A stretch of DNA of 50,931 nucleotides from a virus: IMG/VR virus record IMGVR_UViG_3300013113_000195, positions 1 through 50,931 of that record, one strand, 5' to 3'. Under the pieces are notes generated by a model that did no database searches, was not told where the DNA came from, and was given only the letters and a program-made list of their open reading frames with translations. The first letter of the stretch is position 1, and the number at the start of each line of letters is the position of its first letter. Positions 1-50,931 of this stretch are shown here, one piece after another. Both the position numbers and the translations under genes were made by a program.

Positions 1-2
1 AA

Positions 3-449
3 GGCGAACATGAAGACGCTGTAGCGAGATACAAAGAGTTTATGTCTAAACCTCGTCCACCAGGCGAAGAAACAACTAACATGGTAACTGGTTTTGTATT
101 TGATGATGAGTTATTAGATGATCTAGATAGTGCAGAAGATGGCGGTGACGTACTTGACGTTAGACACATTGTTCAAAGCAGACTAGAAGATTTCTTTGGC
201 GATGCTCCTTTTGGTGTAGATATTAATGAATCAAAAAACCCAGAAGAAGTTCTTAAAAAAGGAATGGCAGACGCTCTTGCTAAAGAACTTGAAGATGAGA
301 TTGAAGATGAAAAAGATGACGCCGATGAGTCTATCAATCATATGAAAAAGTTAGCAGGTGTTATGTCATCTAACAAAGCATTAAGACCTAAGAAAAACGA
401 ACACCAAACTACTCCTAGATCTATTCACAAAAGAAAAACAACTCAGTAA
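3..449 (+). CDS. Acidic protein, C-terminal part (N-terminus outside window)
   Basis: The reading frame is open to the left edge, so this is probably the C-terminal end of a longer protein; an internal ATG lies at 42. The visible part has a very acidic stretch (DDELLDDLDSAEDGGD, then a second run rich in E and D around residues 80-100 from that ATG) and ends in a basic Lys/Arg/Thr-rich tail. No catalytic motif was recognised. Acidic-then-basic composition is seen in scaffold or nucleic-acid-associated phage proteins, but nothing here proves such a role. It is followed by a weak AT-only hairpin and then the tctA gene. Confidence 0.6.
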   Translation, partial: GEHEDAVARYKEFMSKPRPPGEETTNMVTGFVFDDELLDDLDSAEDGGDVLDVRHIVQSRLEDFFGDAPFGVDINESKNPEEVLKKGMADALAKELEDEIEDEKDDADESINHMKKLAGVMSSNKALRPKKNEHQTTPRSIHKRKTTQ

Positions 450-475
450 TAGCCTGTAGCACATCTTTTCTTAAT

Positions 476-500
476 AATTAATAGTATATATTAATTTTTA
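476..500 (+). terminator. AT-only hairpin with T-run
   Basis: AATTAATA (476-483) and TATTAATT (489-496) form a perfect 8-bp stem with loop GTATA, followed by further T residues. It lies between the acidic protein and tctA. The stem contains no G-C pair, so termination would be weak; it may equally be an AT-rich leader. Confidence 0.3.
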
Positions 501-513
501 AGGACAATACTCC

Positions 514-1953
514 ATGGAAGAAATTTACACTTTATTAGCAGGTACATTTTATGGTTTGATTGTAGGTCTAGTACCTAGTGCTGGAGCAACAACAGGATTA
601 GTAGCCTTATTTGGATTTATCAGTTACTTTGGATTTGATCCTTACTTAGGCGTAATATTTTGTATGGCAGTAGTAGCCGCCAGTACAACAGGCGACACAT
701 ACTCGGGAATATTATTAGGAATACCAGGCGCCAATTCAGCCGCGGCAACTATGGTTGACGGATACCCGTTAGCAAAACAAGGTAAAGCCACTTATGCTTT
801 AACGGCCGCAATTACAACTTCAACACTTAACGGACTTATATGGGGTACACTAACCTTTGCTTTATTGCCTTGGTATGTACAACTTATTATGTACTTTGGC
901 ATTCCAGAGTTATGGGCATTCATGGTAATGGCTCTTGCCTGTGTAGGATTTGTTAGTAACAGATTTTGGTTTAGAAGTATTATAGCAATTCTTGTAGGAC
1001 TAGGAATAGGACTTATAGGTACAGATCCATTAACAAACTTTGATAGATACACAGGCGGTTGGGAATACTTAGGCGACGGTGTACAACTTATGCCTTTTGT
1101 TGCTGGACTATTTGCTTTTCCAGAAATATTAGATGGCTGGAAGAAAGGCCAACAAGTAGCTCATATGAAAGAAAATACTCAAATGAAGCAAACTTGGGAA
1201 GGTATTAAAGTAGTATGGAAAATGAAATGGGACGCTTTACGTGGCGGAGCCATTGGAGCCTTTATAGGATTCTTACCAGGCATTGGCGGTGCTATGGCAG
1301 ACTGGATGGCATATGGTTCAACAGTAGCAACTCATCCTAACGAAGAATTTGGCAAAGGTAATATTAGAGGAGTAGTAGGACCAGAAGGTGCTAACAACTC
1401 ACAAAAAGCAACTAGTATGATTCCAACAGTATTGTTTGGTATACCAGGGGCAAGTTTTGCCGCAGTTCTTATGGGACTGTTTATGTACTTAGGGTTTGAA
1501 CTAGGTGCTCAAGAAATTGCTTACGACACAAAGTTTTTTGATAGTCTAACATTTGGCTTTATGTGGGCAACAGTATTAGTTGGTATTATCTGTATAACAT
1601 TTAATAGATACATTGCTAAGATCTGTTATGTGCCTTACATATATTATTTCCCTTTAATTGTAGCATTTATAATTTGGGCCTGTGTACAATATACAGGCGG
1701 TTGGGAAGACTATGCCATATTAGCAATATGTTCGGTGCTAGGTGTTGTTTGTAAAAAGTATAAATTTAGTAGACCAGGTATGCTTATGGCATTTATACTT
1801 GCTACTAAATTTGAATCGCTGACATTAAACTTAATACACATTTATACTTTTGATAAATTATTACAAAGACCTATCTTTTTAGTATTGTGTGTACTGATTG
1901 TAGGCTTGTTTGTGTACGGTGTTTCTAGAAAAAATAAATTGGAGTATTCATAA
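514..1953 (+). CDS. tctA: Tripartite tricarboxylate transporter, large membrane subunit TctA
   Basis: A 479-residue polytopic inner-membrane protein of the TctA family, the large permease subunit that uses an ion gradient to import substrates such as citrate delivered by a periplasmic TctC/Bug binding protein. Family hallmarks are all present: LVPSAGATTG near the N-terminus, GIPGANSAAATMVDGYPLAK (roughly residues 70-90), GFLPGIGGAMADW and GPEGANNSQKATSMIPT followed by LFGIPGAS in the second half. The length matches cellular TctA (about 500), and there is no frameshift. A Shine-Dalgarno-like AAGGA lies at 500-504. The normal partner TctC is encoded 2 kb downstream, but no recognisable TctB lies beside it. 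This is highly unusual cargo for a T4-like phage. It is likely an auxiliary metabolic gene; substrate unknown. Confidence 0.92.
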   Translation: MEEIYTLLAGTFYGLIVGLVPSAGATTGLVALFGFISYFGFDPYLGVIFCMAVVAASTTGDTYSGILLGIPGANSAAATMVDGYPLAKQGKATYALTAAITTSTLNGLIWGTLTFALLPWYVQLIMYFGIPELWAFMVMALACVGFVSNRFWFRSIIAILVGLGIGLIGTDPLTNFDRYTGGWEYLGDGVQLMPFVAGLFAFPEILDGWKKGQQVAHMKENTQMKQTWEGIKVVWKMKWDALRGGAIGAFIGFLPGIGGAMADWMAYGSTVATHPNEEFGKGNIRGVVGPEGANNSQKATSMIPTVLFGIPGASFAAVLMGLFMYLGFELGAQEIAYDTKFFDSLTFGFMWATVLVGIICITFNRYIAKICYVPYIYYFPLIVAFIIWACVQYTGGWEDYAILAICSVLGVVCKKYKFSRPGMLMAFILATKFESLTLNLIHIYTFDKLLQRPIFLVLCVLIVGLFVYGVSRKNKLEYS

Positions 1954-2087
1954 TGGGAAAAAGAGCAGTACCGGGCATTATAGTAAAAAAAGGTGTCCCA
2001 AGAATTAAAAAGAATATGTCACACGCCACGTTTACAGCAAAAAGGCACCCTAATAGTAAACGTGTATTAAACGGAAGTATAAAATAG
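1953..2087 (+). CDS. Small basic protein of 44 residues
   Basis: This short reading frame starts at an ATG that overlaps the tctA stop codon (TAATG at 1951-1955), so it is probably translationally coupled to tctA. The product is strongly basic (MGKRAVPGIIVKKGVPRIKK at its start) with no membrane segment. It is too soluble and too short to be TctB. Function is not recognised. Coupling and the tidy stop at 2085-2087, 12 bases before the next gene, are the reasons for calling it. Confidence 0.5.
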   Translation: MGKRAVPGIIVKKGVPRIKKNMSHATFTAKRHPNSKRVLNGSIK

Positions 2088-2099
2088 ATTGGATAGCAA

Positions 2100-2807
2100 A
2101 TGACAAACGAAGACTGGGGTAAAAGCCGTTGGGATTTTACAAAGAAACAAAGTAAATGGCACTTTAGGCCAGAAGTAGTAAGTAAAGACTATCAAGAAGT
2201 TTGTACGTTTAATGGTGATTGGGAAGATGCTGTTAACGAGTGCTTAGAAAGAGTAGTAACTAGTACATGGGCTACACGAAATAAAGTTGATGGCAAAGAT
2301 AGAATATATAGTGCTAATCAAGAAGAATACGACTTAGAAAGAGCAGGAGCAAATCCGCAAATGGAAGTATTCAAAAGAACAAAGGCAGAAGACATAGAAG
2401 TTTTTAAAAAAATTGCTAATTACTTTGGCATGGAAGAAGCAACAATTAAGTTTCATAACCAAATAACAGGACAAATGTTAAATTGGCATATAGACAATTT
2501 TGCGGGTCGTAAAGAACGCGGAAATAGTTTTGTAGAAATAGAAGCAGATAAGAACCCTGAGCTTATGAGAAGGTTTGTTATTATGTTAGATGATTGGAAA
2601 CACGGACAAGTGTTTTCATTAGGTAATAGCAACTGGCATCAATGGAGTAAAGGACAATGTATAACATGGGAGTGGCGGGATATACCACACGCCACTTGTA
2701 ACATGGGTTGGGACAATAGGCCAATGTTACAAATTACTGGACTAACTACAGACCTCACAAGAGATCTAGTACAGTTTGGTAGTTTTAATAATGTGGTAGA
2801 CATATAG
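2100..2807 (+). CDS. 2OG/Fe(II)-dependent oxygenase-like protein
   Basis: A 235-residue protein whose second half looks like the double-stranded beta-helix core of 2-oxoglutarate, Fe(II)-dependent oxygenases. A candidate HxD iron-binding pair is WHID (H130, D132), the distal histidine would be H197 in IPHATCN, and R207 in NRPMLQITG is placed to bind 2-oxoglutarate. The aspartyl/asparaginyl hydroxylase group is the closest general resemblance. It is followed after 10 bases by a Lys/Pro-rich histone-like protein, a plausible but unproven hydroxylation substrate. Family assignment rests on motif spacing alone; the substrate is unknown. Confidence 0.6.
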   Translation: MTNEDWGKSRWDFTKKQSKWHFRPEVVSKDYQEVCTFNGDWEDAVNECLERVVTSTWATRNKVDGKDRIYSANQEEYDLERAGANPQMEVFKRTKAEDIEVFKKIANYFGMEEATIKFHNQITGQMLNWHIDNFAGRKERGNSFVEIEADKNPELMRRFVIMLDDWKHGQVFSLGNSNWHQWSKGQCITWEWRDIPHATCNMGWDNRPMLQITGLTTDLTRDLVQFGSFNNVVDI

Positions 2808-2817
2808 GAGAAATACA

Positions 2818-3141
2818 ATGAGTATTTTCAAAGGATGGCCTACTCTAACTGAAATTTTCTTTGGTAAAGAAAAAGCAAAAGAAACGGCCAAACCAAAAAA
2901 GGCACCAACAGTAGCATATAAAGTAGAGCCTAAAGCAAAAGCAACACCTAAGGCTACAGCAAAACCTAAAGCAACACCTAAGGCTACAGCAACAAAAAAA
3001 ACTGTTGCTAAACCTACAAAAAAAGCTCTTGCTAAACTAACTAAAAAACAGTTAGAAGAAATGGGTAGAGAAAAAGGTATTGAATTAGATAGACGTTTAT
3101 CAAAAGATAAACTAGTTAAGCAACTACATAAAGCATTATAG
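2818..3141 (+). CDS. Histone H1-like Lys/Ala/Pro-rich protein with C-terminal SAP/HeH-like domain
   Basis: A 107-residue protein in three parts. A short N-terminus (MSIFKGWPTL...) is followed by a very basic low-complexity region of KATPKATAKPKATPKATA type (residues about 24-70). The C-terminus, LTKKQLEEMGREKGIELD then RRLSKDKLVKQL, resembles the short helix-extended-loop-helix (HeH/SAP/Rho-N-like) nucleic-acid-binding fold. Together these suggest a DNA- or RNA-binding protein, comparable in composition with bacterial H1-like proteins. The low-complexity part is built on a 30-base tandem duplication and could vary in length between relatives. A Shine-Dalgarno-like AGGAG lies just upstream. 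Confidence 0.6.
   Translation: MSIFKGWPTLTEIFFGKEKAKETAKPKKAPTVAYKVEPKAKATPKATAKPKATPKATATKKTVAKPTKKALAKLTKKQLEEMGREKGIELDRRLSKDKLVKQLHKAL
2941..3000 (+). repeat. 30-base tandem duplication in the H1-like gene
   Basis: A 22-base exact match at 2941-2962 recurs at 2971-2992, giving a 30-base in-frame period that encodes ATPKATAKPK-type units. It explains part of the Lys/Ala/Pro repeat and marks a site prone to slippage. Confidence 0.85.
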
Positions 3142-3148
3142 GTAATTA

Positions 3149-3841
3149 ATGAACACTAAAATTTTAGACAGGCTGTGTACTATGTTTAAATCTAGTCCAC
3201 AACTATTAGATGACAATAAACTTTTACAGCAGGCAATCAATGGAACTTTTGGTGTTGACATTAAAGATATTAATTTTACCAATGTTAAAGATTTAACAGA
3301 ACTTATCCACTATCATGTACTTAAAAAATACTTTGCTACTGTTTGGCAACCTATTACAAAAAAGTACAAGTATAGTGGATTAAGTATTATAGATGAAGTT
3401 AATAACTTAAAGCCTTTACGAGTTTTAGACTTAGGCTGTGGCTATAATGAATTCAAAGGAAAGATCAACAACCTAACTGGTGTAGATCCGTACAATGAAA
3501 GAGCAGATATTAACAGTAGTATATTAGAATACAAACCAACTGAAAAATATGATATTACTATTTGTTTAGGTAGCATTAATTTTGGTACTGTAGATAAAAT
3601 ATATGCTGAATTAAAGAATGCTGTAAACTTAACAAAGACTAGCGGTTTATTATATTTTAGAGTTAATCCAGGAGAACAGCACAAGGCTCCTGAAGCACAA
3701 TGGATAGAATTTTTTAATTGGACTAATGAGTTTATTATTAATTCTGCTAGTGCTTTAAATTGTAGTATCTTAACCCTCGAACAAGAAGTAAATGACAGAG
3801 GAGTCAGGTATTATTTTGTGCTAAGAAAAAACGATAAATAA
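3149..3841 (+). CDS. Class I SAM-dependent methyltransferase-like protein
   Basis: A 230-residue protein with a Rossmann-type methyltransferase core: motif I is RVLDLGCGYNEF (about residues 90-101), followed by an acidic loop TGVDPYNERAD, a motif IV-like ITICLGSINFGT and LLYFRVNPG. An N-terminal extension of about 85 residues precedes the core. The core clearly resembles the protein encoded at 7693-8286 (shared YSG, D-GCG-N-FK, DP-N--AD, LGS-NFGT and NPG), so the two are paralogues flanking the tctC cluster. The methyl acceptor is unknown. Confidence 0.75.
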   Translation: MNTKILDRLCTMFKSSPQLLDDNKLLQQAINGTFGVDIKDINFTNVKDLTELIHYHVLKKYFATVWQPITKKYKYSGLSIIDEVNNLKPLRVLDLGCGYNEFKGKINNLTGVDPYNERADINSSILEYKPTEKYDITICLGSINFGTVDKIYAELKNAVNLTKTSGLLYFRVNPGEQHKAPEAQWIEFFNWTNEFIINSASALNCSILTLEQEVNDRGVRYYFVLRKNDK

Positions 3842-3846
3842 AAATG

Positions 3847-3864
3847 TAATACAGAGCTGTATTA
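3847..3864. promoter_or_regulatory. Perfect palindrome upstream of tctC
   Basis: TAATACAG-AG-CTGTATTA is a perfect 8-bp inverted repeat just after the methyltransferase stop. No T-run follows, so it is better read as an operator or RNA hairpin than as a terminator. It lies in the 144-base non-coding gap before tctC. A GATAAATA box (3833-3840) sits immediately upstream. Confidence 0.4.
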
Positions 3865-3939
3865 TACTCCACAATACACAAACTTAGACGAGTGTCAGGG
3901 TTCTTAGTGTAGCAAACAATCAAAAACAAAATAATTATC

Positions 3940-3960
3940 CAAGCATTTCGCTTGTATAAT
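3940..3960 (+). promoter_or_regulatory. Hairpin plus TATAAT box upstream of tctC
   Basis: CAAGC (3940-3944) and GCTTG (3950-3954) pair around ATTTC and abut a perfect TATAAT at 3955-3960, 26 bases before the tctC start. No good -35 is visible at 16-18 bases upstream, so promoter activity would need an activator or the hairpin may be a regulatory site. Shine-Dalgarno-like AAAAGGA follows. Confidence 0.4.
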
Positions 3961-3985
3961 TCTGATTATTAAAAGGAAAATAGAA

Positions 3986-5038
3986 ATGAAAAAATTATTA
4001 ATGGCACTAGTACTAACACTAGGCATTACAGGATCAGCATTTGCTGAAACGTTTACGTTTGTTGTACCGCAAAAGCCGGGCTCAGGAACAACAGTATGGA
4101 CAGAAATTGTTCTCAAAGAACTACAAAGATTCTTACCAAATGACACTCTAAAACTTAGAAACTTTCCAGGCGCTAGAGATATTCCTGCAGTTAACGCCTT
4201 TCAAAACGAACTAAGATTTGATGATACTATTGTTATGGTATCGCATGGTGGTAATGGTGTATCATTCTTACAAGAAGATGTTGACTATAACTATGCTGAT
4301 TGGGAATCAATTGGCATGATGAACTTAAACATTATTGTTGGTAAGAGATTAGATGCTGATATGGAAAACATTATCTTTGCTTCAAAATCAGGTCGTGTAC
4401 CTGACGCTATGGGAATGGCATTGTTATTATGTGGCCCAGGCAAATCAATTGATGAATATTCTGCTTGTTTCAAATCACACGTTAACTGGGTTCCAGGATT
4501 TGGTAACGGTGGTGCTAGACGTTTAGCATTTAAACGTGGTGAACTAACTGTTGACAGAGAAAACCCTGCGGCATACAAAAAACATATTGCTCCTAATGAG
4601 GAAGCAGAAGTTTGGTTCCATCATGGTATTCTACAAGCAGACGGATCACACGCTGACGATCCTAACTATCCAGGAAAGCAAATGGAAATCTTATTTGAAG
4701 AAAAATGGGGTGTTGCTCCATCAGGTCCAATGTATGATGCTTACAAACTTGTAAAATCATTCCGTGACTCTTTACAAAAAGCGTTCTGGGTAAACAAAGG
4801 CAATCCTAATGCTGAGAAATTACAGGCGGCTTTGTTAGAGATGTCTAAAGACCCTCAAGCAATCAAGGCTATCCAAAAGAAAGTTGGAAAGTATGATTGG
4901 ATTATTGGTGAAGCAGGCAACAATCAAAGAGATACGTTGATGTCGTTCATTACAGAAGATTCACTGAAAGATTTAATCAAGTTTTCAAATGATGCTTTGA
5001 ATATTCCAGCAGTATACAAAGACAAGTTAGTGAAATAA
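3986..5038 (+). CDS. tctC: Periplasmic tricarboxylate-binding receptor, TctC/Bug-like
   Basis: A 350-residue protein with a clear signal peptide (MKKLLMALVLTLGITGSAFA, cleavage predicted after AFA at about 20), so it would be exported to the host periplasm. The mature N-terminus (FTFVVPQKPGSGTTVWTEIV) matches the opening of Bug-family solute receptors, which begin with a short beta strand followed by a P-x-G-x-G loop. The length is typical (about 320-350). It would deliver an organic acid to TctA encoded upstream. The middle of the protein, including an extra Cys-containing loop (LLLCGPGKS) and an acidic insertion, is divergent, so the ligand cannot be predicted. Its own leader with palindrome and TATAAT suggests separate regulation and high dosage relative to tctA, as is usual for binding proteins. 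Confidence 0.75.
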   Translation: MKKLLMALVLTLGITGSAFAETFTFVVPQKPGSGTTVWTEIVLKELQRFLPNDTLKLRNFPGARDIPAVNAFQNELRFDDTIVMVSHGGNGVSFLQEDVDYNYADWESIGMMNLNIIVGKRLDADMENIIFASKSGRVPDAMGMALLLCGPGKSIDEYSACFKSHVNWVPGFGNGGARRLAFKRGELTVDRENPAAYKKHIAPNEEAEVWFHHGILQADGSHADDPNYPGKQMEILFEEKWGVAPSGPMYDAYKLVKSFRDSLQKAFWVNKGNPNAEKLQAALLEMSKDPQAIKAIQKKVGKYDWIIGEAGNNQRDTLMSFITEDSLKDLIKFSNDALNIPAVYKDKLVK

Positions 5039-5703
5039 TGACAAACATTTTAGTAATTACCGGGCCTCAAGGGTCCGGTAATCACCTTTATTCCAAAGCA
5101 TTATCATTACATGATGATGTATCAGGTTGGGATGACCTGTTAAGAGAGTATTGGATAAATCACGATGCGGCACCGTTTAAAGATATTTGGTCTAAGCCTG
5201 AAACTATTAAAGACTATGATTGGTCTACTAGTAATAACTGGGTTCTTAGTGTAAGTGGACCATATGTAGATATTATAGACGGGCAAAAGCAAACAGTTTA
5301 TCCTAACTACAAAGAAGTATTAAGTGAATTGAACAAAGTAGGAAACCTTCAAGTTGGCATTATTGGTAGAGATCAAAATATTATGGCACAAGGACAGTTA
5401 AGAAAAAGAGGTGTAGAAAGTTATCACAACTTTCTTAATAAGATTGAAGATATTATAGAATATTCTCACGTTTTCTTAAGTGTAGAATTGCTGTATTTGT
5501 TTAGACATCAATATTTAAAGTCGTTAGACACTTTGCTTAATATTCCTGTAGATGCTACAGATGAAAGACTTCATTATATTCTAAACAAAGATCCAAATGC
5601 CAAGTATGTACATAGTGTTGAACATAGTTGGCTTGATAAACGTAAGCGAAATGGCTTACTAAACGATGGTAGTTTACCACACGACGAAACTAAGGTGAGC
5701 TAA
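5038..5703 (+). CDS. P-loop protein, sulfotransferase/kinase-like
   Basis: A 221-residue protein opening with a nucleotide-binding loop, ILVITGPQGSGNHLYSKAL (residues 4-22), in the form typical of phage sulfotransferase-like and kinase-like P-loop proteins. A second beta strand with LQVGIIGRDQ corresponds in position to the 3'-phosphate-binding strand of sulfotransferases. The start overlaps the tctC stop (TAATG), so translation is coupled to tctC. Two further members of this broad group are encoded at 6053 and 34183. Substrate and whether it binds PAPS or ATP cannot be told from sequence. Confidence 0.6.
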   Translation: MTNILVITGPQGSGNHLYSKALSLHDDVSGWDDLLREYWINHDAAPFKDIWSKPETIKDYDWSTSNNWVLSVSGPYVDIIDGQKQTVYPNYKEVLSELNKVGNLQVGIIGRDQNIMAQGQLRKRGVESYHNFLNKIEDIIEYSHVFLSVELLYLFRHQYLKSLDTLLNIPVDATDERLHYILNKDPNAKYVHSVEHSWLDKRKRNGLLNDGSLPHDETKVS

Positions 5704-6056
5704 TGATTGAGTTAGCAATCGCTAACTTTACCTATGTCATATATCGACTAGTGGTTTCAGGACCACTAGTTAAATTTTTAAACAAATATTTAACTTACTA
5801 TTGGGCAGTATTCTTTATGGCCCAATTAAGTTTTATATACGATAACTTTGTATTCTACAATTATTTTCAAGCAGATTCGTTTCTATGGCTTGACATCATA
5901 TGGGCAGATGTGTTATACTCAATAAGAGTATTAATGGCTTGGTGGGTTATCAAGCAGTTATGGAATTGGATAGGCAACTATTGGGTAGCAGTATTTTTAG
6001 GTGCTCAATTAACTTTTATAGTTGACTACTTTATATTAGGAAGTGTATATACATGA
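5703..6056 (+). CDS. Four-helix membrane protein with internal repeat (possible TctB substitute)
   Basis: A 117-residue hydrophobic protein with about four membrane segments (residues about 8-26, 31-54, 61-83, 93-115). Segments 2 and 4 are internal repeats: YYWAVFFMAQLSFIYDNFVF against YWVAVFLGAQLTFIVDYFIL. TctB, the small subunit missing from this transporter locus, is a four-helix protein of about 150 residues, so the topology and the location in the tctC transcription unit make it a candidate functional substitute. No sequence match to TctB was recognised. It could instead be a holin-like or unrelated membrane protein. It overlaps both neighbours by a few bases. Confidence 0.6.
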   Translation: MIELAIANFTYVIYRLVVSGPLVKFLNKYLTYYWAVFFMAQLSFIYDNFVFYNYFQADSFLWLDIIWADVLYSIRVLMAWWVIKQLWNWIGNYWVAVFLGAQLTFIVDYFILGSVYT

Positions 6057-6661
6057 AGAATTGGATATTTTTTACAGGAGCACCAGGGAGTCGCTGGAGC
6101 GGAGTAAGTCAACATATTAGAGACCACGGCACTAACGTAGACAACACAGATTTAGTACCTGAGAAAACATACACACATCACAAGTATAGTGGACACATAG
6201 GAAACTACTACGGTCCTGGAATGCTTAACGGACAATGGTTAGATAAGGAGTTTGGGTCGTTTAACCTATGGCAAAAAGAAATAGCACAAAGTTACTTAGG
6301 TAAAGATGACGATATTAAGTTAATACTAAGTCATAACTTTGCTTATTATCTAAACAATATAAAAGAAACGTTTCCTGATAGCAAAATTGTAATGTGTTAT
6401 AGGCCAGACGACGAATGTTACAACTGGTGGCATGAAGCAGGAGGTTGGGATATTAGTTATCCTAGTTATGAATGGTACAGAGATAATACAACTATGAATC
6501 ATCAAATAACAGAACAAAATAAAGCAATATTAGATTTTTGTTATAAACATAATCTTACATTACGAAAGCCAGGTCGTGAATGGCTTAGAAACGAGTTTAA
6601 CATTGATGCTGATTTTATATTTCAAAAAGATGTTTGGATAGCAGTCTATGATTCCAATTAA
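6053..6661 (+). CDS. Sulfotransferase-like P-loop protein
   Basis: A 202-residue protein starting with WIFFTGAPGSRWSGVSQHI, a P-loop variant. Around residue 110 it has DSKIVMCYRPDDECYNWW, which resembles the RxP/RxD strand of sulfotransferases where the 3'-phosphate of PAPS binds. It ends with a helix and KPGREWLRNEF, close to where sulfotransferases carry a second PAPS loop. The ATG overlaps the preceding membrane protein stop (ATGA). The acceptor is unknown; it may modify glycans or small molecules. Confidence 0.6.
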   Translation: MKNWIFFTGAPGSRWSGVSQHIRDHGTNVDNTDLVPEKTYTHHKYSGHIGNYYGPGMLNGQWLDKEFGSFNLWQKEIAQSYLGKDDDIKLILSHNFAYYLNNIKETFPDSKIVMCYRPDDECYNWWHEAGGWDISYPSYEWYRDNTTMNHQITEQNKAILDFCYKHNLTLRKPGREWLRNEFNIDADFIFQKDVWIAVYDSN

Positions 6662-7700
6662 AGGATATTCTACATTTGATCCTTTAAAGCATTGCTGGGT
6701 CGGATCAGGATTTAAAGCAGAATGGTTTGAAGATTTATTTCCTAAGAATAATAAAATTTTAGATCCCCTTAAACGTATTGCTGATGAAACCGAAGAAGAT
6801 TTTTTAAAATTAGTTGACATACTAGAATCTTGTGGTGTAAAAACATATAGAAGTTTTTTAAACATTGAAGGTGACGGCAAATATAAATCACTAAATGATG
6901 TATGGCGCCCACCAATGACCCCAAGAGATCATTTTTGTGTTGTTGGCGAAAAGTTATATGTAGGTGAAAGAAACGAGTTCTTAAACAAGGGTGGTATGAT
7001 TGACATTGTTAATCAGGTTGATAAAAAAGACATATACATAACCGAGCAAACACTTGATACACCGTGGGAAGGCTATACACCATTTATAAGTTCAGCACAA
7101 ATTTGTAGAGTTGGTAAAGATTTATTTTGGGACTCGCATGAAAGGTGGGCCGAAAATGCTCCACCTGATTTAGAAAAAGAGTTAATTGAAAACTGGAACA
7201 AAGAAGGATTTAGAGTACACAGATCACATAGGGGATATCATTCCGATGGTTGTTTTTGTGTAGTTAAGCCCGGATGTATTGTGTCGTTAAAAGATATACA
7301 AGACTACAAAACACAATTTCCTGGATGGGACGTATTATATTTGCCAGACCAATCGTGGTCTAAAGTTGATCCGTTCTTACAGATGAAATGGAAAGTTGGA
7401 GGACGCTGGTGGTTAAAAGGAGAAGAGCATAACGATCAATTAATAGAATTTGTCAACACGTGGTTAAAGGATTGGGTAGGCTATGTAGAAGAAACAGTTT
7501 TTGATGTTAATATGTTATCTATTGATCAAAATACAATTATATGTAACAACTATAACAAAGAAGTGTTTGACCACTTTAAAAAGCATAAAGTAGAGCCTAT
7601 AATATTTAACTTTAGGCATAGGTATTTTTGGGACGGAGGAATACATTGTATAACACAAGACTTATATAGAGAAGGAAAATTGGAGGATTACATTGGTTAA
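6648..7700 (+). CDS. Amidinotransferase / guanidino-group-modifying enzyme-fold protein
   Basis: A 350-residue protein with features of the amidinotransferase (GATM, DDAH, arginine deiminase) superfamily. These are MTPRDHFCVVGEKLYVGER (about 90-108), D162 in LFWDSHE, a His-containing loop YHSDGCF (H198), and a C-terminal GGIHCITQDLYRE with the predicted nucleophile C334. The order of acidic residue, His and C-terminal Cys matches the catalytic triad of that superfamily. Possible reactions are transfer or hydrolysis of an amidino group from arginine, linking it to arginine or nitrogen metabolism. Start at 6648 overlaps the preceding gene by 14 bases. Confidence 0.75.
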   Translation: MIPIKGYSTFDPLKHCWVGSGFKAEWFEDLFPKNNKILDPLKRIADETEEDFLKLVDILESCGVKTYRSFLNIEGDGKYKSLNDVWRPPMTPRDHFCVVGEKLYVGERNEFLNKGGMIDIVNQVDKKDIYITEQTLDTPWEGYTPFISSAQICRVGKDLFWDSHERWAENAPPDLEKELIENWNKEGFRVHRSHRGYHSDGCFCVVKPGCIVSLKDIQDYKTQFPGWDVLYLPDQSWSKVDPFLQMKWKVGGRWWLKGEEHNDQLIEFVNTWLKDWVGYVEETVFDVNMLSIDQNTIICNNYNKEVFDHFKKHKVEPIIFNFRHRYFWDGGIHCITQDLYREGKLEDYIG

Positions 7701-8286
7701 TAAAACAGTAGTTCATTATTTTAAACATAAATGGAAACGAGACAAGGAGGGAAACCAAGTGGACAAAAATACAGTAAACAAATATTTTGGTAGTAACTGG
7801 AAACCAGATTATAAGCACTATGAATACAGTGGCTGGGCATTATTAGACAAAGTAGGACCTAACGATACAGTAATTGATATTGGTTGTGGTTTTAATTCAT
7901 TTAAAGAAAAGTTAGGTGACCGACTTTATGGCTTTGACCCTGCTAATGATAAAGCAGACGAAGTAGTAGGAATTGAAGAATTTGAAGCAAATGGGAAACA
8001 ATGGGATATAGCATTTGTTTTAGGTAGTTTGAATTTTGGCACAGCAGAAGATGTTGAACCACAAGTTCAAAAAGCAGTTGATCTAGTAAAACCGGGCGGT
8101 ATATTATATTGGCGACAAAATCCAGGAATAGGAGATCATCCTTGGAAAGGTGTTGAAGAAATACAGTTTTTTCCTTGGACATTTGAACTTAATTATGAAT
8201 GGGCTAAAAAATATGGTTGTGAAGTACTTGAGTGTAAATGGGACGCCCAAAGTGATAGAATATACTCAGAATGGAAAAAACTTTAA
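7693..8286 (+). CDS. Class I SAM-dependent methyltransferase-like protein, paralogue of the 3149 protein
   Basis: A 197-residue protein starting at TTG 7693, chosen because GGAGG lies at 7682-7686 with a 6-base spacer and the start overlaps the previous stop by 8 bases. Motif I is TVIDIGCGFNSF, then YGFDPANDKAD, IAFVLGSLNFGT and GGILYWRQNPG. The core aligns by eye with the protein at 3149, but it lacks that protein's long N-terminal extension and starts with a basic segment. The acceptor is unknown. It is the last gene before the gp32 leader. Confidence 0.75.
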   Translation: MVNKTVVHYFKHKWKRDKEGNQVDKNTVNKYFGSNWKPDYKHYEYSGWALLDKVGPNDTVIDIGCGFNSFKEKLGDRLYGFDPANDKADEVVGIEEFEANGKQWDIAFVLGSLNFGTAEDVEPQVQKAVDLVKPGGILYWRQNPGIGDHPWKGVEEIQFFPWTFELNYEWAKKYGCEVLECKWDAQSDRIYSEWKKL

Positions 8287-8293
8287 AAAAAGG

Positions 8294-8322
8294 TTGACTT
8301 TCACACTGGTTCTATGTAATAA
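8294..8322 (+). promoter_or_regulatory. Candidate sigma70-type promoter for gp32
   Basis: TTGACT (8294-8299) is followed 17 bases later by TAATAA (8317-8322). The -35 is good, the -10 is weak. It follows directly after the methyltransferase stop and precedes the structured gp32 leader. A TATAAATG late-type box also occurs at 8392-8399. Confidence 0.4.
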
Positions 8323-8390
8323 TGTACTTGTTAAATAAAAATTTAACAACGGAGCCAGTTTTTATTATCATTTTTAGCAAGGAGTGATAA
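8305..8390 (+). promoter_or_regulatory. Structured leader upstream of gp32
   Basis: Three nested or tandem pairings are visible. ACTGGTTC (8305-8312) pairs with GAGCCAGT (8352-8359) and is followed by a T-run. Inside it, TTGTTAAAT (8328-8336) and ATTTAACAA (8341-8349) form a perfect 9-bp hairpin. Then TTATCA (8365-8370) pairs with TGATAA (8385-8390), with AAGGAG in the loop. T4 gene 32 is autoregulated by gp32 binding to a structured leader, so a similar control, or an attenuator, is plausible here. Confidence 0.5.
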
Positions 8391-8464
8391 ATATAAATGT
8401 TAAGACATAATTGGAATTATGTTTTATCAAGGCAATTAACAAAGGCACATAGGAGGCATATATT

Positions 8465-9472
8465 ATGGCATCACTTGCGGAAATACGAGCTAGGCTACAA
8501 GCTCAAGAAACACGCCAATCAGGCAGTAGCACAGGAGGAGATAATGCTATCTTCCCTCACTGGAACATCCAAGAAAACGAAAGTACTACATTAAGGTTTC
8601 TCCCTGATGGAGATTCTAGTAATACATTTTTCTGGGCAGAACGTCAAATGATTCGTTTACCTTTCCAAGGTATTAAAGGCGACGTTAATAGCAAACCTTG
8701 TACGGTACAAGTTCCGTGTATGGAAATGTGGGAACCAGTTGGTTCATGTCCAATCTTGACTGAGGTTCGTCCTTGGTTTAAAGACAGCTCACTAGAGGAC
8801 ATGGGTCGTAAGTACTGGAAGAAACGTTCGTACGTTTTCCAAGGATTTGTTAGAGAAAATCCTCTAACTGAAGATTCAACTCCAGAAAATCCAATCAGAC
8901 GTTTTATTATGGGGCCACAACTCTTTAATATTATTAAAGCAAGTTTAATGGATCCAGAAATGGACGAATTACCAACAGATTCAACTGCTGGACTAGATTT
9001 TCGTGTAACAAAAACCACAAAAGGTGGCTATGCTGATTATTCAACATCTAAATGGGCTCGTAAAGAAACTCCATTAAGTGCTGAAGAACAAACAGCAATT
9101 GACACACATGGGTTGTTTACATTGAATGACTTCTTACCTAAGAAACCGTCAGAAACTGAACTTAACATCATCAAACAAATGTTTGAGGAATCAGTTGATG
9201 GCAAGCCTTACGATACCGAGAAATTTGGTGCTTATTATCGTCCGGCTGGTGTTAGTGCTCCTCAAGGCAGTACACAAACAACTACTTCTACTACGGCAAC
9301 ACCGTCTCCCGCTCCGGCTGTTTCAACACAGCCAGTTGCTGAAACTACAACAGAAGAAGTTAGTACTCCAGCACCGGCTCCAGTAGCAAAGGCTGAGGCT
9401 CCTGTTGAAACAACTTCTGCTAAAAAGGCAGATGATATTCTAGCAATGATTAGAGATCGTCAACAGAAGTAA
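8465..9472 (+). CDS. 32: Single-stranded DNA-binding protein, gp32-like
   Basis: A 335-residue T4-type SSB that coats ssDNA in replication and recombination. The N-terminus (MASLAEIRARLQ) is a basic helix like the cooperativity domain. The core carries TTLRFLPDGD, FWAERQMIRLPFQGIKGD, the Cys-containing stretch VQVPCMEMW...SCP (C79, C85, C95) and VRPWFKD...GRKYWKKRSYVFQGFV, all typical of gp32 of marine T4-like phages. A long Thr/Pro/Ala linker (about 255-315) leads to a short C-terminal tail that ends DDILAMIRDRQQK. It is less acidic than in T4. Shine-Dalgarno AGGAGG is just upstream. It has its own structured leader and a strong terminator, so is a separate transcription unit. Confidence 0.93.
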   Translation: MASLAEIRARLQAQETRQSGSSTGGDNAIFPHWNIQENESTTLRFLPDGDSSNTFFWAERQMIRLPFQGIKGDVNSKPCTVQVPCMEMWEPVGSCPILTEVRPWFKDSSLEDMGRKYWKKRSYVFQGFVRENPLTEDSTPENPIRRFIMGPQLFNIIKASLMDPEMDELPTDSTAGLDFRVTKTTKGGYADYSTSKWARKETPLSAEEQTAIDTHGLFTLNDFLPKKPSETELNIIKQMFEESVDGKPYDTEKFGAYYRPAGVSAPQGSTQTTTSTTATPSPAPAVSTQPVAETTTEEVSTPAPAPVAKAEAPVETTSAKKADDILAMIRDRQQK

Positions 9473-9485
9473 ATCTTAGTAAGTC

Positions 9486-9517
9486 AGTGTAACAGGCTTC
9501 GGTCTGTTACACTTTTA
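9486..9517 (+). terminator. Intrinsic terminator after gp32
   Basis: GTGTAACAG (9487-9495) and CTGTTACAC (9504-9512) form a perfect stem, extended by a G-U pair and a C(TTCG)G tetraloop, followed by TTTT. This is a textbook rho-independent terminator between gp32 and uvsX. Confidence 0.93.
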
Positions 9518-9537
9518 ATTAATCAAGGAAGGCAATT

Positions 9538-10626
9538 ATGGCAAAACCATTTGACGTAAGTAAGTTTAGAAAAGATATAACAAAATCAATTGACGGATTG
9601 TCAATTGGATTTCACGATCCAACAGATTGGGTCTCAACAGGTAATTACTGTTTAAATTATTTAATTAGTGGAGACTTTAATAAAGGTGTACCACTAGGCA
9701 AAGTAACCGTGTTCGCTGGAGAGTCAGGAGCAGGTAAGAGTTATTTTGCGGCTGGTAATATTGTAAAACACGCTCAAGAGCAAGGTATTTTTGTAGTACT
9801 AATTGACTCTGAGAATGCTTTAGATGAAACATGGCTTCATGCTTTGGGTGTAGATACTTCACCTGAAAAACTTTTAAAGTTATCAATGAGCATGATTGAC
9901 GATGTAGCAAAAACTATTTCAACATTTATGAAAGATTACAAATCCATGGAGCCTGAAGAAAGGGCAGATACAAAAGTAATGTTTGTAATTGATTCATTAG
10001 GTATGTTATTAACACCAACAGATGTAGATCAGTTTGATAAGGGCGATATGAAAGGTGATATGGGTAGAAAACCTAAAGCACTTACGGCTCTTGTTCGTAA
10101 TACTGTTAATATGATTGGTGCTTATAACGTAGGTATGGTATGTACAAATCACACTTATGCTTCACAAGATATGTTTGACCCAGATGATAAGATATCAGGA
10201 GGACAAGGATTTATCTATGCTAGTTCTATTGTAGTAGCAATGAAGAAATTGAAACTAAAAGAAGATGAAGCAGGCAATAAAATTAGTGATGTAAGAGGTA
10301 TTAGAGCAGGTTGTAAAGTTATGAAAACAAGATATGCTAAACCTTTTGAAGGTGTACAAGTTAAAATTCCTTATGATAGAGGAATGGATCCTTATAGTGG
10401 ATTACTTGACATGTTTGAAAAGAATGGTGTAGTTGTTAAAGACGGCAATAAACTCAAATATACATCTAGTACTGGAGAAGAAATTAAAGAATTTCGTAAG
10501 CAGTGGACCGGAGAACGATTACAGGTTGTAATGAACGATATCATTTCCGGAGCAAAAAATACAAAAGATGATAATATAAGTAGTGCGGAAGAAGAAATTC
10601 CCGAGGATCAATTTGATAACGAATAA
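9538..10626 (+). CDS. uvsX: UvsX RecA-like recombinase
   Basis: A 362-residue RecA/UvsX family recombinase that forms filaments on ssDNA and drives strand exchange for recombination-dependent replication. Walker A is GESGAGKS (61-68) and Walker B is VMFVIDSLG (147-155). The DNA-binding loop region lies around GDMGRKPKALTALVRNTVNM and a conserved GGQGFIYASSIVVAM follows. The acidic C-terminus (EEEIPEDQFDNE) matches other UvsX proteins. Shine-Dalgarno AAGGAAGG precedes the ATG. Its usual partners gp32 and UvsY-like protein are immediately adjacent. Confidence 0.95.
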   Translation: MAKPFDVSKFRKDITKSIDGLSIGFHDPTDWVSTGNYCLNYLISGDFNKGVPLGKVTVFAGESGAGKSYFAAGNIVKHAQEQGIFVVLIDSENALDETWLHALGVDTSPEKLLKLSMSMIDDVAKTISTFMKDYKSMEPEERADTKVMFVIDSLGMLLTPTDVDQFDKGDMKGDMGRKPKALTALVRNTVNMIGAYNVGMVCTNHTYASQDMFDPDDKISGGQGFIYASSIVVAMKKLKLKEDEAGNKISDVRGIRAGCKVMKTRYAKPFEGVQVKIPYDRGMDPYSGLLDMFEKNGVVVKDGNKLKYTSSTGEEIKEFRKQWTGERLQVVMNDIISGAKNTKDDNISSAEEEIPEDQFDNE

Positions 10627-10635
10627 GGAGAAAAG

Positions 10636-10875
10636 ATGTCAATAGATACTGATATTATCGTTGAAACCTGGTCGGTGCTTAAAGAATATATACCCGAAAA
10701 AGATAGGGAAAAAGCAGGAGAGCATTGGATAGGTATATTACAAGACAACGGGGCCGACAGAGAATTGTTAGACGCCCTAGCAGAAGCAGATGATGTGTTA
10801 GAAACACCAATTGCTGAAATTCTCGAAGAAGAGAATTACGAAGAAGAAGATGACGACGAGATGTATGAGGATTAA
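10636..10875 (+). CDS. Small acidic protein between uvsX and uvsY
   Basis: A 79-residue, very acidic protein with a C-terminal run of Glu and Asp (YEEEDDDEMYED). A small protein of this kind is conserved next to uvsX in marine T4-like phages as I recall them. The TAATG junction at 10873-10877 couples it to the next gene. Function is unknown; location suggests a recombination accessory or a DNA mimic. Confidence 0.75.
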   Translation: MSIDTDIIVETWSVLKEYIPEKDREKAGEHWIGILQDNGADRELLDALAEADDVLETPIAEILEEENYEEEDDDEMYED

Positions 10876-11345
10876 TGAATATTAATAATCAAAACTGGTA
10901 TTCTAAAGTAGTAAATAATCTAGGAAATTTACCCGATTTCCTAGATTACTACAATGGTGTATTAATAACAGCACGTCAAGAATCAAATATTCACGGCAAC
11001 ATAGAAACAAATCTTAAAGAGTTGCCAGCACAAACAGAAGTAAGGTTTAGCGAACTTCAAGAAATTGAGGCTGTGCTAAACTTTCTTAATATACAATTAA
11101 GAAAAATCAGACGTAAACATTTTAAAAATTATTTAGAAAGTTATGCTAGAGCATTGTCAACAAGAGATGCTGAAAAGTATGTTGACGGTGAAGATGAAGT
11201 AATTGACTTTGAAACGTTAATAAATGAAGTAGCACTTTTACGAAATAGATACTTAGGTATTATGAAAGGACTGGAAGCAAAACAATGGCAACTAGGACAT
11301 ATAACACGTTTAAGAACAGCAGGTATGGAAGATGTTAGCCTATAA
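10875..11345 (+). CDS. uvsY: UvsY-like recombination mediator
   Basis: A 156-residue, mostly helical protein. The C-terminus (LRNRYLGIMKGLEAKQWQLG then HITRLRTAGMEDV) resembles the end of T4 UvsY, where a helix followed by a KHI-type segment closes the protein. The middle has basic helices (NFLNIQLRKIRRKHFKNYLE). UvsY loads UvsX on gp32-covered ssDNA, which fits the position directly after uvsX. It is slightly longer than T4 UvsY (137). The identity is inferred from position, helical content and the C-terminal resemblance. Confidence 0.65.
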   Translation: MNINNQNWYSKVVNNLGNLPDFLDYYNGVLITARQESNIHGNIETNLKELPAQTEVRFSELQEIEAVLNFLNIQLRKIRRKHFKNYLESYARALSTRDAEKYVDGEDEVIDFETLINEVALLRNRYLGIMKGLEAKQWQLGHITRLRTAGMEDVSL

Positions 11346-11616
11346 AAAAGCAAGAAAGTTGTTTGCTGAATGGGATAGCATTAAAGACACAACATATGAT
11401 CTTTTTGTAGCACGAAAGAAAAGTTCAATGTACTCTACATTAAACATTTTAATGGAAGATATGAATAGATCTTGTAACGACTATAATAGAATTAATAACA
11501 AAACAAATCTGTACAGATTAATTACAAAATATAAAAAGGCAAAAGATTATTTTGATAATTATAAGTATGAATCAACAATATTAGGAATATCAAATGGATC
11601 TACTATTAAGCAATAA
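11332..11616 (+). CDS. Small basic helical protein
   Basis: A 94-residue Lys/Tyr-rich protein (MLAYKKARKLFAEWDSIKDT) with predicted helices and no recognised motif. The start overlaps the UvsY-like gene by 14 bases and its end overlaps the following methyltransferase by 23 bases, so it belongs to the uvsX operon. Function unknown. Confidence 0.6.
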   Translation: MLAYKKARKLFAEWDSIKDTTYDLFVARKKSSMYSTLNILMEDMNRSCNDYNRINNKTNLYRLITKYKKAKDYFDNYKYESTILGISNGSTIKQ

Positions 11617-12358
11617 TCAAACTAGAGGCCTTCACGCTAGAAAATTTTTAGAAGAACTTTATCAACACCCTGACTTAATGTTAAGTATTAATTCAGTTTT
11701 AGACATTGATTGTAATACTGGAGTAGATTCAGAATGGTGGGCAACACGTATGGATTATGATGAAAAAGATCCTAAGCCTTTAGAAATTGATGTAACAGCA
11801 ATAAGTAGAGTTCATGAAATAAACAAACAAGTTAAAGAACTAGATAGAGTAGAGTATCTGCAAACACCTACTGATTTTTGGACCGTATTAGAATCAAAGT
11901 ATGATGTTGTTTGGTGTCATAATGTATTACACAAGTATCACAACTTTTATAATGTGTTACAAAAAATTAATAGTTTACAAGAAGTAGACGGTATGCTTTG
12001 TATAACAGTTCCAAGAATACACAACATATTTTATAGTGAACCTGATTATAGATTGTATCCTGAGTGTCATACAGATATTAATATAGTAAATTTAATTTAC
12101 GGCTTGTCTTTAGCAGGGTACGATTGTCGTGATGCTTATTTTATGCAAGAAAAAAATAGTAACTTAATTAAGGCAGTAGTATATAAAAATACAGACATTA
12201 TATATGACTTGGATGAAGTTACACCATACGACTTAATGGAAATGGATAGGCTACCTGGATCAATGGTAAATCAACTTAATAAGTTTGGTTACATTAGTAA
12301 TAAGAATTTATTTCTTAGTTGGTTGGACGGTACTCTTGTAGACTATTCAACAATCTAG
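11594..12358 (+). CDS. Class I SAM-dependent methyltransferase
   Basis: A 254-residue methyltransferase with motif I SVLDIDCNTGVDSEWWA (34-50), an acidic motif II (IDVTAIS), motif IV-like VVWCHNVLHKYHNF and motif VI-like DGMLCITVPR. This is the layout of small-molecule or sugar methyltransferases. It opens the accessory carbohydrate island. Its last 44 bases overlap the convergent minus-strand gene. Confidence 0.75.
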   Translation: MDLLLSNNQTRGLHARKFLEELYQHPDLMLSINSVLDIDCNTGVDSEWWATRMDYDEKDPKPLEIDVTAISRVHEINKQVKELDRVEYLQTPTDFWTVLESKYDVVWCHNVLHKYHNFYNVLQKINSLQEVDGMLCITVPRIHNIFYSEPDYRLYPECHTDINIVNLIYGLSLAGYDCRDAYFMQEKNSNLIKAVVYKNTDIIYDLDEVTPYDLMEMDRLPGSMVNQLNKFGYISNKNLFLSWLDGTLVDYSTI

Positions 12359-13199
12359 CCCACGGTATACCTTTAGAAATCTCTTCAACTGTCCATTCAG
12401 TATGTGCTAATTCTATTAGCCATTGTTCTCTATTAGGCCTTAAATTATCTAAGTTCTTAGGGTGTACACTTACAGGATAAGTTAAACTTTCAGGACCAGT
12501 CCAAGATGCTACACCATTTATAGTAGCCTCCATTGCTGGATTGCTACTTTCACTAACAACTAACTTTGTATTTTCTAATGCTTTAGTAAAATCAAAGTTA
12601 TCGTATGTACCTTCTATTTGGATAGCATCTGTATATTGTACATTATATTTTTTCTTTAAATTAATTTCTTCTTTATAGTGTATTCCTCGTTTATGACGAG
12701 GATGATCTCTTATTAATATCTGAGCATCGGTGTGATTTTTTATTTCAAGTATTCTATTTTCATAGTATTGATCTATATGAGGTAAGTTGATCCATTGTTC
12801 ACTTTTTTGGTGTTGCCCACATATAATAATATTATCCCCAAGCAAGTTCCAAGGTTTTAATTTTATACCTAACTGTTTAGGCCTATCAATGTCTAAGTTT
12901 TCTTTGTTACAAAAATTAGCACGACCGTTAATACCATCTATTCCAACTTTCCATGTAACATTTCTGTTTATACCACCAACTTCTAAAACTACAACAGGTT
13001 TTCCTTGCTTGTGAAACTCATTCCACACGGCCCTATTTCCTGCCATTTTTCCGTTCCATAATAATGACCAAATTACAGCAACATCGGCATCTAGTGTATT
13101 TTCTACAACTGTATCAGTTTTTCTAACAGCATTCATCATAGCCTCAAATATTGGCTTACCTGCGATGCTAGAGTTTTTGGTAAAGAAAGATACCTTCAT
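12315..13199 (-). CDS. Glycosyltransferase-like (GT-B/surface-carbohydrate type) protein
   Basis: A 294-residue protein from the ATG at 13199 (MKVSFFTK), chosen because the longer reading has a non-conserved, Ile/Thr-rich extension. Features include DADVAVIWSLLW, KPVVVLEVGG, and a C-terminal LVVSESSNPAMEATINGVAS, which resembles the donor-binding S-x-x-x-x-E-A-x-x-x-G region of GT-B or capsule-type transferases. The protein at 13257 has a parallel motif (NSGAVVKATLEGVPVFS), suggesting two diverged relatives transcribed divergently. No exact donor or acceptor can be named. Confidence 0.6.
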   Translation of the reverse strand: MKVSFFTKNSSIAGKPIFEAMMNAVRKTDTVVENTLDADVAVIWSLLWNGKMAGNRAVWNEFHKQGKPVVVLEVGGINRNVTWKVGIDGINGRANFCNKENLDIDRPKQLGIKLKPWNLLGDNIIICGQHQKSEQWINLPHIDQYYENRILEIKNHTDAQILIRDHPRHKRGIHYKEEINLKKKYNVQYTDAIQIEGTYDNFDFTKALENTKLVVSESSNPAMEATINGVASWTGPESLTYPVSVHPKNLDNLRPNREQWLIELAHTEWTVEEISKGIPWARLLNSLQEYRPTN

Positions 13200-13211
13200 A
13201 AAAGTATTTAC

Positions 13212-13219
13212 AATAAATA
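13212..13219 (+). promoter_or_regulatory. Late-promoter-like box
   Basis: AATAAATA lies in the 57-base divergent gap, 38 bases before the plus-strand start at 13257. It matches the NATAAATA pattern found before other genes in this window. On the opposite strand the gap also has TGTAAATA near the minus gene start. Confidence 0.4.
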
Positions 13220-13256
13220 TTGTAGAATAAGTCAACAAGTGGATAGATAATCGATA

Positions 13257-14126
13257 ATGATATACGGGTACGACACAAGTCGTAAAACAACATCTAAAGT
13301 AGTAAAATTATTTTGTAAGGGTGCTAATGGTCAAGTTAGGCGTTTAGACCAGTTAGATATAGACATCCAAAATTCAAATCCCAATGACTACTTTACTAGT
13401 TTTGGCATTTTAAGAGGTACAGCAGAAGTATATCGCAAAGCACCTAATTATATACATATAGACCATGCTTACTTTCTAGCAGGACATAAACATACAGATG
13501 ATTCGTGGTACCGTGTTACTAAAAACGGTATAAACATGAAAGATATAACAAAGCATTATCCTGAAGATAGATTTAATACATACTTTAAGCAACACGTTAA
13601 TATTAAACCGTGGAGTCTAAATACCAAAGGACATATATTAGTTCTCCCTCCAACTCAACCTACAGCCTGGTATACAGGAGATGAAGATTGGTTAGACACT
13701 ACATTAGAATGGCTGAAAAACGTTACAGATAGAAAAGTTATTGTTAGGTATAAACCTCCAGTAACACACGTTGACGAAAATGGTTTTCCAGTAGGTAGTT
13801 TACAATTTGAAAAAGAATTTCGTGAGATTGAACCTCTTATTAGGCAAACAACGTTTGAAGAAGATTTAGAAAATGCTTATTGTGTGGTTGCTTATAATAG
13901 TGGAGCAGTAGTTAAAGCAACACTAGAAGGAGTTCCTGTATTTTCAACAGAATATGCTTCTTCAAAATCTGTAGCATTTGATTGGAATGATATAGAAAAT
14001 CATAGTAAGTTAAAAGAAGAACCAAATAGGCAACAATATTTTAATGCTTTGTCTTATCATCAATTTACGTTAGGTGAAATGAAAAATGGAGAAGCATGGC
14101 AGTTAATTAAAAAGTGGGTAATATGA
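13257..14126 (+). CDS. Glycosyltransferase-like (GT-B type) protein
   Basis: A 289-residue protein with a GT-B-like C-terminal half: ILVLPPTQPTAWYTGDEDWL begins the second domain, RKVIVRYKPP follows, then AYCVVAYNSGAVVKATLEGV, the segment where GT-B enzymes contact the donor. It mirrors the organisation of the divergently transcribed gene at 12315-13199. The end overlaps the next start as ATGA, so it is co-translated with the kinase-fold gene. Likely part of the surface-modification island; donor unknown. Confidence 0.6.
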   Translation: MIYGYDTSRKTTSKVVKLFCKGANGQVRRLDQLDIDIQNSNPNDYFTSFGILRGTAEVYRKAPNYIHIDHAYFLAGHKHTDDSWYRVTKNGINMKDITKHYPEDRFNTYFKQHVNIKPWSLNTKGHILVLPPTQPTAWYTGDEDWLDTTLEWLKNVTDRKVIVRYKPPVTHVDENGFPVGSLQFEKEFREIEPLIRQTTFEEDLENAYCVVAYNSGAVVKATLEGVPVFSTEYASSKSVAFDWNDIENHSKLKEEPNRQQYFNALSYHQFTLGEMKNGEAWQLIKKWVI

Positions 14127-15076
14127 CAGTAGATAGATTTTCTAAAAATAAAGTTTTTAAACTTGGGTTCAATCGAGATACAGGTAAAGATGATAAAATA
14201 CTTGAGATTCATAGTAGTGGAAATACTGTATATTATGTTAAAGAACAATTAGGGCAGGGAAAAGACGGCCGTACTTATTTTTGTGAACGTAGTAACGACA
14301 ACAGTACATGGATAGTAAAAATACAATCACCTTTTGGGCAAAGTTTTTATCATAGAACAGAAACAATACAAAATATTATCGAGAAAGCAAATTTAGATAA
14401 AGAATTAAGCAACACAATTAATTTTCCTAAAGAAATAAAAACAAATGGCCGAAAGTATGAAGTATTGGGATATCCTTGTAAACAACCATATCTTAAGTAT
14501 GACCCAACAAATAATAGAAGTGAATGGATTGAAGCACTTATTAATTTAGCAAGGTTAAATTCTAAGTTGTTAGAAAATTATATAGCAATACATGATTTTG
14601 GATTTATTGGAATAGCACCTTTAAAAAACTCAACACTTGTAAGTGGGTTAAATTATATGAAAGACAATAATACAGGAGAAACTCGTTGGGTTGATTATGG
14701 CGGAAATGCTTTTTGTACTCTAGAAAATACTCCTGCTTTTATAGAATGGCGAAAGCATGAAGAAAAAAGTAAATTTACTTTTGCTACAAAAAAACCTATG
14801 TTAGGTGTACTTAATAGTACAATGTTAAAGTGGTATTTTTTATTACATATAGAATATCATGTTACACAATATGATGACTTACATACTAAAAATTTAATTG
14901 AAGGTCTTGCGGCAATGCTACAGACTAGTAACAAATTTACTAAGATGGTTGAAACAAACGAGTCAATATTTGAGAGTGATATTTGTAAACAACTTATTAA
15001 TAAAACAGAAAATTTAAATTGGACAAAACCAGAAACATGGAATATAGTCCAGCAAACATTGAAAGGAATAGTGTAG
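14123..15076 (+). CDS. Protein-kinase-fold protein (possible phosphotransferase)
   Basis: A 317-residue protein read from ATG 14123, which overlaps the previous stop as ATGA. The N-terminal lobe shows a glycine-rich loop VKEQLGQGKDGRTYF (39-53) and a candidate ATP lysine in STWIVKIQ (K66). The C-lobe has IAIHDFGFIGIAP (155-166), in the place of a catalytic loop, and RWVDYGGN (188-195), in the place of the metal-binding DFG. The canonical HRD/HxDxxxxN sequence is not exact, so it may be a diverged sugar or small-molecule kinase or a pseudokinase. Neighbours are glycosyltransferases and an acetyltransferase. Confidence 0.55.
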   Translation: MTVDRFSKNKVFKLGFNRDTGKDDKILEIHSSGNTVYYVKEQLGQGKDGRTYFCERSNDNSTWIVKIQSPFGQSFYHRTETIQNIIEKANLDKELSNTINFPKEIKTNGRKYEVLGYPCKQPYLKYDPTNNRSEWIEALINLARLNSKLLENYIAIHDFGFIGIAPLKNSTLVSGLNYMKDNNTGETRWVDYGGNAFCTLENTPAFIEWRKHEEKSKFTFATKKPMLGVLNSTMLKWYFLLHIEYHVTQYDDLHTKNLIEGLAAMLQTSNKFTKMVETNESIFESDICKQLINKTENLNWTKPETWNIVQQTLKGIV

Positions 15077-15111
15077 TGTATACATAATAGTAGCACTAGG
15101 AATAAAGTAAC

Positions 15112-15597
15112 ATGAAAACATTTAAACATCGAGTAGACGACTTTTTTAAATGGGTTAAAGGTACTGAATTAGTTGAGTTAGACGAAATAGATGTATCAGA
15201 AGATCCTGTAAGACCGGAACTAAGTTTGGAATTTAGAAAAAGTTATAGCCGTAAAATTTACGGATTAAGGTATGAAGATCAAATAGAGGGTATTATTTGT
15301 GTAGCATATTGTAATGATGTCCCTCAAAGTGTTAGAGAGTTAGATTTAATAAGTCAAAATGCTCACTTACAAGATAACTTTAATACAGCAGTTGCTTATA
15401 CTGTATGGTCTCGTAAAAGAGGAGCAGGTAAAGAGATTATGGAAAAATTACTAGCACACTTAAAAGAAAAAGGAAACATTGAGCGAGTAGTTACGTTATC
15501 GCCTTTAACTCCAATGGCTACACACTTTCATATTAGGAATGGTGCTAAACTAATTCAACATAATCATACGACACAAAATTTTGAGTATAGTTTATGA
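15112..15597 (+). CDS. GNAT-family acetyltransferase
   Basis: A 161-residue protein. The acetyl-CoA-binding segment is visible as YTVWSRKRGAGKEIMEKLLA, with the RxxGxG/A pattern of the pyrophosphate loop. It is followed by the typical C-terminal strand and THFHIRNGAKLI, near the common N-x-x-S-x-x-x-Y region. The N-terminal 35 residues are extra. It is co-transcribed with glycosyltransferases, so sugar N- or O-acetylation is possible. Confidence 0.65.
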   Translation: MKTFKHRVDDFFKWVKGTELVELDEIDVSEDPVRPELSLEFRKSYSRKIYGLRYEDQIEGIICVAYCNDVPQSVRELDLISQNAHLQDNFNTAVAYTVWSRKRGAGKEIMEKLLAHLKEKGNIERVVTLSPLTPMATHFHIRNGAKLIQHNHTTQNFEYSL

Positions 15598-16319
15598 TTA
15601 TAAAAACAGTTACAACTTTTAATAGCCGGTTATATGAAGAATACGCTCATAGATTTATGTCGACTTATAATTGGCCGTTTGAGTTGATTGTTTATAGTGA
15701 AGACGAAATATCAAATGTAAAAACTCTTAATACATTTGATCTTATACCTAAATGTAAAGAGTTTGTTAACAGGAACAAAGACAGAGAACTTCCTGATCTT
15801 AAATTAGATACTTTTAAATTTGATGCTGTTCGATTTTGTTACAAAGTGTATGTGTATACACATGAAATATTAAGGCAAATAGAATTAGGTGAAGCAGACG
15901 GGTTAATATGTATAGATGCTGATAGTGTATTTTATAATCCAATTGATATAGAATGGATGAAAAAGAATATACACCGAAATGAGTGTATGGTAACATACTT
16001 AGGCAGACCAGATTATACAGAGTGCGGATATTTGTATTTTAATTTAAAACATGCTGATACTAAAAAATATGCTGAAGAAGTACAAGAAATGTATAATTCA
16101 GATATGTTATATAACGAACAAGAATGGCATGACAGTTGGATATGGGACGTAATAAGAATAAGATTTGAAAAACTTTTTAACACTTTAAATTATAATATAG
16201 GTGATAATCAAAAAGGGCATGTACAATGTAGAAGTGTATTAGGACAAATATATGATCATACAAAAGGCCCCCGAAGAAAGAAAGCAGGAAGAAGTGGAGA
16301 ATTTAAAGGCCATGAATAA
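15594..16319 (+). CDS. GT-A-type glycosyltransferase
   Basis: A 241-residue protein with a nucleotide-sugar-binding fold: MIIKTVTTFNSRLYEEYAHR at the start, and the DxD metal-binding motif in GLICIDADSVFYNP (DAD at 108-110). A later ECGYLYFNL and a DSWIWDVIR segment match the acceptor side of small GT-A enzymes. The ATG overlaps the acetyltransferase stop (ATGA). It is part of a run of sugar genes. Confidence 0.7.
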   Translation: MIIKTVTTFNSRLYEEYAHRFMSTYNWPFELIVYSEDEISNVKTLNTFDLIPKCKEFVNRNKDRELPDLKLDTFKFDAVRFCYKVYVYTHEILRQIELGEADGLICIDADSVFYNPIDIEWMKKNIHRNECMVTYLGRPDYTECGYLYFNLKHADTKKYAEEVQEMYNSDMLYNEQEWHDSWIWDVIRIRFEKLFNTLNYNIGDNQKGHVQCRSVLGQIYDHTKGPRRKKAGRSGEFKGHE

Positions 16320-16998
16320 CATTTATATAGGTTGGGATAGTAGAGAAGATATTGCTTATCAAGTTTGTGAGCATAGTATACTTAATAGATCTAAAACTAC
16401 AAACGTAATTCCTTTAAAGCAAAACGAGTTACGTGACTCAGGAACATATACTAGAGATATAGATAAGTTAGGAAGTACGGAATTTACATTTACTAGATTC
16501 TTAGTTCCGCACTTACAAGAGTACAGCGGTTGGGCCATGTTTTGTGATTGCGACATGGTATTCTTAATTGATGCTCAGGAAGTATTTGATCAAGTAGATG
16601 ACAAGTTTGCTGTAATGTGTGTACAGCACAACTACGACGTTAAAGAAGGAAGGAAAATGGACGGACAATTACAACTGCCATATCCACGTAAAAACTGGAG
16701 TTCTATGGTTTTGTTTAATTGTGGCCATCCTAGCAATAAAAAGTTAACTAAGGAACTTGTTAATGATCCTAACATAACTGGAAAATACCTCCATAGGTTT
16801 AGTTGGTTAGAAGACTCAGAAATAGGCGAATTAGATTATAGTTATAATTGGCTAGTTGGCCATTATACAGAAACAGAAACTACGAAGCCTAAAGTGTTAC
16901 ATTATACATTAGGTGGGCCGTGGTTTGATAACATGAGAAAGTGTGAATACAGTGATGTTTGGAAAAAAGAAGTCATTAATTTATACAGTAGTCAATAG
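16312..16998 (+). CDS. GT-A-type glycosyltransferase
   Basis: A 228-residue protein from ATG 16312 (MNNIYIGWDSREDIAYQVCE). An upstream in-frame ATG at 16252 would add 20 charged residues lying inside the previous gene and is less likely. The DxD motif is in WAMFCDCDMVFL (79-81). The TRFLVPHL motif just before it and the HYTLGGPWFDN segment near the end are typical of phage-encoded GT-A proteins. Overlaps the previous gene by 8 bases. Confidence 0.75.
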   Translation: MNNIYIGWDSREDIAYQVCEHSILNRSKTTNVIPLKQNELRDSGTYTRDIDKLGSTEFTFTRFLVPHLQEYSGWAMFCDCDMVFLIDAQEVFDQVDDKFAVMCVQHNYDVKEGRKMDGQLQLPYPRKNWSSMVLFNCGHPSNKKLTKELVNDPNITGKYLHRFSWLEDSEIGELDYSYNWLVGHYTETETTKPKVLHYTLGGPWFDNMRKCEYSDVWKKEVINLYSSQ

Positions 16999-17804
16999 TG
17001 CCAGATTCTAGAATAGTGCTGTGTACGGGCGGATTTGACCCCTTACACGGTGGACATATTGCCTATTTAAAAGCCGCAAAAGCATTAGGGGATATACTTA
17101 TTGTAGGTTTAAATTCTGATGAATGGCTGGAGCGTAAAAAGGGTAAAGCCTTTATGCCCTGGAACGAGCGTCTTACTATTTTAAATAGTTTAGAAGTAGT
17201 AGACGAAGTGTTCACGTTCATGGATGACGATGATACTGCTATTAATTTTATTAAGCAAGTTAAAGCACACTATCCTATTACAGCATATAAATTAATCTTT
17301 GCTAACGGTGGTGACAGGACAGCAGACAATATACCAGAAATGGTTTTTGATGATGTTGAGTTTGTATTTGGTGTAGGCGGTGAAGATAAAAAGAATTCGA
17401 GCAGTTGGATATTAAAAGAATGGTCATCACCTAAAGTTGAGCGTAATTGGGGATACTATAGAAACTTGTATAAAGGTAAAAACTTTATGGTTAAAGAACT
17501 AGTTATTAATCCGCAAAGTAGTTTGTCAATGCAACGACATAAACATAGAAGTGAAACTTGGAACTTAGTTAGTGGCAATGCTGAGTTATTAGTTAACTGG
17601 ACAGTAATGGGAGATCCTTTTGATGGAGCAAATGTCTGGAAATTATCTCCGCAAAATCCAGTTGACATTCCAAAAAATTATTGGCACAAAGGTAGAAACA
17701 ATACTGATGAGCCAGCACATATAGTTGAGATATGGAAAGGTGATACTGAACACTTAACAGAAGATGATATTGAACGTTGGTATACAGGTGGGGAAGTTGA
17801 ATGA
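16998..17804 (+). CDS. Cytidylyltransferase-cupin fusion
   Basis: A 268-residue two-domain protein starting at GTG 16998, which overlaps the previous stop (TAGTG). Residues 4-140 are a nucleotidyltransferase of the RfaE/TagD/GCT type, with GGFDPLHGGHIAYL (HxGH at 17-20) and the conserved NSDEW and MPWNERL segments. Residues 150-268 are a cupin resembling the C-terminal domain of mannose-phosphate isomerase/guanylyltransferase, with metal-binding QRHKHRSETW (H181, H183, E186) and H230 in IPKNYWHKGRN. It probably activates a sugar phosphate or polyol phosphate to a nucleotide sugar, with sugar isomerisation or binding by the cupin. It anchors the interpretation of this region as a sugar-biosynthesis island. 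Confidence 0.8.
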   Translation: MPDSRIVLCTGGFDPLHGGHIAYLKAAKALGDILIVGLNSDEWLERKKGKAFMPWNERLTILNSLEVVDEVFTFMDDDDTAINFIKQVKAHYPITAYKLIFANGGDRTADNIPEMVFDDVEFVFGVGGEDKKNSSSWILKEWSSPKVERNWGYYRNLYKGKNFMVKELVINPQSSLSMQRHKHRSETWNLVSGNAELLVNWTVMGDPFDGANVWKLSPQNPVDIPKNYWHKGRNNTDEPAHIVEIWKGDTEHLTEDDIERWYTGGEVE

Positions 17805-18445
17805 AAAATGTAGAAGGTTGGTGGATGCCAGATTATGATACACATTTTGAAAATTATATGTCTAACGGACAATATCAACAATACGGTAGGGACATTACTC
17901 TCGGATATGTAAAAGACTTTAATACTGTAGCCGTAGATGTCGGTGCTAATATCGGATTTTGGACAAAACCTCTTTGTACAAAATTTAACCATGTCCATGC
18001 TTTTGAACCAATGGCAGATAATAGAGAGTGTTTAGAAAAAAATGTTACTAGTGAGAATTATACATTATATTATGTAGCACTAGGTAAGGAAAATCTAAGA
18101 GACCAGCCAGTTTATGTTAATGGCGGTTCGTGCGGAGCATCGTCATTAGATCCTACTAAAGCAAAAAGAATTTCAGAAATAGTAACAGATGTCACGACAT
18201 TAGATGGTTACAACTTAACTAATGTAGGATACATGAAGATAGATGTACAAGGTACAGAAAAAGAAGTAATATTAGGGTCATTAGAAACATTAAAAAATAA
18301 TGACGTATGTTTAGTAGTAGAATTACCTAGACGAACCACAGAAGAAAAACAGTACCACACTGAAGTAAAAGAACTATTATCAACAATTGGTTATACTTGG
18401 CAAGAGCAACAGTATAAAAAAGAGGCTGTGTTTTTAAAATGTTAG
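17801..18445 (+). CDS. FkbM-family methyltransferase
   Basis: A 214-residue FkbM-type SAM methyltransferase with motif I VAVDVGANIGFWTKPL (43-58), VHAFEPMADN (post-I), and the FkbM-specific VGYMKIDVQGTEKEVILG segment. FkbM enzymes O-methylate sugars in polysaccharides and natural products. The start overlaps the previous gene (ATGA). A second FkbM protein is encoded at 20421. Confidence 0.85.
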   Translation: MKNVEGWWMPDYDTHFENYMSNGQYQQYGRDITLGYVKDFNTVAVDVGANIGFWTKPLCTKFNHVHAFEPMADNRECLEKNVTSENYTLYYVALGKENLRDQPVYVNGGSCGASSLDPTKAKRISEIVTDVTTLDGYNLTNVGYMKIDVQGTEKEVILGSLETLKNNDVCLVVELPRRTTEEKQYHTEVKELLSTIGYTWQEQQYKKEAVFLKC

Positions 18446-19035
18446 CATTTGGTTGTAGTATTGTAGCAGGTGAAGAAATAGAAACAGAACCAACTATACC
18501 TAAGTTGTTTGCTGAGCACATTAACGAACCACTAGAGAATTATAGCAAAGCAGGTTCAAGTAACGAAGAGATTCTTTTTACAGCATACGAAAATATTAAA
18601 TTAGGACATACTATATTAGTAGGTATAACTGATATTAGTAGAGTATATTGGCCACACGTTGATACTAATAATATGCAAAGTCAATCAATTAGTAACAGAA
18701 GGGAACCCAAGTTTCCCTTACAAGGATTGAAGAAAACACTTGACCATTATGTTAAATTTTGCTATAATGAACATACATTAGAACATTATTACTATAAGAG
18801 ATTTAAACACCTCGAGCAATACTGTCAACAACTAGGCAATAAAATATATTTCTTTACAAGCATAGCATCAACTGATTCTCAACTAACACAATTTCATGGC
18901 AATAACTGGCACACAAAAACATCACTTGTAAACTATTGTGATGACAACAATTTAGGTAGGATGCCAAAAGATCATCCTACAAGTAAAGCACACCAAGAAT
19001 ATTTTAAAGAAATGGTAAAAGAGTATAAATTATGA
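18439..19035 (+). CDS. SGNH/GDSL-type hydrolase-like protein
   Basis: A 198-residue protein with the block order of SGNH hydrolases. Block I is MLAFGCSIVAGEE (S7), block II is ENYSKAGSSNEEIL (G39, N42), a block III-like VGITDISRVYW follows, and KDHPTSKAHQEYF near the C-terminus matches the Asp/His block V (D178 to H185). It may deacetylate or de-esterify a sugar, which fits an island that also encodes an acetyltransferase. The catalytic assignment comes from motif positions only. Confidence 0.65.
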   Translation: MLAFGCSIVAGEEIETEPTIPKLFAEHINEPLENYSKAGSSNEEILFTAYENIKLGHTILVGITDISRVYWPHVDTNNMQSQSISNRREPKFPLQGLKKTLDHYVKFCYNEHTLEHYYYKRFKHLEQYCQQLGNKIYFFTSIASTDSQLTQFHGNNWHTKTSLVNYCDDNNLGRMPKDHPTSKAHQEYFKEMVKEYKL

Positions 19036-19697
19036 AAGCAAAACTAGTAAGTTACAGTAAAGCAACTCCGGATTTTGAAGCAGAAGGTCTTGATAATTTA
19101 CAAGAACTTATAGCCTACTGTGCCAAAGTGAGCAATCCAGCAAATCAAATTAACAAAGAAACAAGTGAAAGATTAATCAAGTATTTGATCAAACATCAAC
19201 ACTGGTCTCCACTTGAGATGGTCAATGCTACATTAGAAATAGAAACAACAAGGGATATTGCCCATCAAATAGTAAGGCATCGTAGTTTTAGTTTCCAAGA
19301 ATTTAGTCAACGTTATGCTGATCCAACTACAATGGAAGATTGGTATACTATGAGAGAAGCACGTTTACAAGATCCTATTAATAGGCAAAATAGTATTGAC
19401 ACAGATGACGTAGACTTAACTATTGAGTGGTTTAAAAGACAAAGTGAAGTACAACAAGCATCTGAAAGAGCATACCAGTGGGCTATTGATAATGGTATTG
19501 CTAAAGAGCAGGCCCGTGTAGTATTGCCAGAAGGCATGACTAAAACAAGGTTATATATGAACGGTACAATTCGTAGTTGGGTACATTATATTGAATTGCG
19601 AAGTGCTAATGGTACACAAAAAGAACACATGGAAATAGCACATGCCTGTGCTAAGATTATTTCTGATATATTTCCTTTGATTAAAAATATCAAATGA
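19032..19697 (+). CDS. thyX: Flavin-dependent thymidylate synthase ThyX
   Basis: A 221-residue ThyX, which makes dTMP from dUMP using FADH2 and methylene-tetrahydrofolate. The signature RHRSFSFQEFSQRY is at 82-95 (pattern RHRxxSxxxxSxRY). The N-terminal KHQHWSPLEM and C-terminal RLYMNGTIRSWVHYIELR segments are also characteristic. Length is normal. It overlaps the SGNH gene (ATGA). It is a phage nucleotide-metabolism gene sitting within the sugar island. Confidence 0.96.
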   Translation: MKAKLVSYSKATPDFEAEGLDNLQELIAYCAKVSNPANQINKETSERLIKYLIKHQHWSPLEMVNATLEIETTRDIAHQIVRHRSFSFQEFSQRYADPTTMEDWYTMREARLQDPINRQNSIDTDDVDLTIEWFKRQSEVQQASERAYQWAIDNGIAKEQARVVLPEGMTKTRLYMNGTIRSWVHYIELRSANGTQKEHMEIAHACAKIISDIFPLIKNIK

Positions 19698-19716
19698 CAG
19701 TAGGTAGTAAAATTTA

Positions 19717-20424
19717 ATGAATAACGTAGCATGTGTTTGGATTCCGCCTAAGTATAATGTATCTTATGTAGAAACACTCTACAATAGTGTGAAAAGAAAT
19801 CTAACACAGTCATTTAACTTTTACTGTTTAACAACACACCCGCAAGAAATTACAAACCCTAATATAATACCAATAGTATTAGAAGTAGATCCTATGTTTG
19901 ATAACGATGCTAGAAAGTGGTGGTATAAATGTAACTTGTTTAATAAGCATAAATGGTCGGGGCAAGTATTATATTTAGATTTAGATACTGTAGTTGTAGG
20001 GTCTTTAGACAAGTTCTTTGAATGGGAAACAGATCAGTTTAGAATATGTCAAGACTTTAATCGCCATGGCATAGCCGACTATAGCATAAGTAATAGTAGT
20101 GTTATAGGATTTCAAGCAAATGCTTACACAAATATTTACAATGACTTTCAAAACGAAAAAACAACAAATATTAAAAGACATAAAGGTGACCAAGATTGGT
20201 TGTCTAGGATATTTCCCAATGATACAAAAAAATGGTGGCCTAAAGAGTGGGCTATGAGTTATAAATGGGAAGTATTAAACGGCGGATTAAAACGTATGGG
20301 TACAACAGAATATAAATCAGATAAGACTGTATTACATAACAATACAAGTATATTAGTTTTTCATGGTAAACCCAATCCAGGTGATGTATTAGATGATCCA
20401 TTAATATTGGAGAATTGGAAATGA
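19717..20424 (+). CDS. GT-A-type glycosyltransferase
   Basis: A 235-residue protein with a clear DxD motif in GQVLYLDLDTVVVGSLD (YLDLDTVV at 86-93), preceded by KWWYKCNLFNKHKW, the conserved basic segment before the metal site in many phage GT-A proteins. LNGG and SILVFHGKPNPGDV follow near the end. The end overlaps the next gene as ATGA. Confidence 0.75.
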   Translation: MNNVACVWIPPKYNVSYVETLYNSVKRNLTQSFNFYCLTTHPQEITNPNIIPIVLEVDPMFDNDARKWWYKCNLFNKHKWSGQVLYLDLDTVVVGSLDKFFEWETDQFRICQDFNRHGIADYSISNSSVIGFQANAYTNIYNDFQNEKTTNIKRHKGDQDWLSRIFPNDTKKWWPKEWAMSYKWEVLNGGLKRMGTTEYKSDKTVLHNNTSILVFHGKPNPGDVLDDPLILENWK

Positions 20425-21254
20425 TATCAACTGGAAAGTGTAGACATGGAAAGTTTACTTGGTTTGACAATGATGTTATCATTGGAAAAAGTTTAGCAAC
20501 ATACGGTGAGTATTGTGAATGGGAAATAATGTGCTTAGAGCAGTTAATTGAACCAGAATGGCATATTGCTGACATTGGAGCAAACATAGGAACACACTCA
20601 GTACCTTTTAGTAAACTAGCACATAAAGGTCATATACATGCTTTTGAACCAAATGAATTATCTAGAGGTTTATTAGAACGTAATTTATTACAAAATCAAA
20701 TTACTAATACTACAGTATATCCTTATGCTTTAAGTAGAAGTGCTGGAAATAGGTACCTAAGTAACTATAATCCTCAAAAACCGGGCAATTACGGTGAGGC
20801 TAGTTTAAACAATAGTAGCGAAATGATGGAACTAGTGCCTACTATGCGATTAGATCAAGTACAGTTTGAAAGATTAGATCTTATTAAATGTGACGTAGAA
20901 GGTGAGGAGCCAAATGTATTTAAAGGTGCTAAACGTACATTAGAAAAACATTTGCCAACTTGCTTTATTGAATGTAATGATGAGGTAAATCTCAAGCCAT
21001 TATGGAATAGATTTAATAAGTTAGGGTACACTCAAATGTATTGGTGCCCTGTTAGGAATTTTAATCCTGATAATTATAAAGGATTTACGAAAAATGTATT
21101 TGGTAGCGGTGGAGTAATTAACGTAATGTTTATGTCACCTAAAAGAAAAGTTAACTTTCAGTATTTAGAAGAAGTTATTGGCCCTGAAGATAGTTATAAA
21201 AAGATGTATGAGAGAGCAACTTTAAATCAAAACGCGGCAAAGAAACTACTTTAA
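20421..21254 (+). CDS. FkbM-family methyltransferase
   Basis: A 277-residue FkbM-type methyltransferase. ATG 20421 is chosen because GGAG at 20409-20412 gives an 8-base spacer and the start forms an ATGA overlap; a TTG six bases upstream is less well placed. Motif I is HIADIGANIGTHSVPFSKL, followed by GHIHAFEPN and LDLIKCDVEGEEPNVFKGAK. It is probably a sugar O-methyltransferase paired with the protein at 17801. Its 3' end meets the convergent minus-strand operon with a 9-base overlap. Confidence 0.85.
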   Translation: MISTGKCRHGKFTWFDNDVIIGKSLATYGEYCEWEIMCLEQLIEPEWHIADIGANIGTHSVPFSKLAHKGHIHAFEPNELSRGLLERNLLQNQITNTTVYPYALSRSAGNRYLSNYNPQKPGNYGEASLNNSSEMMELVPTMRLDQVQFERLDLIKCDVEGEEPNVFKGAKRTLEKHLPTCFIECNDEVNLKPLWNRFNKLGYTQMYWCPVRNFNPDNYKGFTKNVFGSGGVINVMFMSPKRKVNFQYLEEVIGPEDSYKKMYERATLNQNAAKKLL

Positions 21255-22451
21255 AAATTCCCCTGATAGAAATTCAATTTTTTTATTATCTTCGTCTGAA
21301 ATTTCCAAACCGTTTTTAGTAGTAGGAGGTATACTACCTATTATTAGACTTTTATTAGGCAATAACTGTTTTAAATTTTTATACCATTTTTGAATTAATC
21401 CTAGTCTACTTTCTACCATAAAGACGTTACGGATTCTTGTAGCATTAATTGAAGCAATAGGACTTGAATCAAATATGTTACTAATCCATAAAACTGTAGG
21501 TTTGTTATCTAAACTAGAAAATATTAGTTCTTGACCAATATTATCGTGTGCTATATTAACAGTACACCATGCGATGTCACCATTTACTTCTGCTTGTTTT
21601 AGTTTAGCCATAGTTTCTACAATATTTTCAACTCCGCCCCATTTTTTAATTTCTTGTTTCCACATATTATCCCATTCCTTAGGACCGGCACCTGGTCGTG
21701 TGCCTTCGTTAATTTGCCCGCTGGCTATTAATATGCTTTTAGCAATAGGATGTTCCATGGCCCAATCATGTAATGGGTATGAACCGTCCCAAGACAGTAT
21801 CATTTCTTTAGCAAAACAAATAGGAAAACTACTAACATCAAATAAAACTAATTTATTATCCGGTTTCCAATTAAGTTCACGTAGCAACCAAGCAAATTTT
21901 AACCCGCTTGGCAACATAACAAATTGATCAAACTCTTTTTTGTTTAACTTTGCTTTCTTAACAAACTTATTTTCGTATTTTTCTGTATTATACATGTGGT
22001 GAACTAATGTGTAGCCGCCTAATGTAGTTGTTATAGCATTTCTACTGTAATCTTCTGTTTGCCAATCTTTAACGATTGCTACTACATCTTTATATTCTTG
22101 AGTATCTATTACTGCTTGAGATCTTAAATTAACACCGTATTTGCTACTATTATTAAAACTATCATTTATAGCCGTAATAGACCCACAAGGTGTAGTAACA
22201 GAAGTTATTTCATTATCTAGTTGGTACTTTGCTAATAACATTAATATATCTTCATTAACAATGTGGTTGTTTTTATGACAAATAAAGTATCCTTTAGTTT
22301 CGTTAAGAGATGGATCTTGTACTATTTTATCGTCTATACAATATGAGGCTATCTTTATAAGAAATAATGTGTTTCTATCTAATTGACTAGAGTTATCTAA
22401 TACAAATGTATAGTTTTCTCGGAGATATTGATATATGTCGTGATATTTCAT
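21246..22451 (-). CDS. Uncharacterised protein, tandem paralogue A
   Basis: A 401-residue protein not assigned to a family. It shares a series of motifs in the same order with its upstream neighbour (22448-23671). These are a FVMLPSGLKFAWLLRELNW versus YVLVSSGWLWAWLLEKNNW block, then LVLFDVSSFPICFA versus LTLFNIDGPALTY, then a WDNMW/LQNMW block, and LWISNIFDSSP versus WFVSNIFASYG. The gene is last in a four-gene minus-strand operon and overlaps its neighbour by ATGA. The WxSNIF strand followed by helices could be a methyltransferase-like fold, but this is speculative. Confidence 0.65.
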   Translation of the reverse strand: MKYHDIYQYLRENYTFVLDNSSQLDRNTLFLIKIASYCIDDKIVQDPSLNETKGYFICHKNNHIVNEDILMLLAKYQLDNEITSVTTPCGSITAINDSFNNSSKYGVNLRSQAVIDTQEYKDVVAIVKDWQTEDYSRNAITTTLGGYTLVHHMYNTEKYENKFVKKAKLNKKEFDQFVMLPSGLKFAWLLRELNWKPDNKLVLFDVSSFPICFAKEMILSWDGSYPLHDWAMEHPIAKSILIASGQINEGTRPGAGPKEWDNMWKQEIKKWGGVENIVETMAKLKQAEVNGDIAWCTVNIAHDNIGQELIFSSLDNKPTVLWISNIFDSSPIASINATRIRNVFMVESRLGLIQKWYKNLKQLLPNKSLIIGSIPPTTKNGLEISDEDNKKIEFLSGEFLK

Positions 22452-23671
22452 CGTATTACCACCGGTCTTTTTGCTGTATAGACTTTGTTATCGCTATCTA
22501 TAAAAGGTAAACTACCGTGTACAGCGTCATTACTATTTAATTTTTTCTTAAAGTCTTCAAAAAATTGTAACTCGACTTCTTTATTCATTCCAGACCACAT
22601 TCTACTACCGTAACTAGCAAAAATATTGCTTACAAACCAAAATGCTCTGCCTTTACAAAGCGTAGATAGTTTCTTTGTTAAAAGATTATCAGACATGATG
22701 TTTAAATTAGCAATAGATAGTTTACCATTTGCTTCAGCCCATTGCCATTTTCTAAAGAAACGTAAAAATGCTTCTTCTCCAACTTTAGGGTCTTCGCTAT
22801 TGTCTATTCTTGCCCATCGTAACATTTCATGATCCCACATATTTTGTAAATGCTGTTTGCCTTCGTCGGTAATAGTTGTATGATCATCTTTAGGTGATAT
22901 AATACCTGCTTTAATCATTATAGATTTTGCTGTTTCGTTTGTTGTAACAAAATCTACATATGATTGATCCCATGGAGACCAATAATGTACTAAATTTGTA
23001 ATATATGTTAGTGCTGGCCCGTCAATATTAAACAATGTTAAGTATTCTTCTTTTGGATCCCAATTATTTTTTTCTAGTAACCATGCCCATAACCAACCTG
23101 AACTTACTAATACATAATGGTTAAAGTCGTTATTATCTAATTTTTCAAAAGGATCTTTGTATTGTTCTGTATTAAAGGCAAATAAATTGTTTAACCAAGG
23201 ACTAATAATTTCGTTAATTCGTAAAGTTGTTAAATCTGTACAATGCGGACGGTCAACACTTTCAAATTTTCTTAAATTAGTATCAATTTTTATATTTTCC
23301 AATGATTGAAATTCATGTATAATGTGTATATCGCCTGTGCTTATACCAGTTTGTAAAGTATCAAGTTTTATCATTAATTGTACGAACAAAGTTTCACTAA
23401 ATTTAGCATCACGTTCTACTATAATATAATAGTTGTGCTTACCTTGTGCTATTACACTATTAATATCTTCTATATTATCAATAGTACAAATTTCGTCAAC
23501 TACATTGCCTACTAAAATACTATAAAATTCTGTTTCCTCGTTTGGTGCTACTAAGACTAGAAGAGTTTCTTCTATTAATCTATCTTGATAACGTGTATAA
23601 TCGTTTTCTTCTATCAAATACTTTTCATAATCAGTGTCACTATCGTGGCTTTTTTCTGTATAATTATTCAT
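22448..23671 (-). CDS. Uncharacterised protein, tandem paralogue B
   Basis: A 407-residue protein paralogous to the downstream gene, with the same order of Trp-rich motifs (SSGWLWAWLLEKNNWDPKEE, LTLFNIDGPAL, WFVSNIFASYGSRMW). The N-terminal 150 residues are acidic and differ from the paralogue. Its position between a 2OG oxygenase-containing operon head and paralogue A suggests these proteins act together. Function is unknown. Confidence 0.65.
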   Translation of the reverse strand: MNNYTEKSHDSDTDYEKYLIEENDYTRYQDRLIEETLLVLVAPNEETEFYSILVGNVVDEICTIDNIEDINSVIAQGKHNYYIIVERDAKFSETLFVQLMIKLDTLQTGISTGDIHIIHEFQSLENIKIDTNLRKFESVDRPHCTDLTTLRINEIISPWLNNLFAFNTEQYKDPFEKLDNNDFNHYVLVSSGWLWAWLLEKNNWDPKEEYLTLFNIDGPALTYITNLVHYWSPWDQSYVDFVTTNETAKSIMIKAGIISPKDDHTTITDEGKQHLQNMWDHEMLRWARIDNSEDPKVGEEAFLRFFRKWQWAEANGKLSIANLNIMSDNLLTKKLSTLCKGRAFWFVSNIFASYGSRMWSGMNKEVELQFFEDFKKKLNSNDAVHGSLPFIDSDNKVYTAKRPVVIR

Positions 23672-24395
23672 ATTCGTCTGGAGCCTCGCCCTCTTCTACA
23701 TATTCTGCCATATTTTCCGTCAACCAATGGTGTTTGTTTAAGTCTTTTTCGTTTTCGTAGTATACATATTGTCTAAACGGATTAATACGGTCGTCAAAAG
23801 AATGAACTTCTTGCCCTTCTTGTAAAAACTTACAAACCCAATACCAACCATAAAACAATCTTTCACTGTCTATTGTTTTATCTGTACCTGTTGATGATAA
23901 TTTTCCGTCGTTGTTTATTACTTCTGGGAATAGTTGCCCCGGTTCAGGTCTGTCTCTTCTATTTCCAAAAAACAATCTACCGGCTTTTTGAAAGTGTTGT
24001 AAATTTACTACCATTGTATAAGGCATAATACCCCACCATCGGTCACCTTCGCTATCTACTTTGTGTGTGACTTGCCCTAATACAGCACAATTAGGATTTT
24101 TTTCCATATAGTTCATTGCCCTTATTGTAAATTCTCTAGCAATAGTACTACCTGGTATTTGTATAATAGCAAAATTACATTTTGCTTTTTGAATTGCTTT
24201 AACTATGCCTAGTTCTACAATAGGTCCAGTATAATTAAAAGCAAACATGTCTTTTAATTCATTATGATTTGCTGTGGTAAGTTCAGAACCTAAATCACCA
24301 CAATCTTTTAATGTATCAACCTTTGAATCTAAGAATTCTTTGTAATCCCATTGTATTAAAGCAACTTCATTTCGAATGAAACTCCAACTAATCAT
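23664..24395 (-). CDS. Uncharacterised protein, possible glycosyltransferase-like fold
   Basis: A 243-residue protein without a recognised family motif. An alternation of strands and helices with FAIIQIPGSTIAREFTIRAM, CAVLGQVTHKVDSEGDRWWG and YTMVVNLQHFQKAGRLFFGN resembles the nucleotide-sugar half of GT-A proteins, but no DxD is evident. The C-terminus is acidic (EYVEEGEAPDEYE). It is the second gene of the minus operon and overlaps paralogue B by 8 bases. Confidence 0.6.
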   Translation of the reverse strand: MISWSFIRNEVALIQWDYKEFLDSKVDTLKDCGDLGSELTTANHNELKDMFAFNYTGPIVELGIVKAIQKAKCNFAIIQIPGSTIAREFTIRAMNYMEKNPNCAVLGQVTHKVDSEGDRWWGIMPYTMVVNLQHFQKAGRLFFGNRRDRPEPGQLFPEVINNDGKLSSTGTDKTIDSERLFYGWYWVCKFLQEGQEVHSFDDRINPFRQYVYYENEKDLNKHHWLTENMAEYVEEGEAPDEYE

Positions 24396-24405
24396 GTAAT
24401 ACGTC

Positions 24406-25248
24406 CTAATCTTGACCAGGCATGTAGCCGTCGTTTTTACTTACAATTTTACCGTCAACTTCATCTAAGTAAATTCCTTTAGACTCGTTTCTAAAACTCT
24501 TTGCTATTACCGGCGCCCAAAACTGTTCGTCAGGTGTGCCGCTAACTATCATGTGATAACGAGCTTCGTCTGAATCATTGACAACACAGTGATAATGTTC
24601 ATTGGCAAATAACCACATACTGCCATCTTCAACTGGAATGTTACCCCACATGCCCATATGAAAATAACAACCATCGGGATTATTTAATGCCATATTATAT
24701 ACACCTAGTGGAAAAGTAGGTTCTTCGTTTTCTGGTATGTCGTGATGCCAGCGTATCATTCCACCTGGTTCTAATTTCATAAATCTAATTCTATTATAAC
24801 GTTTATGATGGAAGTCGTTTTTAAAAAAGTTTGCTGTAACAGGGCATTCGTCTGCTATTTCAGTCCAGTTTAATGCTCCGGCGGCCCTTGCTTCGTTGTA
24901 ATTAGCATAACCGTACTCTTCGGGAGGTAGGGTAGAGTCAGAACTTAATCCATATAAAGCAACAGCACCCCAACCAACATTATTAGAATCATTATAACTA
25001 GGAATTAATCCTCGTTCGTCTAGTGACTTTGCTTCTTTATACATCTCTTCATATGGCCAGTTAGCATGTTTTTCGAATTCTTTGTTAATCATTAACCACG
25101 GCATAAAGCAAGGATGATGACCGCTATGTGGATGCTCACCATCTCTAAGCCAGTCGTACATTTGTAAATTATCTAGAGGGTAAATATTGTGATCGCGAGG
25201 CCTACTAATCTTTTCGCGTTTAAGCCAGTTTTCTTCTTTTGGTGTCAT
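24406..25248 (-). CDS. 2OG/Fe(II) oxygenase, aspartyl/asparaginyl hydroxylase-like
   Basis: A 280-residue first gene of the minus-strand operon. RIRFMKLEPGGMIRWHHDIP holds the HxD (H168, D170) with the typical upstream LxPGGxI strand, and NEHYHCVVNDSDEARYHMIV provides the distal His (H218 or H220) and the 2OG-binding Arg (R230). The MWLFANEHYH block is a common variant in phage-encoded oxygenases. The substrate could be a protein residue, small molecule or sugar. It is preceded by a late-type box on the minus strand. Confidence 0.75.
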   Translation of the reverse strand: MTPKEENWLKREKISRPRDHNIYPLDNLQMYDWLRDGEHPHSGHHPCFMPWLMINKEFEKHANWPYEEMYKEAKSLDERGLIPSYNDSNNVGWGAVALYGLSSDSTLPPEEYGYANYNEARAAGALNWTEIADECPVTANFFKNDFHHKRYNRIRFMKLEPGGMIRWHHDIPENEEPTFPLGVYNMALNNPDGCYFHMGMWGNIPVEDGSMWLFANEHYHCVVNDSDEARYHMIVSGTPDEQFWAPVIAKSFRNESKGIYLDEVDGKIVSKNDGYMPGQD

Positions 25249-25269
25249 ATGAGTTTCCTTACTTTATGA

Positions 25270-25277
25270 TATTTATC
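25270..25277 (-). promoter_or_regulatory. Minus-strand late-promoter-like box
   Basis: GATAAATA on the minus strand lies about 22 bases upstream of the first gene of the minus operon (start at 25248). It matches the NATAAATA boxes seen before plus-strand late genes. Confidence 0.5.
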
Positions 25278-25303
25278 TGGGCATATTATCCATATGTAAA
25301 TAC

Positions 25304-25332
25304 TTGACACAGCGATTGTTGTGTGTTATAAT
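25304..25332 (+). promoter_or_regulatory. Strong sigma70-type promoter
   Basis: TTGACA (25304-25309), a 17-base spacer and TATAAT (25327-25332) give a perfect consensus. It lies 28 bases before the TTG start of the nucleosidase gene. This would be read by unmodified host RNA polymerase, that is early in infection. It is divergent to the minus-strand operon. Confidence 0.92.
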
Positions 25333-25360
25333 GATACAGTATTTATAGGAGAACACAGCA

Positions 25361-25918
25361 TTGAAATTACTATCTATCGCTCTTGAGCAAGAGTTTAATC
25401 GTAAAAATTCACCACAAGATTCAGTTTTAGTATACACAGGTGTAGGCAAAATCAATGCCACATTTGCTATTACAAAAGCAATCATACAAACAGGAGCAAC
25501 TGAAGTAATTAACTTTGGTACAGCAGGATCAGTTAACGGTAAACATACAGGACTAGTAGAAGTTGATACAATTCTACAACGTGATATGGTAGCAGAGCCG
25601 TTAGCACCACGTGGAGAAACACCTTATCAGCAAGATGATTTTGCTCATGCTATAATACTTAATTCAGGTACTAATATTACACTAGGAACAGGTGATAGTT
25701 TTGTAAATACTGATGATCCGTGGTTTAAATATGCTGATATAGACATAGTAGATATGGAAGGCTATGCTTTAGCCGTTGTATGTGCTAAGTTAGGTGTAAA
25801 GTTTAGGTGCTTTAAGTATATTTCAGACAATGCCAACGAAAATGCTCAAAATGACTGGGAATCTTCACTCAAAAACGGCGAAATTGCCTTCCTAAACTGG
25901 CTCCAAAATCAAAAATAA
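25361..25918 (+). CDS. MTA/SAH nucleosidase-like phosphorylase-superfamily protein
   Basis: A 185-residue protein of the purine phosphorylase/nucleosidase superfamily. It starts at TTG, supported by AGGAG at 25347-25351 with a 9-base spacer. Residues VLVYTGVGKINATFAITKAI and EVINFGTAGSVNGKHTGLVE match the nucleoside-binding strands, and VDMEGYALAVVCAKLGV and KYISDNANEN the catalytic end (E in DMEG, D in SDNA). It may hydrolyse methylthioadenosine or S-adenosylhomocysteine, recycling products of the many methyltransferases in the window. It is shorter than bacterial MTAN (about 230). Confidence 0.75.
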   Translation: MKLLSIALEQEFNRKNSPQDSVLVYTGVGKINATFAITKAIIQTGATEVINFGTAGSVNGKHTGLVEVDTILQRDMVAEPLAPRGETPYQQDDFAHAIILNSGTNITLGTGDSFVNTDDPWFKYADIDIVDMEGYALAVVCAKLGVKFRCFKYISDNANENAQNDWESSLKNGEIAFLNWLQNQK

Positions 25919-25983
25919 TTAAAAAAAGATTAAAAATCTAATAAAATCAATGGTTTACAAGCGAAAAAAAGACGTCAAAATGG

Positions 25984-26011
25984 TTGACTTTTGGCCTAAT
26001 TCGTGTATAAT
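25984..26011 (+). promoter_or_regulatory. Sigma70-type promoter for the AAA ATPase
   Basis: TTGACT (25984-25989), 16-base spacer, TATAAT (26006-26011). It lies 49 bases before the ATG at 26061, and the downstream leader includes the Shine-Dalgarno AAAGGAG. It marks the AAA gene as an early, separate transcription unit. Confidence 0.9.
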
Positions 26012-26060
26012 AGTAGAGTAAGTTAAAAAAAACAATAGACAATGAAAAAGGAGTAACTAT

Positions 26061-27107
26061 ATGTCATATGTAAATATCAAGAAAGGTTCTTACAGAAACA
26101 AACCTGTTGAGAACATTATTTTCCCACTCATAAAGAACATGACTTCCGGTAAAAAAGGAATGTTTCTTACTGTTGACGGTTCAAAAGTATTTGGTCCTGA
26201 TTTTAGTAAAATTAGGGTTACAGTTAAGCCAACTGGTTTTGAATTTATCGAAGATGAGCAGGATTATTTAAAACAATGTGAAACACTTGGAATGAACGAA
26301 GGCCAACAAGAAGGCGAGTTTAGTTCTCAAGTTAGTGATGAAAAACGTATTAAAGAAATTGATGAACGTTTTGAAATTTTAGATGAAATGGCGGCCAGTC
26401 TTAAAAATGGCGACATTCGTGCTTTGATTGTTACAGGCCCTCCAGGGGTTGGTAAATCATACGGTGTTGAGAAAACATTAGACGAACATAGTTTGTTTGA
26501 TGATATTAGTGCTACGAAGCGAAAGTATACAGTTGTTAAAGGTGCTATGACGGCCTTAGGACTTTATGCTAAACTTTATGAGTATAGCGATCCGGGTAAT
26601 GTTGTTGTGTTTGACGACTGTGACTCTGTATTGCTAGACGACTTGGCGTTGAACATTTTGAAGGCGGCTTTAGACTCAGGTAAAAAACGTAAACTAATGT
26701 GGAGTGCCGATAGTGCCAAACTTAGGGCAGAAGGTATACCAAATGAGTTTGAGTTTAAAGGTTCTGCTTGTTTTATTACAAACATTAAGTTTGAAAACGT
26801 TAAATCTAAAAAACTACAAGATCACTTAGAGGCACTTATGTCAAGATGTCACTATTTAGATCTTACTCTTGATACAATGAGAGATAAGTTTTTAAGGATT
26901 AAACAAATTGCTGACAAAGGTGATTTGTTTCAAGGCTATGGTTTTAGTAAAGAAGAAGAAAGTGAAATACTTGCTTTCATTTACGAAAACAAAAACAGAC
27001 TTCGTGAAATGAGTTTAAGGACAGCTCTTAAAGTTGGTGACCTTAAGAAGATTTCCGAAAAGTGGCAGAGCTTGGCTGTATCGACCTGTATGAAACGGGC
27101 GGCATAG
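26061..27107 (+). CDS. AAA+ ATPase, unassigned
   Basis: A 348-residue protein with an N-terminal domain of about 90 residues and an AAA+ core: Walker A GPPGVGKS (126-133), Walker B VVVFDDCDS (181-189), followed by a sensor-like region (GSACFITNIKFEN) and a C-terminal lid-like helical part. It is not recognisably gp44. Similar ATPases occur in marine T4-like phages next to UvsW. It has a strong early promoter and its own terminator, so is transcribed alone. Function uncertain. Confidence 0.85.
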   Translation: MSYVNIKKGSYRNKPVENIIFPLIKNMTSGKKGMFLTVDGSKVFGPDFSKIRVTVKPTGFEFIEDEQDYLKQCETLGMNEGQQEGEFSSQVSDEKRIKEIDERFEILDEMAASLKNGDIRALIVTGPPGVGKSYGVEKTLDEHSLFDDISATKRKYTVVKGAMTALGLYAKLYEYSDPGNVVVFDDCDSVLLDDLALNILKAALDSGKKRKLMWSADSAKLRAEGIPNEFEFKGSACFITNIKFENVKSKKLQDHLEALMSRCHYLDLTLDTMRDKFLRIKQIADKGDLFQGYGFSKEEESEILAFIYENKNRLREMSLRTALKVGDLKKISEKWQSLAVSTCMKRAA

Positions 27108-27124
27108 TTACTCCTAACCAAGCA

Positions 27125-27155
27125 GGGCGGGACTTGACACCCGCCCATTTTTTTT
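27125..27155 (+). terminator. Intrinsic terminator after the AAA ATPase
   Basis: GGGCGGG (27125-27131), an 8-base loop, CCCGCCC (27140-27146), then A and eight T residues. It is a strong rho-independent terminator between the AAA gene and the next reading frame. Confidence 0.95.
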
Positions 27156-27166
27156 AAGGAAATTTT

Positions 27167-28378
27167 ATGAAGATGCTTTTACCTAAAGATATAGAATACT
27201 GTATAGAAGTTATGGCTGGTTCTGTATCACCACCTAAAATTCCTAAAGGTAGACATACAGGAATTGGTATGTATATTAAACTAGCAAGGTACGATGTAAA
27301 CTTTGTTAATAATGTTTCAAGTTATATACATCGTGGTCTAGGTATGACAAGTAGACAAAGGGAGTTGGCAGTAAAACTCACTGCTAAATACCGTAAGCAA
27401 TTCCGTAATTTAGGAGTTGATGTTACACTAATTACAAAAACACCAGAATTCCGTACCAACATTAGAACTGTAGACCGAAGCAAACGATTTGATTGTGACG
27501 ATAACTTAGTTTATCTATATTTTCCTTATAATCAAGACATGATTAAAGAAGTCAATACAATGCTAAGAGAAAATGTTTTAATTCACAATGCTGATTCAAA
27601 TTGGGATCAAGAAGAAAAGAGATGGCAAATTAATAACACTGAAGGAAATTTTATTACATTGTATAATTGGGCAAAAGAAAATACTTTTGAATTTTCAAAT
27701 TTGAGCATTGAATACTTTAATAAGTTAGATAAAATTATTCAAAACAAACATGATTATGAAATTCGTGCTACTCTTAAAGATGAAAACTCTTTACAGATAC
27801 ACAATGCTCCAAAAGAATTAGAAGAATACTGGGACGAGAATATTAAACAAAAAACATTAATTGAACAAATAAAAAGTTGCGGACTATTGGCAATAGATCT
27901 TGACAATTCAGTATTAGACAAGTATAATTTTAATAAACTACAAAAAGATATTCTTACTAATGACTATCTGAGTGTAACAGAATCAATAAGTGATGTAATA
28001 GTTACTTGTTTAGAATTAGGATTTGAAAAGATTGCTGTTGGATTGAGTAGCCATTCAGTTAGTAATGTTTCAGAAATTACAAAATTTATTGAATGGTATA
28101 AAAGTGAATATGGCAATGTTGATAATGTAATGATTAACAGTAAAAATAATGTGTTTAATAAACTTAAGGTATCAGAAGACCCAACAGATAACACAAGGAT
28201 CATTATAACTGATAGGATGAGCAGGCTACAAAACAAACATTGGAATTTTAAAGCCGATGTAACAATAGGACAAGGTTTGTATAATAAAAGAAATATATTT
28301 CAAAGTAGTAAAGTATTAGACGTTGTACCGTCTAATAAAAATGAAGAATGGACAGTTGATAGTGATGAATTATTTTAA
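27167..28378 (+). CDS. Uncharacterised protein upstream of uvsW (helicase-associated?)
   Basis: A 403-residue protein with no certain family. The segment VLIHNADSNWDQEEKRWQIN resembles the W-D---K-W-I core of the small accessory domains fused to SNF2/UvsW-type helicases (HARP-like), and the C-terminal half (residues about 250-370) contains a Rossmann-like alternation. It ends with the uvsW start overlapping (TAATG). An auxiliary role with UvsW, for example in fork or D-loop processing, is suggested only by position. Confidence 0.65.
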   Translation: MKMLLPKDIEYCIEVMAGSVSPPKIPKGRHTGIGMYIKLARYDVNFVNNVSSYIHRGLGMTSRQRELAVKLTAKYRKQFRNLGVDVTLITKTPEFRTNIRTVDRSKRFDCDDNLVYLYFPYNQDMIKEVNTMLRENVLIHNADSNWDQEEKRWQINNTEGNFITLYNWAKENTFEFSNLSIEYFNKLDKIIQNKHDYEIRATLKDENSLQIHNAPKELEEYWDENIKQKTLIEQIKSCGLLAIDLDNSVLDKYNFNKLQKDILTNDYLSVTESISDVIVTCLELGFEKIAVGLSSHSVSNVSEITKFIEWYKSEYGNVDNVMINSKNNVFNKLKVSEDPTDNTRIIITDRMSRLQNKHWNFKADVTIGQGLYNKRNIFQSSKVLDVVPSNKNEEWTVDSDELF

Positions 28379-29844
28379 TGAGTAAATGTATACTACATAT
28401 TAAAGATGAAGTTAATATTAAAATTGAGGGTTTAGATCTTCATGCTCGTAAAAAACTGTCTAATAAGTTTAAGTATGAAGTTCCTTATGCTAGATATCTT
28501 CCTGCTGTAAGATTAGGAAGGTGGGATGGCAAAGTAGCATTCTTTCAGTTAGGCGGATCTACTTACACAAATCTGTTACCAGAAATTATCCCGGTACTTG
28601 AAGAACTTAATTATGACATTGAGTTAAACGATCAACGTGATTATAAAACTAACTTTAATTTTGATAGAGTTACAGAAGAATCGTATAGCCATCTTACTTG
28701 GCCAAAAGGACATGTAGTAGCAGGTGAACCTATTGTATTAAGAGATTATCAAGTAGATACAATTAATAAGTTTTTAGAGAACCCACAAAGTATACAAGAA
28801 ATTGCCACAGGTGCTGGTAAGACTTTGATAACGGCTGTATTAAGTAATAAGGTAGAACCTTATGGTAGAAGTATTGTAATTGTTCCTAATAAGTCACTAG
28901 TAACACAAACAGAAGAAGATTATATTAATATGGGTCTTGATGTTGGTGTGTTTTTTGGTGATAGAAAAGAGTTTGGTAAAACACATACTATTTGTACATG
29001 GCAAAGTTTAAACATATTACTAAAGAAAACAAAAAATGCTGAAGCACCTATAAGTATTGGCGAGTTTTTAGAAGATGTAGTTTGTATTATGGTAGATGAG
29101 GTACATATGGCTAAGGCAGATGTGCTAAAAACTTTATTAACAGGTGTAATGGCACATATACCTATACGTTGGGGATTAACAGGAACAATACCTAAAGAAA
29201 ACTTTGAATGGAAAAGTTTACATGTTAGTTTAGGTGATGTAACAGCAAGAATACAAGCCAGCGAACTACAAGCCCAAGGTGTATTAGCAAAGTGTCATGT
29301 TAATGTTGTACAATTACAAGACTATGGTGACCACGGCAACTATCAGCAAGAACTTAAATATCTATTAACTAATGCTGATAGGTTAAAGTATATGTCAAGA
29401 TTATTTAATAAAATATCAGAGTCCGGTAATACACTTATACTAGTAGATAGGATTAGTGCTGGAAATGAGTTAGTAGAACTATTGGGTGATAAGGCTGTAT
29501 TTGTTTCAGGTGCTACTAAGAGTGCTGATAGGAAAACAGAGTATGATGAAATTGCTGATGTGGATGGTAAGATTATAGTAGCAACATATGGAGTAGCGGC
29601 AGTAGGTATTAATATTCCTCGTATTTTCAATTTAGTATTATTAGAACCAGGTAAGAGTTTTGTTAGGGTAATACAAAGTATTGGACGAGGTATTCGTAAA
29701 GCAGAGGATAAGGATTTTGTACAAATATGGGATATTACTAGCACTTGTAAATTTGCCAAAAGACACTTAACATCAAGAAAGAAATTTTACAAAGAAGCAA
29801 ACTATCCGTTCCAGGTAGAAAAAGTTGACTGGGAGGCAAAATAA
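28378..29844 (+). CDS. uvsW: UvsW RNA/DNA helicase
   Basis: A 488-residue SF2 helicase that unwinds R-loops and branches recombination intermediates. The N-terminal substrate-binding domain precedes the helicase core: Q-motif/LRDYQVDTINKF (about 121-132), Walker A ATGAGKT (143-149), DEVH box in CIMVDEVHMAKAD, SAT-like GLTGTIP, and motif VI RVIQSIGRGIRK. Its size matches T4 UvsW (about 500). It is preceded by a coupled uncharacterised gene and followed 33 bases later by the clamp-loader-type cluster. Confidence 0.95.
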   Translation: MSKCILHIKDEVNIKIEGLDLHARKKLSNKFKYEVPYARYLPAVRLGRWDGKVAFFQLGGSTYTNLLPEIIPVLEELNYDIELNDQRDYKTNFNFDRVTEESYSHLTWPKGHVVAGEPIVLRDYQVDTINKFLENPQSIQEIATGAGKTLITAVLSNKVEPYGRSIVIVPNKSLVTQTEEDYINMGLDVGVFFGDRKEFGKTHTICTWQSLNILLKKTKNAEAPISIGEFLEDVVCIMVDEVHMAKADVLKTLLTGVMAHIPIRWGLTGTIPKENFEWKSLHVSLGDVTARIQASELQAQGVLAKCHVNVVQLQDYGDHGNYQQELKYLLTNADRLKYMSRLFNKISESGNTLILVDRISAGNELVELLGDKAVFVSGATKSADRKTEYDEIADVDGKIIVATYGVAAVGINIPRIFNLVLLEPGKSFVRVIQSIGRGIRKAEDKDFVQIWDITSTCKFAKRHLTSRKKFYKEANYPFQVEKVDWEAK

Positions 29845-29877
29845 TGCTATACTACAGATATAATAAAAGGATAAAAT

Positions 29878-30384
29878 ATGAGTCAAATATTAACATTAGA
29901 TAATAAATGTTTTCCAATGACAGAAGTACCAGACGAAGTAGAAGATATGAGGTTTGGTGTATTAGATAATTCAGATCCAGAAGATCCGGATTATTTTTTT
30001 ATACCGCTAATATTTTTAGAAAGTTTCAATAGTCCAGCACTAGTATTAAAAATTGGAGGACACCAAATTAAGATGCCACTAGATTGGTGTATGCTTATTG
30101 GAGAAGAAGATCACGGAGACTTAGAAGTATTAAGTTTAACAAGTATTAATGATAGGGGTTTTAAGGCGTTTGTATTTAATCAGTTGTCTGATTTTAAACC
30201 TGACTTTTACCCAGTAGAAATTGTAGACGTGTATCAAGAAGTAAGATGGTTTTTTCCAAAACTAAAAGCAGGACAATTATTAGCAGTACCGTTACATGAT
30301 GGTCCTAAACCTAAGTGTGCTTACTTTGTAAAAGAAGTAACAAGAAATAATGAAGTTGTAGATGTAGGCAAAGCATGGGGATGA
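29878..30384 (+). CDS. Conserved hypothetical protein of marine T4-like phages
   Basis: A 168-residue protein, mainly beta, with a repeated look of QLSDFKPDFYPVEIVDVYQE and HQIKMPLDWCMLIGEEDHGD. I recall similar proteins next to gp62 in other marine T4-like genomes, where they are uncharacterised. No catalytic motif is visible. Its position between UvsW and a clamp-loader-like protein, with no gp45 visible nearby, makes a replication-associated role possible. Confidence 0.6.
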   Translation: MSQILTLDNKCFPMTEVPDEVEDMRFGVLDNSDPEDPDYFFIPLIFLESFNSPALVLKIGGHQIKMPLDWCMLIGEEDHGDLEVLSLTSINDRGFKAFVFNQLSDFKPDFYPVEIVDVYQEVRWFFPKLKAGQLLAVPLHDGPKPKCAYFVKEVTRNNEVVDVGKAWG

Positions 30385-30851
30385 GTTTACCATTGAACAA
30401 AGTGTTACCGGCACTTGATCGCAAAGATAGGAAATTTTGGGATAATCTTTCTGATGAAGAAAAGAAAGCATTCTCGCCTTTTTTGTATAACAGATATAGT
30501 TCAAGTGTTAAAGGTGAGGAACTTTTACAGCAATGGTATTTAAGAGCAACTAATGAACGTACTAACAAAAACTTTTTTGATATAAACAGTTCAAAACATC
30601 CTAAGTTACATTGGTTGTTATTAACTACTGTTAGTCCAAAAATGGGAACACAGTTTCACGAATGGATACCTCACAAGAAAAAAGCAAAGTCTAGCACTAG
30701 TGGATTGGATAAAACTATTAGGAAATTATATCCTAATATGAAAGAAGATGAGGTTCAACTATTAGCATCTATTGTGACTAAGAAAGAACTTAAAGAGCAA
30801 TTAAAATTGTTAGGTTGGGATGATAAAGATATAAAGGCAGAGGTTAAGTGA
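30381..30851 (+). CDS. 62: Probable clamp-loader small subunit, gp62-like
   Basis: A 156-residue protein from ATG 30381 (ATGA overlap with the previous stop). It shows the pattern of small marine gp62 proteins: an early FSPFLYNRYSSSVKG, a central HKKKAKSS basic segment, a Tyr-containing LDKTIRKLYPNMKEDEVQ, and a closing KKELKEQLKLLGWDDKDI helix. gp62 pairs with gp44 to load the sliding clamp gp45. Neither gp44 nor gp45 is encoded here. The call comes from resemblance to cyanophage gp62 as I remember it. Confidence 0.5.
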   Translation: MSLPLNKVLPALDRKDRKFWDNLSDEEKKAFSPFLYNRYSSSVKGEELLQQWYLRATNERTNKNFFDINSSKHPKLHWLLLTTVSPKMGTQFHEWIPHKKKAKSSTSGLDKTIRKLYPNMKEDEVQLLASIVTKKELKEQLKLLGWDDKDIKAEVK

Positions 30852-31585
30852 ATTTAGCAATGGCAGATATAATAAAAACAGCCGCAACCACTTACAAAGC
30901 ACCAAAGAAACACATGTGTAAATATTGTGATAGAGGCTTTGTAAAAGAAACTACATTGCTGGCTCATATGTGCGAATCTAAAAGACGTTGGGAACAGAAA
31001 GACGAACCACACGTTAGGCTAGGGCAACAAGCATACATTATTTTCTTTAAACAAACACAGCCAAACTCAAACAAACTTAAATATGCTGATTTTGTTAAGA
31101 GCAATTATTATAATGCCTTTGTAAAGTTTGGTAAGTTTTTAATTGACTATAAGGTCGTAAACACAAAACGATATATTGAATATGTTATTAACAGTAAGTT
31201 TAAATTAGATCGTTGGTGTACAGAGCAATATTACTTAGACTGGTTATCAGGTTACCTTAAAACAGAGCATTGGGAAGATGCTTTAACTAGAAGTTTGGTT
31301 ACTATGGACAAGTGGGCAGAAAGTTGTGGGGACAACATACAAAGCAGTAGTTATTTCTTTGCTAACAATTCAAATAAAATTGTACAAGATATCATTAATG
31401 GTCGTATTAGTTGTTGGGTGATTTTTAATACAGACACAGGTAAAGAATTTTTAGGTAAACTAAACGAAGAACAAATACAACTAGTTTACGAATACATTGA
31501 TCCAGACTATTGGAGACAATATTTTATAAAGTTTAACAGAGAGTCTAAAGTTGTAAAAGAAACATTAAAAGAGGTAGGGTTTTAA
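30848..31585 (+). CDS. Zinc-finger protein
   Basis: A 245-residue protein starting at GTG 30848, which forms a GTGA overlap and has AGAGG upstream; an ATG at 30860 is a possible alternative. A single zinc finger lies at MCKYCDRGFVKETTLLAHMC (C24, C27, H40, C42). The rest is helical and Trp/Lys-rich with no enzyme motif. Similar proteins occur in marine T4-like phages close to uvsW and the mini-polymerase-like gene. A DNA- or RNA-binding regulator is likely; partner unknown. Confidence 0.75.
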   Translation: MNLAMADIIKTAATTYKAPKKHMCKYCDRGFVKETTLLAHMCESKRRWEQKDEPHVRLGQQAYIIFFKQTQPNSNKLKYADFVKSNYYNAFVKFGKFLIDYKVVNTKRYIEYVINSKFKLDRWCTEQYYLDWLSGYLKTEHWEDALTRSLVTMDKWAESCGDNIQSSSYFFANNSNKIVQDIINGRISCWVIFNTDTGKEFLGKLNEEQIQLVYEYIDPDYWRQYFIKFNRESKVVKETLKEVGF

Positions 31586-32148
31586 TGGTAAAATTACCTG
31601 ACATTGATATAGACTTTGCTAATAGAGAAGATATATTAAGCAAGTTAAAACACATACCTGCTACACTAGACAGCGGTAAGAAGCACAACACAGGTGCTTA
31701 TTTTGTAGACATTCCAGTTGATCCTATGACTGGACAAGCAAGTATTGATCACGAAACAGCGGAAGGACGAGGATATTTTAAAGTAGACTTTTTAAATGTA
31801 AACGTATACCAAGGTATTAAAAACGAAGAACATATGAATACATTACTTGCTAAAGAACCTAATTGGCAACGTTTGTGGACAAGTAAAGAATTTTGTGAAA
31901 AAGTAATTCACGTTAATAATCATTTTGATTTATTACAGCAACTAAAACCAGATAGCATGACAAGGATGGCTATGTTTTTAGCAGTAATGAGACCAGGCAA
32001 AGCAAACCTTAGAAAATACGACTGGAAAACAATCGCGGAAACTGTATGGGATAAGCCTGCTGATGGCAGTTATTATTTTAAGAAAGCCCATGCGGTGGCT
32101 TATGCTCATTTAGTAGCATTACACATTAACTTATTAGAAGAGGAATAA
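31585..32148 (+). CDS. Miniature DNA polymerase III alpha-like protein
   Basis: A 187-residue protein that retains the recognisable order of DnaE palm signatures but is about one sixth the size. LPDIDIDFANREDIL (4-18) matches the PDxDxDF catalytic strand, KKHNTGAYFVDIP the H-x-G-x-x-V strand, GYFKVDFLNVNV the KFDFLGL strand (D68), MAMFLAVMRPG the LxRPG segment, and FKKAHAVAYAHLVAL the FNKSHAxAYA segment. Acidic residues of the active site are present, so a polymerase-derived but strongly reduced protein seems likely. The N-terminal PHP and C-terminal beta-clamp-binding regions are absent. It could be a nucleotidyltransferase, a regulator of host DnaE, or a relic. Similar sequences exist in marine T4-like phages as I recall. 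Confidence 0.75.
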   Translation: MVKLPDIDIDFANREDILSKLKHIPATLDSGKKHNTGAYFVDIPVDPMTGQASIDHETAEGRGYFKVDFLNVNVYQGIKNEEHMNTLLAKEPNWQRLWTSKEFCEKVIHVNNHFDLLQQLKPDSMTRMAMFLAVMRPGKANLRKYDWKTIAETVWDKPADGSYYFKKAHAVAYAHLVALHINLLEEE

Positions 32149-32149
32149 T

Positions 32150-32692
32150 ATGAAAGAATGGGACGATAAACATCTTTATGTTAGTTGGGATGAATACAAT
32201 AAAGCAATAGAAGATTTAGCAGTAAAAATCTCAGATGATGGTTATGATTTTAATCAAATAGTTTGTATAGCAAAAGGCGGACTAAGAGTAGGAGATGTTT
32301 TGGCTCGTATTTTTGATGTACCTTTAGCAGTTATGTCGGTTGAATCATACCATGGAGCAGGCGTCAAAGACAAACAAGGACAAATTGTATTTGGTAATTC
32401 ATTAGCAAAGACTTCGCCAAACTTAGGTAATAAAGTTTTGTTGGTTGATGATTTAGCAGATTCTGGATTAACACTTGAAAAGTGTGTTAAATGGTTAGAA
32501 CATTATCATGGATTTTTTATAGATGATCTCCGTACAGCAACTTTATGGGTTAAGGGTGTATCAAAGTTTACACCTTGGTATTATGTAGATTATTTAGAAA
32601 CAAGTCCGTGGATACATCAGCCGTTTGAGAAATACGAAGAAATGAATATAGATCAATTAAAAAAGGATCGATTAATTAAGGAAGGAGAATAA
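32150..32692 (+). CDS. Purine-type phosphoribosyltransferase
   Basis: A 180-residue type I PRTase with the PRPP-binding motif KVLLVDDLADSGLTLEK (95-111) and FNQIVCIAKGGLRVGDVLAR (the loop I region). The N-terminal VSWDEYNKAIEDLA opening is like xanthine/hypoxanthine PRTases (Gpt-like). It would salvage a purine base into a nucleotide, supporting DNA synthesis alongside NrdA and ThyX. Translation starts after a short gap from the previous gene. Confidence 0.85.
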   Translation: MKEWDDKHLYVSWDEYNKAIEDLAVKISDDGYDFNQIVCIAKGGLRVGDVLARIFDVPLAVMSVESYHGAGVKDKQGQIVFGNSLAKTSPNLGNKVLLVDDLADSGLTLEKCVKWLEHYHGFFIDDLRTATLWVKGVSKFTPWYYVDYLETSPWIHQPFEKYEEMNIDQLKKDRLIKEGE

Positions 32693-32693
32693 T

Positions 32694-32849
32694 ATGACTT
32701 TTATAATTTGGCACTTACTAGCAATAGTATCAGTAATGGCAATATCTTTTGTTGCTGGATTTTGGTATGCTAATAATTCTTATCTAAGACATAAGAGAAC
32801 AGTCGACAGTATAACTAATGTCAAGTACAACTTACATCAACGTAATTAA
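32694..32849 (+). CDS. Small membrane protein of 51 residues
   Basis: A 51-residue protein with one membrane helix (FIIWHLLAIVSVMAISFVAG) and a basic cytoplasmic tail ([20 protein letters not shown]). AAGGAGAAT precedes the ATG at good spacing. The tail overlaps the start of the radical SAM gene by 32 bases. Function unknown; small single-pass membrane proteins are common in T4-like phages. Confidence 0.65.
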   Translation: MTFIIWHLLAIVSVMAISFVAGFWYANNSYLRHKRTVDSITNVKYNLHQRN

Positions 32850-33846
32850 ACATTTACAGGTAGAAACGACAACTTATTGTAATTCGTTTTGTCCAGGATG
32901 TTCTAGGAATATTGATGGTGGAGAAGTTAATCCTCATATTGGCTTAGAGCATATGAGTATGGAAACATGGACAAAGTTATTTGAAGATAGTAGTATATCA
33001 GCATTAACATTAAATGGAAATTTTGGTGACCCTATGATGAATCCTAATATTGTTAATATGCTTGACAAAGTAGCCAGCACTGGTAATATTACTGATATGG
33101 TTTCTATACATACTAACGGGGGGTTAAGAAGTTTAGAACACTGGCGAGAGTTAGCAACTGTTTTACAAAAATTTAAAAAGCACGAAGTTGTTTTTTCAAT
33201 TGATGGATTAGAGGATACTAATTACATTCATAGGCGAGGAACTGACTTTAAAAAGATAATAAGTAATGCTAAAGAATTTATATCGTATGGCGGCACAGCA
33301 CATTGGCGTATGATTATATTTGACCATAATAAACATCAAGTACAAAAAGCAAAAGAGTTTGCTCGTAGTTTAGGATTTAGGTATTTTACAATAAGTGAAA
33401 GTTACGATAAAGAAATATTTGCTAAAGAATATAAAGGTATGCCTGAAGTAGTTATTACCGCACCTAGTAATGAAGTTTATAAAGAGTTACAATCACTTCA
33501 AGAAGATTTTTATCCTGATAAAGAAGGAGTTCATTTTTGGGCAGATAAAAGTATTGAACATGAATTTAATTGTCCTTGGCTAAAAGACTTGGCATTACAA
33601 GTCGATGTTAAAGGCAGGATATGGCCGTGTTGTTTCATTTCAGATAATGCCAATAATGCGTTTTATGACAACGAATGGTCAATGCTGTCTATTAGAAAAA
33701 AATTCCCACAGGATTTTAATAATATTAATAAATTTAGTTTAATAGAGATTTTATCTCACAAGTTTTTTACTAAACATTTAAACAATGTTTGGAAAAATAA
33801 AGAATCACAAATATGTGAAAATTGTATGAATAAGGAAATAATATGA
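32818..33846 (+). CDS. Radical SAM protein with C-terminal auxiliary Cys cluster (SPASM/twitch-like)
   Basis: A 342-residue radical SAM enzyme. The SAM/[4Fe-4S] motif is CNSFCPGC (C21, C25, C28), followed by the partial TIM-barrel ([23 protein letters not shown]). The C-terminus has further cysteines: C252, WPCCF (C271, C272) and CENC (C333, C336), the pattern of auxiliary clusters. It is directly followed by a 7Fe ferredoxin gene, a natural electron donor, and by a sulfotransferase-like gene. Substrate unknown. A paralogue lies at 40213. Confidence 0.85.
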
Positions 33847-34193
33847 GTACCTATATAGTAGATGACGGATGTATTAATTGTAAACATAAAGACTGTGTGG
33901 AGGTATGCCCAGTTGATTGTTTTTATGAAGGAATAAACACACTGGTTATTAATCCAGATGAATGTATTGATTGTGGAGTATGTGAACCAGAATGTCCAGT
34001 TGATGCGATACACTCTGATACTACAGAACATGGTGCTAAATGGGTAGATTTTAATTGGAAGTATGCTAACGAACATGGATGGCCAGTAATAACTGAGAAC
34101 GGAGACCCAATGCCTGAGCATGAAAAATTCGATCCTAAAAATTACCCAAATGGCAAAATGGAGTTCTTTAAGGAAGAACCCGGTGACTCCTAG
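33843..34193 (+). CDS. fdxA: 7Fe ferredoxin (FdxA-like)
   Basis: A 116-residue ferredoxin starting at an ATGA overlap with the radical SAM gene. Cysteines C10, C13, C18, C22, C26 and then C41, C44, C47, C51 follow the Azotobacter FdI pattern, in which three Cys (here C10, C18, C51) bind the [3Fe-4S] cluster and four (C22, C41, C44, C47) the [4Fe-4S] cluster. [12 protein letters not shown] and [16 protein letters not shown] are near-identical to FdxA. Phage ferredoxins are usually 2Fe; a 7Fe type next to a radical SAM enzyme suggests electron delivery to that enzyme. Confidence 0.92.
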
Positions 34194-34992
34194 AGATTGG
34201 TTTAAAGATCATCAAAGAGTGTTAGTATATCCCCCTGGAGCAGGTGGAGAATACATAACAGCCGTTTTAAATTCCCAAGATTTATCACAAGACTTTTCAT
34301 TTTCTAAAATGGCTCCTAATAGAAATAGATATTCGTCGCATAACTCTTTTCCTGGACATCCTATACTATTTGAAGAAGCACAGCGACTTCCTAGCAGGGC
34401 AGGTGAGTGGACTGAAGAATGTAGGGTTAATTTTAAAAATGAAATGGAAATTAAACGTTTCCTTAAGGAACAAGATCCCAAACATAAATGGAAACAAGAA
34501 ACTGGAAATCCTGATGTAGATAAAGTTATTAGAGAGCAACCGGGTGAAGGGGAATACGAAACTATTAATACTGTATTTGTTGAAAATGCTAAATGGTTTC
34601 CAACACATTACGATTATAATGTTTTTAGAGAGCCAGTTTGGAAATGGTTAGATTATGATAATCCGTATTGGACAATACATTGGTCTGTATGTATGTTTTT
34701 CAAAGACCGTAACTGTCCTAAGGATATTGCTGAAATATCACATGAATGGTATACAGAATCTCCAGAACTAACTTGGCACCCAGAAAGAAACATTTTTAGG
34801 AATTACTATAACCAAAAATATCCTAATTCTAGGATAAGTGTAGATGATTTAAAATTTAGAGATAAAACCCGTTATATTGATTGGGCAGAAAATAATCTTA
34901 AAGCAATGAGAAAATATTTAGTTGATAACAACCGCCTAGATTATATGAACCAAGACTGCTGGCGATTTCTAAATGAAGAGATGCCTAGGTAG
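34183..34992 (+). CDS. Sulfotransferase-like P-loop protein
   Basis: A 269-residue protein. The GTG at 34183 is chosen because AAGGA (34170-34174) gives an 8-base spacer, whereas a longer reading from ATG 34120 runs through the ferredoxin gene. The P-loop variant is [18 protein letters not shown] later FREPVWKWL segment resembles the R-D/E-P strand of sulfotransferases, where the 3'-phosphate of PAPS binds. Third P-loop protein of this type in the window, and closes the radical SAM - ferredoxin operon. Confidence 0.6.
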
Positions 34993-35356
34993 GCTTTTTA
35001 ACTAATTGTATACTCTTTTTCTTAACACGCTTTTCACTAATATTTTTTAAACTAACTTGAGGCCCGGCAATTATACTACAATCCTTAGCAATAAAAGTCT
35101 GTAAGCAAACTTTAAAATATTGAAAGTCTTTTTTAAGAAAGATGTTAATAGGGATCATTCGATTTGATTCGTTCCACCAAACATCTCCCATTTGTAAAAA
35201 TAATTTTCGTTCTTCTAGTGTTTTTAGTCTATCAATATCGTAAATGCTTAAACAATGCTTGTCAAAGTTTTGAACTATCCCGATATACTCATTGCCAGAA
35301 TATCTCACATGGCTAAGAAATGGATACTTCTCTCTTAACTTCTCAAATTTATTCAC
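34985..35356 (-). CDS. Uncharacterised protein, minus strand
   Basis: A 123-residue protein starting at GTG 35356, with GGAG upstream on the minus strand at a 5-base spacer. Composition is mixed, ending with a basic tail ([14 protein letters not shown]). Its 3' end overlaps the plus-strand gene ending at 34992 by 8 bases (convergent). No family recognised. Confidence 0.6.
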   Translation of the reverse strand: MNKFEKLREKYPFLSHVRYSGNEYIGIVQNFDKHCLSIYDIDRLKTLEERKLFLQMGDVWWNESNRMIPINIFLKKDFQYFKVCLQTFIAKDCSIIAGPQVSLKNISEKRVKKKSIQLVKKPT

Positions 35357-35365
35357 GTCCGCTCC

Positions 35366-35373
35366 AATAAATA
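35366..35373 (+). promoter_or_regulatory. Late-promoter-like box
   Basis: AATAAATA lies 27 bases before the structural gene at 35401. It matches NATAAATA, the pattern used by marine T4-like phages for late genes. The spacing to the ATG is like that of the exact TATAAATA at 44260. Confidence 0.55.
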
Positions 35374-35400
35374 CATATAACTATAATAAAGGTAATTTTA

Positions 35401-36150
35401 ATGTTAAAAACTACAACATATTTAACAACACAATCACACTCAGTAGTATATAGCACTATTGGGTCAACACCGAACAGGAATATGACTATGTATGCTCGTA
35501 ATTTAAAAGTTTACAAAGGTGCTAAAAACCCTATTGTAATAGAAATGAAAAATAATGATCAGAAAGCCGTGGATATTACTGGTAAAACATTTGTCTTTAA
35601 TATCCTAGATCAAGAAGAACGTCAAACACTTATTAGTAAAACTGGCACAATTACTAATGCTAGTAAAGGAAAAGTACAGTTTGATATAACAGAAAGTGAT
35701 TTACAAAAAGTTAGTGGCTCTTTTTTAAACTATAGTGTTTTAGATAACACTAGTGGGGAACGAGGAGTTGTTTATGTAGATGATCAACACGGTGCTATGG
35801 GTAATATTGAAGTAATAGATGGACCGTATACGGAGTTTAGAGCTTCTCAAGAAATAACGTTACCAGACGCTAATCCAGTATCAGTACAAGCCTATCCGCA
35901 TTTAAATGAAAATAAAGCACTACACACAGCCCAAGTTTGTTTTACAAACTTTACAGGAACACTAAAAATTGAGGGTAGTATGGCCGCTATAAGCGAATTA
36001 GACACAGATGAGTGGTTTACTATAACAGAAAAAACTTATACAAACCAAGCAGACAATGTTTATATTAATTGGAATGGAGTTTATTCACATATTAGGTTTT
36101 CTAGAACAGTAACTAGTGGTACTATTGATAAAGTACTATACCGTTTGTAA
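35401..36150 (+). CDS. Structural protein with Ig-like/BppU-type N-terminal domain
   Basis: A 249-residue protein. The N-terminal half (LKVYKGAKNPIVIEMKNNDQ ... SGSFLNYSVLDNTSG) has the arrangement of the BppU-type immunoglobulin-like domain common in phage tail and baseplate proteins, and the C-terminal half is beta-rich (LKIEGSMAAISELDTDEWFT). A late-type promoter box lies upstream. Likely virion component, baseplate or fibre-associated. Confidence 0.65.
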   Translation: MLKTTTYLTTQSHSVVYSTIGSTPNRNMTMYARNLKVYKGAKNPIVIEMKNNDQKAVDITGKTFVFNILDQEERQTLISKTGTITNASKGKVQFDITESDLQKVSGSFLNYSVLDNTSGERGVVYVDDQHGAMGNIEVIDGPYTEFRASQEITLPDANPVSVQAYPHLNENKALHTAQVCFTNFTGTLKIEGSMAAISELDTDEWFTITEKTYTNQADNVYINWNGVYSHIRFSRTVTSGTIDKVLYRL

Positions 36151-36154
36151 GAAA

Positions 36155-36883
36155 TTAATTACTACTTTCTTTATTTTTTGCCGTATGCTTAACGTAGTTG
36201 GGTATCCCGTGATCTCTTATTCCGTCAAATAATTCAAGATTTTTAATAGCGGCCCAATGCCCTCTACACCAATCTTTAAATCTCTGCCATTTACTCAAAC
36301 CATTTCTTATGTTTCCGTAATGGTTAATGTAGCAATAAGTTCCGTGATGTTTAAATCCCATAATAGCCATAGGAACAGTAGGAACTAAATCATTGTTATT
36401 ACGCCATCTATAATGTTTTACTTTTAAGCCTTCTACAAATTTTTTATTACCTACTCTTGGAGATCCAAACGTATATAAGCATTCTGTTTGATCTTCTAGT
36501 CTACTTGCGGCAATAGTAGCCATAGCACCACCTAAACTGTGTCCAGTTATAAACAACGGTTTAGATTTGCTTAATAACGGTGTTATTTTTGACCAGACTT
36601 TATTAACTTCGTCATAAAACCCGTCATGTACTTTGCCCTCTGTTTTAGACTTGCTTTTCCATGCTTTTAAGTCTGCCGCAATATCACTAAATTGCTTAGG
36701 CTCTGTTCCCCTAAAAGCAATTACTTGTTCTTTATTATTAGTTAAAATCATTGCTTGAGCACCGTTTACATCAACGTATTTGACTTTACTATAACCTAGT
36801 TTTTTTAATTTAGCCGTTAAGCCAGCATTAAAATCTCTATATACCAATCCTGAAAGGTTGGCAAAATGATTACTTCTGTTCAT
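36155..36883 (-). CDS. Lipase class 3-like hydrolase
   Basis: A 242-residue alpha/beta hydrolase of the lipase class 3 family. The nucleophile elbow is FITGHSLGGA (S116), the catalytic Asp is in NNNDLVPTVP (D165), and the His is in GIRDHGIPNY (H225), a common class 3 arrangement (DHxxxY). AFRGT (about 57-61) is the family's oxyanion-loop segment. No signal peptide, so it acts in the cytoplasm or as a virion-associated enzyme. It may hydrolyse host membrane lipid esters. Start is preceded by GGAG. Confidence 0.8.
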   Translation of the reverse strand: MNRSNHFANLSGLVYRDFNAGLTAKLKKLGYSKVKYVDVNGAQAMILTNNKEQVIAFRGTEPKQFSDIAADLKAWKSKSKTEGKVHDGFYDEVNKVWSKITPLLSKSKPLFITGHSLGGAMATIAASRLEDQTECLYTFGSPRVGNKKFVEGLKVKHYRWRNNNDLVPTVPMAIMGFKHHGTYCYINHYGNIRNGLSKWQRFKDWCRGHWAAIKNLELFDGIRDHGIPNYVKHTAKNKESSN

Positions 36884-36961
36884 ATGGTCTCCTTAATACT
36901 TGTATTTAACCAATATTGAGCAAAAACAATTTTAAGATCTTTCAACAAGTATCCGAAATTA

Positions 36962-36969
36962 AATAAATA
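36962..36969 (+). promoter_or_regulatory. Late-promoter-like box
   Basis: AATAAATA lies 25 bases before the ATG at 36995, with CAGGGAG as Shine-Dalgarno. It would drive the run of small late genes 36995-39754. Confidence 0.55.
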
Positions 36970-36994
36970 ACTATACTATACAGGGAGACTCTTA

Positions 36995-37243
36995 ATGAAA
37001 CATAAGACTAGATCATTATTAGAAGAGCTAGATGCGATAGCGATCGACAAAGACCGAAAACATGTGGTGGAAAGTAGAGCAACTCACCTGATACAATCAT
37101 CAATTAATCTAATTAAAATGATTAAAGAAAACTTTTCTGAAGAAGTATCACAAGATTTAGAAAAAAGATTTATAGCGGCAATCAAGAAACAAGAACCAAT
37201 TAAGTTTACTAGAGGTATTAGGAAGTTAAAAAATGATAATTAG
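36995..37243 (+). CDS. Small late protein
   Basis: An 82-residue, Lys/Arg- and Glu-rich helical protein (MKHKTRSLLEELDAI) with an early LLE motif. The end overlaps the next start by 11 bases. A similar small protein precedes the DUF6267-type gene in other marine T4-like phages as I recall. Function unknown. Confidence 0.6.
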   Translation: MKHKTRSLLEELDAIAIDKDRKHVVESRATHLIQSSINLIKMIKENFSEEVSQDLEKRFIAAIKKQEPIKFTRGIRKLKNDN

Positions 37244-37838
37244 TGAAATTGACGTAGAAAAATACGTTAATAAGTGGCAAAAAGCACAAAAAAAATCTTC
37301 AAAGTTGTCGGGAGGATTTTCTGGTAAAGGAGGACAAATTGGAGAAGTAATATCAATGGTAGAAAAGCATTATGCTTTTTGGAGCCATGCTGTTCAAAAG
37401 AACCAAGAATTTGCTAAAGTAAATCCTCAAGGATTACTAAATGCTTGGATCGATAAATTTTACGGAACTAGTTCAGTTAATATAGATCACAAAAAAGCAA
37501 TGAACAACGGTGCTATTAATTTCACACAAGGAACTAAAGGTGCTAACGCTATATTTAGAATTGTAACAGCAATATTATTAAAGCCTAAAAGTGAAAAAGA
37601 GGCAGAACTGTTTAGAGACCAAATTGAAAAACATTTACCTGAAAAAATAAGAAAAGAAATACGTGAGCCTATGCCAAAACCGGCAGGCGATGAAAATCCA
37701 ACAGCGGCTCAAAATCAAGTAGGTGCTAGGAAAACAGCATCAGACGGCAATGAGTACGAATGGAAAGGTGCCCAATGGGTTGGCACAAAAACTGGTAGAA
37801 TTGCGAAAAAAGAAATAGCCGCAGAATTAGGAAAATAA
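37233..37838 (+). CDS. Late protein starting with ISE motif
   Basis: A 201-residue protein beginning MIISEIDVEKYV, with a Lys/Gly-rich stretch after residue 20 (KKSSKLSGGFSGKGG) and a C-terminal part containing a duplicated basic segment. It ends only one base before the next gene. The N-terminal ISE agrees with several neighbours and could be a prohead-protease-type processing site. Function unknown. Confidence 0.6.
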   Translation: MIISEIDVEKYVNKWQKAQKKSSKLSGGFSGKGGQIGEVISMVEKHYAFWSHAVQKNQEFAKVNPQGLLNAWIDKFYGTSSVNIDHKKAMNNGAINFTQGTKGANAIFRIVTAILLKPKSEKEAELFRDQIEKHLPEKIRKEIREPMPKPAGDENPTAAQNQVGARKTASDGNEYEWKGAQWVGTKTGRIAKKEIAAELGK

Positions 37839-39101
37839 ATGTTAATAACAGAAGTAATGAGACCACGCGGTAAATGGCAAACAATTACAGAAGCCACTGA
37901 TAAAAATTTACACTTAGAGCATCTAGAAGATTTAATTTTAAATGATGGATATCAGGGTGCCATTACAGCATTGAAGTATATTAATTCTTTAAGAATGATG
38001 TTGAACGTGGGTGGCGAAGGACAAAGTAAAGTCACAGTTAAGTGGGACGGTGCTCCTGCGATATTCTGCGGAACAGATCCAGTAGACGGAAAGTTCTTTG
38101 TAGGCACTAAAGCAGTATTTGGTAAAACAGAAAATAAAGCGGCAAAAACATCAGCAGACGTGGACAAGTGGTATCCAGGAGAAGGCCTTAATAAAAAACT
38201 TAAAATAGCACTCTCAGAGTTAAGTAAATTAGGTATACAAGGCGTTTTACAAGGCGATATGATGTTTACAGCAGAAGATTTAGAAACTACTACAATAAGT
38301 GGTGAGGAAGTACATACATTTACACCTAATACTATTACATATTCAGTTCCAGTAGATTCAGACATTGGAAGAAAAATTAAATCAGCACAACTAGGTGTAG
38401 TATTCCATACTACATACACAGGCGAAACTTTAGCAGATATGAAAGCCTCGTTTGGTGCTAGTGTTGGTAATTTAAAGCCTACAAGTAGTGTTTGGGTTGA
38501 TGATGCTTATTATAAAGATGTAGGCGGTAAAGCAACACTTACTAGCCAAGAAGATAAAGTAGTTTCAAACGGTTTAGGACAGGCACAAATTACATTAAAG
38601 AAAGCAACACCAGAAACATTTAATAAATTTTTAGAAGATCCTGCTCTTGCTACTTGGTTAAAACCTTTTATTAATAAAAGAATTACAGCAGGCACTAGTG
38701 TTGGTGAACCAATACAGTTTGTAAAAGAATTTATAGAATATTTTAAAGAAAAAATGGAAGGCGAAATTTCAAAACTTAAAACAGGTCCAGAAGGACCGGC
38801 CGCACAAAAAAGATTAGAAAAGGTATTAGCAACAGAAAAATTTGTAGAAGACAATTTAAATACAATATTAATAGTAATGGCAGTATACAAACAAGTTATA
38901 CAACTTAAATTAAAACTATTAAAGAAACTAGAACGTATTGAACAAAGTGTTGGTACATTCTTAAAAACAGATGACGGTTATAAAGTTACAAATCCAGAAG
39001 GTTTTGTAGCATTTGGAATGGAAGGTGGAGCAGTTAAACTCAACGATAGATTAGAGTTTAACAAAGCAAACTTTAATCAAGCAAAGAGTTGGAGCAAGTA
39101 A
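37839..39101 (+). CDS. KxDG-type nucleotidyltransferase/ligase-like protein (DUF6267-type)
   Basis: A 420-residue protein found in marine T4-like phages. VTVKWDGAPAIFCG (66-79) resembles motif I (KxDG) of covalent nucleotidyltransferases such as DNA/RNA ligases, with K68 as the possible adenylated Lys. VGTKAVFGKT follows where motif Ia/III would lie, LQGDMMFT resembles the GE/D motif, and LGVVFHTTYTG a motif IIIa-like strand. The C-terminal third is helical and charged. The N-terminus is MLITEV, with an ITE motif as in neighbours. Ligase activity is an inference from motif order; the family is uncharacterised. Confidence 0.7.
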   Translation: MLITEVMRPRGKWQTITEATDKNLHLEHLEDLILNDGYQGAITALKYINSLRMMLNVGGEGQSKVTVKWDGAPAIFCGTDPVDGKFFVGTKAVFGKTENKAAKTSADVDKWYPGEGLNKKLKIALSELSKLGIQGVLQGDMMFTAEDLETTTISGEEVHTFTPNTITYSVPVDSDIGRKIKSAQLGVVFHTTYTGETLADMKASFGASVGNLKPTSSVWVDDAYYKDVGGKATLTSQEDKVVSNGLGQAQITLKKATPETFNKFLEDPALATWLKPFINKRITAGTSVGEPIQFVKEFIEYFKEKMEGEISKLKTGPEGPAAQKRLEKVLATEKFVEDNLNTILIVMAVYKQVIQLKLKLLKKLERIEQSVGTFLKTDDGYKVTNPEGFVAFGMEGGAVKLNDRLEFNKANFNQAKSWSK

Positions 39102-39754
39102 TGGCTTTTGAATTTATAAAAGAAGAATTAGCAGAAGCAAGAATGTTTAAAAATCCAACAAGGATAGCGGCAACTAGTCAAGGACAATTAGCAGATACTT
39201 TATATTCTCACTTACTAGGTTTACAAGTAATGAAATATGAGAATCCAAAGGCGGCTCAAGCCTATGCTAGAAAAACGTTAAGTTTACCATTTAATAGTGT
39301 ACGCCCTGGTGCTACAGACTTACATAACTTAATAGCAAGTGTAGATAAAACACCTCAAAATCAAGTAAGAGGTTATTTACAAGGTATTGCTAATGGTAGA
39401 TTAGATACACAAGCAGACAGGCGTAATTTAATTATGTTACAACGTGGACTAGGTGTTAGAAGCGGAGCAACAAATCAAATGAGGCGTGTTATTGCTGACT
39501 GGCCTAGAATGTTACCATCAGAGCGTAAAGTAGCGGCTACTAGATTAGGGTTTGCTTTAAATCATAGTGCTAAAGGCAGTGATTTTATGCCAGGCTATCA
39601 TAAAACAATGCGAAAGAAAGACTTGGGCATAGACCAAGCAAAGAGCCCACTACATAAAAACAAACTTGTATGGGGTGCTGTAGCCGGTGCCGCATTGTAC
39701 AAAGCAATACGTGATCCGCGTATTAAGAATCAAATCAAAGGCATCCGAAATTAG
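39089..39754 (+). CDS. Late protein of unknown function
   Basis: A 221-residue, strongly basic, helical protein (start MAFEFIKEELAEARMF) with several Arg-rich stretches (RVIADWPRMLPSERKVAATR, ending KAIRDPRIKNQIKGIRN). The early IKE/LAE motifs fit the pattern of this cluster. It overlaps the previous gene by 13 bases and ends in a hairpin. Composition is consistent with a protein packaged with DNA, but this is not proven. Confidence 0.55.
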   Translation: MEQVMAFEFIKEELAEARMFKNPTRIAATSQGQLADTLYSHLLGLQVMKYENPKAAQAYARKTLSLPFNSVRPGATDLHNLIASVDKTPQNQVRGYLQGIANGRLDTQADRRNLIMLQRGLGVRSGATNQMRRVIADWPRMLPSERKVAATRLGFALNHSAKGSDFMPGYHKTMRKKDLGIDQAKSPLHKNKLVWGAVAGAALYKAIRDPRIKNQIKGIRN

Positions 39755-39767
39755 CCGTTTTGGCTAA
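39751..39767 (+). terminator. Short hairpin at gene end
   Basis: TTAGCC (39751-39756) and GGCTAA (39762-39767) pair around GTTTT, overlapping the stop codon. A second hairpin (CCCG at 39779-39782 with CGGG at 39795-39798) follows. No clear T-run follows directly, so it may be a processing or weak termination site. Confidence 0.4.
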
Positions 39768-39770
39768 ATA
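39763..39770 (+). promoter_or_regulatory. Late-promoter-like box
   Basis: GCTAAATA lies 54 bases before the ATG at 39825 and within the hairpin region. It is a one-base variant of the NATAAATA pattern. Confidence 0.35.
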
Positions 39771-39824
39771 TATGTATGCCCGCAAAGTTATTGACGGGTT
39801 CACAAAAATAAAAGGAGTCTTAAA

Positions 39825-40118
39825 ATGGCAGATTTAACAAAAGTTCACGGCGCAGGTGATGTATTCTTCGCTGGTAAAGAGGTAGCACTTACAAGCCTAT
39901 CTAAATCAAACTTAACTCAAGCAGAGCTTGATTCATGTATCGCTTACATCCAATTAACAGCGACTATCGTTGGTATTGGTGATGACACTACAGGTGGATT
40001 TAACGCAGGCGCTTCAGACGTAGTACATGTACTATCAGAAGGTGTTGCTCCAGCGGCAGGTTCTAACTTTGGTGGCGTAACAGGTGTTACAGCGGCAGTA
40101 GTTGCATACTTTAACTAA
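39825..40118 (+). CDS. Small Gly/Ala-rich structural-type protein
   Basis: A 97-residue protein (MADLTKVHGAGDVFFAG...) rich in Ala, Gly, Val and Thr, without a transmembrane helix or a catalytic motif. It sits alone between a late-type box with strong Shine-Dalgarno (AAAGGAGTC) and a strong terminator. Codon use looks more C- and G-ending than its neighbours, as in abundant proteins. A decoration or other abundant virion protein is likely. Confidence 0.65.
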   Translation: MADLTKVHGAGDVFFAGKEVALTSLSKSNLTQAELDSCIAYIQLTATIVGIGDDTTGGFNAGASDVVHVLSEGVAPAAGSNFGGVTGVTAAVVAYFN

Positions 40119-40127
40119 TAAAACTTA

Positions 40128-40177
40128 AAACTTCCTCCCGAAGTTTAAATAGGCACTTTTATAGTGCCTATTTTTTT
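40128..40177 (+). terminator. Double hairpin terminator
   Basis: AAACTTC (40128-40134) and GAAGTTT (40140-40146) form a first hairpin. AATAGGCACT (40148-40157) and AGTGCCTATT (40163-40172) form a second, followed by TTTTTTT. The second is a strong intrinsic terminator. Two stacked hairpins suggest tight control after the abundant small protein. Confidence 0.93.
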
Positions 40178-40212
40178 GACCCCATGTTCAACACTAGATA
40201 AGTACATATATA

Positions 40213-41301
40213 ATGAATTATCTAAATCTTAGCGAAATCACAACATTGCACATTGAACACACTAGTAAATGTAATTTACTTTGTCCTCAATGTGCTAGGG
40301 TAGATAATAACGGTAATAAAAACCCAATATTACCAATGGGTGAATTAACTATTGATGATTATAAAAGAATATTAACACCTGATTTTGCTAAACAAATAAA
40401 AAGAATATTTTGGTGTGGCAACTACGGTGATAGTATTGCTAGTAATAATTTTCTAGAATGTTTAGAGTTTATAAGACATTCTGGTGTACAAGGACTTACA
40501 GTAGTTACAAATGGTAGTGCCCAATCTCCTGCTTGGTGGACTAGAATAGCACACATTTTAGATAGAGATACTGATAGAGTAGATTTTAGTATAGATGGAT
40601 TAGAAGATACTAACCATCTATATCGTATTAATAGTAACTGGAAAAAATTAAAAGAAAATATTACAGCATTTATTGAAGCAGGTGGAAACGCTAATTGGGA
40701 TTATTTAATATTTGATCATAATATACACCAAGTAGCAAAAGCAAAAGAACTAGCAAAAGAAATGGGGTTTAAAAGTATTAACTATAAAAACACTAGTAGG
40801 TTTGTAAAAGTAAGTGACTTTAACAAAGTAATGGAAATAGAAACAAAACATAAAAACATTATTTCCAGTAAAGAAAATAAAAATAAAACAAAGTATGATC
40901 AAATTATAGATAAGTTTGGAACATTTAATAATTACGTCGATCAAACTCCTATAACATGTAAATATAAAAAAGATACTACTGTTTACATTGATTTTGAAAT
41001 GAATTTATGGCCCTGTTGTTGGGTAGGTGCTCCTACATATTTTGATGATGAGGATAATATTCAAAAAAAGCAAATAAAACAAATACAAGAAAGATACGGA
41101 AAAGATTTTAATTCATTAAAAAAGTACACTTTAGAACAAGTATTAGAACATAGTTTTTATAATAAAGATTTAAATGATAGTTGGGAGAATACAATGGCAG
41201 ACAGTAATCCAAAGTTATTTACATGCGGAAGAACATGCGGAAGTGATTATGAGTTTAGTAGTGCCGAAGGAACATTTAATTCACAGAGGTATACATTATG
41301 A
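40213..41301 (+). CDS. Radical SAM protein, paralogue of the 32818 protein
   Basis: A 362-residue radical SAM enzyme. CNLLCPQC (C20, C24, C27) binds the catalytic cluster, and [12 protein letters not shown] and NANWDYLIFDHNIHQ match the paralogue at the same positions. The C-terminus has C249, WPCCW (C268, C269) and CGRTC (C338, C342), again an auxiliary-cluster pattern. Unlike the paralogue it has no neighbouring ferredoxin; it is placed among late structural genes. The start lies 37 bases after the terminator's T-run. Substrate unknown. Confidence 0.85.
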   Translation: MNYLNLSEITTLHIEHTSKCNLLCPQCARVDNNGNKNPILPMGELTIDDYKRILTPDFAKQIKRIFWCGNYGDSIASNNFLECLEFIRHSGVQGLTVVTNGSAQSPAWWTRIAHILDRDTDRVDFSIDGLEDTNHLYRINSNWKKLKENITAFIEAGGNANWDYLIFDHNIHQVAKAKELAKEMGFKSINYKNTSRFVKVSDFNKVMEIETKHKNIISSKENKNKTKYDQIIDKFGTFNNYVDQTPITCKYKKDTTVYIDFEMNLWPCCWVGAPTYFDDEDNIQKKQIKQIQERYGKDFNSLKKYTLEQVLEHSFYNKDLNDSWENTMADSNPKLFTCGRTCGSDYEFSSAEGTFNSQRYTL

Positions 41302-41819
41302 CATCAGGAACAGCACACGGCTCACCTACAGGATATGATTTTGGAACACTAAGAAGCCATTATCAAATTAAAACATTAGTAGATATTTCTGCTACTGGTA
41401 TGATATCAGAATTTAGAGCAGATGTACCTTTGCCGTTTGTTGACGATTTAAAAAATATTATTAATAATCAAGAAACATGGAACATTAGTAGGAACGAGCA
41501 ACGTAACTGGGAAACCCTTGTACAATGCATTTCTATTAGAGCTCAGCCTATTATGTTAAAAGAGCCTACTAGTGAAACTGTTAGTATAGGCTCGTTAGGG
41601 TTTGGTTACAAAGGAAAACACAAAGTATGGACTATGGAGTTTGGCTTTGAAACCCCTGATATCTTTAGTAGCGACAATGATCCTGTTAAATTACTAACAG
41701 ACCAGTTAGATATTATACCTGTATTAACAGGGTTACAAGAAACAGTAAATTTAACTTCAAGTACCCTTGCTACAACAGGCGTTAAAGTAAATACACTCTG
41801 TTATGCTTTAGACGTTTAG
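41298..41819 (+). CDS. Late protein of unknown function (structural-type)
   Basis: A 173-residue, largely beta protein without membrane segments (SLGFGYKGKHKVWTMEFGFE, LNSTxxx-like C-terminus). The start overlaps the radical SAM gene as ATGA. Location in the late region suggests a virion component. No family recognised. Confidence 0.5.
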   Translation: MTSGTAHGSPTGYDFGTLRSHYQIKTLVDISATGMISEFRADVPLPFVDDLKNIINNQETWNISRNEQRNWETLVQCISIRAQPIMLKEPTSETVSIGSLGFGYKGKHKVWTMEFGFETPDIFSSDNDPVKLLTDQLDIIPVLTGLQETVNLTSSTLATTGVKVNTLCYALDV

Positions 41820-41827
41820 CATAAATA
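41820..41827 (+). promoter_or_regulatory. Late-promoter-like box
   Basis: CATAAATA directly follows the stop codon of the preceding gene and lies 127 bases before the ATG at 41954. It resembles the exact TATAAATA at 44260 and the CATAAATA at 46890. The following 134-base gap holds short direct repeats. Confidence 0.5.
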
Positions 41828-41862
41828 CTTGTGGTTAGAAGAGCAAGTTGACACTAGTAGGC

Positions 41863-41899
41863 AACACAATAGGCAAACTTTATAGGCATAACACAATAG
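41863..41899 (+). repeat. Direct repeat in non-coding gap
   Basis: AACACAATAG occurs at 41863-41872 and 41890-41899, and ATAGGCA occurs twice between them. Period is about 27 bases. It lies between the late box and the XhlA-like gene. Could be protein-binding sites or chance; the 134-base gap has no other gene. Confidence 0.5.
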
Positions 41900-41953
41900 C
41901 ATTGTAATAGTAGCAACTCACTAATTAACGATATACATAGGTGAGAAGACACA

Positions 41954-42217
41954 ATGGCAGTTTTAGACGTTGAAAAAGAAAGCCTCGAGGCACACGTTGA
42001 TTTATGTGCAGAAAGGTATAAGAGAATGGAAGAGAAATTGGACTCGATTGACGAGCGTATGACTAAAATGGACGAAGTTTTAGTAGAGTTACGTGACGCT
42101 ATGTATAAAGATAAGACAAGTCGTGCTAAACAAGTAACGACTATAGGAGTTGGTATAATAGGAGCATTAGTGTCTGCAGTGGCATTTTTGACCTATCAAC
42201 TAATTATCCTTAATTAA
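41954..42217 (+). CDS. Coiled-coil membrane protein, XhlA/holin-accessory-like
   Basis: An 87-residue protein: a long charged coiled coil (ESLEAHVDLCAERYKRMEEK ... DEVLVELRDAMYK) followed by a single C-terminal membrane helix (VTTIGVGIIGALVSAVAFLT). The size and layout match XhlA-type haemolysin/holin-accessory proteins of phages (about 89 residues). It could assist lysis. Shine-Dalgarno is GGTGAG. No endolysin is encoded nearby in this window. Confidence 0.6.
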   Translation: MAVLDVEKESLEAHVDLCAERYKRMEEKLDSIDERMTKMDEVLVELRDAMYKDKTSRAKQVTTIGVGIIGALVSAVAFLTYQLIILN

Positions 42218-42238
42218 TATCGCGTACTAAATACAAGT

Positions 42239-42517
42239 ATGCTAGTCGAAGAAATTACACAACTAGAAACAACAATGGCATGGGCCAGATCAGGCAAGAA
42301 AGTTGTCCGTAAGTACCGCTGTTCTACAGGCAGGCTTAAAGGCAAAATTGTCTCTACACCTGGTGCTTGTTATAAAGCACCTAACGTTAAAAAACGTATT
42401 AAATTAATGATAACTAAAGCAAAGTATAAAAGAAGAAATGCTTTAAAATCTAGAAGAACAAAACGTATTAACCCAGCAAGTCGCAGGGTACAATCAATGA
42501 ATAAGGCAATGAGATAA
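42239..42517 (+). CDS. Very basic small protein, late region
   Basis: A 92-residue protein, with many Lys and Arg (RSGKKVVRKYRCSTGRLKGK, then KKRIKLMITKAKYKRRNALK), conserved in marine T4-like phages as I recall. It begins MLVEEITQLE, with an LVE motif as in neighbouring late proteins. The ATG lies only 5 bases after an ACTAAATA box, so translation could be nearly leaderless. A DNA-packaged internal head protein is one reading. Confidence 0.6.
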   Translation: MLVEEITQLETTMAWARSGKKVVRKYRCSTGRLKGKIVSTPGACYKAPNVKKRIKLMITKAKYKRRNALKSRRTKRINPASRRVQSMNKAMR

Positions 42518-43671
42518 TGAGCTGGTATAAATTAATAGAAGCAAACCCACAACAAGGAAAAGTTACTAAAATTTCTCCGGATGGTAAAAAGATATCTGTA
42601 CAAACAGGCCCAGGACAAACTATGAATTTGGATTTAGATAAAGATCCAAACATTGATGTTAGTTCAAGTGGTGGTAAAACATCTATTAAATTAAATCACG
42701 ATAATAAAAATAAACTTAAAAAGCCAGGCGGAGCAAAACCTGGACAAACAGTTTCTATAGAATCAGAAGTTTCAGTAGACAACGAAGGCAATATAGCAGG
42801 ATACTTGGCTACTATAGATGAGTATGTAGAAATGTTATTTAAAAGTGCTGAAGGAACAGACAATGCTAAAGCAAAAGAGATAGCATATAGAATCCAAAAC
42901 GCTGTTGATGATATAAGGACGAGAGAACTTGGATTAAAGCCAAGTTTAATTAGAGCCAAATACAATAAGCAGATTGAAACTGTTCAAAAAAAAAGACTAG
43001 TTGATACTGGTTTAAATATAGAAGAAGGCCCCCAAGACAAACATATTTTTAAAGCCGTGTTTATGGCAGGCGGGCCTGGTTCTGGTAAATCTCATGTAGC
43101 ACGAGAAGTATTAAAACAATTTGGATTAAAAGTAATAGATTCAGATAAAATGTTTGAACACTTAATGGCAAAAAAGGGCATGGACGTAGGTGACCCTGAA
43201 CAAATTTATAGCCCAGACGGACAAGCAACTAGGGATCAAGGCAAAGAATTAATGGCGAAGCAAAAAGGCTGGTGGTTAGACGGCAAACTAGGTGTAGTAA
43301 TTGACGGCACTGGTCGTGATGTTGAAAAGACAGCAAAAATAAGACAAGAAATGATTGATTTAGGTTATGGCACAATGATGTTATTTGTTAATACAAAATT
43401 AGCAGTAGCACAAGAAAGAAATTTACAACGTCCTAGAAAATTGCCAATATTAAAAGTAGAACAAATGTGGCGAGCAGTACAAGAAAATATAATGAAGTTC
43501 CAACAACTATTTGGAGCAGATAGGTTTATTGTTATAGACAATTCAGGCGGCTTGGAAGATCCTAATAGAGCAGAAGCATTTACAAAAGTTGAAAGCAGTT
43601 TAAGAAAGTTTTTAACAGCAGAGCCTCGTAATAAAATAGCCCAAAACTGGCTAAAACAGAATAAAAAATAA
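42517..43671 (+). CDS. P-loop kinase, zeta-toxin/AAA_33-like
   Basis: A 384-residue protein with N-terminal region of about 175 residues of low complexity and a C-terminal kinase domain: FMAGGPGSGKSHVA (Walker A 185-192), LKVIDSDKMFEHLM and a GVVIDGTGRD strand, with LRKFL tail. This matches zeta-toxin or polynucleotide-kinase-like P-loop kinases common in cyanophages. The start is MSWYKLIEAN, with LIE. Role unknown; may phosphorylate a nucleic acid end or a sugar nucleotide. Confidence 0.75.
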   Translation: MSWYKLIEANPQQGKVTKISPDGKKISVQTGPGQTMNLDLDKDPNIDVSSSGGKTSIKLNHDNKNKLKKPGGAKPGQTVSIESEVSVDNEGNIAGYLATIDEYVEMLFKSAEGTDNAKAKEIAYRIQNAVDDIRTRELGLKPSLIRAKYNKQIETVQKKRLVDTGLNIEEGPQDKHIFKAVFMAGGPGSGKSHVAREVLKQFGLKVIDSDKMFEHLMAKKGMDVGDPEQIYSPDGQATRDQGKELMAKQKGWWLDGKLGVVIDGTGRDVEKTAKIRQEMIDLGYGTMMLFVNTKLAVAQERNLQRPRKLPILKVEQMWRAVQENIMKFQQLFGADRFIVIDNSGGLEDPNRAEAFTKVESSLRKFLTAEPRNKIAQNWLKQNKK

Positions 43672-43675
43672 TTTT

Positions 43676-43888
43676 ATGTGGTATAAACTCTCACCGATGG
43701 TTAAAGTGTGGCTATCAAAACCAGAGATAGAAGTACTCCGTATTATTTCTGAATCACCCGAACATAAAATATCACGATCGTCGATGAAACAAGAACACTT
43801 CGCCGCAATTAACCTTTTGGTAAGTAAAAGCGTAGTATGGCGTAAGAAAATCAACGAAGATGTGATATATGGCAAAAAAAGAAAATAA
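43676..43888 (+). CDS. Small late protein
   Basis: A 70-residue basic protein (MWYKLSPMVKVWLSKPEIEV) with a winged-helix-like pattern of ILxxIxxSPE and HKISRSSMKQEHFAAINLLV, possibly a small DNA-binding domain. The end overlaps the next gene by 20 bases. Lacks a strong Shine-Dalgarno. Confidence 0.45.
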   Translation: MWYKLSPMVKVWLSKPEIEVLRIISESPEHKISRSSMKQEHFAAINLLVSKSVVWRKKINEDVIYGKKRK

Positions 43889-44264
43889 ACATTTTCCTAT
43901 TGTAACAAAACACGAGAAATTCACTAGAATTAACGATTCCATTGTGGTTCAAGTTAAGGGCGGACTGTGGCGTTATAAAAGACCTGGTTTAAAAATGGAA
44001 TTTTCTTCTAGATTGGGTGCTGTATCCTATGCTGTAGCATACGAAACCAATAGTTATCCGGAAGAAATTAAACGAATTGATGATAATTTAGGAAAACACA
44101 AGAATGATGCCATGTTTCACCAGTATCATTTAAAAGAAGCACACAAAAGACACGACAATGATGCTATTTTACTGTATCAAACACGCCTAGATCTAAGTGC
44201 GGCCGGGTGGGAAAAAGCATTACGTGAATTAAAAGAAATATCAAAACGAATGAACATTGTATAA
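43869..44264 (+). CDS. Uncharacterised late protein
   Basis: A 131-residue, charged, helical protein (VVQVKGGLWRYKRPGLKMEF, KEAHKRHDNDAILLYQTRLD). No catalytic motif. The start overlaps the previous gene by 20 bases. The stop overlaps the exact late box TATAAATA at 44260. Function unknown. Confidence 0.6.
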   Translation: MAKKENKHFPIVTKHEKFTRINDSIVVQVKGGLWRYKRPGLKMEFSSRLGAVSYAVAYETNSYPEEIKRIDDNLGKHKNDAMFHQYHLKEAHKRHDNDAILLYQTRLDLSAAGWEKALRELKEISKRMNIV

Positions 44265-44267
44265 ATA
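44260..44267 (+). promoter_or_regulatory. Exact T4-type late promoter TATAAATA
   Basis: TATAAATA at 44260-44267 is the exact T4 late promoter consensus, 28 bases before the ATG at 44296, overlapping the stop of the previous gene. It is the best example of the motif in this window and supports the reading of the NATAAATA boxes elsewhere. Confidence 0.8.
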
Positions 44268-44295
44268 CATTATATAAAATTAAAGGGCTAAAATT

Positions 44296-45363
44296 ATGAA
44301 TTTAATGGAAATTGAAAAAAGAGTTACTAGTTCAGCAGTGAACAAACAACTTAAAAAAACATTTAATCATGAAATTGATTTTTCCAAGTTAACTCCAGCA
44401 GTAGCATTGGAAGTATTAGAATCAACTAGAAATGATATCACACAAATTAAATTAAGTGGGCAAGATGCTAAGACATCTCAAAAATACTTAAATGCTGTAT
44501 TAACAGTAGAAGCATTAGAGAAATGGCTTACTGAGCAAAAATTGCCTACAGTTAAAGAACACGACATTCCAGGACGTAAAATGCAAGTAACAGATGCTGA
44601 TAGAAAAGCAAATACTCCGGCATGGAAACGTTATAAAGCAGGCGATCCTAGATACGAATACAAAGGCAAAGCAAAAGAATCTGTAACAGAAGCATTCGGT
44701 GATAACGCGACTGCTAAACAGGCTCTTAGATTGCTTGTTGGCGGCCAAAACTATGCTAAAGCCATAAATGCCCTTAAGATGGCAAAAGCAGGTAAAAGCG
44801 TTCCGGCAAACTTTATGGAAGGTCTAGTTCCATTACTAGACTTACTAGAAAACGTTATGTCAGCAAGTTTATCTAACGTTAGAATAATGCAACAGTTAGA
44901 TAAAAGAAGTAAAAGAATGTTAAAAATTAAAGAAGGCATTTTAAAAGAAGGCGAAATGGAATCAGCAGAATTAGTATTAGCCGCTAAAGATATGGTTGAC
45001 CAACTTCAAAAAATGCAAGAGCAACTAGGCGAATTACAAAATGAAAACCTTCCACCATTAGTAGATGCTATTAGAGATGAAATGGGCCAAGATAAAGCAG
45101 ATGGATTCTCAAATGCCGCTAAAGGAACAATTGAAACTTGTTTAAGTGCTGTTGAATCAGCAAGAAGTGGAATGGATAGTGCCGCTAGAATGTTAACTGG
45201 TGAAGAAACAGGTATTGACTTAGGTGCTGAACCTGAAGATGGTGCTGATGCTATGGAACCAGCAGGCGATTTAGATTTAGATGCTGAAATTCCTGCTATG
45301 GACTTAGATGCTCCAGAAGGCGGAACTGAAGGTGAACCGGGGTTAGACAGAGAGGAACGCTAA
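44296..45363 (+). CDS. Acidic-tailed late protein, possibly virion-associated
   Basis: A 355-residue, helical protein with a central charged coiled-coil-like segment (KDMVDQLQKMQEQLGELQNE) and an acidic Gly/Asp-rich C-terminus (DLGAEPEDGADAMEPAGDLD). It starts MNLMEIEKRV, with LME. Driven by an exact TATAAATA box. Composition suggests a scaffold- or core-like protein, but no family was recognised. Confidence 0.65.
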   Translation: MNLMEIEKRVTSSAVNKQLKKTFNHEIDFSKLTPAVALEVLESTRNDITQIKLSGQDAKTSQKYLNAVLTVEALEKWLTEQKLPTVKEHDIPGRKMQVTDADRKANTPAWKRYKAGDPRYEYKGKAKESVTEAFGDNATAKQALRLLVGGQNYAKAINALKMAKAGKSVPANFMEGLVPLLDLLENVMSASLSNVRIMQQLDKRSKRMLKIKEGILKEGEMESAELVLAAKDMVDQLQKMQEQLGELQNENLPPLVDAIRDEMGQDKADGFSNAAKGTIETCLSAVESARSGMDSAARMLTGEETGIDLGAEPEDGADAMEPAGDLDLDAEIPAMDLDAPEGGTEGEPGLDREER

Positions 45364-45695
45364 TGCGACTCGTTGAGTTTGCTCCTACTAAATTATCTTC
45401 ATTAATGGCTTTCCTAGCCAACAAAATAGAAGGTGACAACAAAGAAATGCCTATGAAGGCCTTTATTGCTATGGGTCAAAAAATGGGAATACCTTTAAGT
45501 TATCCTGCTATTAAAAAAGCATACGACGAAAATCCTAATTTACAAAACCTTATCGCTGACATAAATCAGGATAGTATTATACTAAAATCCCCTGATGAAA
45601 TAGACAATGATTCAATCGACGCTGAAGAGCCAGAAATAGATGCTGATAAAAAAGTAGATGATATGGCCAAACGAGCATTAAACAAAAGAAGGTAA
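45363..45695 (+). CDS. Small acidic late protein
   Basis: A 110-residue protein (MRLVEFAPTKLSSLM) with an early LVE motif and an acidic tail (DEIDNDSIDAEEPEIDADKK). The TAATG overlap with the previous stop couples the two. Function unknown. Confidence 0.6.
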   Translation: MRLVEFAPTKLSSLMAFLANKIEGDNKEMPMKAFIAMGQKMGIPLSYPAIKKAYDENPNLQNLIADINQDSIILKSPDEIDNDSIDAEEPEIDADKKVDDMAKRALNKRR

Positions 45696-45699
45696 ATTT

Positions 45700-46158
45700 A
45701 TGAGAATAAGTGAAATAGATTGTTGGGATGGTTACAAAAAACAAGGAACTAAACCCGGCACAGGAAAAAACAAAGGTAAACGTGTTAATAACTGTGTAAA
45801 AGTTAGCGAAACTGAATATTCATACGATAGTGATAACGAATTTTTTGAAGACTACGGATACTTAGGTTATAGTATTGATGAAAGTGATACGTTTGAAGCA
45901 GAGTATCAAGGTCGTAAAGTAAAACTTAACAAGCCAATGCAAGGTGACGTTAAGAAATTTAAAGTTTATGTTAAAGATCCTAAAACAGGAAATGTTAAAA
46001 AAGTAAACTTTGGTCATGGCGGTTCTAGTGTTAAGGGCAAGGCTATGAAAATTAGAAAGAATAATCCTAAAGCAAGAAAATCATTTAGAGCAAGGCATAA
46101 CTGTGATAATCCAGGACCTAAGACAAAAGCAAGGTACTGGAGTTGTCGTAAGTGGTAA
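45700..46158 (+). CDS. Basic Cys-containing late protein
   Basis: A 152-residue protein starting MRISEIDCWDGYKK, with an ISE motif and a conserved CWDGYKKQGTKPGTGKNKG segment. The C-terminus is basic (AMKIRKNNPKARKSFRARHN, ending RYWSCRKW). Similar proteins occur in marine T4-like phages as I recall. Probably packaged with, or bound to, DNA; not proven. Confidence 0.65.
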   Translation: MRISEIDCWDGYKKQGTKPGTGKNKGKRVNNCVKVSETEYSYDSDNEFFEDYGYLGYSIDESDTFEAEYQGRKVKLNKPMQGDVKKFKVYVKDPKTGNVKKVNFGHGGSSVKGKAMKIRKNNPKARKSFRARHNCDNPGPKTKARYWSCRKW

Positions 46159-46175
46159 ATTAAAGTCAAATAGAC

Positions 46176-46204
46176 TTGACAGCAGGTTGTAAACCTGTTA
46201 TACT
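46176..46204 (+). promoter_or_regulatory. Sigma70-type promoter with embedded palindrome
   Basis: TTGACA (46176-46181), 17-base spacer and TATACT (46199-46204). Within the spacer, CAGGTT (46183-46188) and AACCTG (46192-46197) form a perfect palindrome around GTA, an operator-like site. The start codon at 46211 lies where transcription should begin, so the mRNA may be leaderless. Confidence 0.85.
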
Positions 46205-46210
46205 TTGTAA

Positions 46211-46894
46211 ATGATCACAGAAAAGTTCCAATACACTCAATTAAAACGAAATAGTGTTGAAGGCAAACGCCTTTACACGACTCCTAACGGCACAGCCGTT
46301 CCTAGTGTTACGACTATACTTGATAAAACTAAAAGCGAGGAAAAGCGTCAAGCACTTGCTAATTGGAAAAAACGTGTAGGTGAAGCAAAAGCACAAGAAA
46401 TTGTTACTGAGGCGGCAGGACGCGGTACTAGGATGCACAAATACCTAGAAGATTATTGTATTGAAAGTGTATTAAATTCTCCTGGATCTAATCCATTTAG
46501 CCAACAAGCAAATAAAATGGCACAAGTTATTATTGATGAAGGTATGTGTGATGTTGATGAAATATGGGGAACAGAAGTTCCTATGTATTTCCCAGAATTA
46601 TATGCTGGTACAACTGATGCTGTAGGTGTTTTTAACGGCGAACCTAGTATTATTGATTTTAAACAAACAAATAAACCTAAAAAAGACGAATGGGTAGATG
46701 ATTATAAAACACAGTTAGTAGCCTATGCCTTAGCACACAATGAAGTATACGAAACTAACATTAAACAAGGTGTTATTTTAATGTGTAGCAAAGACTTTGA
46801 ATTCCAAAAATGGGTGCTAAAAGGTGAGGAATTTGAACTTTTTACTGAACATTGGTTAAACAGAGTCCAAACATACTATCGTCAATCAGCATAA
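46211..46894 (+). CDS. PD-(D/E)XK exonuclease, Cas4/RecB-like
   Basis: A 227-residue nuclease of the PD-(D/E)XK superfamily, common in marine phages. RGTRMHKYLEDY carries the family His (H76). YAGTTDAVG gives D136, IIDFKQT gives the D149-x-K151 pair, and YKTQLVAYALAH the QxxxY helix (Q168). It likely processes DNA ends in recombination or host DNA degradation. It has its own early-type promoter within a late region, and the transcript may be leaderless (no Shine-Dalgarno between -10 and ATG). The N-terminus is MITEKFQY. Confidence 0.85.
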   Translation: MITEKFQYTQLKRNSVEGKRLYTTPNGTAVPSVTTILDKTKSEEKRQALANWKKRVGEAKAQEIVTEAAGRGTRMHKYLEDYCIESVLNSPGSNPFSQQANKMAQVIIDEGMCDVDEIWGTEVPMYFPELYAGTTDAVGVFNGEPSIIDFKQTNKPKKDEWVDDYKTQLVAYALAHNEVYETNIKQGVILMCSKDFEFQKWVLKGEEFELFTEHWLNRVQTYYRQSA

Positions 46895-46897
46895 ATA
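46890..46897 (+). promoter_or_regulatory. Late-promoter-like box
   Basis: CATAAATA overlaps the exonuclease stop and lies 23 bases before the tail fibre ATG at 46921, with AAGGAG between. It separates the early-type exonuclease unit from the late fibre gene. Confidence 0.65.
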
Positions 46898-46920
46898 CTT
46901 CTATATAAGGAGTTTTAAAA

Positions 46921-48480
46921 ATGGCTGTAGTTCAAATATCTAGAATCCAACACAGACGAGGGTTAAGTGACGACTTACCTCAACTATCATCAGCAGAGTT
47001 AGGCTGGGTTATAAATCAACGTAAACTTTATATAGGTAACGGTTCTACTGTAGAAGGAGCACCAACTATAGGTAATACTGAAGTATTAACTGAACATAGT
47101 AATATTTTAGACGGTGCTAGTAGTTACACTTATAAAGGTGCTAGAGCAGGTTACACAGCAGGTAGCACATCAGCAAGAAGTCTACAAACAAAACTAGACG
47201 AACTAGTTAGTGTATTAGACTTTGGTGCCAAAGGAGACGGTGCTACAGATGATACAGTGGCTATTAATAATGCTTTATACCAATTGTATTGTGTACAAGA
47301 TACAAGTACAATTACAAGAAGAATATTGTATTTCCCACCAGGAACTTACTTATTAAATTCAGACGAATTAAAAGTTCCACCATACGCTCATATGATAGGT
47401 GCTGGCCAAGAAAAAACTATCCTTAAACAACAAACAGCAGGCGGCAAAACAGTTCTTAGAACAGCAGACAGTGATCAAAATGTATCTTCTAGTATTGGTA
47501 CAGGCACAGCAATAACACCTAGATACATTACAGTTACAGGAATAACATTATGGAATACAACAGGGCATGACGTTGCTCTTGTTGAACAATGTAACGAAGT
47601 GAGATTTAATAATGTAGGATTTAAAGGAAGGCTGTCAGCAGTTCCAACATTATTAGGCAACAAATATTCTTGTGTTAAAATAGATCAAACTAATACACAT
47701 GTTACAAGTCATGTTGTATTTGACGGGTGTGATTTTACATTTAATGACATAGGTGTTATTTCAGATGTAGCACATACAAACGTTGTATTTGATTCTTGTT
47801 CTTTCTCTTATTTGTATGAAGGATTTAGAATAGGTGAAAATATTGCTAGTGGGCAATATCCTAAAGGGTTAAGAGTACAAAATTCACAATTTGATAAAAT
47901 TACAGGCAGAGCTCTTTACATTTTTAATGGCAAAGCAGTTACGTCAGCATTTAACACTTATTTAGATTGTGGTACAAATAATGTAGGAGCAGGAAATCCT
48001 ATAGTACCTGTTATTGAATTTAGTCAAAACGGCAATGGTGCTTTTGGTGATTGGTTTGATAGAAATGATGCTGATGCTAAAACGTTTCCTAGGGTAGAAC
48101 ATAATGGTAATGAAGTTTATTCAACGTTAGCAGATAACTTTATTGGATACGGATATTCAAAAGAATTTGCTGGTAAAAAAATTGTGTTAGCAGATAATCA
48201 AACTTCAGCAATAACAACTGGTATTTCTTTAGACAGACAAGCAGACACAGGTATAAAAATATCCTATAGTATTAGCAGAGGCGCTCGTATGAGAAATGGT
48301 AATATGTGGATAACCAATACAACCGCAGATAGTTCTATTGAGGATGATTTTGTTGAAGAAGCAGATGTAGGTGTTACTTTTACATTAGATAGAAGCGGAA
48401 GTGATACAAAATTATTTTATACAACAAACAATCAGGGCAGTACTGCCGATTTCTATTATAAAATAGAACAAAATTACTAA
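46921..48480 (+). CDS. Tail fibre/tailspike-like protein with beta-helix domain
   Basis: A 519-residue protein. The N-terminus (VQISRIQHRRGLSDDLPQLS ... GELGW-like KLYIGNG) matches the major-tropism-determinant-type N-terminal domain of virion fibres. From about residue 90 a pectate-lyase-3-like beta helix begins (VLDFGAKGDGATDDTVAINN and FPPGTYLL). The C-terminus is beta-rich. Catalytic residues of a depolymerase cannot be assigned. Likely recognises a host surface glycan. Driven by a CATAAATA box and Shine-Dalgarno AAGGAG. Confidence 0.85.
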   Translation: MAVVQISRIQHRRGLSDDLPQLSSAELGWVINQRKLYIGNGSTVEGAPTIGNTEVLTEHSNILDGASSYTYKGARAGYTAGSTSARSLQTKLDELVSVLDFGAKGDGATDDTVAINNALYQLYCVQDTSTITRRILYFPPGTYLLNSDELKVPPYAHMIGAGQEKTILKQQTAGGKTVLRTADSDQNVSSSIGTGTAITPRYITVTGITLWNTTGHDVALVEQCNEVRFNNVGFKGRLSAVPTLLGNKYSCVKIDQTNTHVTSHVVFDGCDFTFNDIGVISDVAHTNVVFDSCSFSYLYEGFRIGENIASGQYPKGLRVQNSQFDKITGRALYIFNGKAVTSAFNTYLDCGTNNVGAGNPIVPVIEFSQNGNGAFGDWFDRNDADAKTFPRVEHNGNEVYSTLADNFIGYGYSKEFAGKKIVLADNQTSAITTGISLDRQADTGIKISYSISRGARMRNGNMWITNTTADSSIEDDFVEEADVGVTFTLDRSGSDTKLFYTTNNQGSTADFYYKIEQNY

Positions 48481-48495
48481 TTACATATACAAAGA

Positions 48496-48948
48496 ATGTT
48501 TGACCTTTCGTATCAAGAGAAAGTCAGAGCATGGCGTAATTTTCGCCTAGAAGTTTCTTGGCTGGATAGAGATGTTATACTAAATCGCACAGCGACTTTG
48601 TGGGCAATGGCACCAATAGCCATGCCACATTTGGCTTACGATTTGCCGGACACTTGGCCTCAGCCTTGGGACTTAATGTCATACCATGCTTTTGATGACG
48701 TAGGGAAAACATTAGGAATATATTATACACTTTTTTTGACAAATAGATTTGACAAACGGGACCTAGATGTAGTAATATATAACAATAAAGAAAGTTCAAC
48801 ATTAACCCCTACTGTTGATGTCTACAACAAATATACTCTTAATTGGAGTAATGGCGACGTTGTAAATACTTCAGTAGTAGAAAATAGTTCCAATAGTAGA
48901 ATTTGGAGATACAATTATGTTGAACTTAGAACAGAGACGTACTTATAA
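48496..48948 (+). CDS. Uncharacterised protein after the tail fibre
   Basis: A 150-residue protein with several Trp residues (VRAWRNFRLEVSWLDRDVIL, LPDTWPQPWDLMSYHAFDDV). No motif recognised. It may be a fibre chaperone or another tail component, by position only. Its end lies 34 bases before the nrdA start. Confidence 0.6.
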   Translation: MFDLSYQEKVRAWRNFRLEVSWLDRDVILNRTATLWAMAPIAMPHLAYDLPDTWPQPWDLMSYHAFDDVGKTLGIYYTLFLTNRFDKRDLDVVIYNNKESSTLTPTVDVYNKYTLNWSNGDVVNTSVVENSSNSRIWRYNYVELRTETYL

Positions 48949-48982
48949 AGAAAATAGTGAATATCAAACGAAAGTAGGGAAT

Positions 48983-50931
48983 ATGGTGGCAGTAAAACAA
49001 ATTCAAATTAAAAAAAGAGACGGAGTCAACGAACCTTTAGATCTAGAAAAGATGCATAAGGTTGTATTTTTTGCTTGTGAAGGATTAGCAAACGTAAGTG
49101 CTAGTCAAGTAGAAATTAATAGTCATTTAAGTTTTTTCGACGGAATGACAACATCAGAAATTCAAGAAACATTAATTAAAAGCGCCGCAGATTTAATTAG
49201 TGAAAATACGCCCAACTATCAATACGTTGGAGGAAGATTAATATCATATCATTTAAGAAAGATGGTTTACGGACAGTTTGAACCATGGCACATTTTAGAT
49301 CTAGTTAAGAAAAATGTTGCTGAAGAATATTACGATAAAGAATTATTAGAAACATACACAGAAAACGAGTGGGATAAACTTAACAGTTTCATCAAACACG
49401 ACCGCGATGAAAATTTAACTTATGCCGCAATGGAGCAGTTTAGAGGAAAGTACCTAGTACAAAATAGAGTTACTGGGGAACTTAAAGAAACACCTCAAAT
49501 GACTTATATGCTAATTGCCGCAACTTTGTTTAGCAAGTATCCTAAAGAAACAAGATTAAGATGGGTAAAAAATTATTATGATGCTATTAGCAATTTTGAT
49601 TTAAGTTTACCTACGCCAGTTATGGCAGGAGTTAGAACACCACAAAGACAATTTAGTAGTTGTGTTCTTATTGAAACAGGTGATAGCCTAGATTCGATTA
49701 ACGCTACAACAAGTAGTATTGTAAAGTACGTTAGTCAAAAGGCAGGTATCGGGATTGGCGCAGGTTCTATTCGTGCTTTAGGGTCACCAATTAGAAAGGG
49801 CGATGCTTATCATACAGGTGTCGTTCCTTTTTATAAAATGTTTCAAGCGGCGACAAGGAGTTGTAGTCAAGGCGGAGTAAGAAATGGTGCCGCCACTCTT
49901 TATTATCCTGTTTGGCATTACGAGATTGAAGATTTATTAGTATTAAAGAACAATAAAGGAACAGAAGACAACCGTGTTAGACACATGGATTATGGTGTAC
50001 AGTTTAATAAACTTATGTACGAAAGATTAATCGAAGGTGGTAACATTACGTTGTTCAGCCCACACGATGTTCCAGGGCTTTATGATTCATTTTTTGCCGA
50101 TCAAGACAAGTTCAAAGAACTGTATGAACGAGCAGAAAGGTCTACTAAAATTCGTAAAAAATCTATTCCCGCTTCTAAATTGTTTGGTGATTTTATGGAA
50201 GAACGTAAAAACACAGGCAGAATTTATTTAATGAATGTTGACAATGCTAACGAGCATGGAGCATTTAAACAAGATGTCGCACCTATCAAGCAAAGTAATT
50301 TATGTTGTGAAATTGACTTACCTACTAAACCACTAAATGATTTTAGTGACGAGGAAGGTGAAATTGCTTTATGTACTCTTTCCGCAATTAATTGGGGCAA
50401 TATAAAAGATCCTAGAGATTTTCAAATGCCTTGTGAATTAGCAGTAAGAGGATTAGATGCTTTATTAGATTATCAAAATTATCCTGTTAAAGCGGCAGAA
50501 AATAGTACAATGAAAAGACGCCCATTAGGTGTTGGTATTATTAATCTTGCTTATTGGATGGCCAAAAATAATATGACATACAGTGAGCCTAATCTAGAAT
50601 TAATTGATAGATGGGCAGAAGCATGGAGTTATTACTTAATTAAAGCAAGTGCCGATTTGGCTGTAGAGCAAGGTGCTTGTCCGGGTACTAACGAAACAAA
50701 ATACGGAGAAGGATTGCTACCTATTGACACATATAAAAAAGATGTCGATGAATTAGTTCCACACAAAGAACGTATGGCATGGACAAGTTTAAGAAAGCAA
50801 CTTAAAGAAACTGGTATTAAAAACTCAACACTAATGGCACTTATGCCTGCTGAAACATCAGCACAAATTAGTAACAGTACTAATGGCATTGAACCTCCTC
50901 GTAGTCTTGTTAGTGTTAAACAAAGTAAGCA
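48983..50931 (+). CDS. nrdA: Class Ia ribonucleotide reductase alpha subunit NrdA (truncated by window edge)
   Basis: The N-terminal 649 residues of NrdA, which reduces ribonucleotides to deoxyribonucleotides. ATG 48983 aligns with the start of E. coli NrdA; an in-frame ATG at 48917 has a better Shine-Dalgarno (GGAG, 8-base spacer) and would add 22 residues within the preceding gene. Landmarks are the ATP-cone (RDGVNEPLDLEKMHKV), QFSSCVLIETGDSLDS (active-site Cys), QAGIG-like VSQKAGIGIGAGSIR, QSNLCCEIDLPTKPLND (Asn, Cys and Glu of the radical site) and ALCTLSAINWG (second redox Cys). It runs close to E. coli NrdA throughout. The C-terminal Tyr pair and Cys pair lie outside the window. Confidence 0.96.
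   Translation, partial: MVAVKQIQIKKRDGVNEPLDLEKMHKVVFFACEGLANVSASQVEINSHLSFFDGMTTSEIQETLIKSAADLISENTPNYQYVGGRLISYHLRKMVYGQFEPWHILDLVKKNVAEEYYDKELLETYTENEWDKLNSFIKHDRDENLTYAAMEQFRGKYLVQNRVTGELKETPQMTYMLIAATLFSKYPKETRLRWVKNYYDAISNFDLSLPTPVMAGVRTPQRQFSSCVLIETGDSLDSINATTSSIVKYVSQKAGIGIGAGSIRALGSPIRKGDAYHTGVVPFYKMFQAATRSCSQGGVRNGAATLYYPVWHYEIEDLLVLKNNKGTEDNRVRHMDYGVQFNKLMYERLIEGGNITLFSPHDVPGLYDSFFADQDKFKELYERAERSTKIRKKSIPASKLFGDFMEERKNTGRIYLMNVDNANEHGAFKQDVAPIKQSNLCCEIDLPTKPLNDFSDEEGEIALCTLSAINWGNIKDPRDFQMPCELAVRGLDALLDYQNYPVKAAENSTMKRRPLGVGIINLAYWMAKNNMTYSEPNLELIDRWAEAWSYYLIKASADLAVEQGACPGTNETKYGEGLLPIDTYKKDVDELVPHKERMAWTSLRKQLKETGIKNSTLMALMPAETSAQISNSTNGIEPPRSLVSVKQSK

Follow-up and report, generated by a model that had tools for sequence, protein, structure and literature searches.

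Can a phage encode its own importer of organic acids? The question is raised by the window, a 50,931-nucleotide stretch of virus DNA (IMG/VR record IMGVR_UViG_3300013113_000195) in which an earlier note had described a full-length TctA with its family motifs and, 2 kb away, an exported TctC/Bug-like receptor. The genes concerned are the following.

514..1953, + strand: TctA, large membrane subunit of the tripartite tricarboxylate transporter (TTT); 479 aa, intact reading frame, PF01970
2100..2807, + strand: lies between TctA and TctC; matched by neither Pfam nor PHROG, resembles a 2OG-Fe(II) oxygenase by eye only
2818..3141, + strand: small protein rich in Lys and Ala, also inserted between the two transporter genes
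3149..3841, + strand: protein resembling a SAM methyltransferase, the third insertion between the pair; PF13489 at E=4e-4, below the cut-off
3986..5038, + strand: TctC/Bug-like periplasmic solute-binding protein by predicted fold; 350 aa, predicted signal peptide cleaved after AFA
5038..5703, + strand: P-loop-like protein directly 3′ of TctC
5703..6056, + strand: 117-aa membrane protein; candidate TctB substitute, rejected
6053..6661, + strand: P-loop protein with a kinase- or sulfotransferase-like fold (AlphaFold2 pLDDT 92.4; weak PDB matches)

A TctA gene and a TctC-like gene in a jumbo phage

A Pfam profile search matched the TctA protein to PF01970 over positions 3-421 of 423 (E=1.1e-97; 327.8 bits, with a cut-off of 28.9 bits). 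Members of the TTT family carry the motif G-Hy3-G-Hy3-G-Hy2-P-G-Hy-G in TM1 and TM7 (PMC5812351), and both copies were found here, at residues 10-24 (GTFYGLIVGLVPSAG) and 244-258 (GGAIGAFIGFLPGIG); copy 1 reads P-S-A-G in the window's protein and P-S/A/G-A-G across the phage clade. A simple Kyte-Doolittle scan, which is crude, gave 12 hydrophobic spans, a number that fits the roughly 12 spans of the family, and all 23 phage TctAs compared were full length with both motifs present. A search of the PDB with TctA returned no solved relative. The protein thus has the TctA subunit match, the duplicated TM1/TM7 motif and the span number that define the TTT family (TC 2.A.80), and the conserved residues whose loss would have spoken against the earlier description of TctA are retained.

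The TctC-like protein, encoded 2,032 bp from TctA in an equally intact reading frame, had no Pfam or PHROG match, and PF03401 itself does not recognise it. When its AlphaFold2 model (pLDDT 88.7) was used in a structure search, the first 16 PDB matches were all TctC/Bug proteins. The family profile compared with the PDB gave BugD at E=0.0026 and a TctC at E=0.1, and alignment to cellular TTT binding proteins with hhalign reached 99.8% over 299 columns, with an RLAFxRGE stretch common to both sides. The alanines at positions -3 and -1 of the signal peptide were invariant in 25 of 25 relatives. Among the charged residues of the binding protein, R178, R179, R184, R191 and K199 are likewise invariant. 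Fold search and profile-profile match therefore place an exported binding protein of the TctC/Bug type beside TctA, as the earlier note had it, and neither protein fell among unrelated families.

The same window encodes gp32, UvsX, a Dda-type helicase and the large subunit of ribonucleotide reductase, that is, a T4-type replication core. Because further virus contigs, including one of 204 kb, contain the same gene block, a chimera is unlikely, and the window comes from a marine jumbo phage whose core is T4-like. The nearest relatives of UvsX were found in jumbo phages of Sinorhizobium and Agrobacterium and those of gp32 in the PA5oct group. The previous label of a T4-like phage consequently holds for the replication core and not for size or nearest isolates, since a classical T4-like genome has about 170 kb, compared with a contig of 204 kb and isolates of 280-490 kb. 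Pelagibacter was considered as host and not accepted, as it rests only on a phage contig binned into a metagenome-assembled genome (MAG; L142).

Distribution, selection and phylogeny of the pair

Close relatives of TctA were present in at least 357 IMG/VR virus contigs and relatives of TctC in 131. TctC lay on the same strand in 187 of 197 TctA loci and the other 10 run off the end of the available sequence, so that TctC accompanies TctA wherever the contig reaches far enough. The two reading frames usually overlap by 4 or 8 bases; because they mostly touch or overlap elsewhere, the 2-kb gap is peculiar to a small subclade to which the window's phage belongs. The window's TctC block looks exchanged relative to TctA, and the block formed by TctC and the P-loop-like gene at 5038..5703 is also present in L013, L065 and L072. 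Purifying selection on both genes is strong (dN/dS 0.06-0.16 for TctA and 0.04-0.18 for TctC) and both are intact, which bears out the expectation that the large subunit is selected for function. Far from being a stray oddity taken from a host, the window's pair belongs to a clade found on hundreds of virus contigs. Among the phage records of INPHARED, TctA found matches of only 26-32% identity, at least one of them in a record resembling bacterial DNA filed as phage, and TctC found none; hence no INPHARED phage record holds a close relative.

In the TctA tree, 32 phage rows together with marine bacterium B5-7 formed a clade with support of 97/96, and the TctC tree gave the same split with support of 100/100. 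The phage copies thus form their own, mainly viral clade and do not group with host alleles, unlike a host-derived auxiliary metabolic gene, whose phage copies would nest within those of hosts. The nearest cellular TctAs are 31-35% identical to the phage protein, except for one bacterial MAG at 57%. A scan of GTDB contigs yielded as close relatives only B5-7 and the phage contig L142.

Of 49 further loci, 47 contained a second, very divergent pair of TctA and binding protein (type II), which in some cases shares a phage with a type I pair. The existence of this second pairing speaks for the two components functioning as a unit. One type II phage pair is followed by PxpB/PxpC-like 5-oxoprolinase subunits, a neighbourhood that suggests 5-oxoproline as the substrate of that one pair. 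We are inclined, if narrowly, to the view that two virus-specific branches of TctB-free two-component TctA/binding-protein importers, the second very divergent, have evolved in large marine phages and are present on at least about 400 virus contigs, with both in some phages and with different predicted substrates (tricarboxylates, and 5-oxoproline for at least one).

The missing TctB and the neighbouring genes

No TctB (PF07331, E<=1) was found in 17 virus records of up to 328 kb, in a search in which two bacterial genomes (G001 and G002) each gave matches; a very divergent TctB could escape PF07331, a model that likewise fails to recognise the C-terminal part of the cellular TctAB fusions. 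The 117-aa membrane protein was rejected as a substitute, since hhalign to the presumed TctB-like C-terminal region of the cellular fusions gave 0.1% and the gene is absent beside most phage pairs. A search for another conserved small multi-span protein near the phage pairs found none. Because no TctB was found in the contigs of 17 relatives, the transporter, which had been called near-complete and tripartite, should be described as two-component. TctB has also been reported absent in archaea, which have TctA (PMC5812351); we therefore file the proteins as TctA/TctC relatives and the system as a two-component variant, distinct from the classical TTT system. According to Winnen et al., reviewed in PMC5812351, TctA is the core and TctB is accessory. 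DctQ, the counterpart of TctB in TRAP systems, is essential there (PMC5812351).

Several neighbours recur beside the phage pairs. Relatives of the 2100..2807 gene lay a few kb from TctA in 30 of 53 loci, those of the methyltransferase near TctA in 41 and the P-loop gene at 6053..6661 in 35. In a fold search the P-loop protein gave weak matches throughout, the best being adenylate-kinase-like (E=3e-3) and the third an Stf0 sulfotransferase. Its gene is common in phages, where it adjoins the methyltransferase and, in many, TctAC. Among 46 well-covered loci with the P-loop gene, 28 had no TctA and 44 had the methyltransferase. These two genes therefore accompany one another, TctAC being an optional neighbour, and they were rejected as parts of a transport module.

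Proposed function and comparison with known systems

We propose, with a probability of roughly 70%, that the pair is a two-component importer of the TTT type, encoded by the phage and used during infection to bring a tri- or dicarboxylate into the cell. Its binding protein, once exported, would capture a small carboxylate in the host periplasm and hand it to TctA, which would carry it inward together with protons or sodium moving down their gradient. Carbon would thereby continue to reach the infected cell, for its TCA cycle, amino acids and nucleotides, as new phage is produced. Counted against this explanation were the missing classical TctB, whose TRAP counterpart DctQ is essential, the 2 kb between the window's genes and the apparent exchange of the TctC block.

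The likeliest substrate class would be a tricarboxylate resembling aconitate, tricarballylate or citrate: in cells, the closest relatives of both proteins adjoin genes for PrpF-family isomerases (PF04303), and two cellular genomes add isocitrate/isopropylmalate-dehydrogenase-family (PF00180) and TcuA/TcuB-like genes, the neighbours also including FAD- and Fe-S proteins. Against this stands an identity of just 23% between the phage binding protein and the cellular ones used here. Carboxylate uptake, proposed earlier, stands as the best guess, with citrate as one candidate substrate. It is possible that the transporter is genuine and carries some other organic anion (an amino acid, an aromatic acid or a metal-citrate complex, for instance) in a role other than carbon supply. 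TctC/Bug proteins do bind glutamate, quinolinate, terephthalate and adipate besides tricarboxylates (PMC5812351, PMC11452294), and the type II pair beside 5-oxoprolinase subunits points the same way, but the PrpF, PF00180 and TcuA/TcuB-like neighbours speak for tricarboxylates.

A conventional tripartite transporter whose parts come from both virus and host, with the phage contributing the substrate-choosing and rate-limiting parts and the host its TctB, appears unlikely. It would account for the failure to find a viral TctB, in the 17 records or in the 117-aa gene, and the bacterial genomes G001 and G002 encode their own. A separate host TctB would, however, have to be recruited from another TTT subfamily, since the nearest cellular TctAs carry a probably TctB-like C-terminal region in the same protein, and the accessory rank of TctB and the archaea that lack it also count against the idea. 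We consider it quite improbable that the proteins serve a purpose other than uptake, the binding protein as a periplasmic decoy or signal and TctA by perturbing the ion gradient or excluding superinfection: the binding-protein fold and the TctA motifs are conserved, and the two genes almost always occur as a pair, in either of the divergent versions. Transient host genes are indeed carried by large phages, yet the acquisition of neutral host DNA by a single phage, or a chimeric assembly, is already contradicted by the conserved pairing on hundreds of virus contigs, a dN/dS near 0.1 and the same locus in independent assemblies, and we give it almost no weight.

If the proposed uptake function is true, infected marine bacteria would gain a virus-encoded high-affinity uptake route, phages would alter which dissolved organic acids infected cells consume, and complete organic-acid importers, on hundreds of contigs and with almost no literature, would join the known auxiliary genes of phages. 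The pair is also a natural test of the open question whether TTT transport needs TctB. A phage TctA-TctC pair on hundreds of contigs has hardly been described before. A tctA domain match was noted in a SUP05 single cell, on a contig that is putatively viral (PMC4164917), and 'tricarboxylate transport' genes on the scaffold of a marine norB/nirK myovirus (PMC8115048); the passages of these papers that report the sightings describe no TctA-TctC pair, conservation or viral clade. BFVD contains proteins from uncultured Caudovirales phages, entered as 'PBP2_Bug_TTT domain' and 'Bordetella uptake protein', that share the fold at only 12-15% identity.

The citrate transporter TctCBA of Salmonella, founding member of TC 2.A.80 (PMC5812351), has in common with the phage pair a TctA with the duplicated G-x3-G-x3-G-x2-P-x-x-G motif, an exported binding protein of the TctC/Bug fold and adjacent genes. 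In contrast, the phage system has no TctB, usually runs TctA then TctC instead of C-B-A, has a binding protein unrecognised by PF03401 and is carried by phages. By sequence, the closest cellular binding proteins and TctAs, apart from those of B5-7, belong to systems of a TctC and a fused TctAB-like protein beside PrpF (L173-L182), two of these loci having tricarballylate-type genes. Their binding proteins share the RLAFxRGE stretch with the phage TctC, whereas their TctA, of about 655 aa, has an extra C-terminal membrane region and follows TctC, and they further differ in TctA identity (31-35%) and in neighbours (PrpF, with PF00180 and TcuA/TcuB-like genes in two loci). Nearest of all is the MAG of marine bacterium B5-7 (L141), with an unfused 479-aa TctA (57% identical) and a TctC (55%) encoded by adjacent genes beside the same P-loop and methyltransferase genes as in the phages; unlike theirs, this pair lies on an apparently bacterial contig, and it was possibly acquired from a phage.

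TctA and TctC/Bug-like genes of a jumbo phage

Both open reading frames named in the earlier note were present and intact:

514-1953, TctA: PF01970, E=1.1e-97, nearly the whole model covered
3986-5038, TctC/Bug-like protein: signal peptide, fold and profile matches

A simple hydropathy scan gave 12 spans in TctA. Residues conserved in functional transporters, which the earlier note had asked for, were retained: both copies of the duplicated family motif, which a review (PMC5812351) credits to Winnen et al., are kept in 23 of 23 phage TctAs; the first copy reads P-S/A/G-A-G in the phage proteins, in contrast to the published P-G-Hy-G. Both genes are under purifying selection between relatives, with dN/dS of 0.06-0.16 for TctA and 0.04-0.18 for TctC, some dS values being near saturation and one TctC pair not computable.

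The open reading frame at 3986-5038 was recognised by no Pfam or PHROG model and had no meaningful match in NCBIfam, and 25 of its relatives scanned singly still gave no family assignment, so that its identity needed a separate test. The AlphaFold2 model computed from A1, in which 25 viral relatives are aligned, reached pLDDT 88.7 and pTM 0.87. When this model was compared with the PDB by Foldseek, ranks 1-16 were all TctC/Bug proteins (E 6e-10 to 2e-7), among them Polaromonas TctC, MatC, TphC, terephthalate-binding protein, Bug27, BugD and Rpa4515. The sequence profile agreed weakly with BugD (E=0.0026), and hhalign matched phage TctC very strongly to binding proteins of cellular tripartite tricarboxylate transporters (TTT), a set found by genome searches with A1 (99.8%, 299 columns, 23% identity); RRLAFKRGEL in the phage protein corresponds to GRLAFERGE in the cellular ones. 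By predicted fold and profile, the second protein belongs with the TctC/Bug proteins.

The earlier description of the genome as T4-like stood for its core genes, since gp32, UvsX, a Dda-type helicase, an exonuclease and the RNR large subunit are encoded in the window, and had to be amended for the phage itself. The window is an IMG/VR fragment of 50,931 bases. A 204-kb virus contig shares with it, at 97-100% identity, the block that runs from the upstream gene to gp32 and UvsX; the phages nearest in UvsX are Sinorhizobium phage Phosso and Agrobacterium phage Atu_ph07 (469-490 kb), and those nearest in gp32 are the PA5oct group. The source is therefore a jumbo phage whose core is T4-like. The gene at 6648-7700 looks amidinotransferase-like by eye (GGxHCxTQDLYREG), its sole match being a PHROG of unknown function.

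Pairing of TctA with TctC and the search for TctB

Single-protein scans of IMG/VR returned 59 TctA and 131 TctC loci, and an alignment scan 357 stretches with a TctA relative; in the best 80 of these 357, the best segment was at least 68% identical. A same-strand TctC accompanied TctA in 187 of 197 loci (some overlapping in contig), and in the remaining 10 the available sequence ends first. The two reading frames overlapped by 8 bases in 81 loci and by 4 bases in 32. TctC was upstream of TctA in a few loci, and the two genes were on opposite strands in L369, so the same-strand rule is not absolute.

The 2-kb gap of the window, with three genes inside, was common only to near relatives. Its TctC and the next P-loop-like gene (3986-5703) were 85-90% like those of virus contigs L013, L065 and L072, whose TctA was 76-77% alike; its TctA and methyltransferase (within 514-3841) were 84-92% like those of L004 and L005, whose TctC was 67% alike. 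From these sequence comparisons, phages seem to have swapped the block that holds the binding protein. A further P-loop gene (6053-6661) and the methyltransferase gene (3149-3841) occurred together in 44 of 46 loci (from L329-L403), the P-loop scan giving at least 599 stretches; this duo is often, not always, beside TctAC.

With an E limit of 1, PF07331, the TctB model, matched nothing in 17 virus records, among them those of 204 kb and 328 kb, and the same search found TctB in both bacterial genomes. No small multi-span protein was conserved beside the TctA-TctC pairs. The 117-aa membrane protein of the window was considered as TctB and rejected, since the C-terminal region of the TctAB-like fusions of cells is unrelated to it. 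Identification of that region as TctB rests on its position, length and membrane character; PF07331 misses it in the cellular systems L173 and L182, and a very divergent viral TctB could therefore escape detection. In one protein of Marine bacterium B5-7, a PF07331 match stood in the same frame as TctA.

A second phage TctA lineage

A TctA profile search of 17 large relatives revealed a second, very divergent TctA (type II) in four, and the three scanned matched PF01970 at E 2e-61 to 2e-52. An IMG/VR scan with these proteins gave 49 loci, in 47 of which an exported protein of ~250-335 aa adjoins TctA (crude signal-peptide filter).

Type II TctA pairs
L184, 5172-7687
L185, 5799-7982
L186, 5280-7457
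L187, 5591-7801
L280-L328, loci of the same kind

In the PDB, a profile of five of the exported proteins matched TphC, terephthalate-binding protein and Bug27, the best at E=4.6e-5. No separate TctB was seen between the type II genes in the contigs examined. Sometimes a type II pair and a window-type pair share one virus contig (G511, G514, G520, G524). Directly downstream of the pair in L187 (7804-9358; L280) lie genes for PxpB- and PxpC-like 5-oxoprolinase subunits (PF02682, PF02626), a position pointing to 5-oxoproline as the putative substrate. TRAP DctP-like genes, recognised by eye, adjoin some type II pairs (L318, L321, L325, L326).

Origin, substrate and relation to known transporters

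Of the 62 TctAs placed in a maximum-likelihood tree, the 32 phage proteins and that of B5-7 formed one group (97/96), a long branch lying between this group and the remaining cellular TctAs, and the TctC tree showed the same split (100/100). Grouping of the phage copies with host alleles, as raised in the earlier note, was thus not found: they form their own clade in both trees, B5-7 alone among cellular sequences grouping with them. The nearest other cellular TctAs, in samples of phylum and classes, were 31-35% identical and ~655 aa long.

A motif-based TctC-family scan of 84,980 GTDB genomes returned two relatives only, L142 and B5-7 (L141). L142 is a phage-like contig with a TctAC cassette in a Pelagibacter MAG, with a GC of 43% against 33% for another contig there; it is likely contamination. 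In B5-7 (L141 8536-12376), TctAC has beside it, on an otherwise bacterial-looking contig, two genes of phage type, one for a P-loop protein (36%) and one for a methyltransferase (37-42%). Because this duo is common in phages on its own, gene transfer from phage to B5-7 is plausible.

Among the cellular systems nearest to the phage pair, most examined loci have a PrpF-family gene beside those for the binding protein and the TctAB-like protein (Pfam-tested in two loci, by sequence resemblance elsewhere); in two loci, a dehydrogenase of PF00180 and FAD and Fe-S proteins resembling TcuA/TcuB are encoded there as well. PrpF proteins act as isomerases of aconitate-type acids, and tricarballylate is oxidised by TcuA/TcuB. 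Our best guess from these neighbours is that the ancestral substrate would have been unsaturated or C6 tricarboxylates; that of the phage protein may differ. During infection, the TctA-TctC pair would act in uptake.

Among published accounts, a passage of PMC4164917, repeated in the review PMC6359870, reports a putative viral contig of SUP05 single cells that matched the tctA domain, and one in PMC8115048 mentions, for a marine virus scaffold with norB/nirK, genes of 'tricarboxylate transport'. We found no description of a conserved phage TctA-TctC pair in the open-access literature searched. All in all, with its fold, pairing, conservation and clade established, the TctA-TctC pair is real, widespread and for the most part undescribed, a virus-encoded variant of a transporter kind already known.
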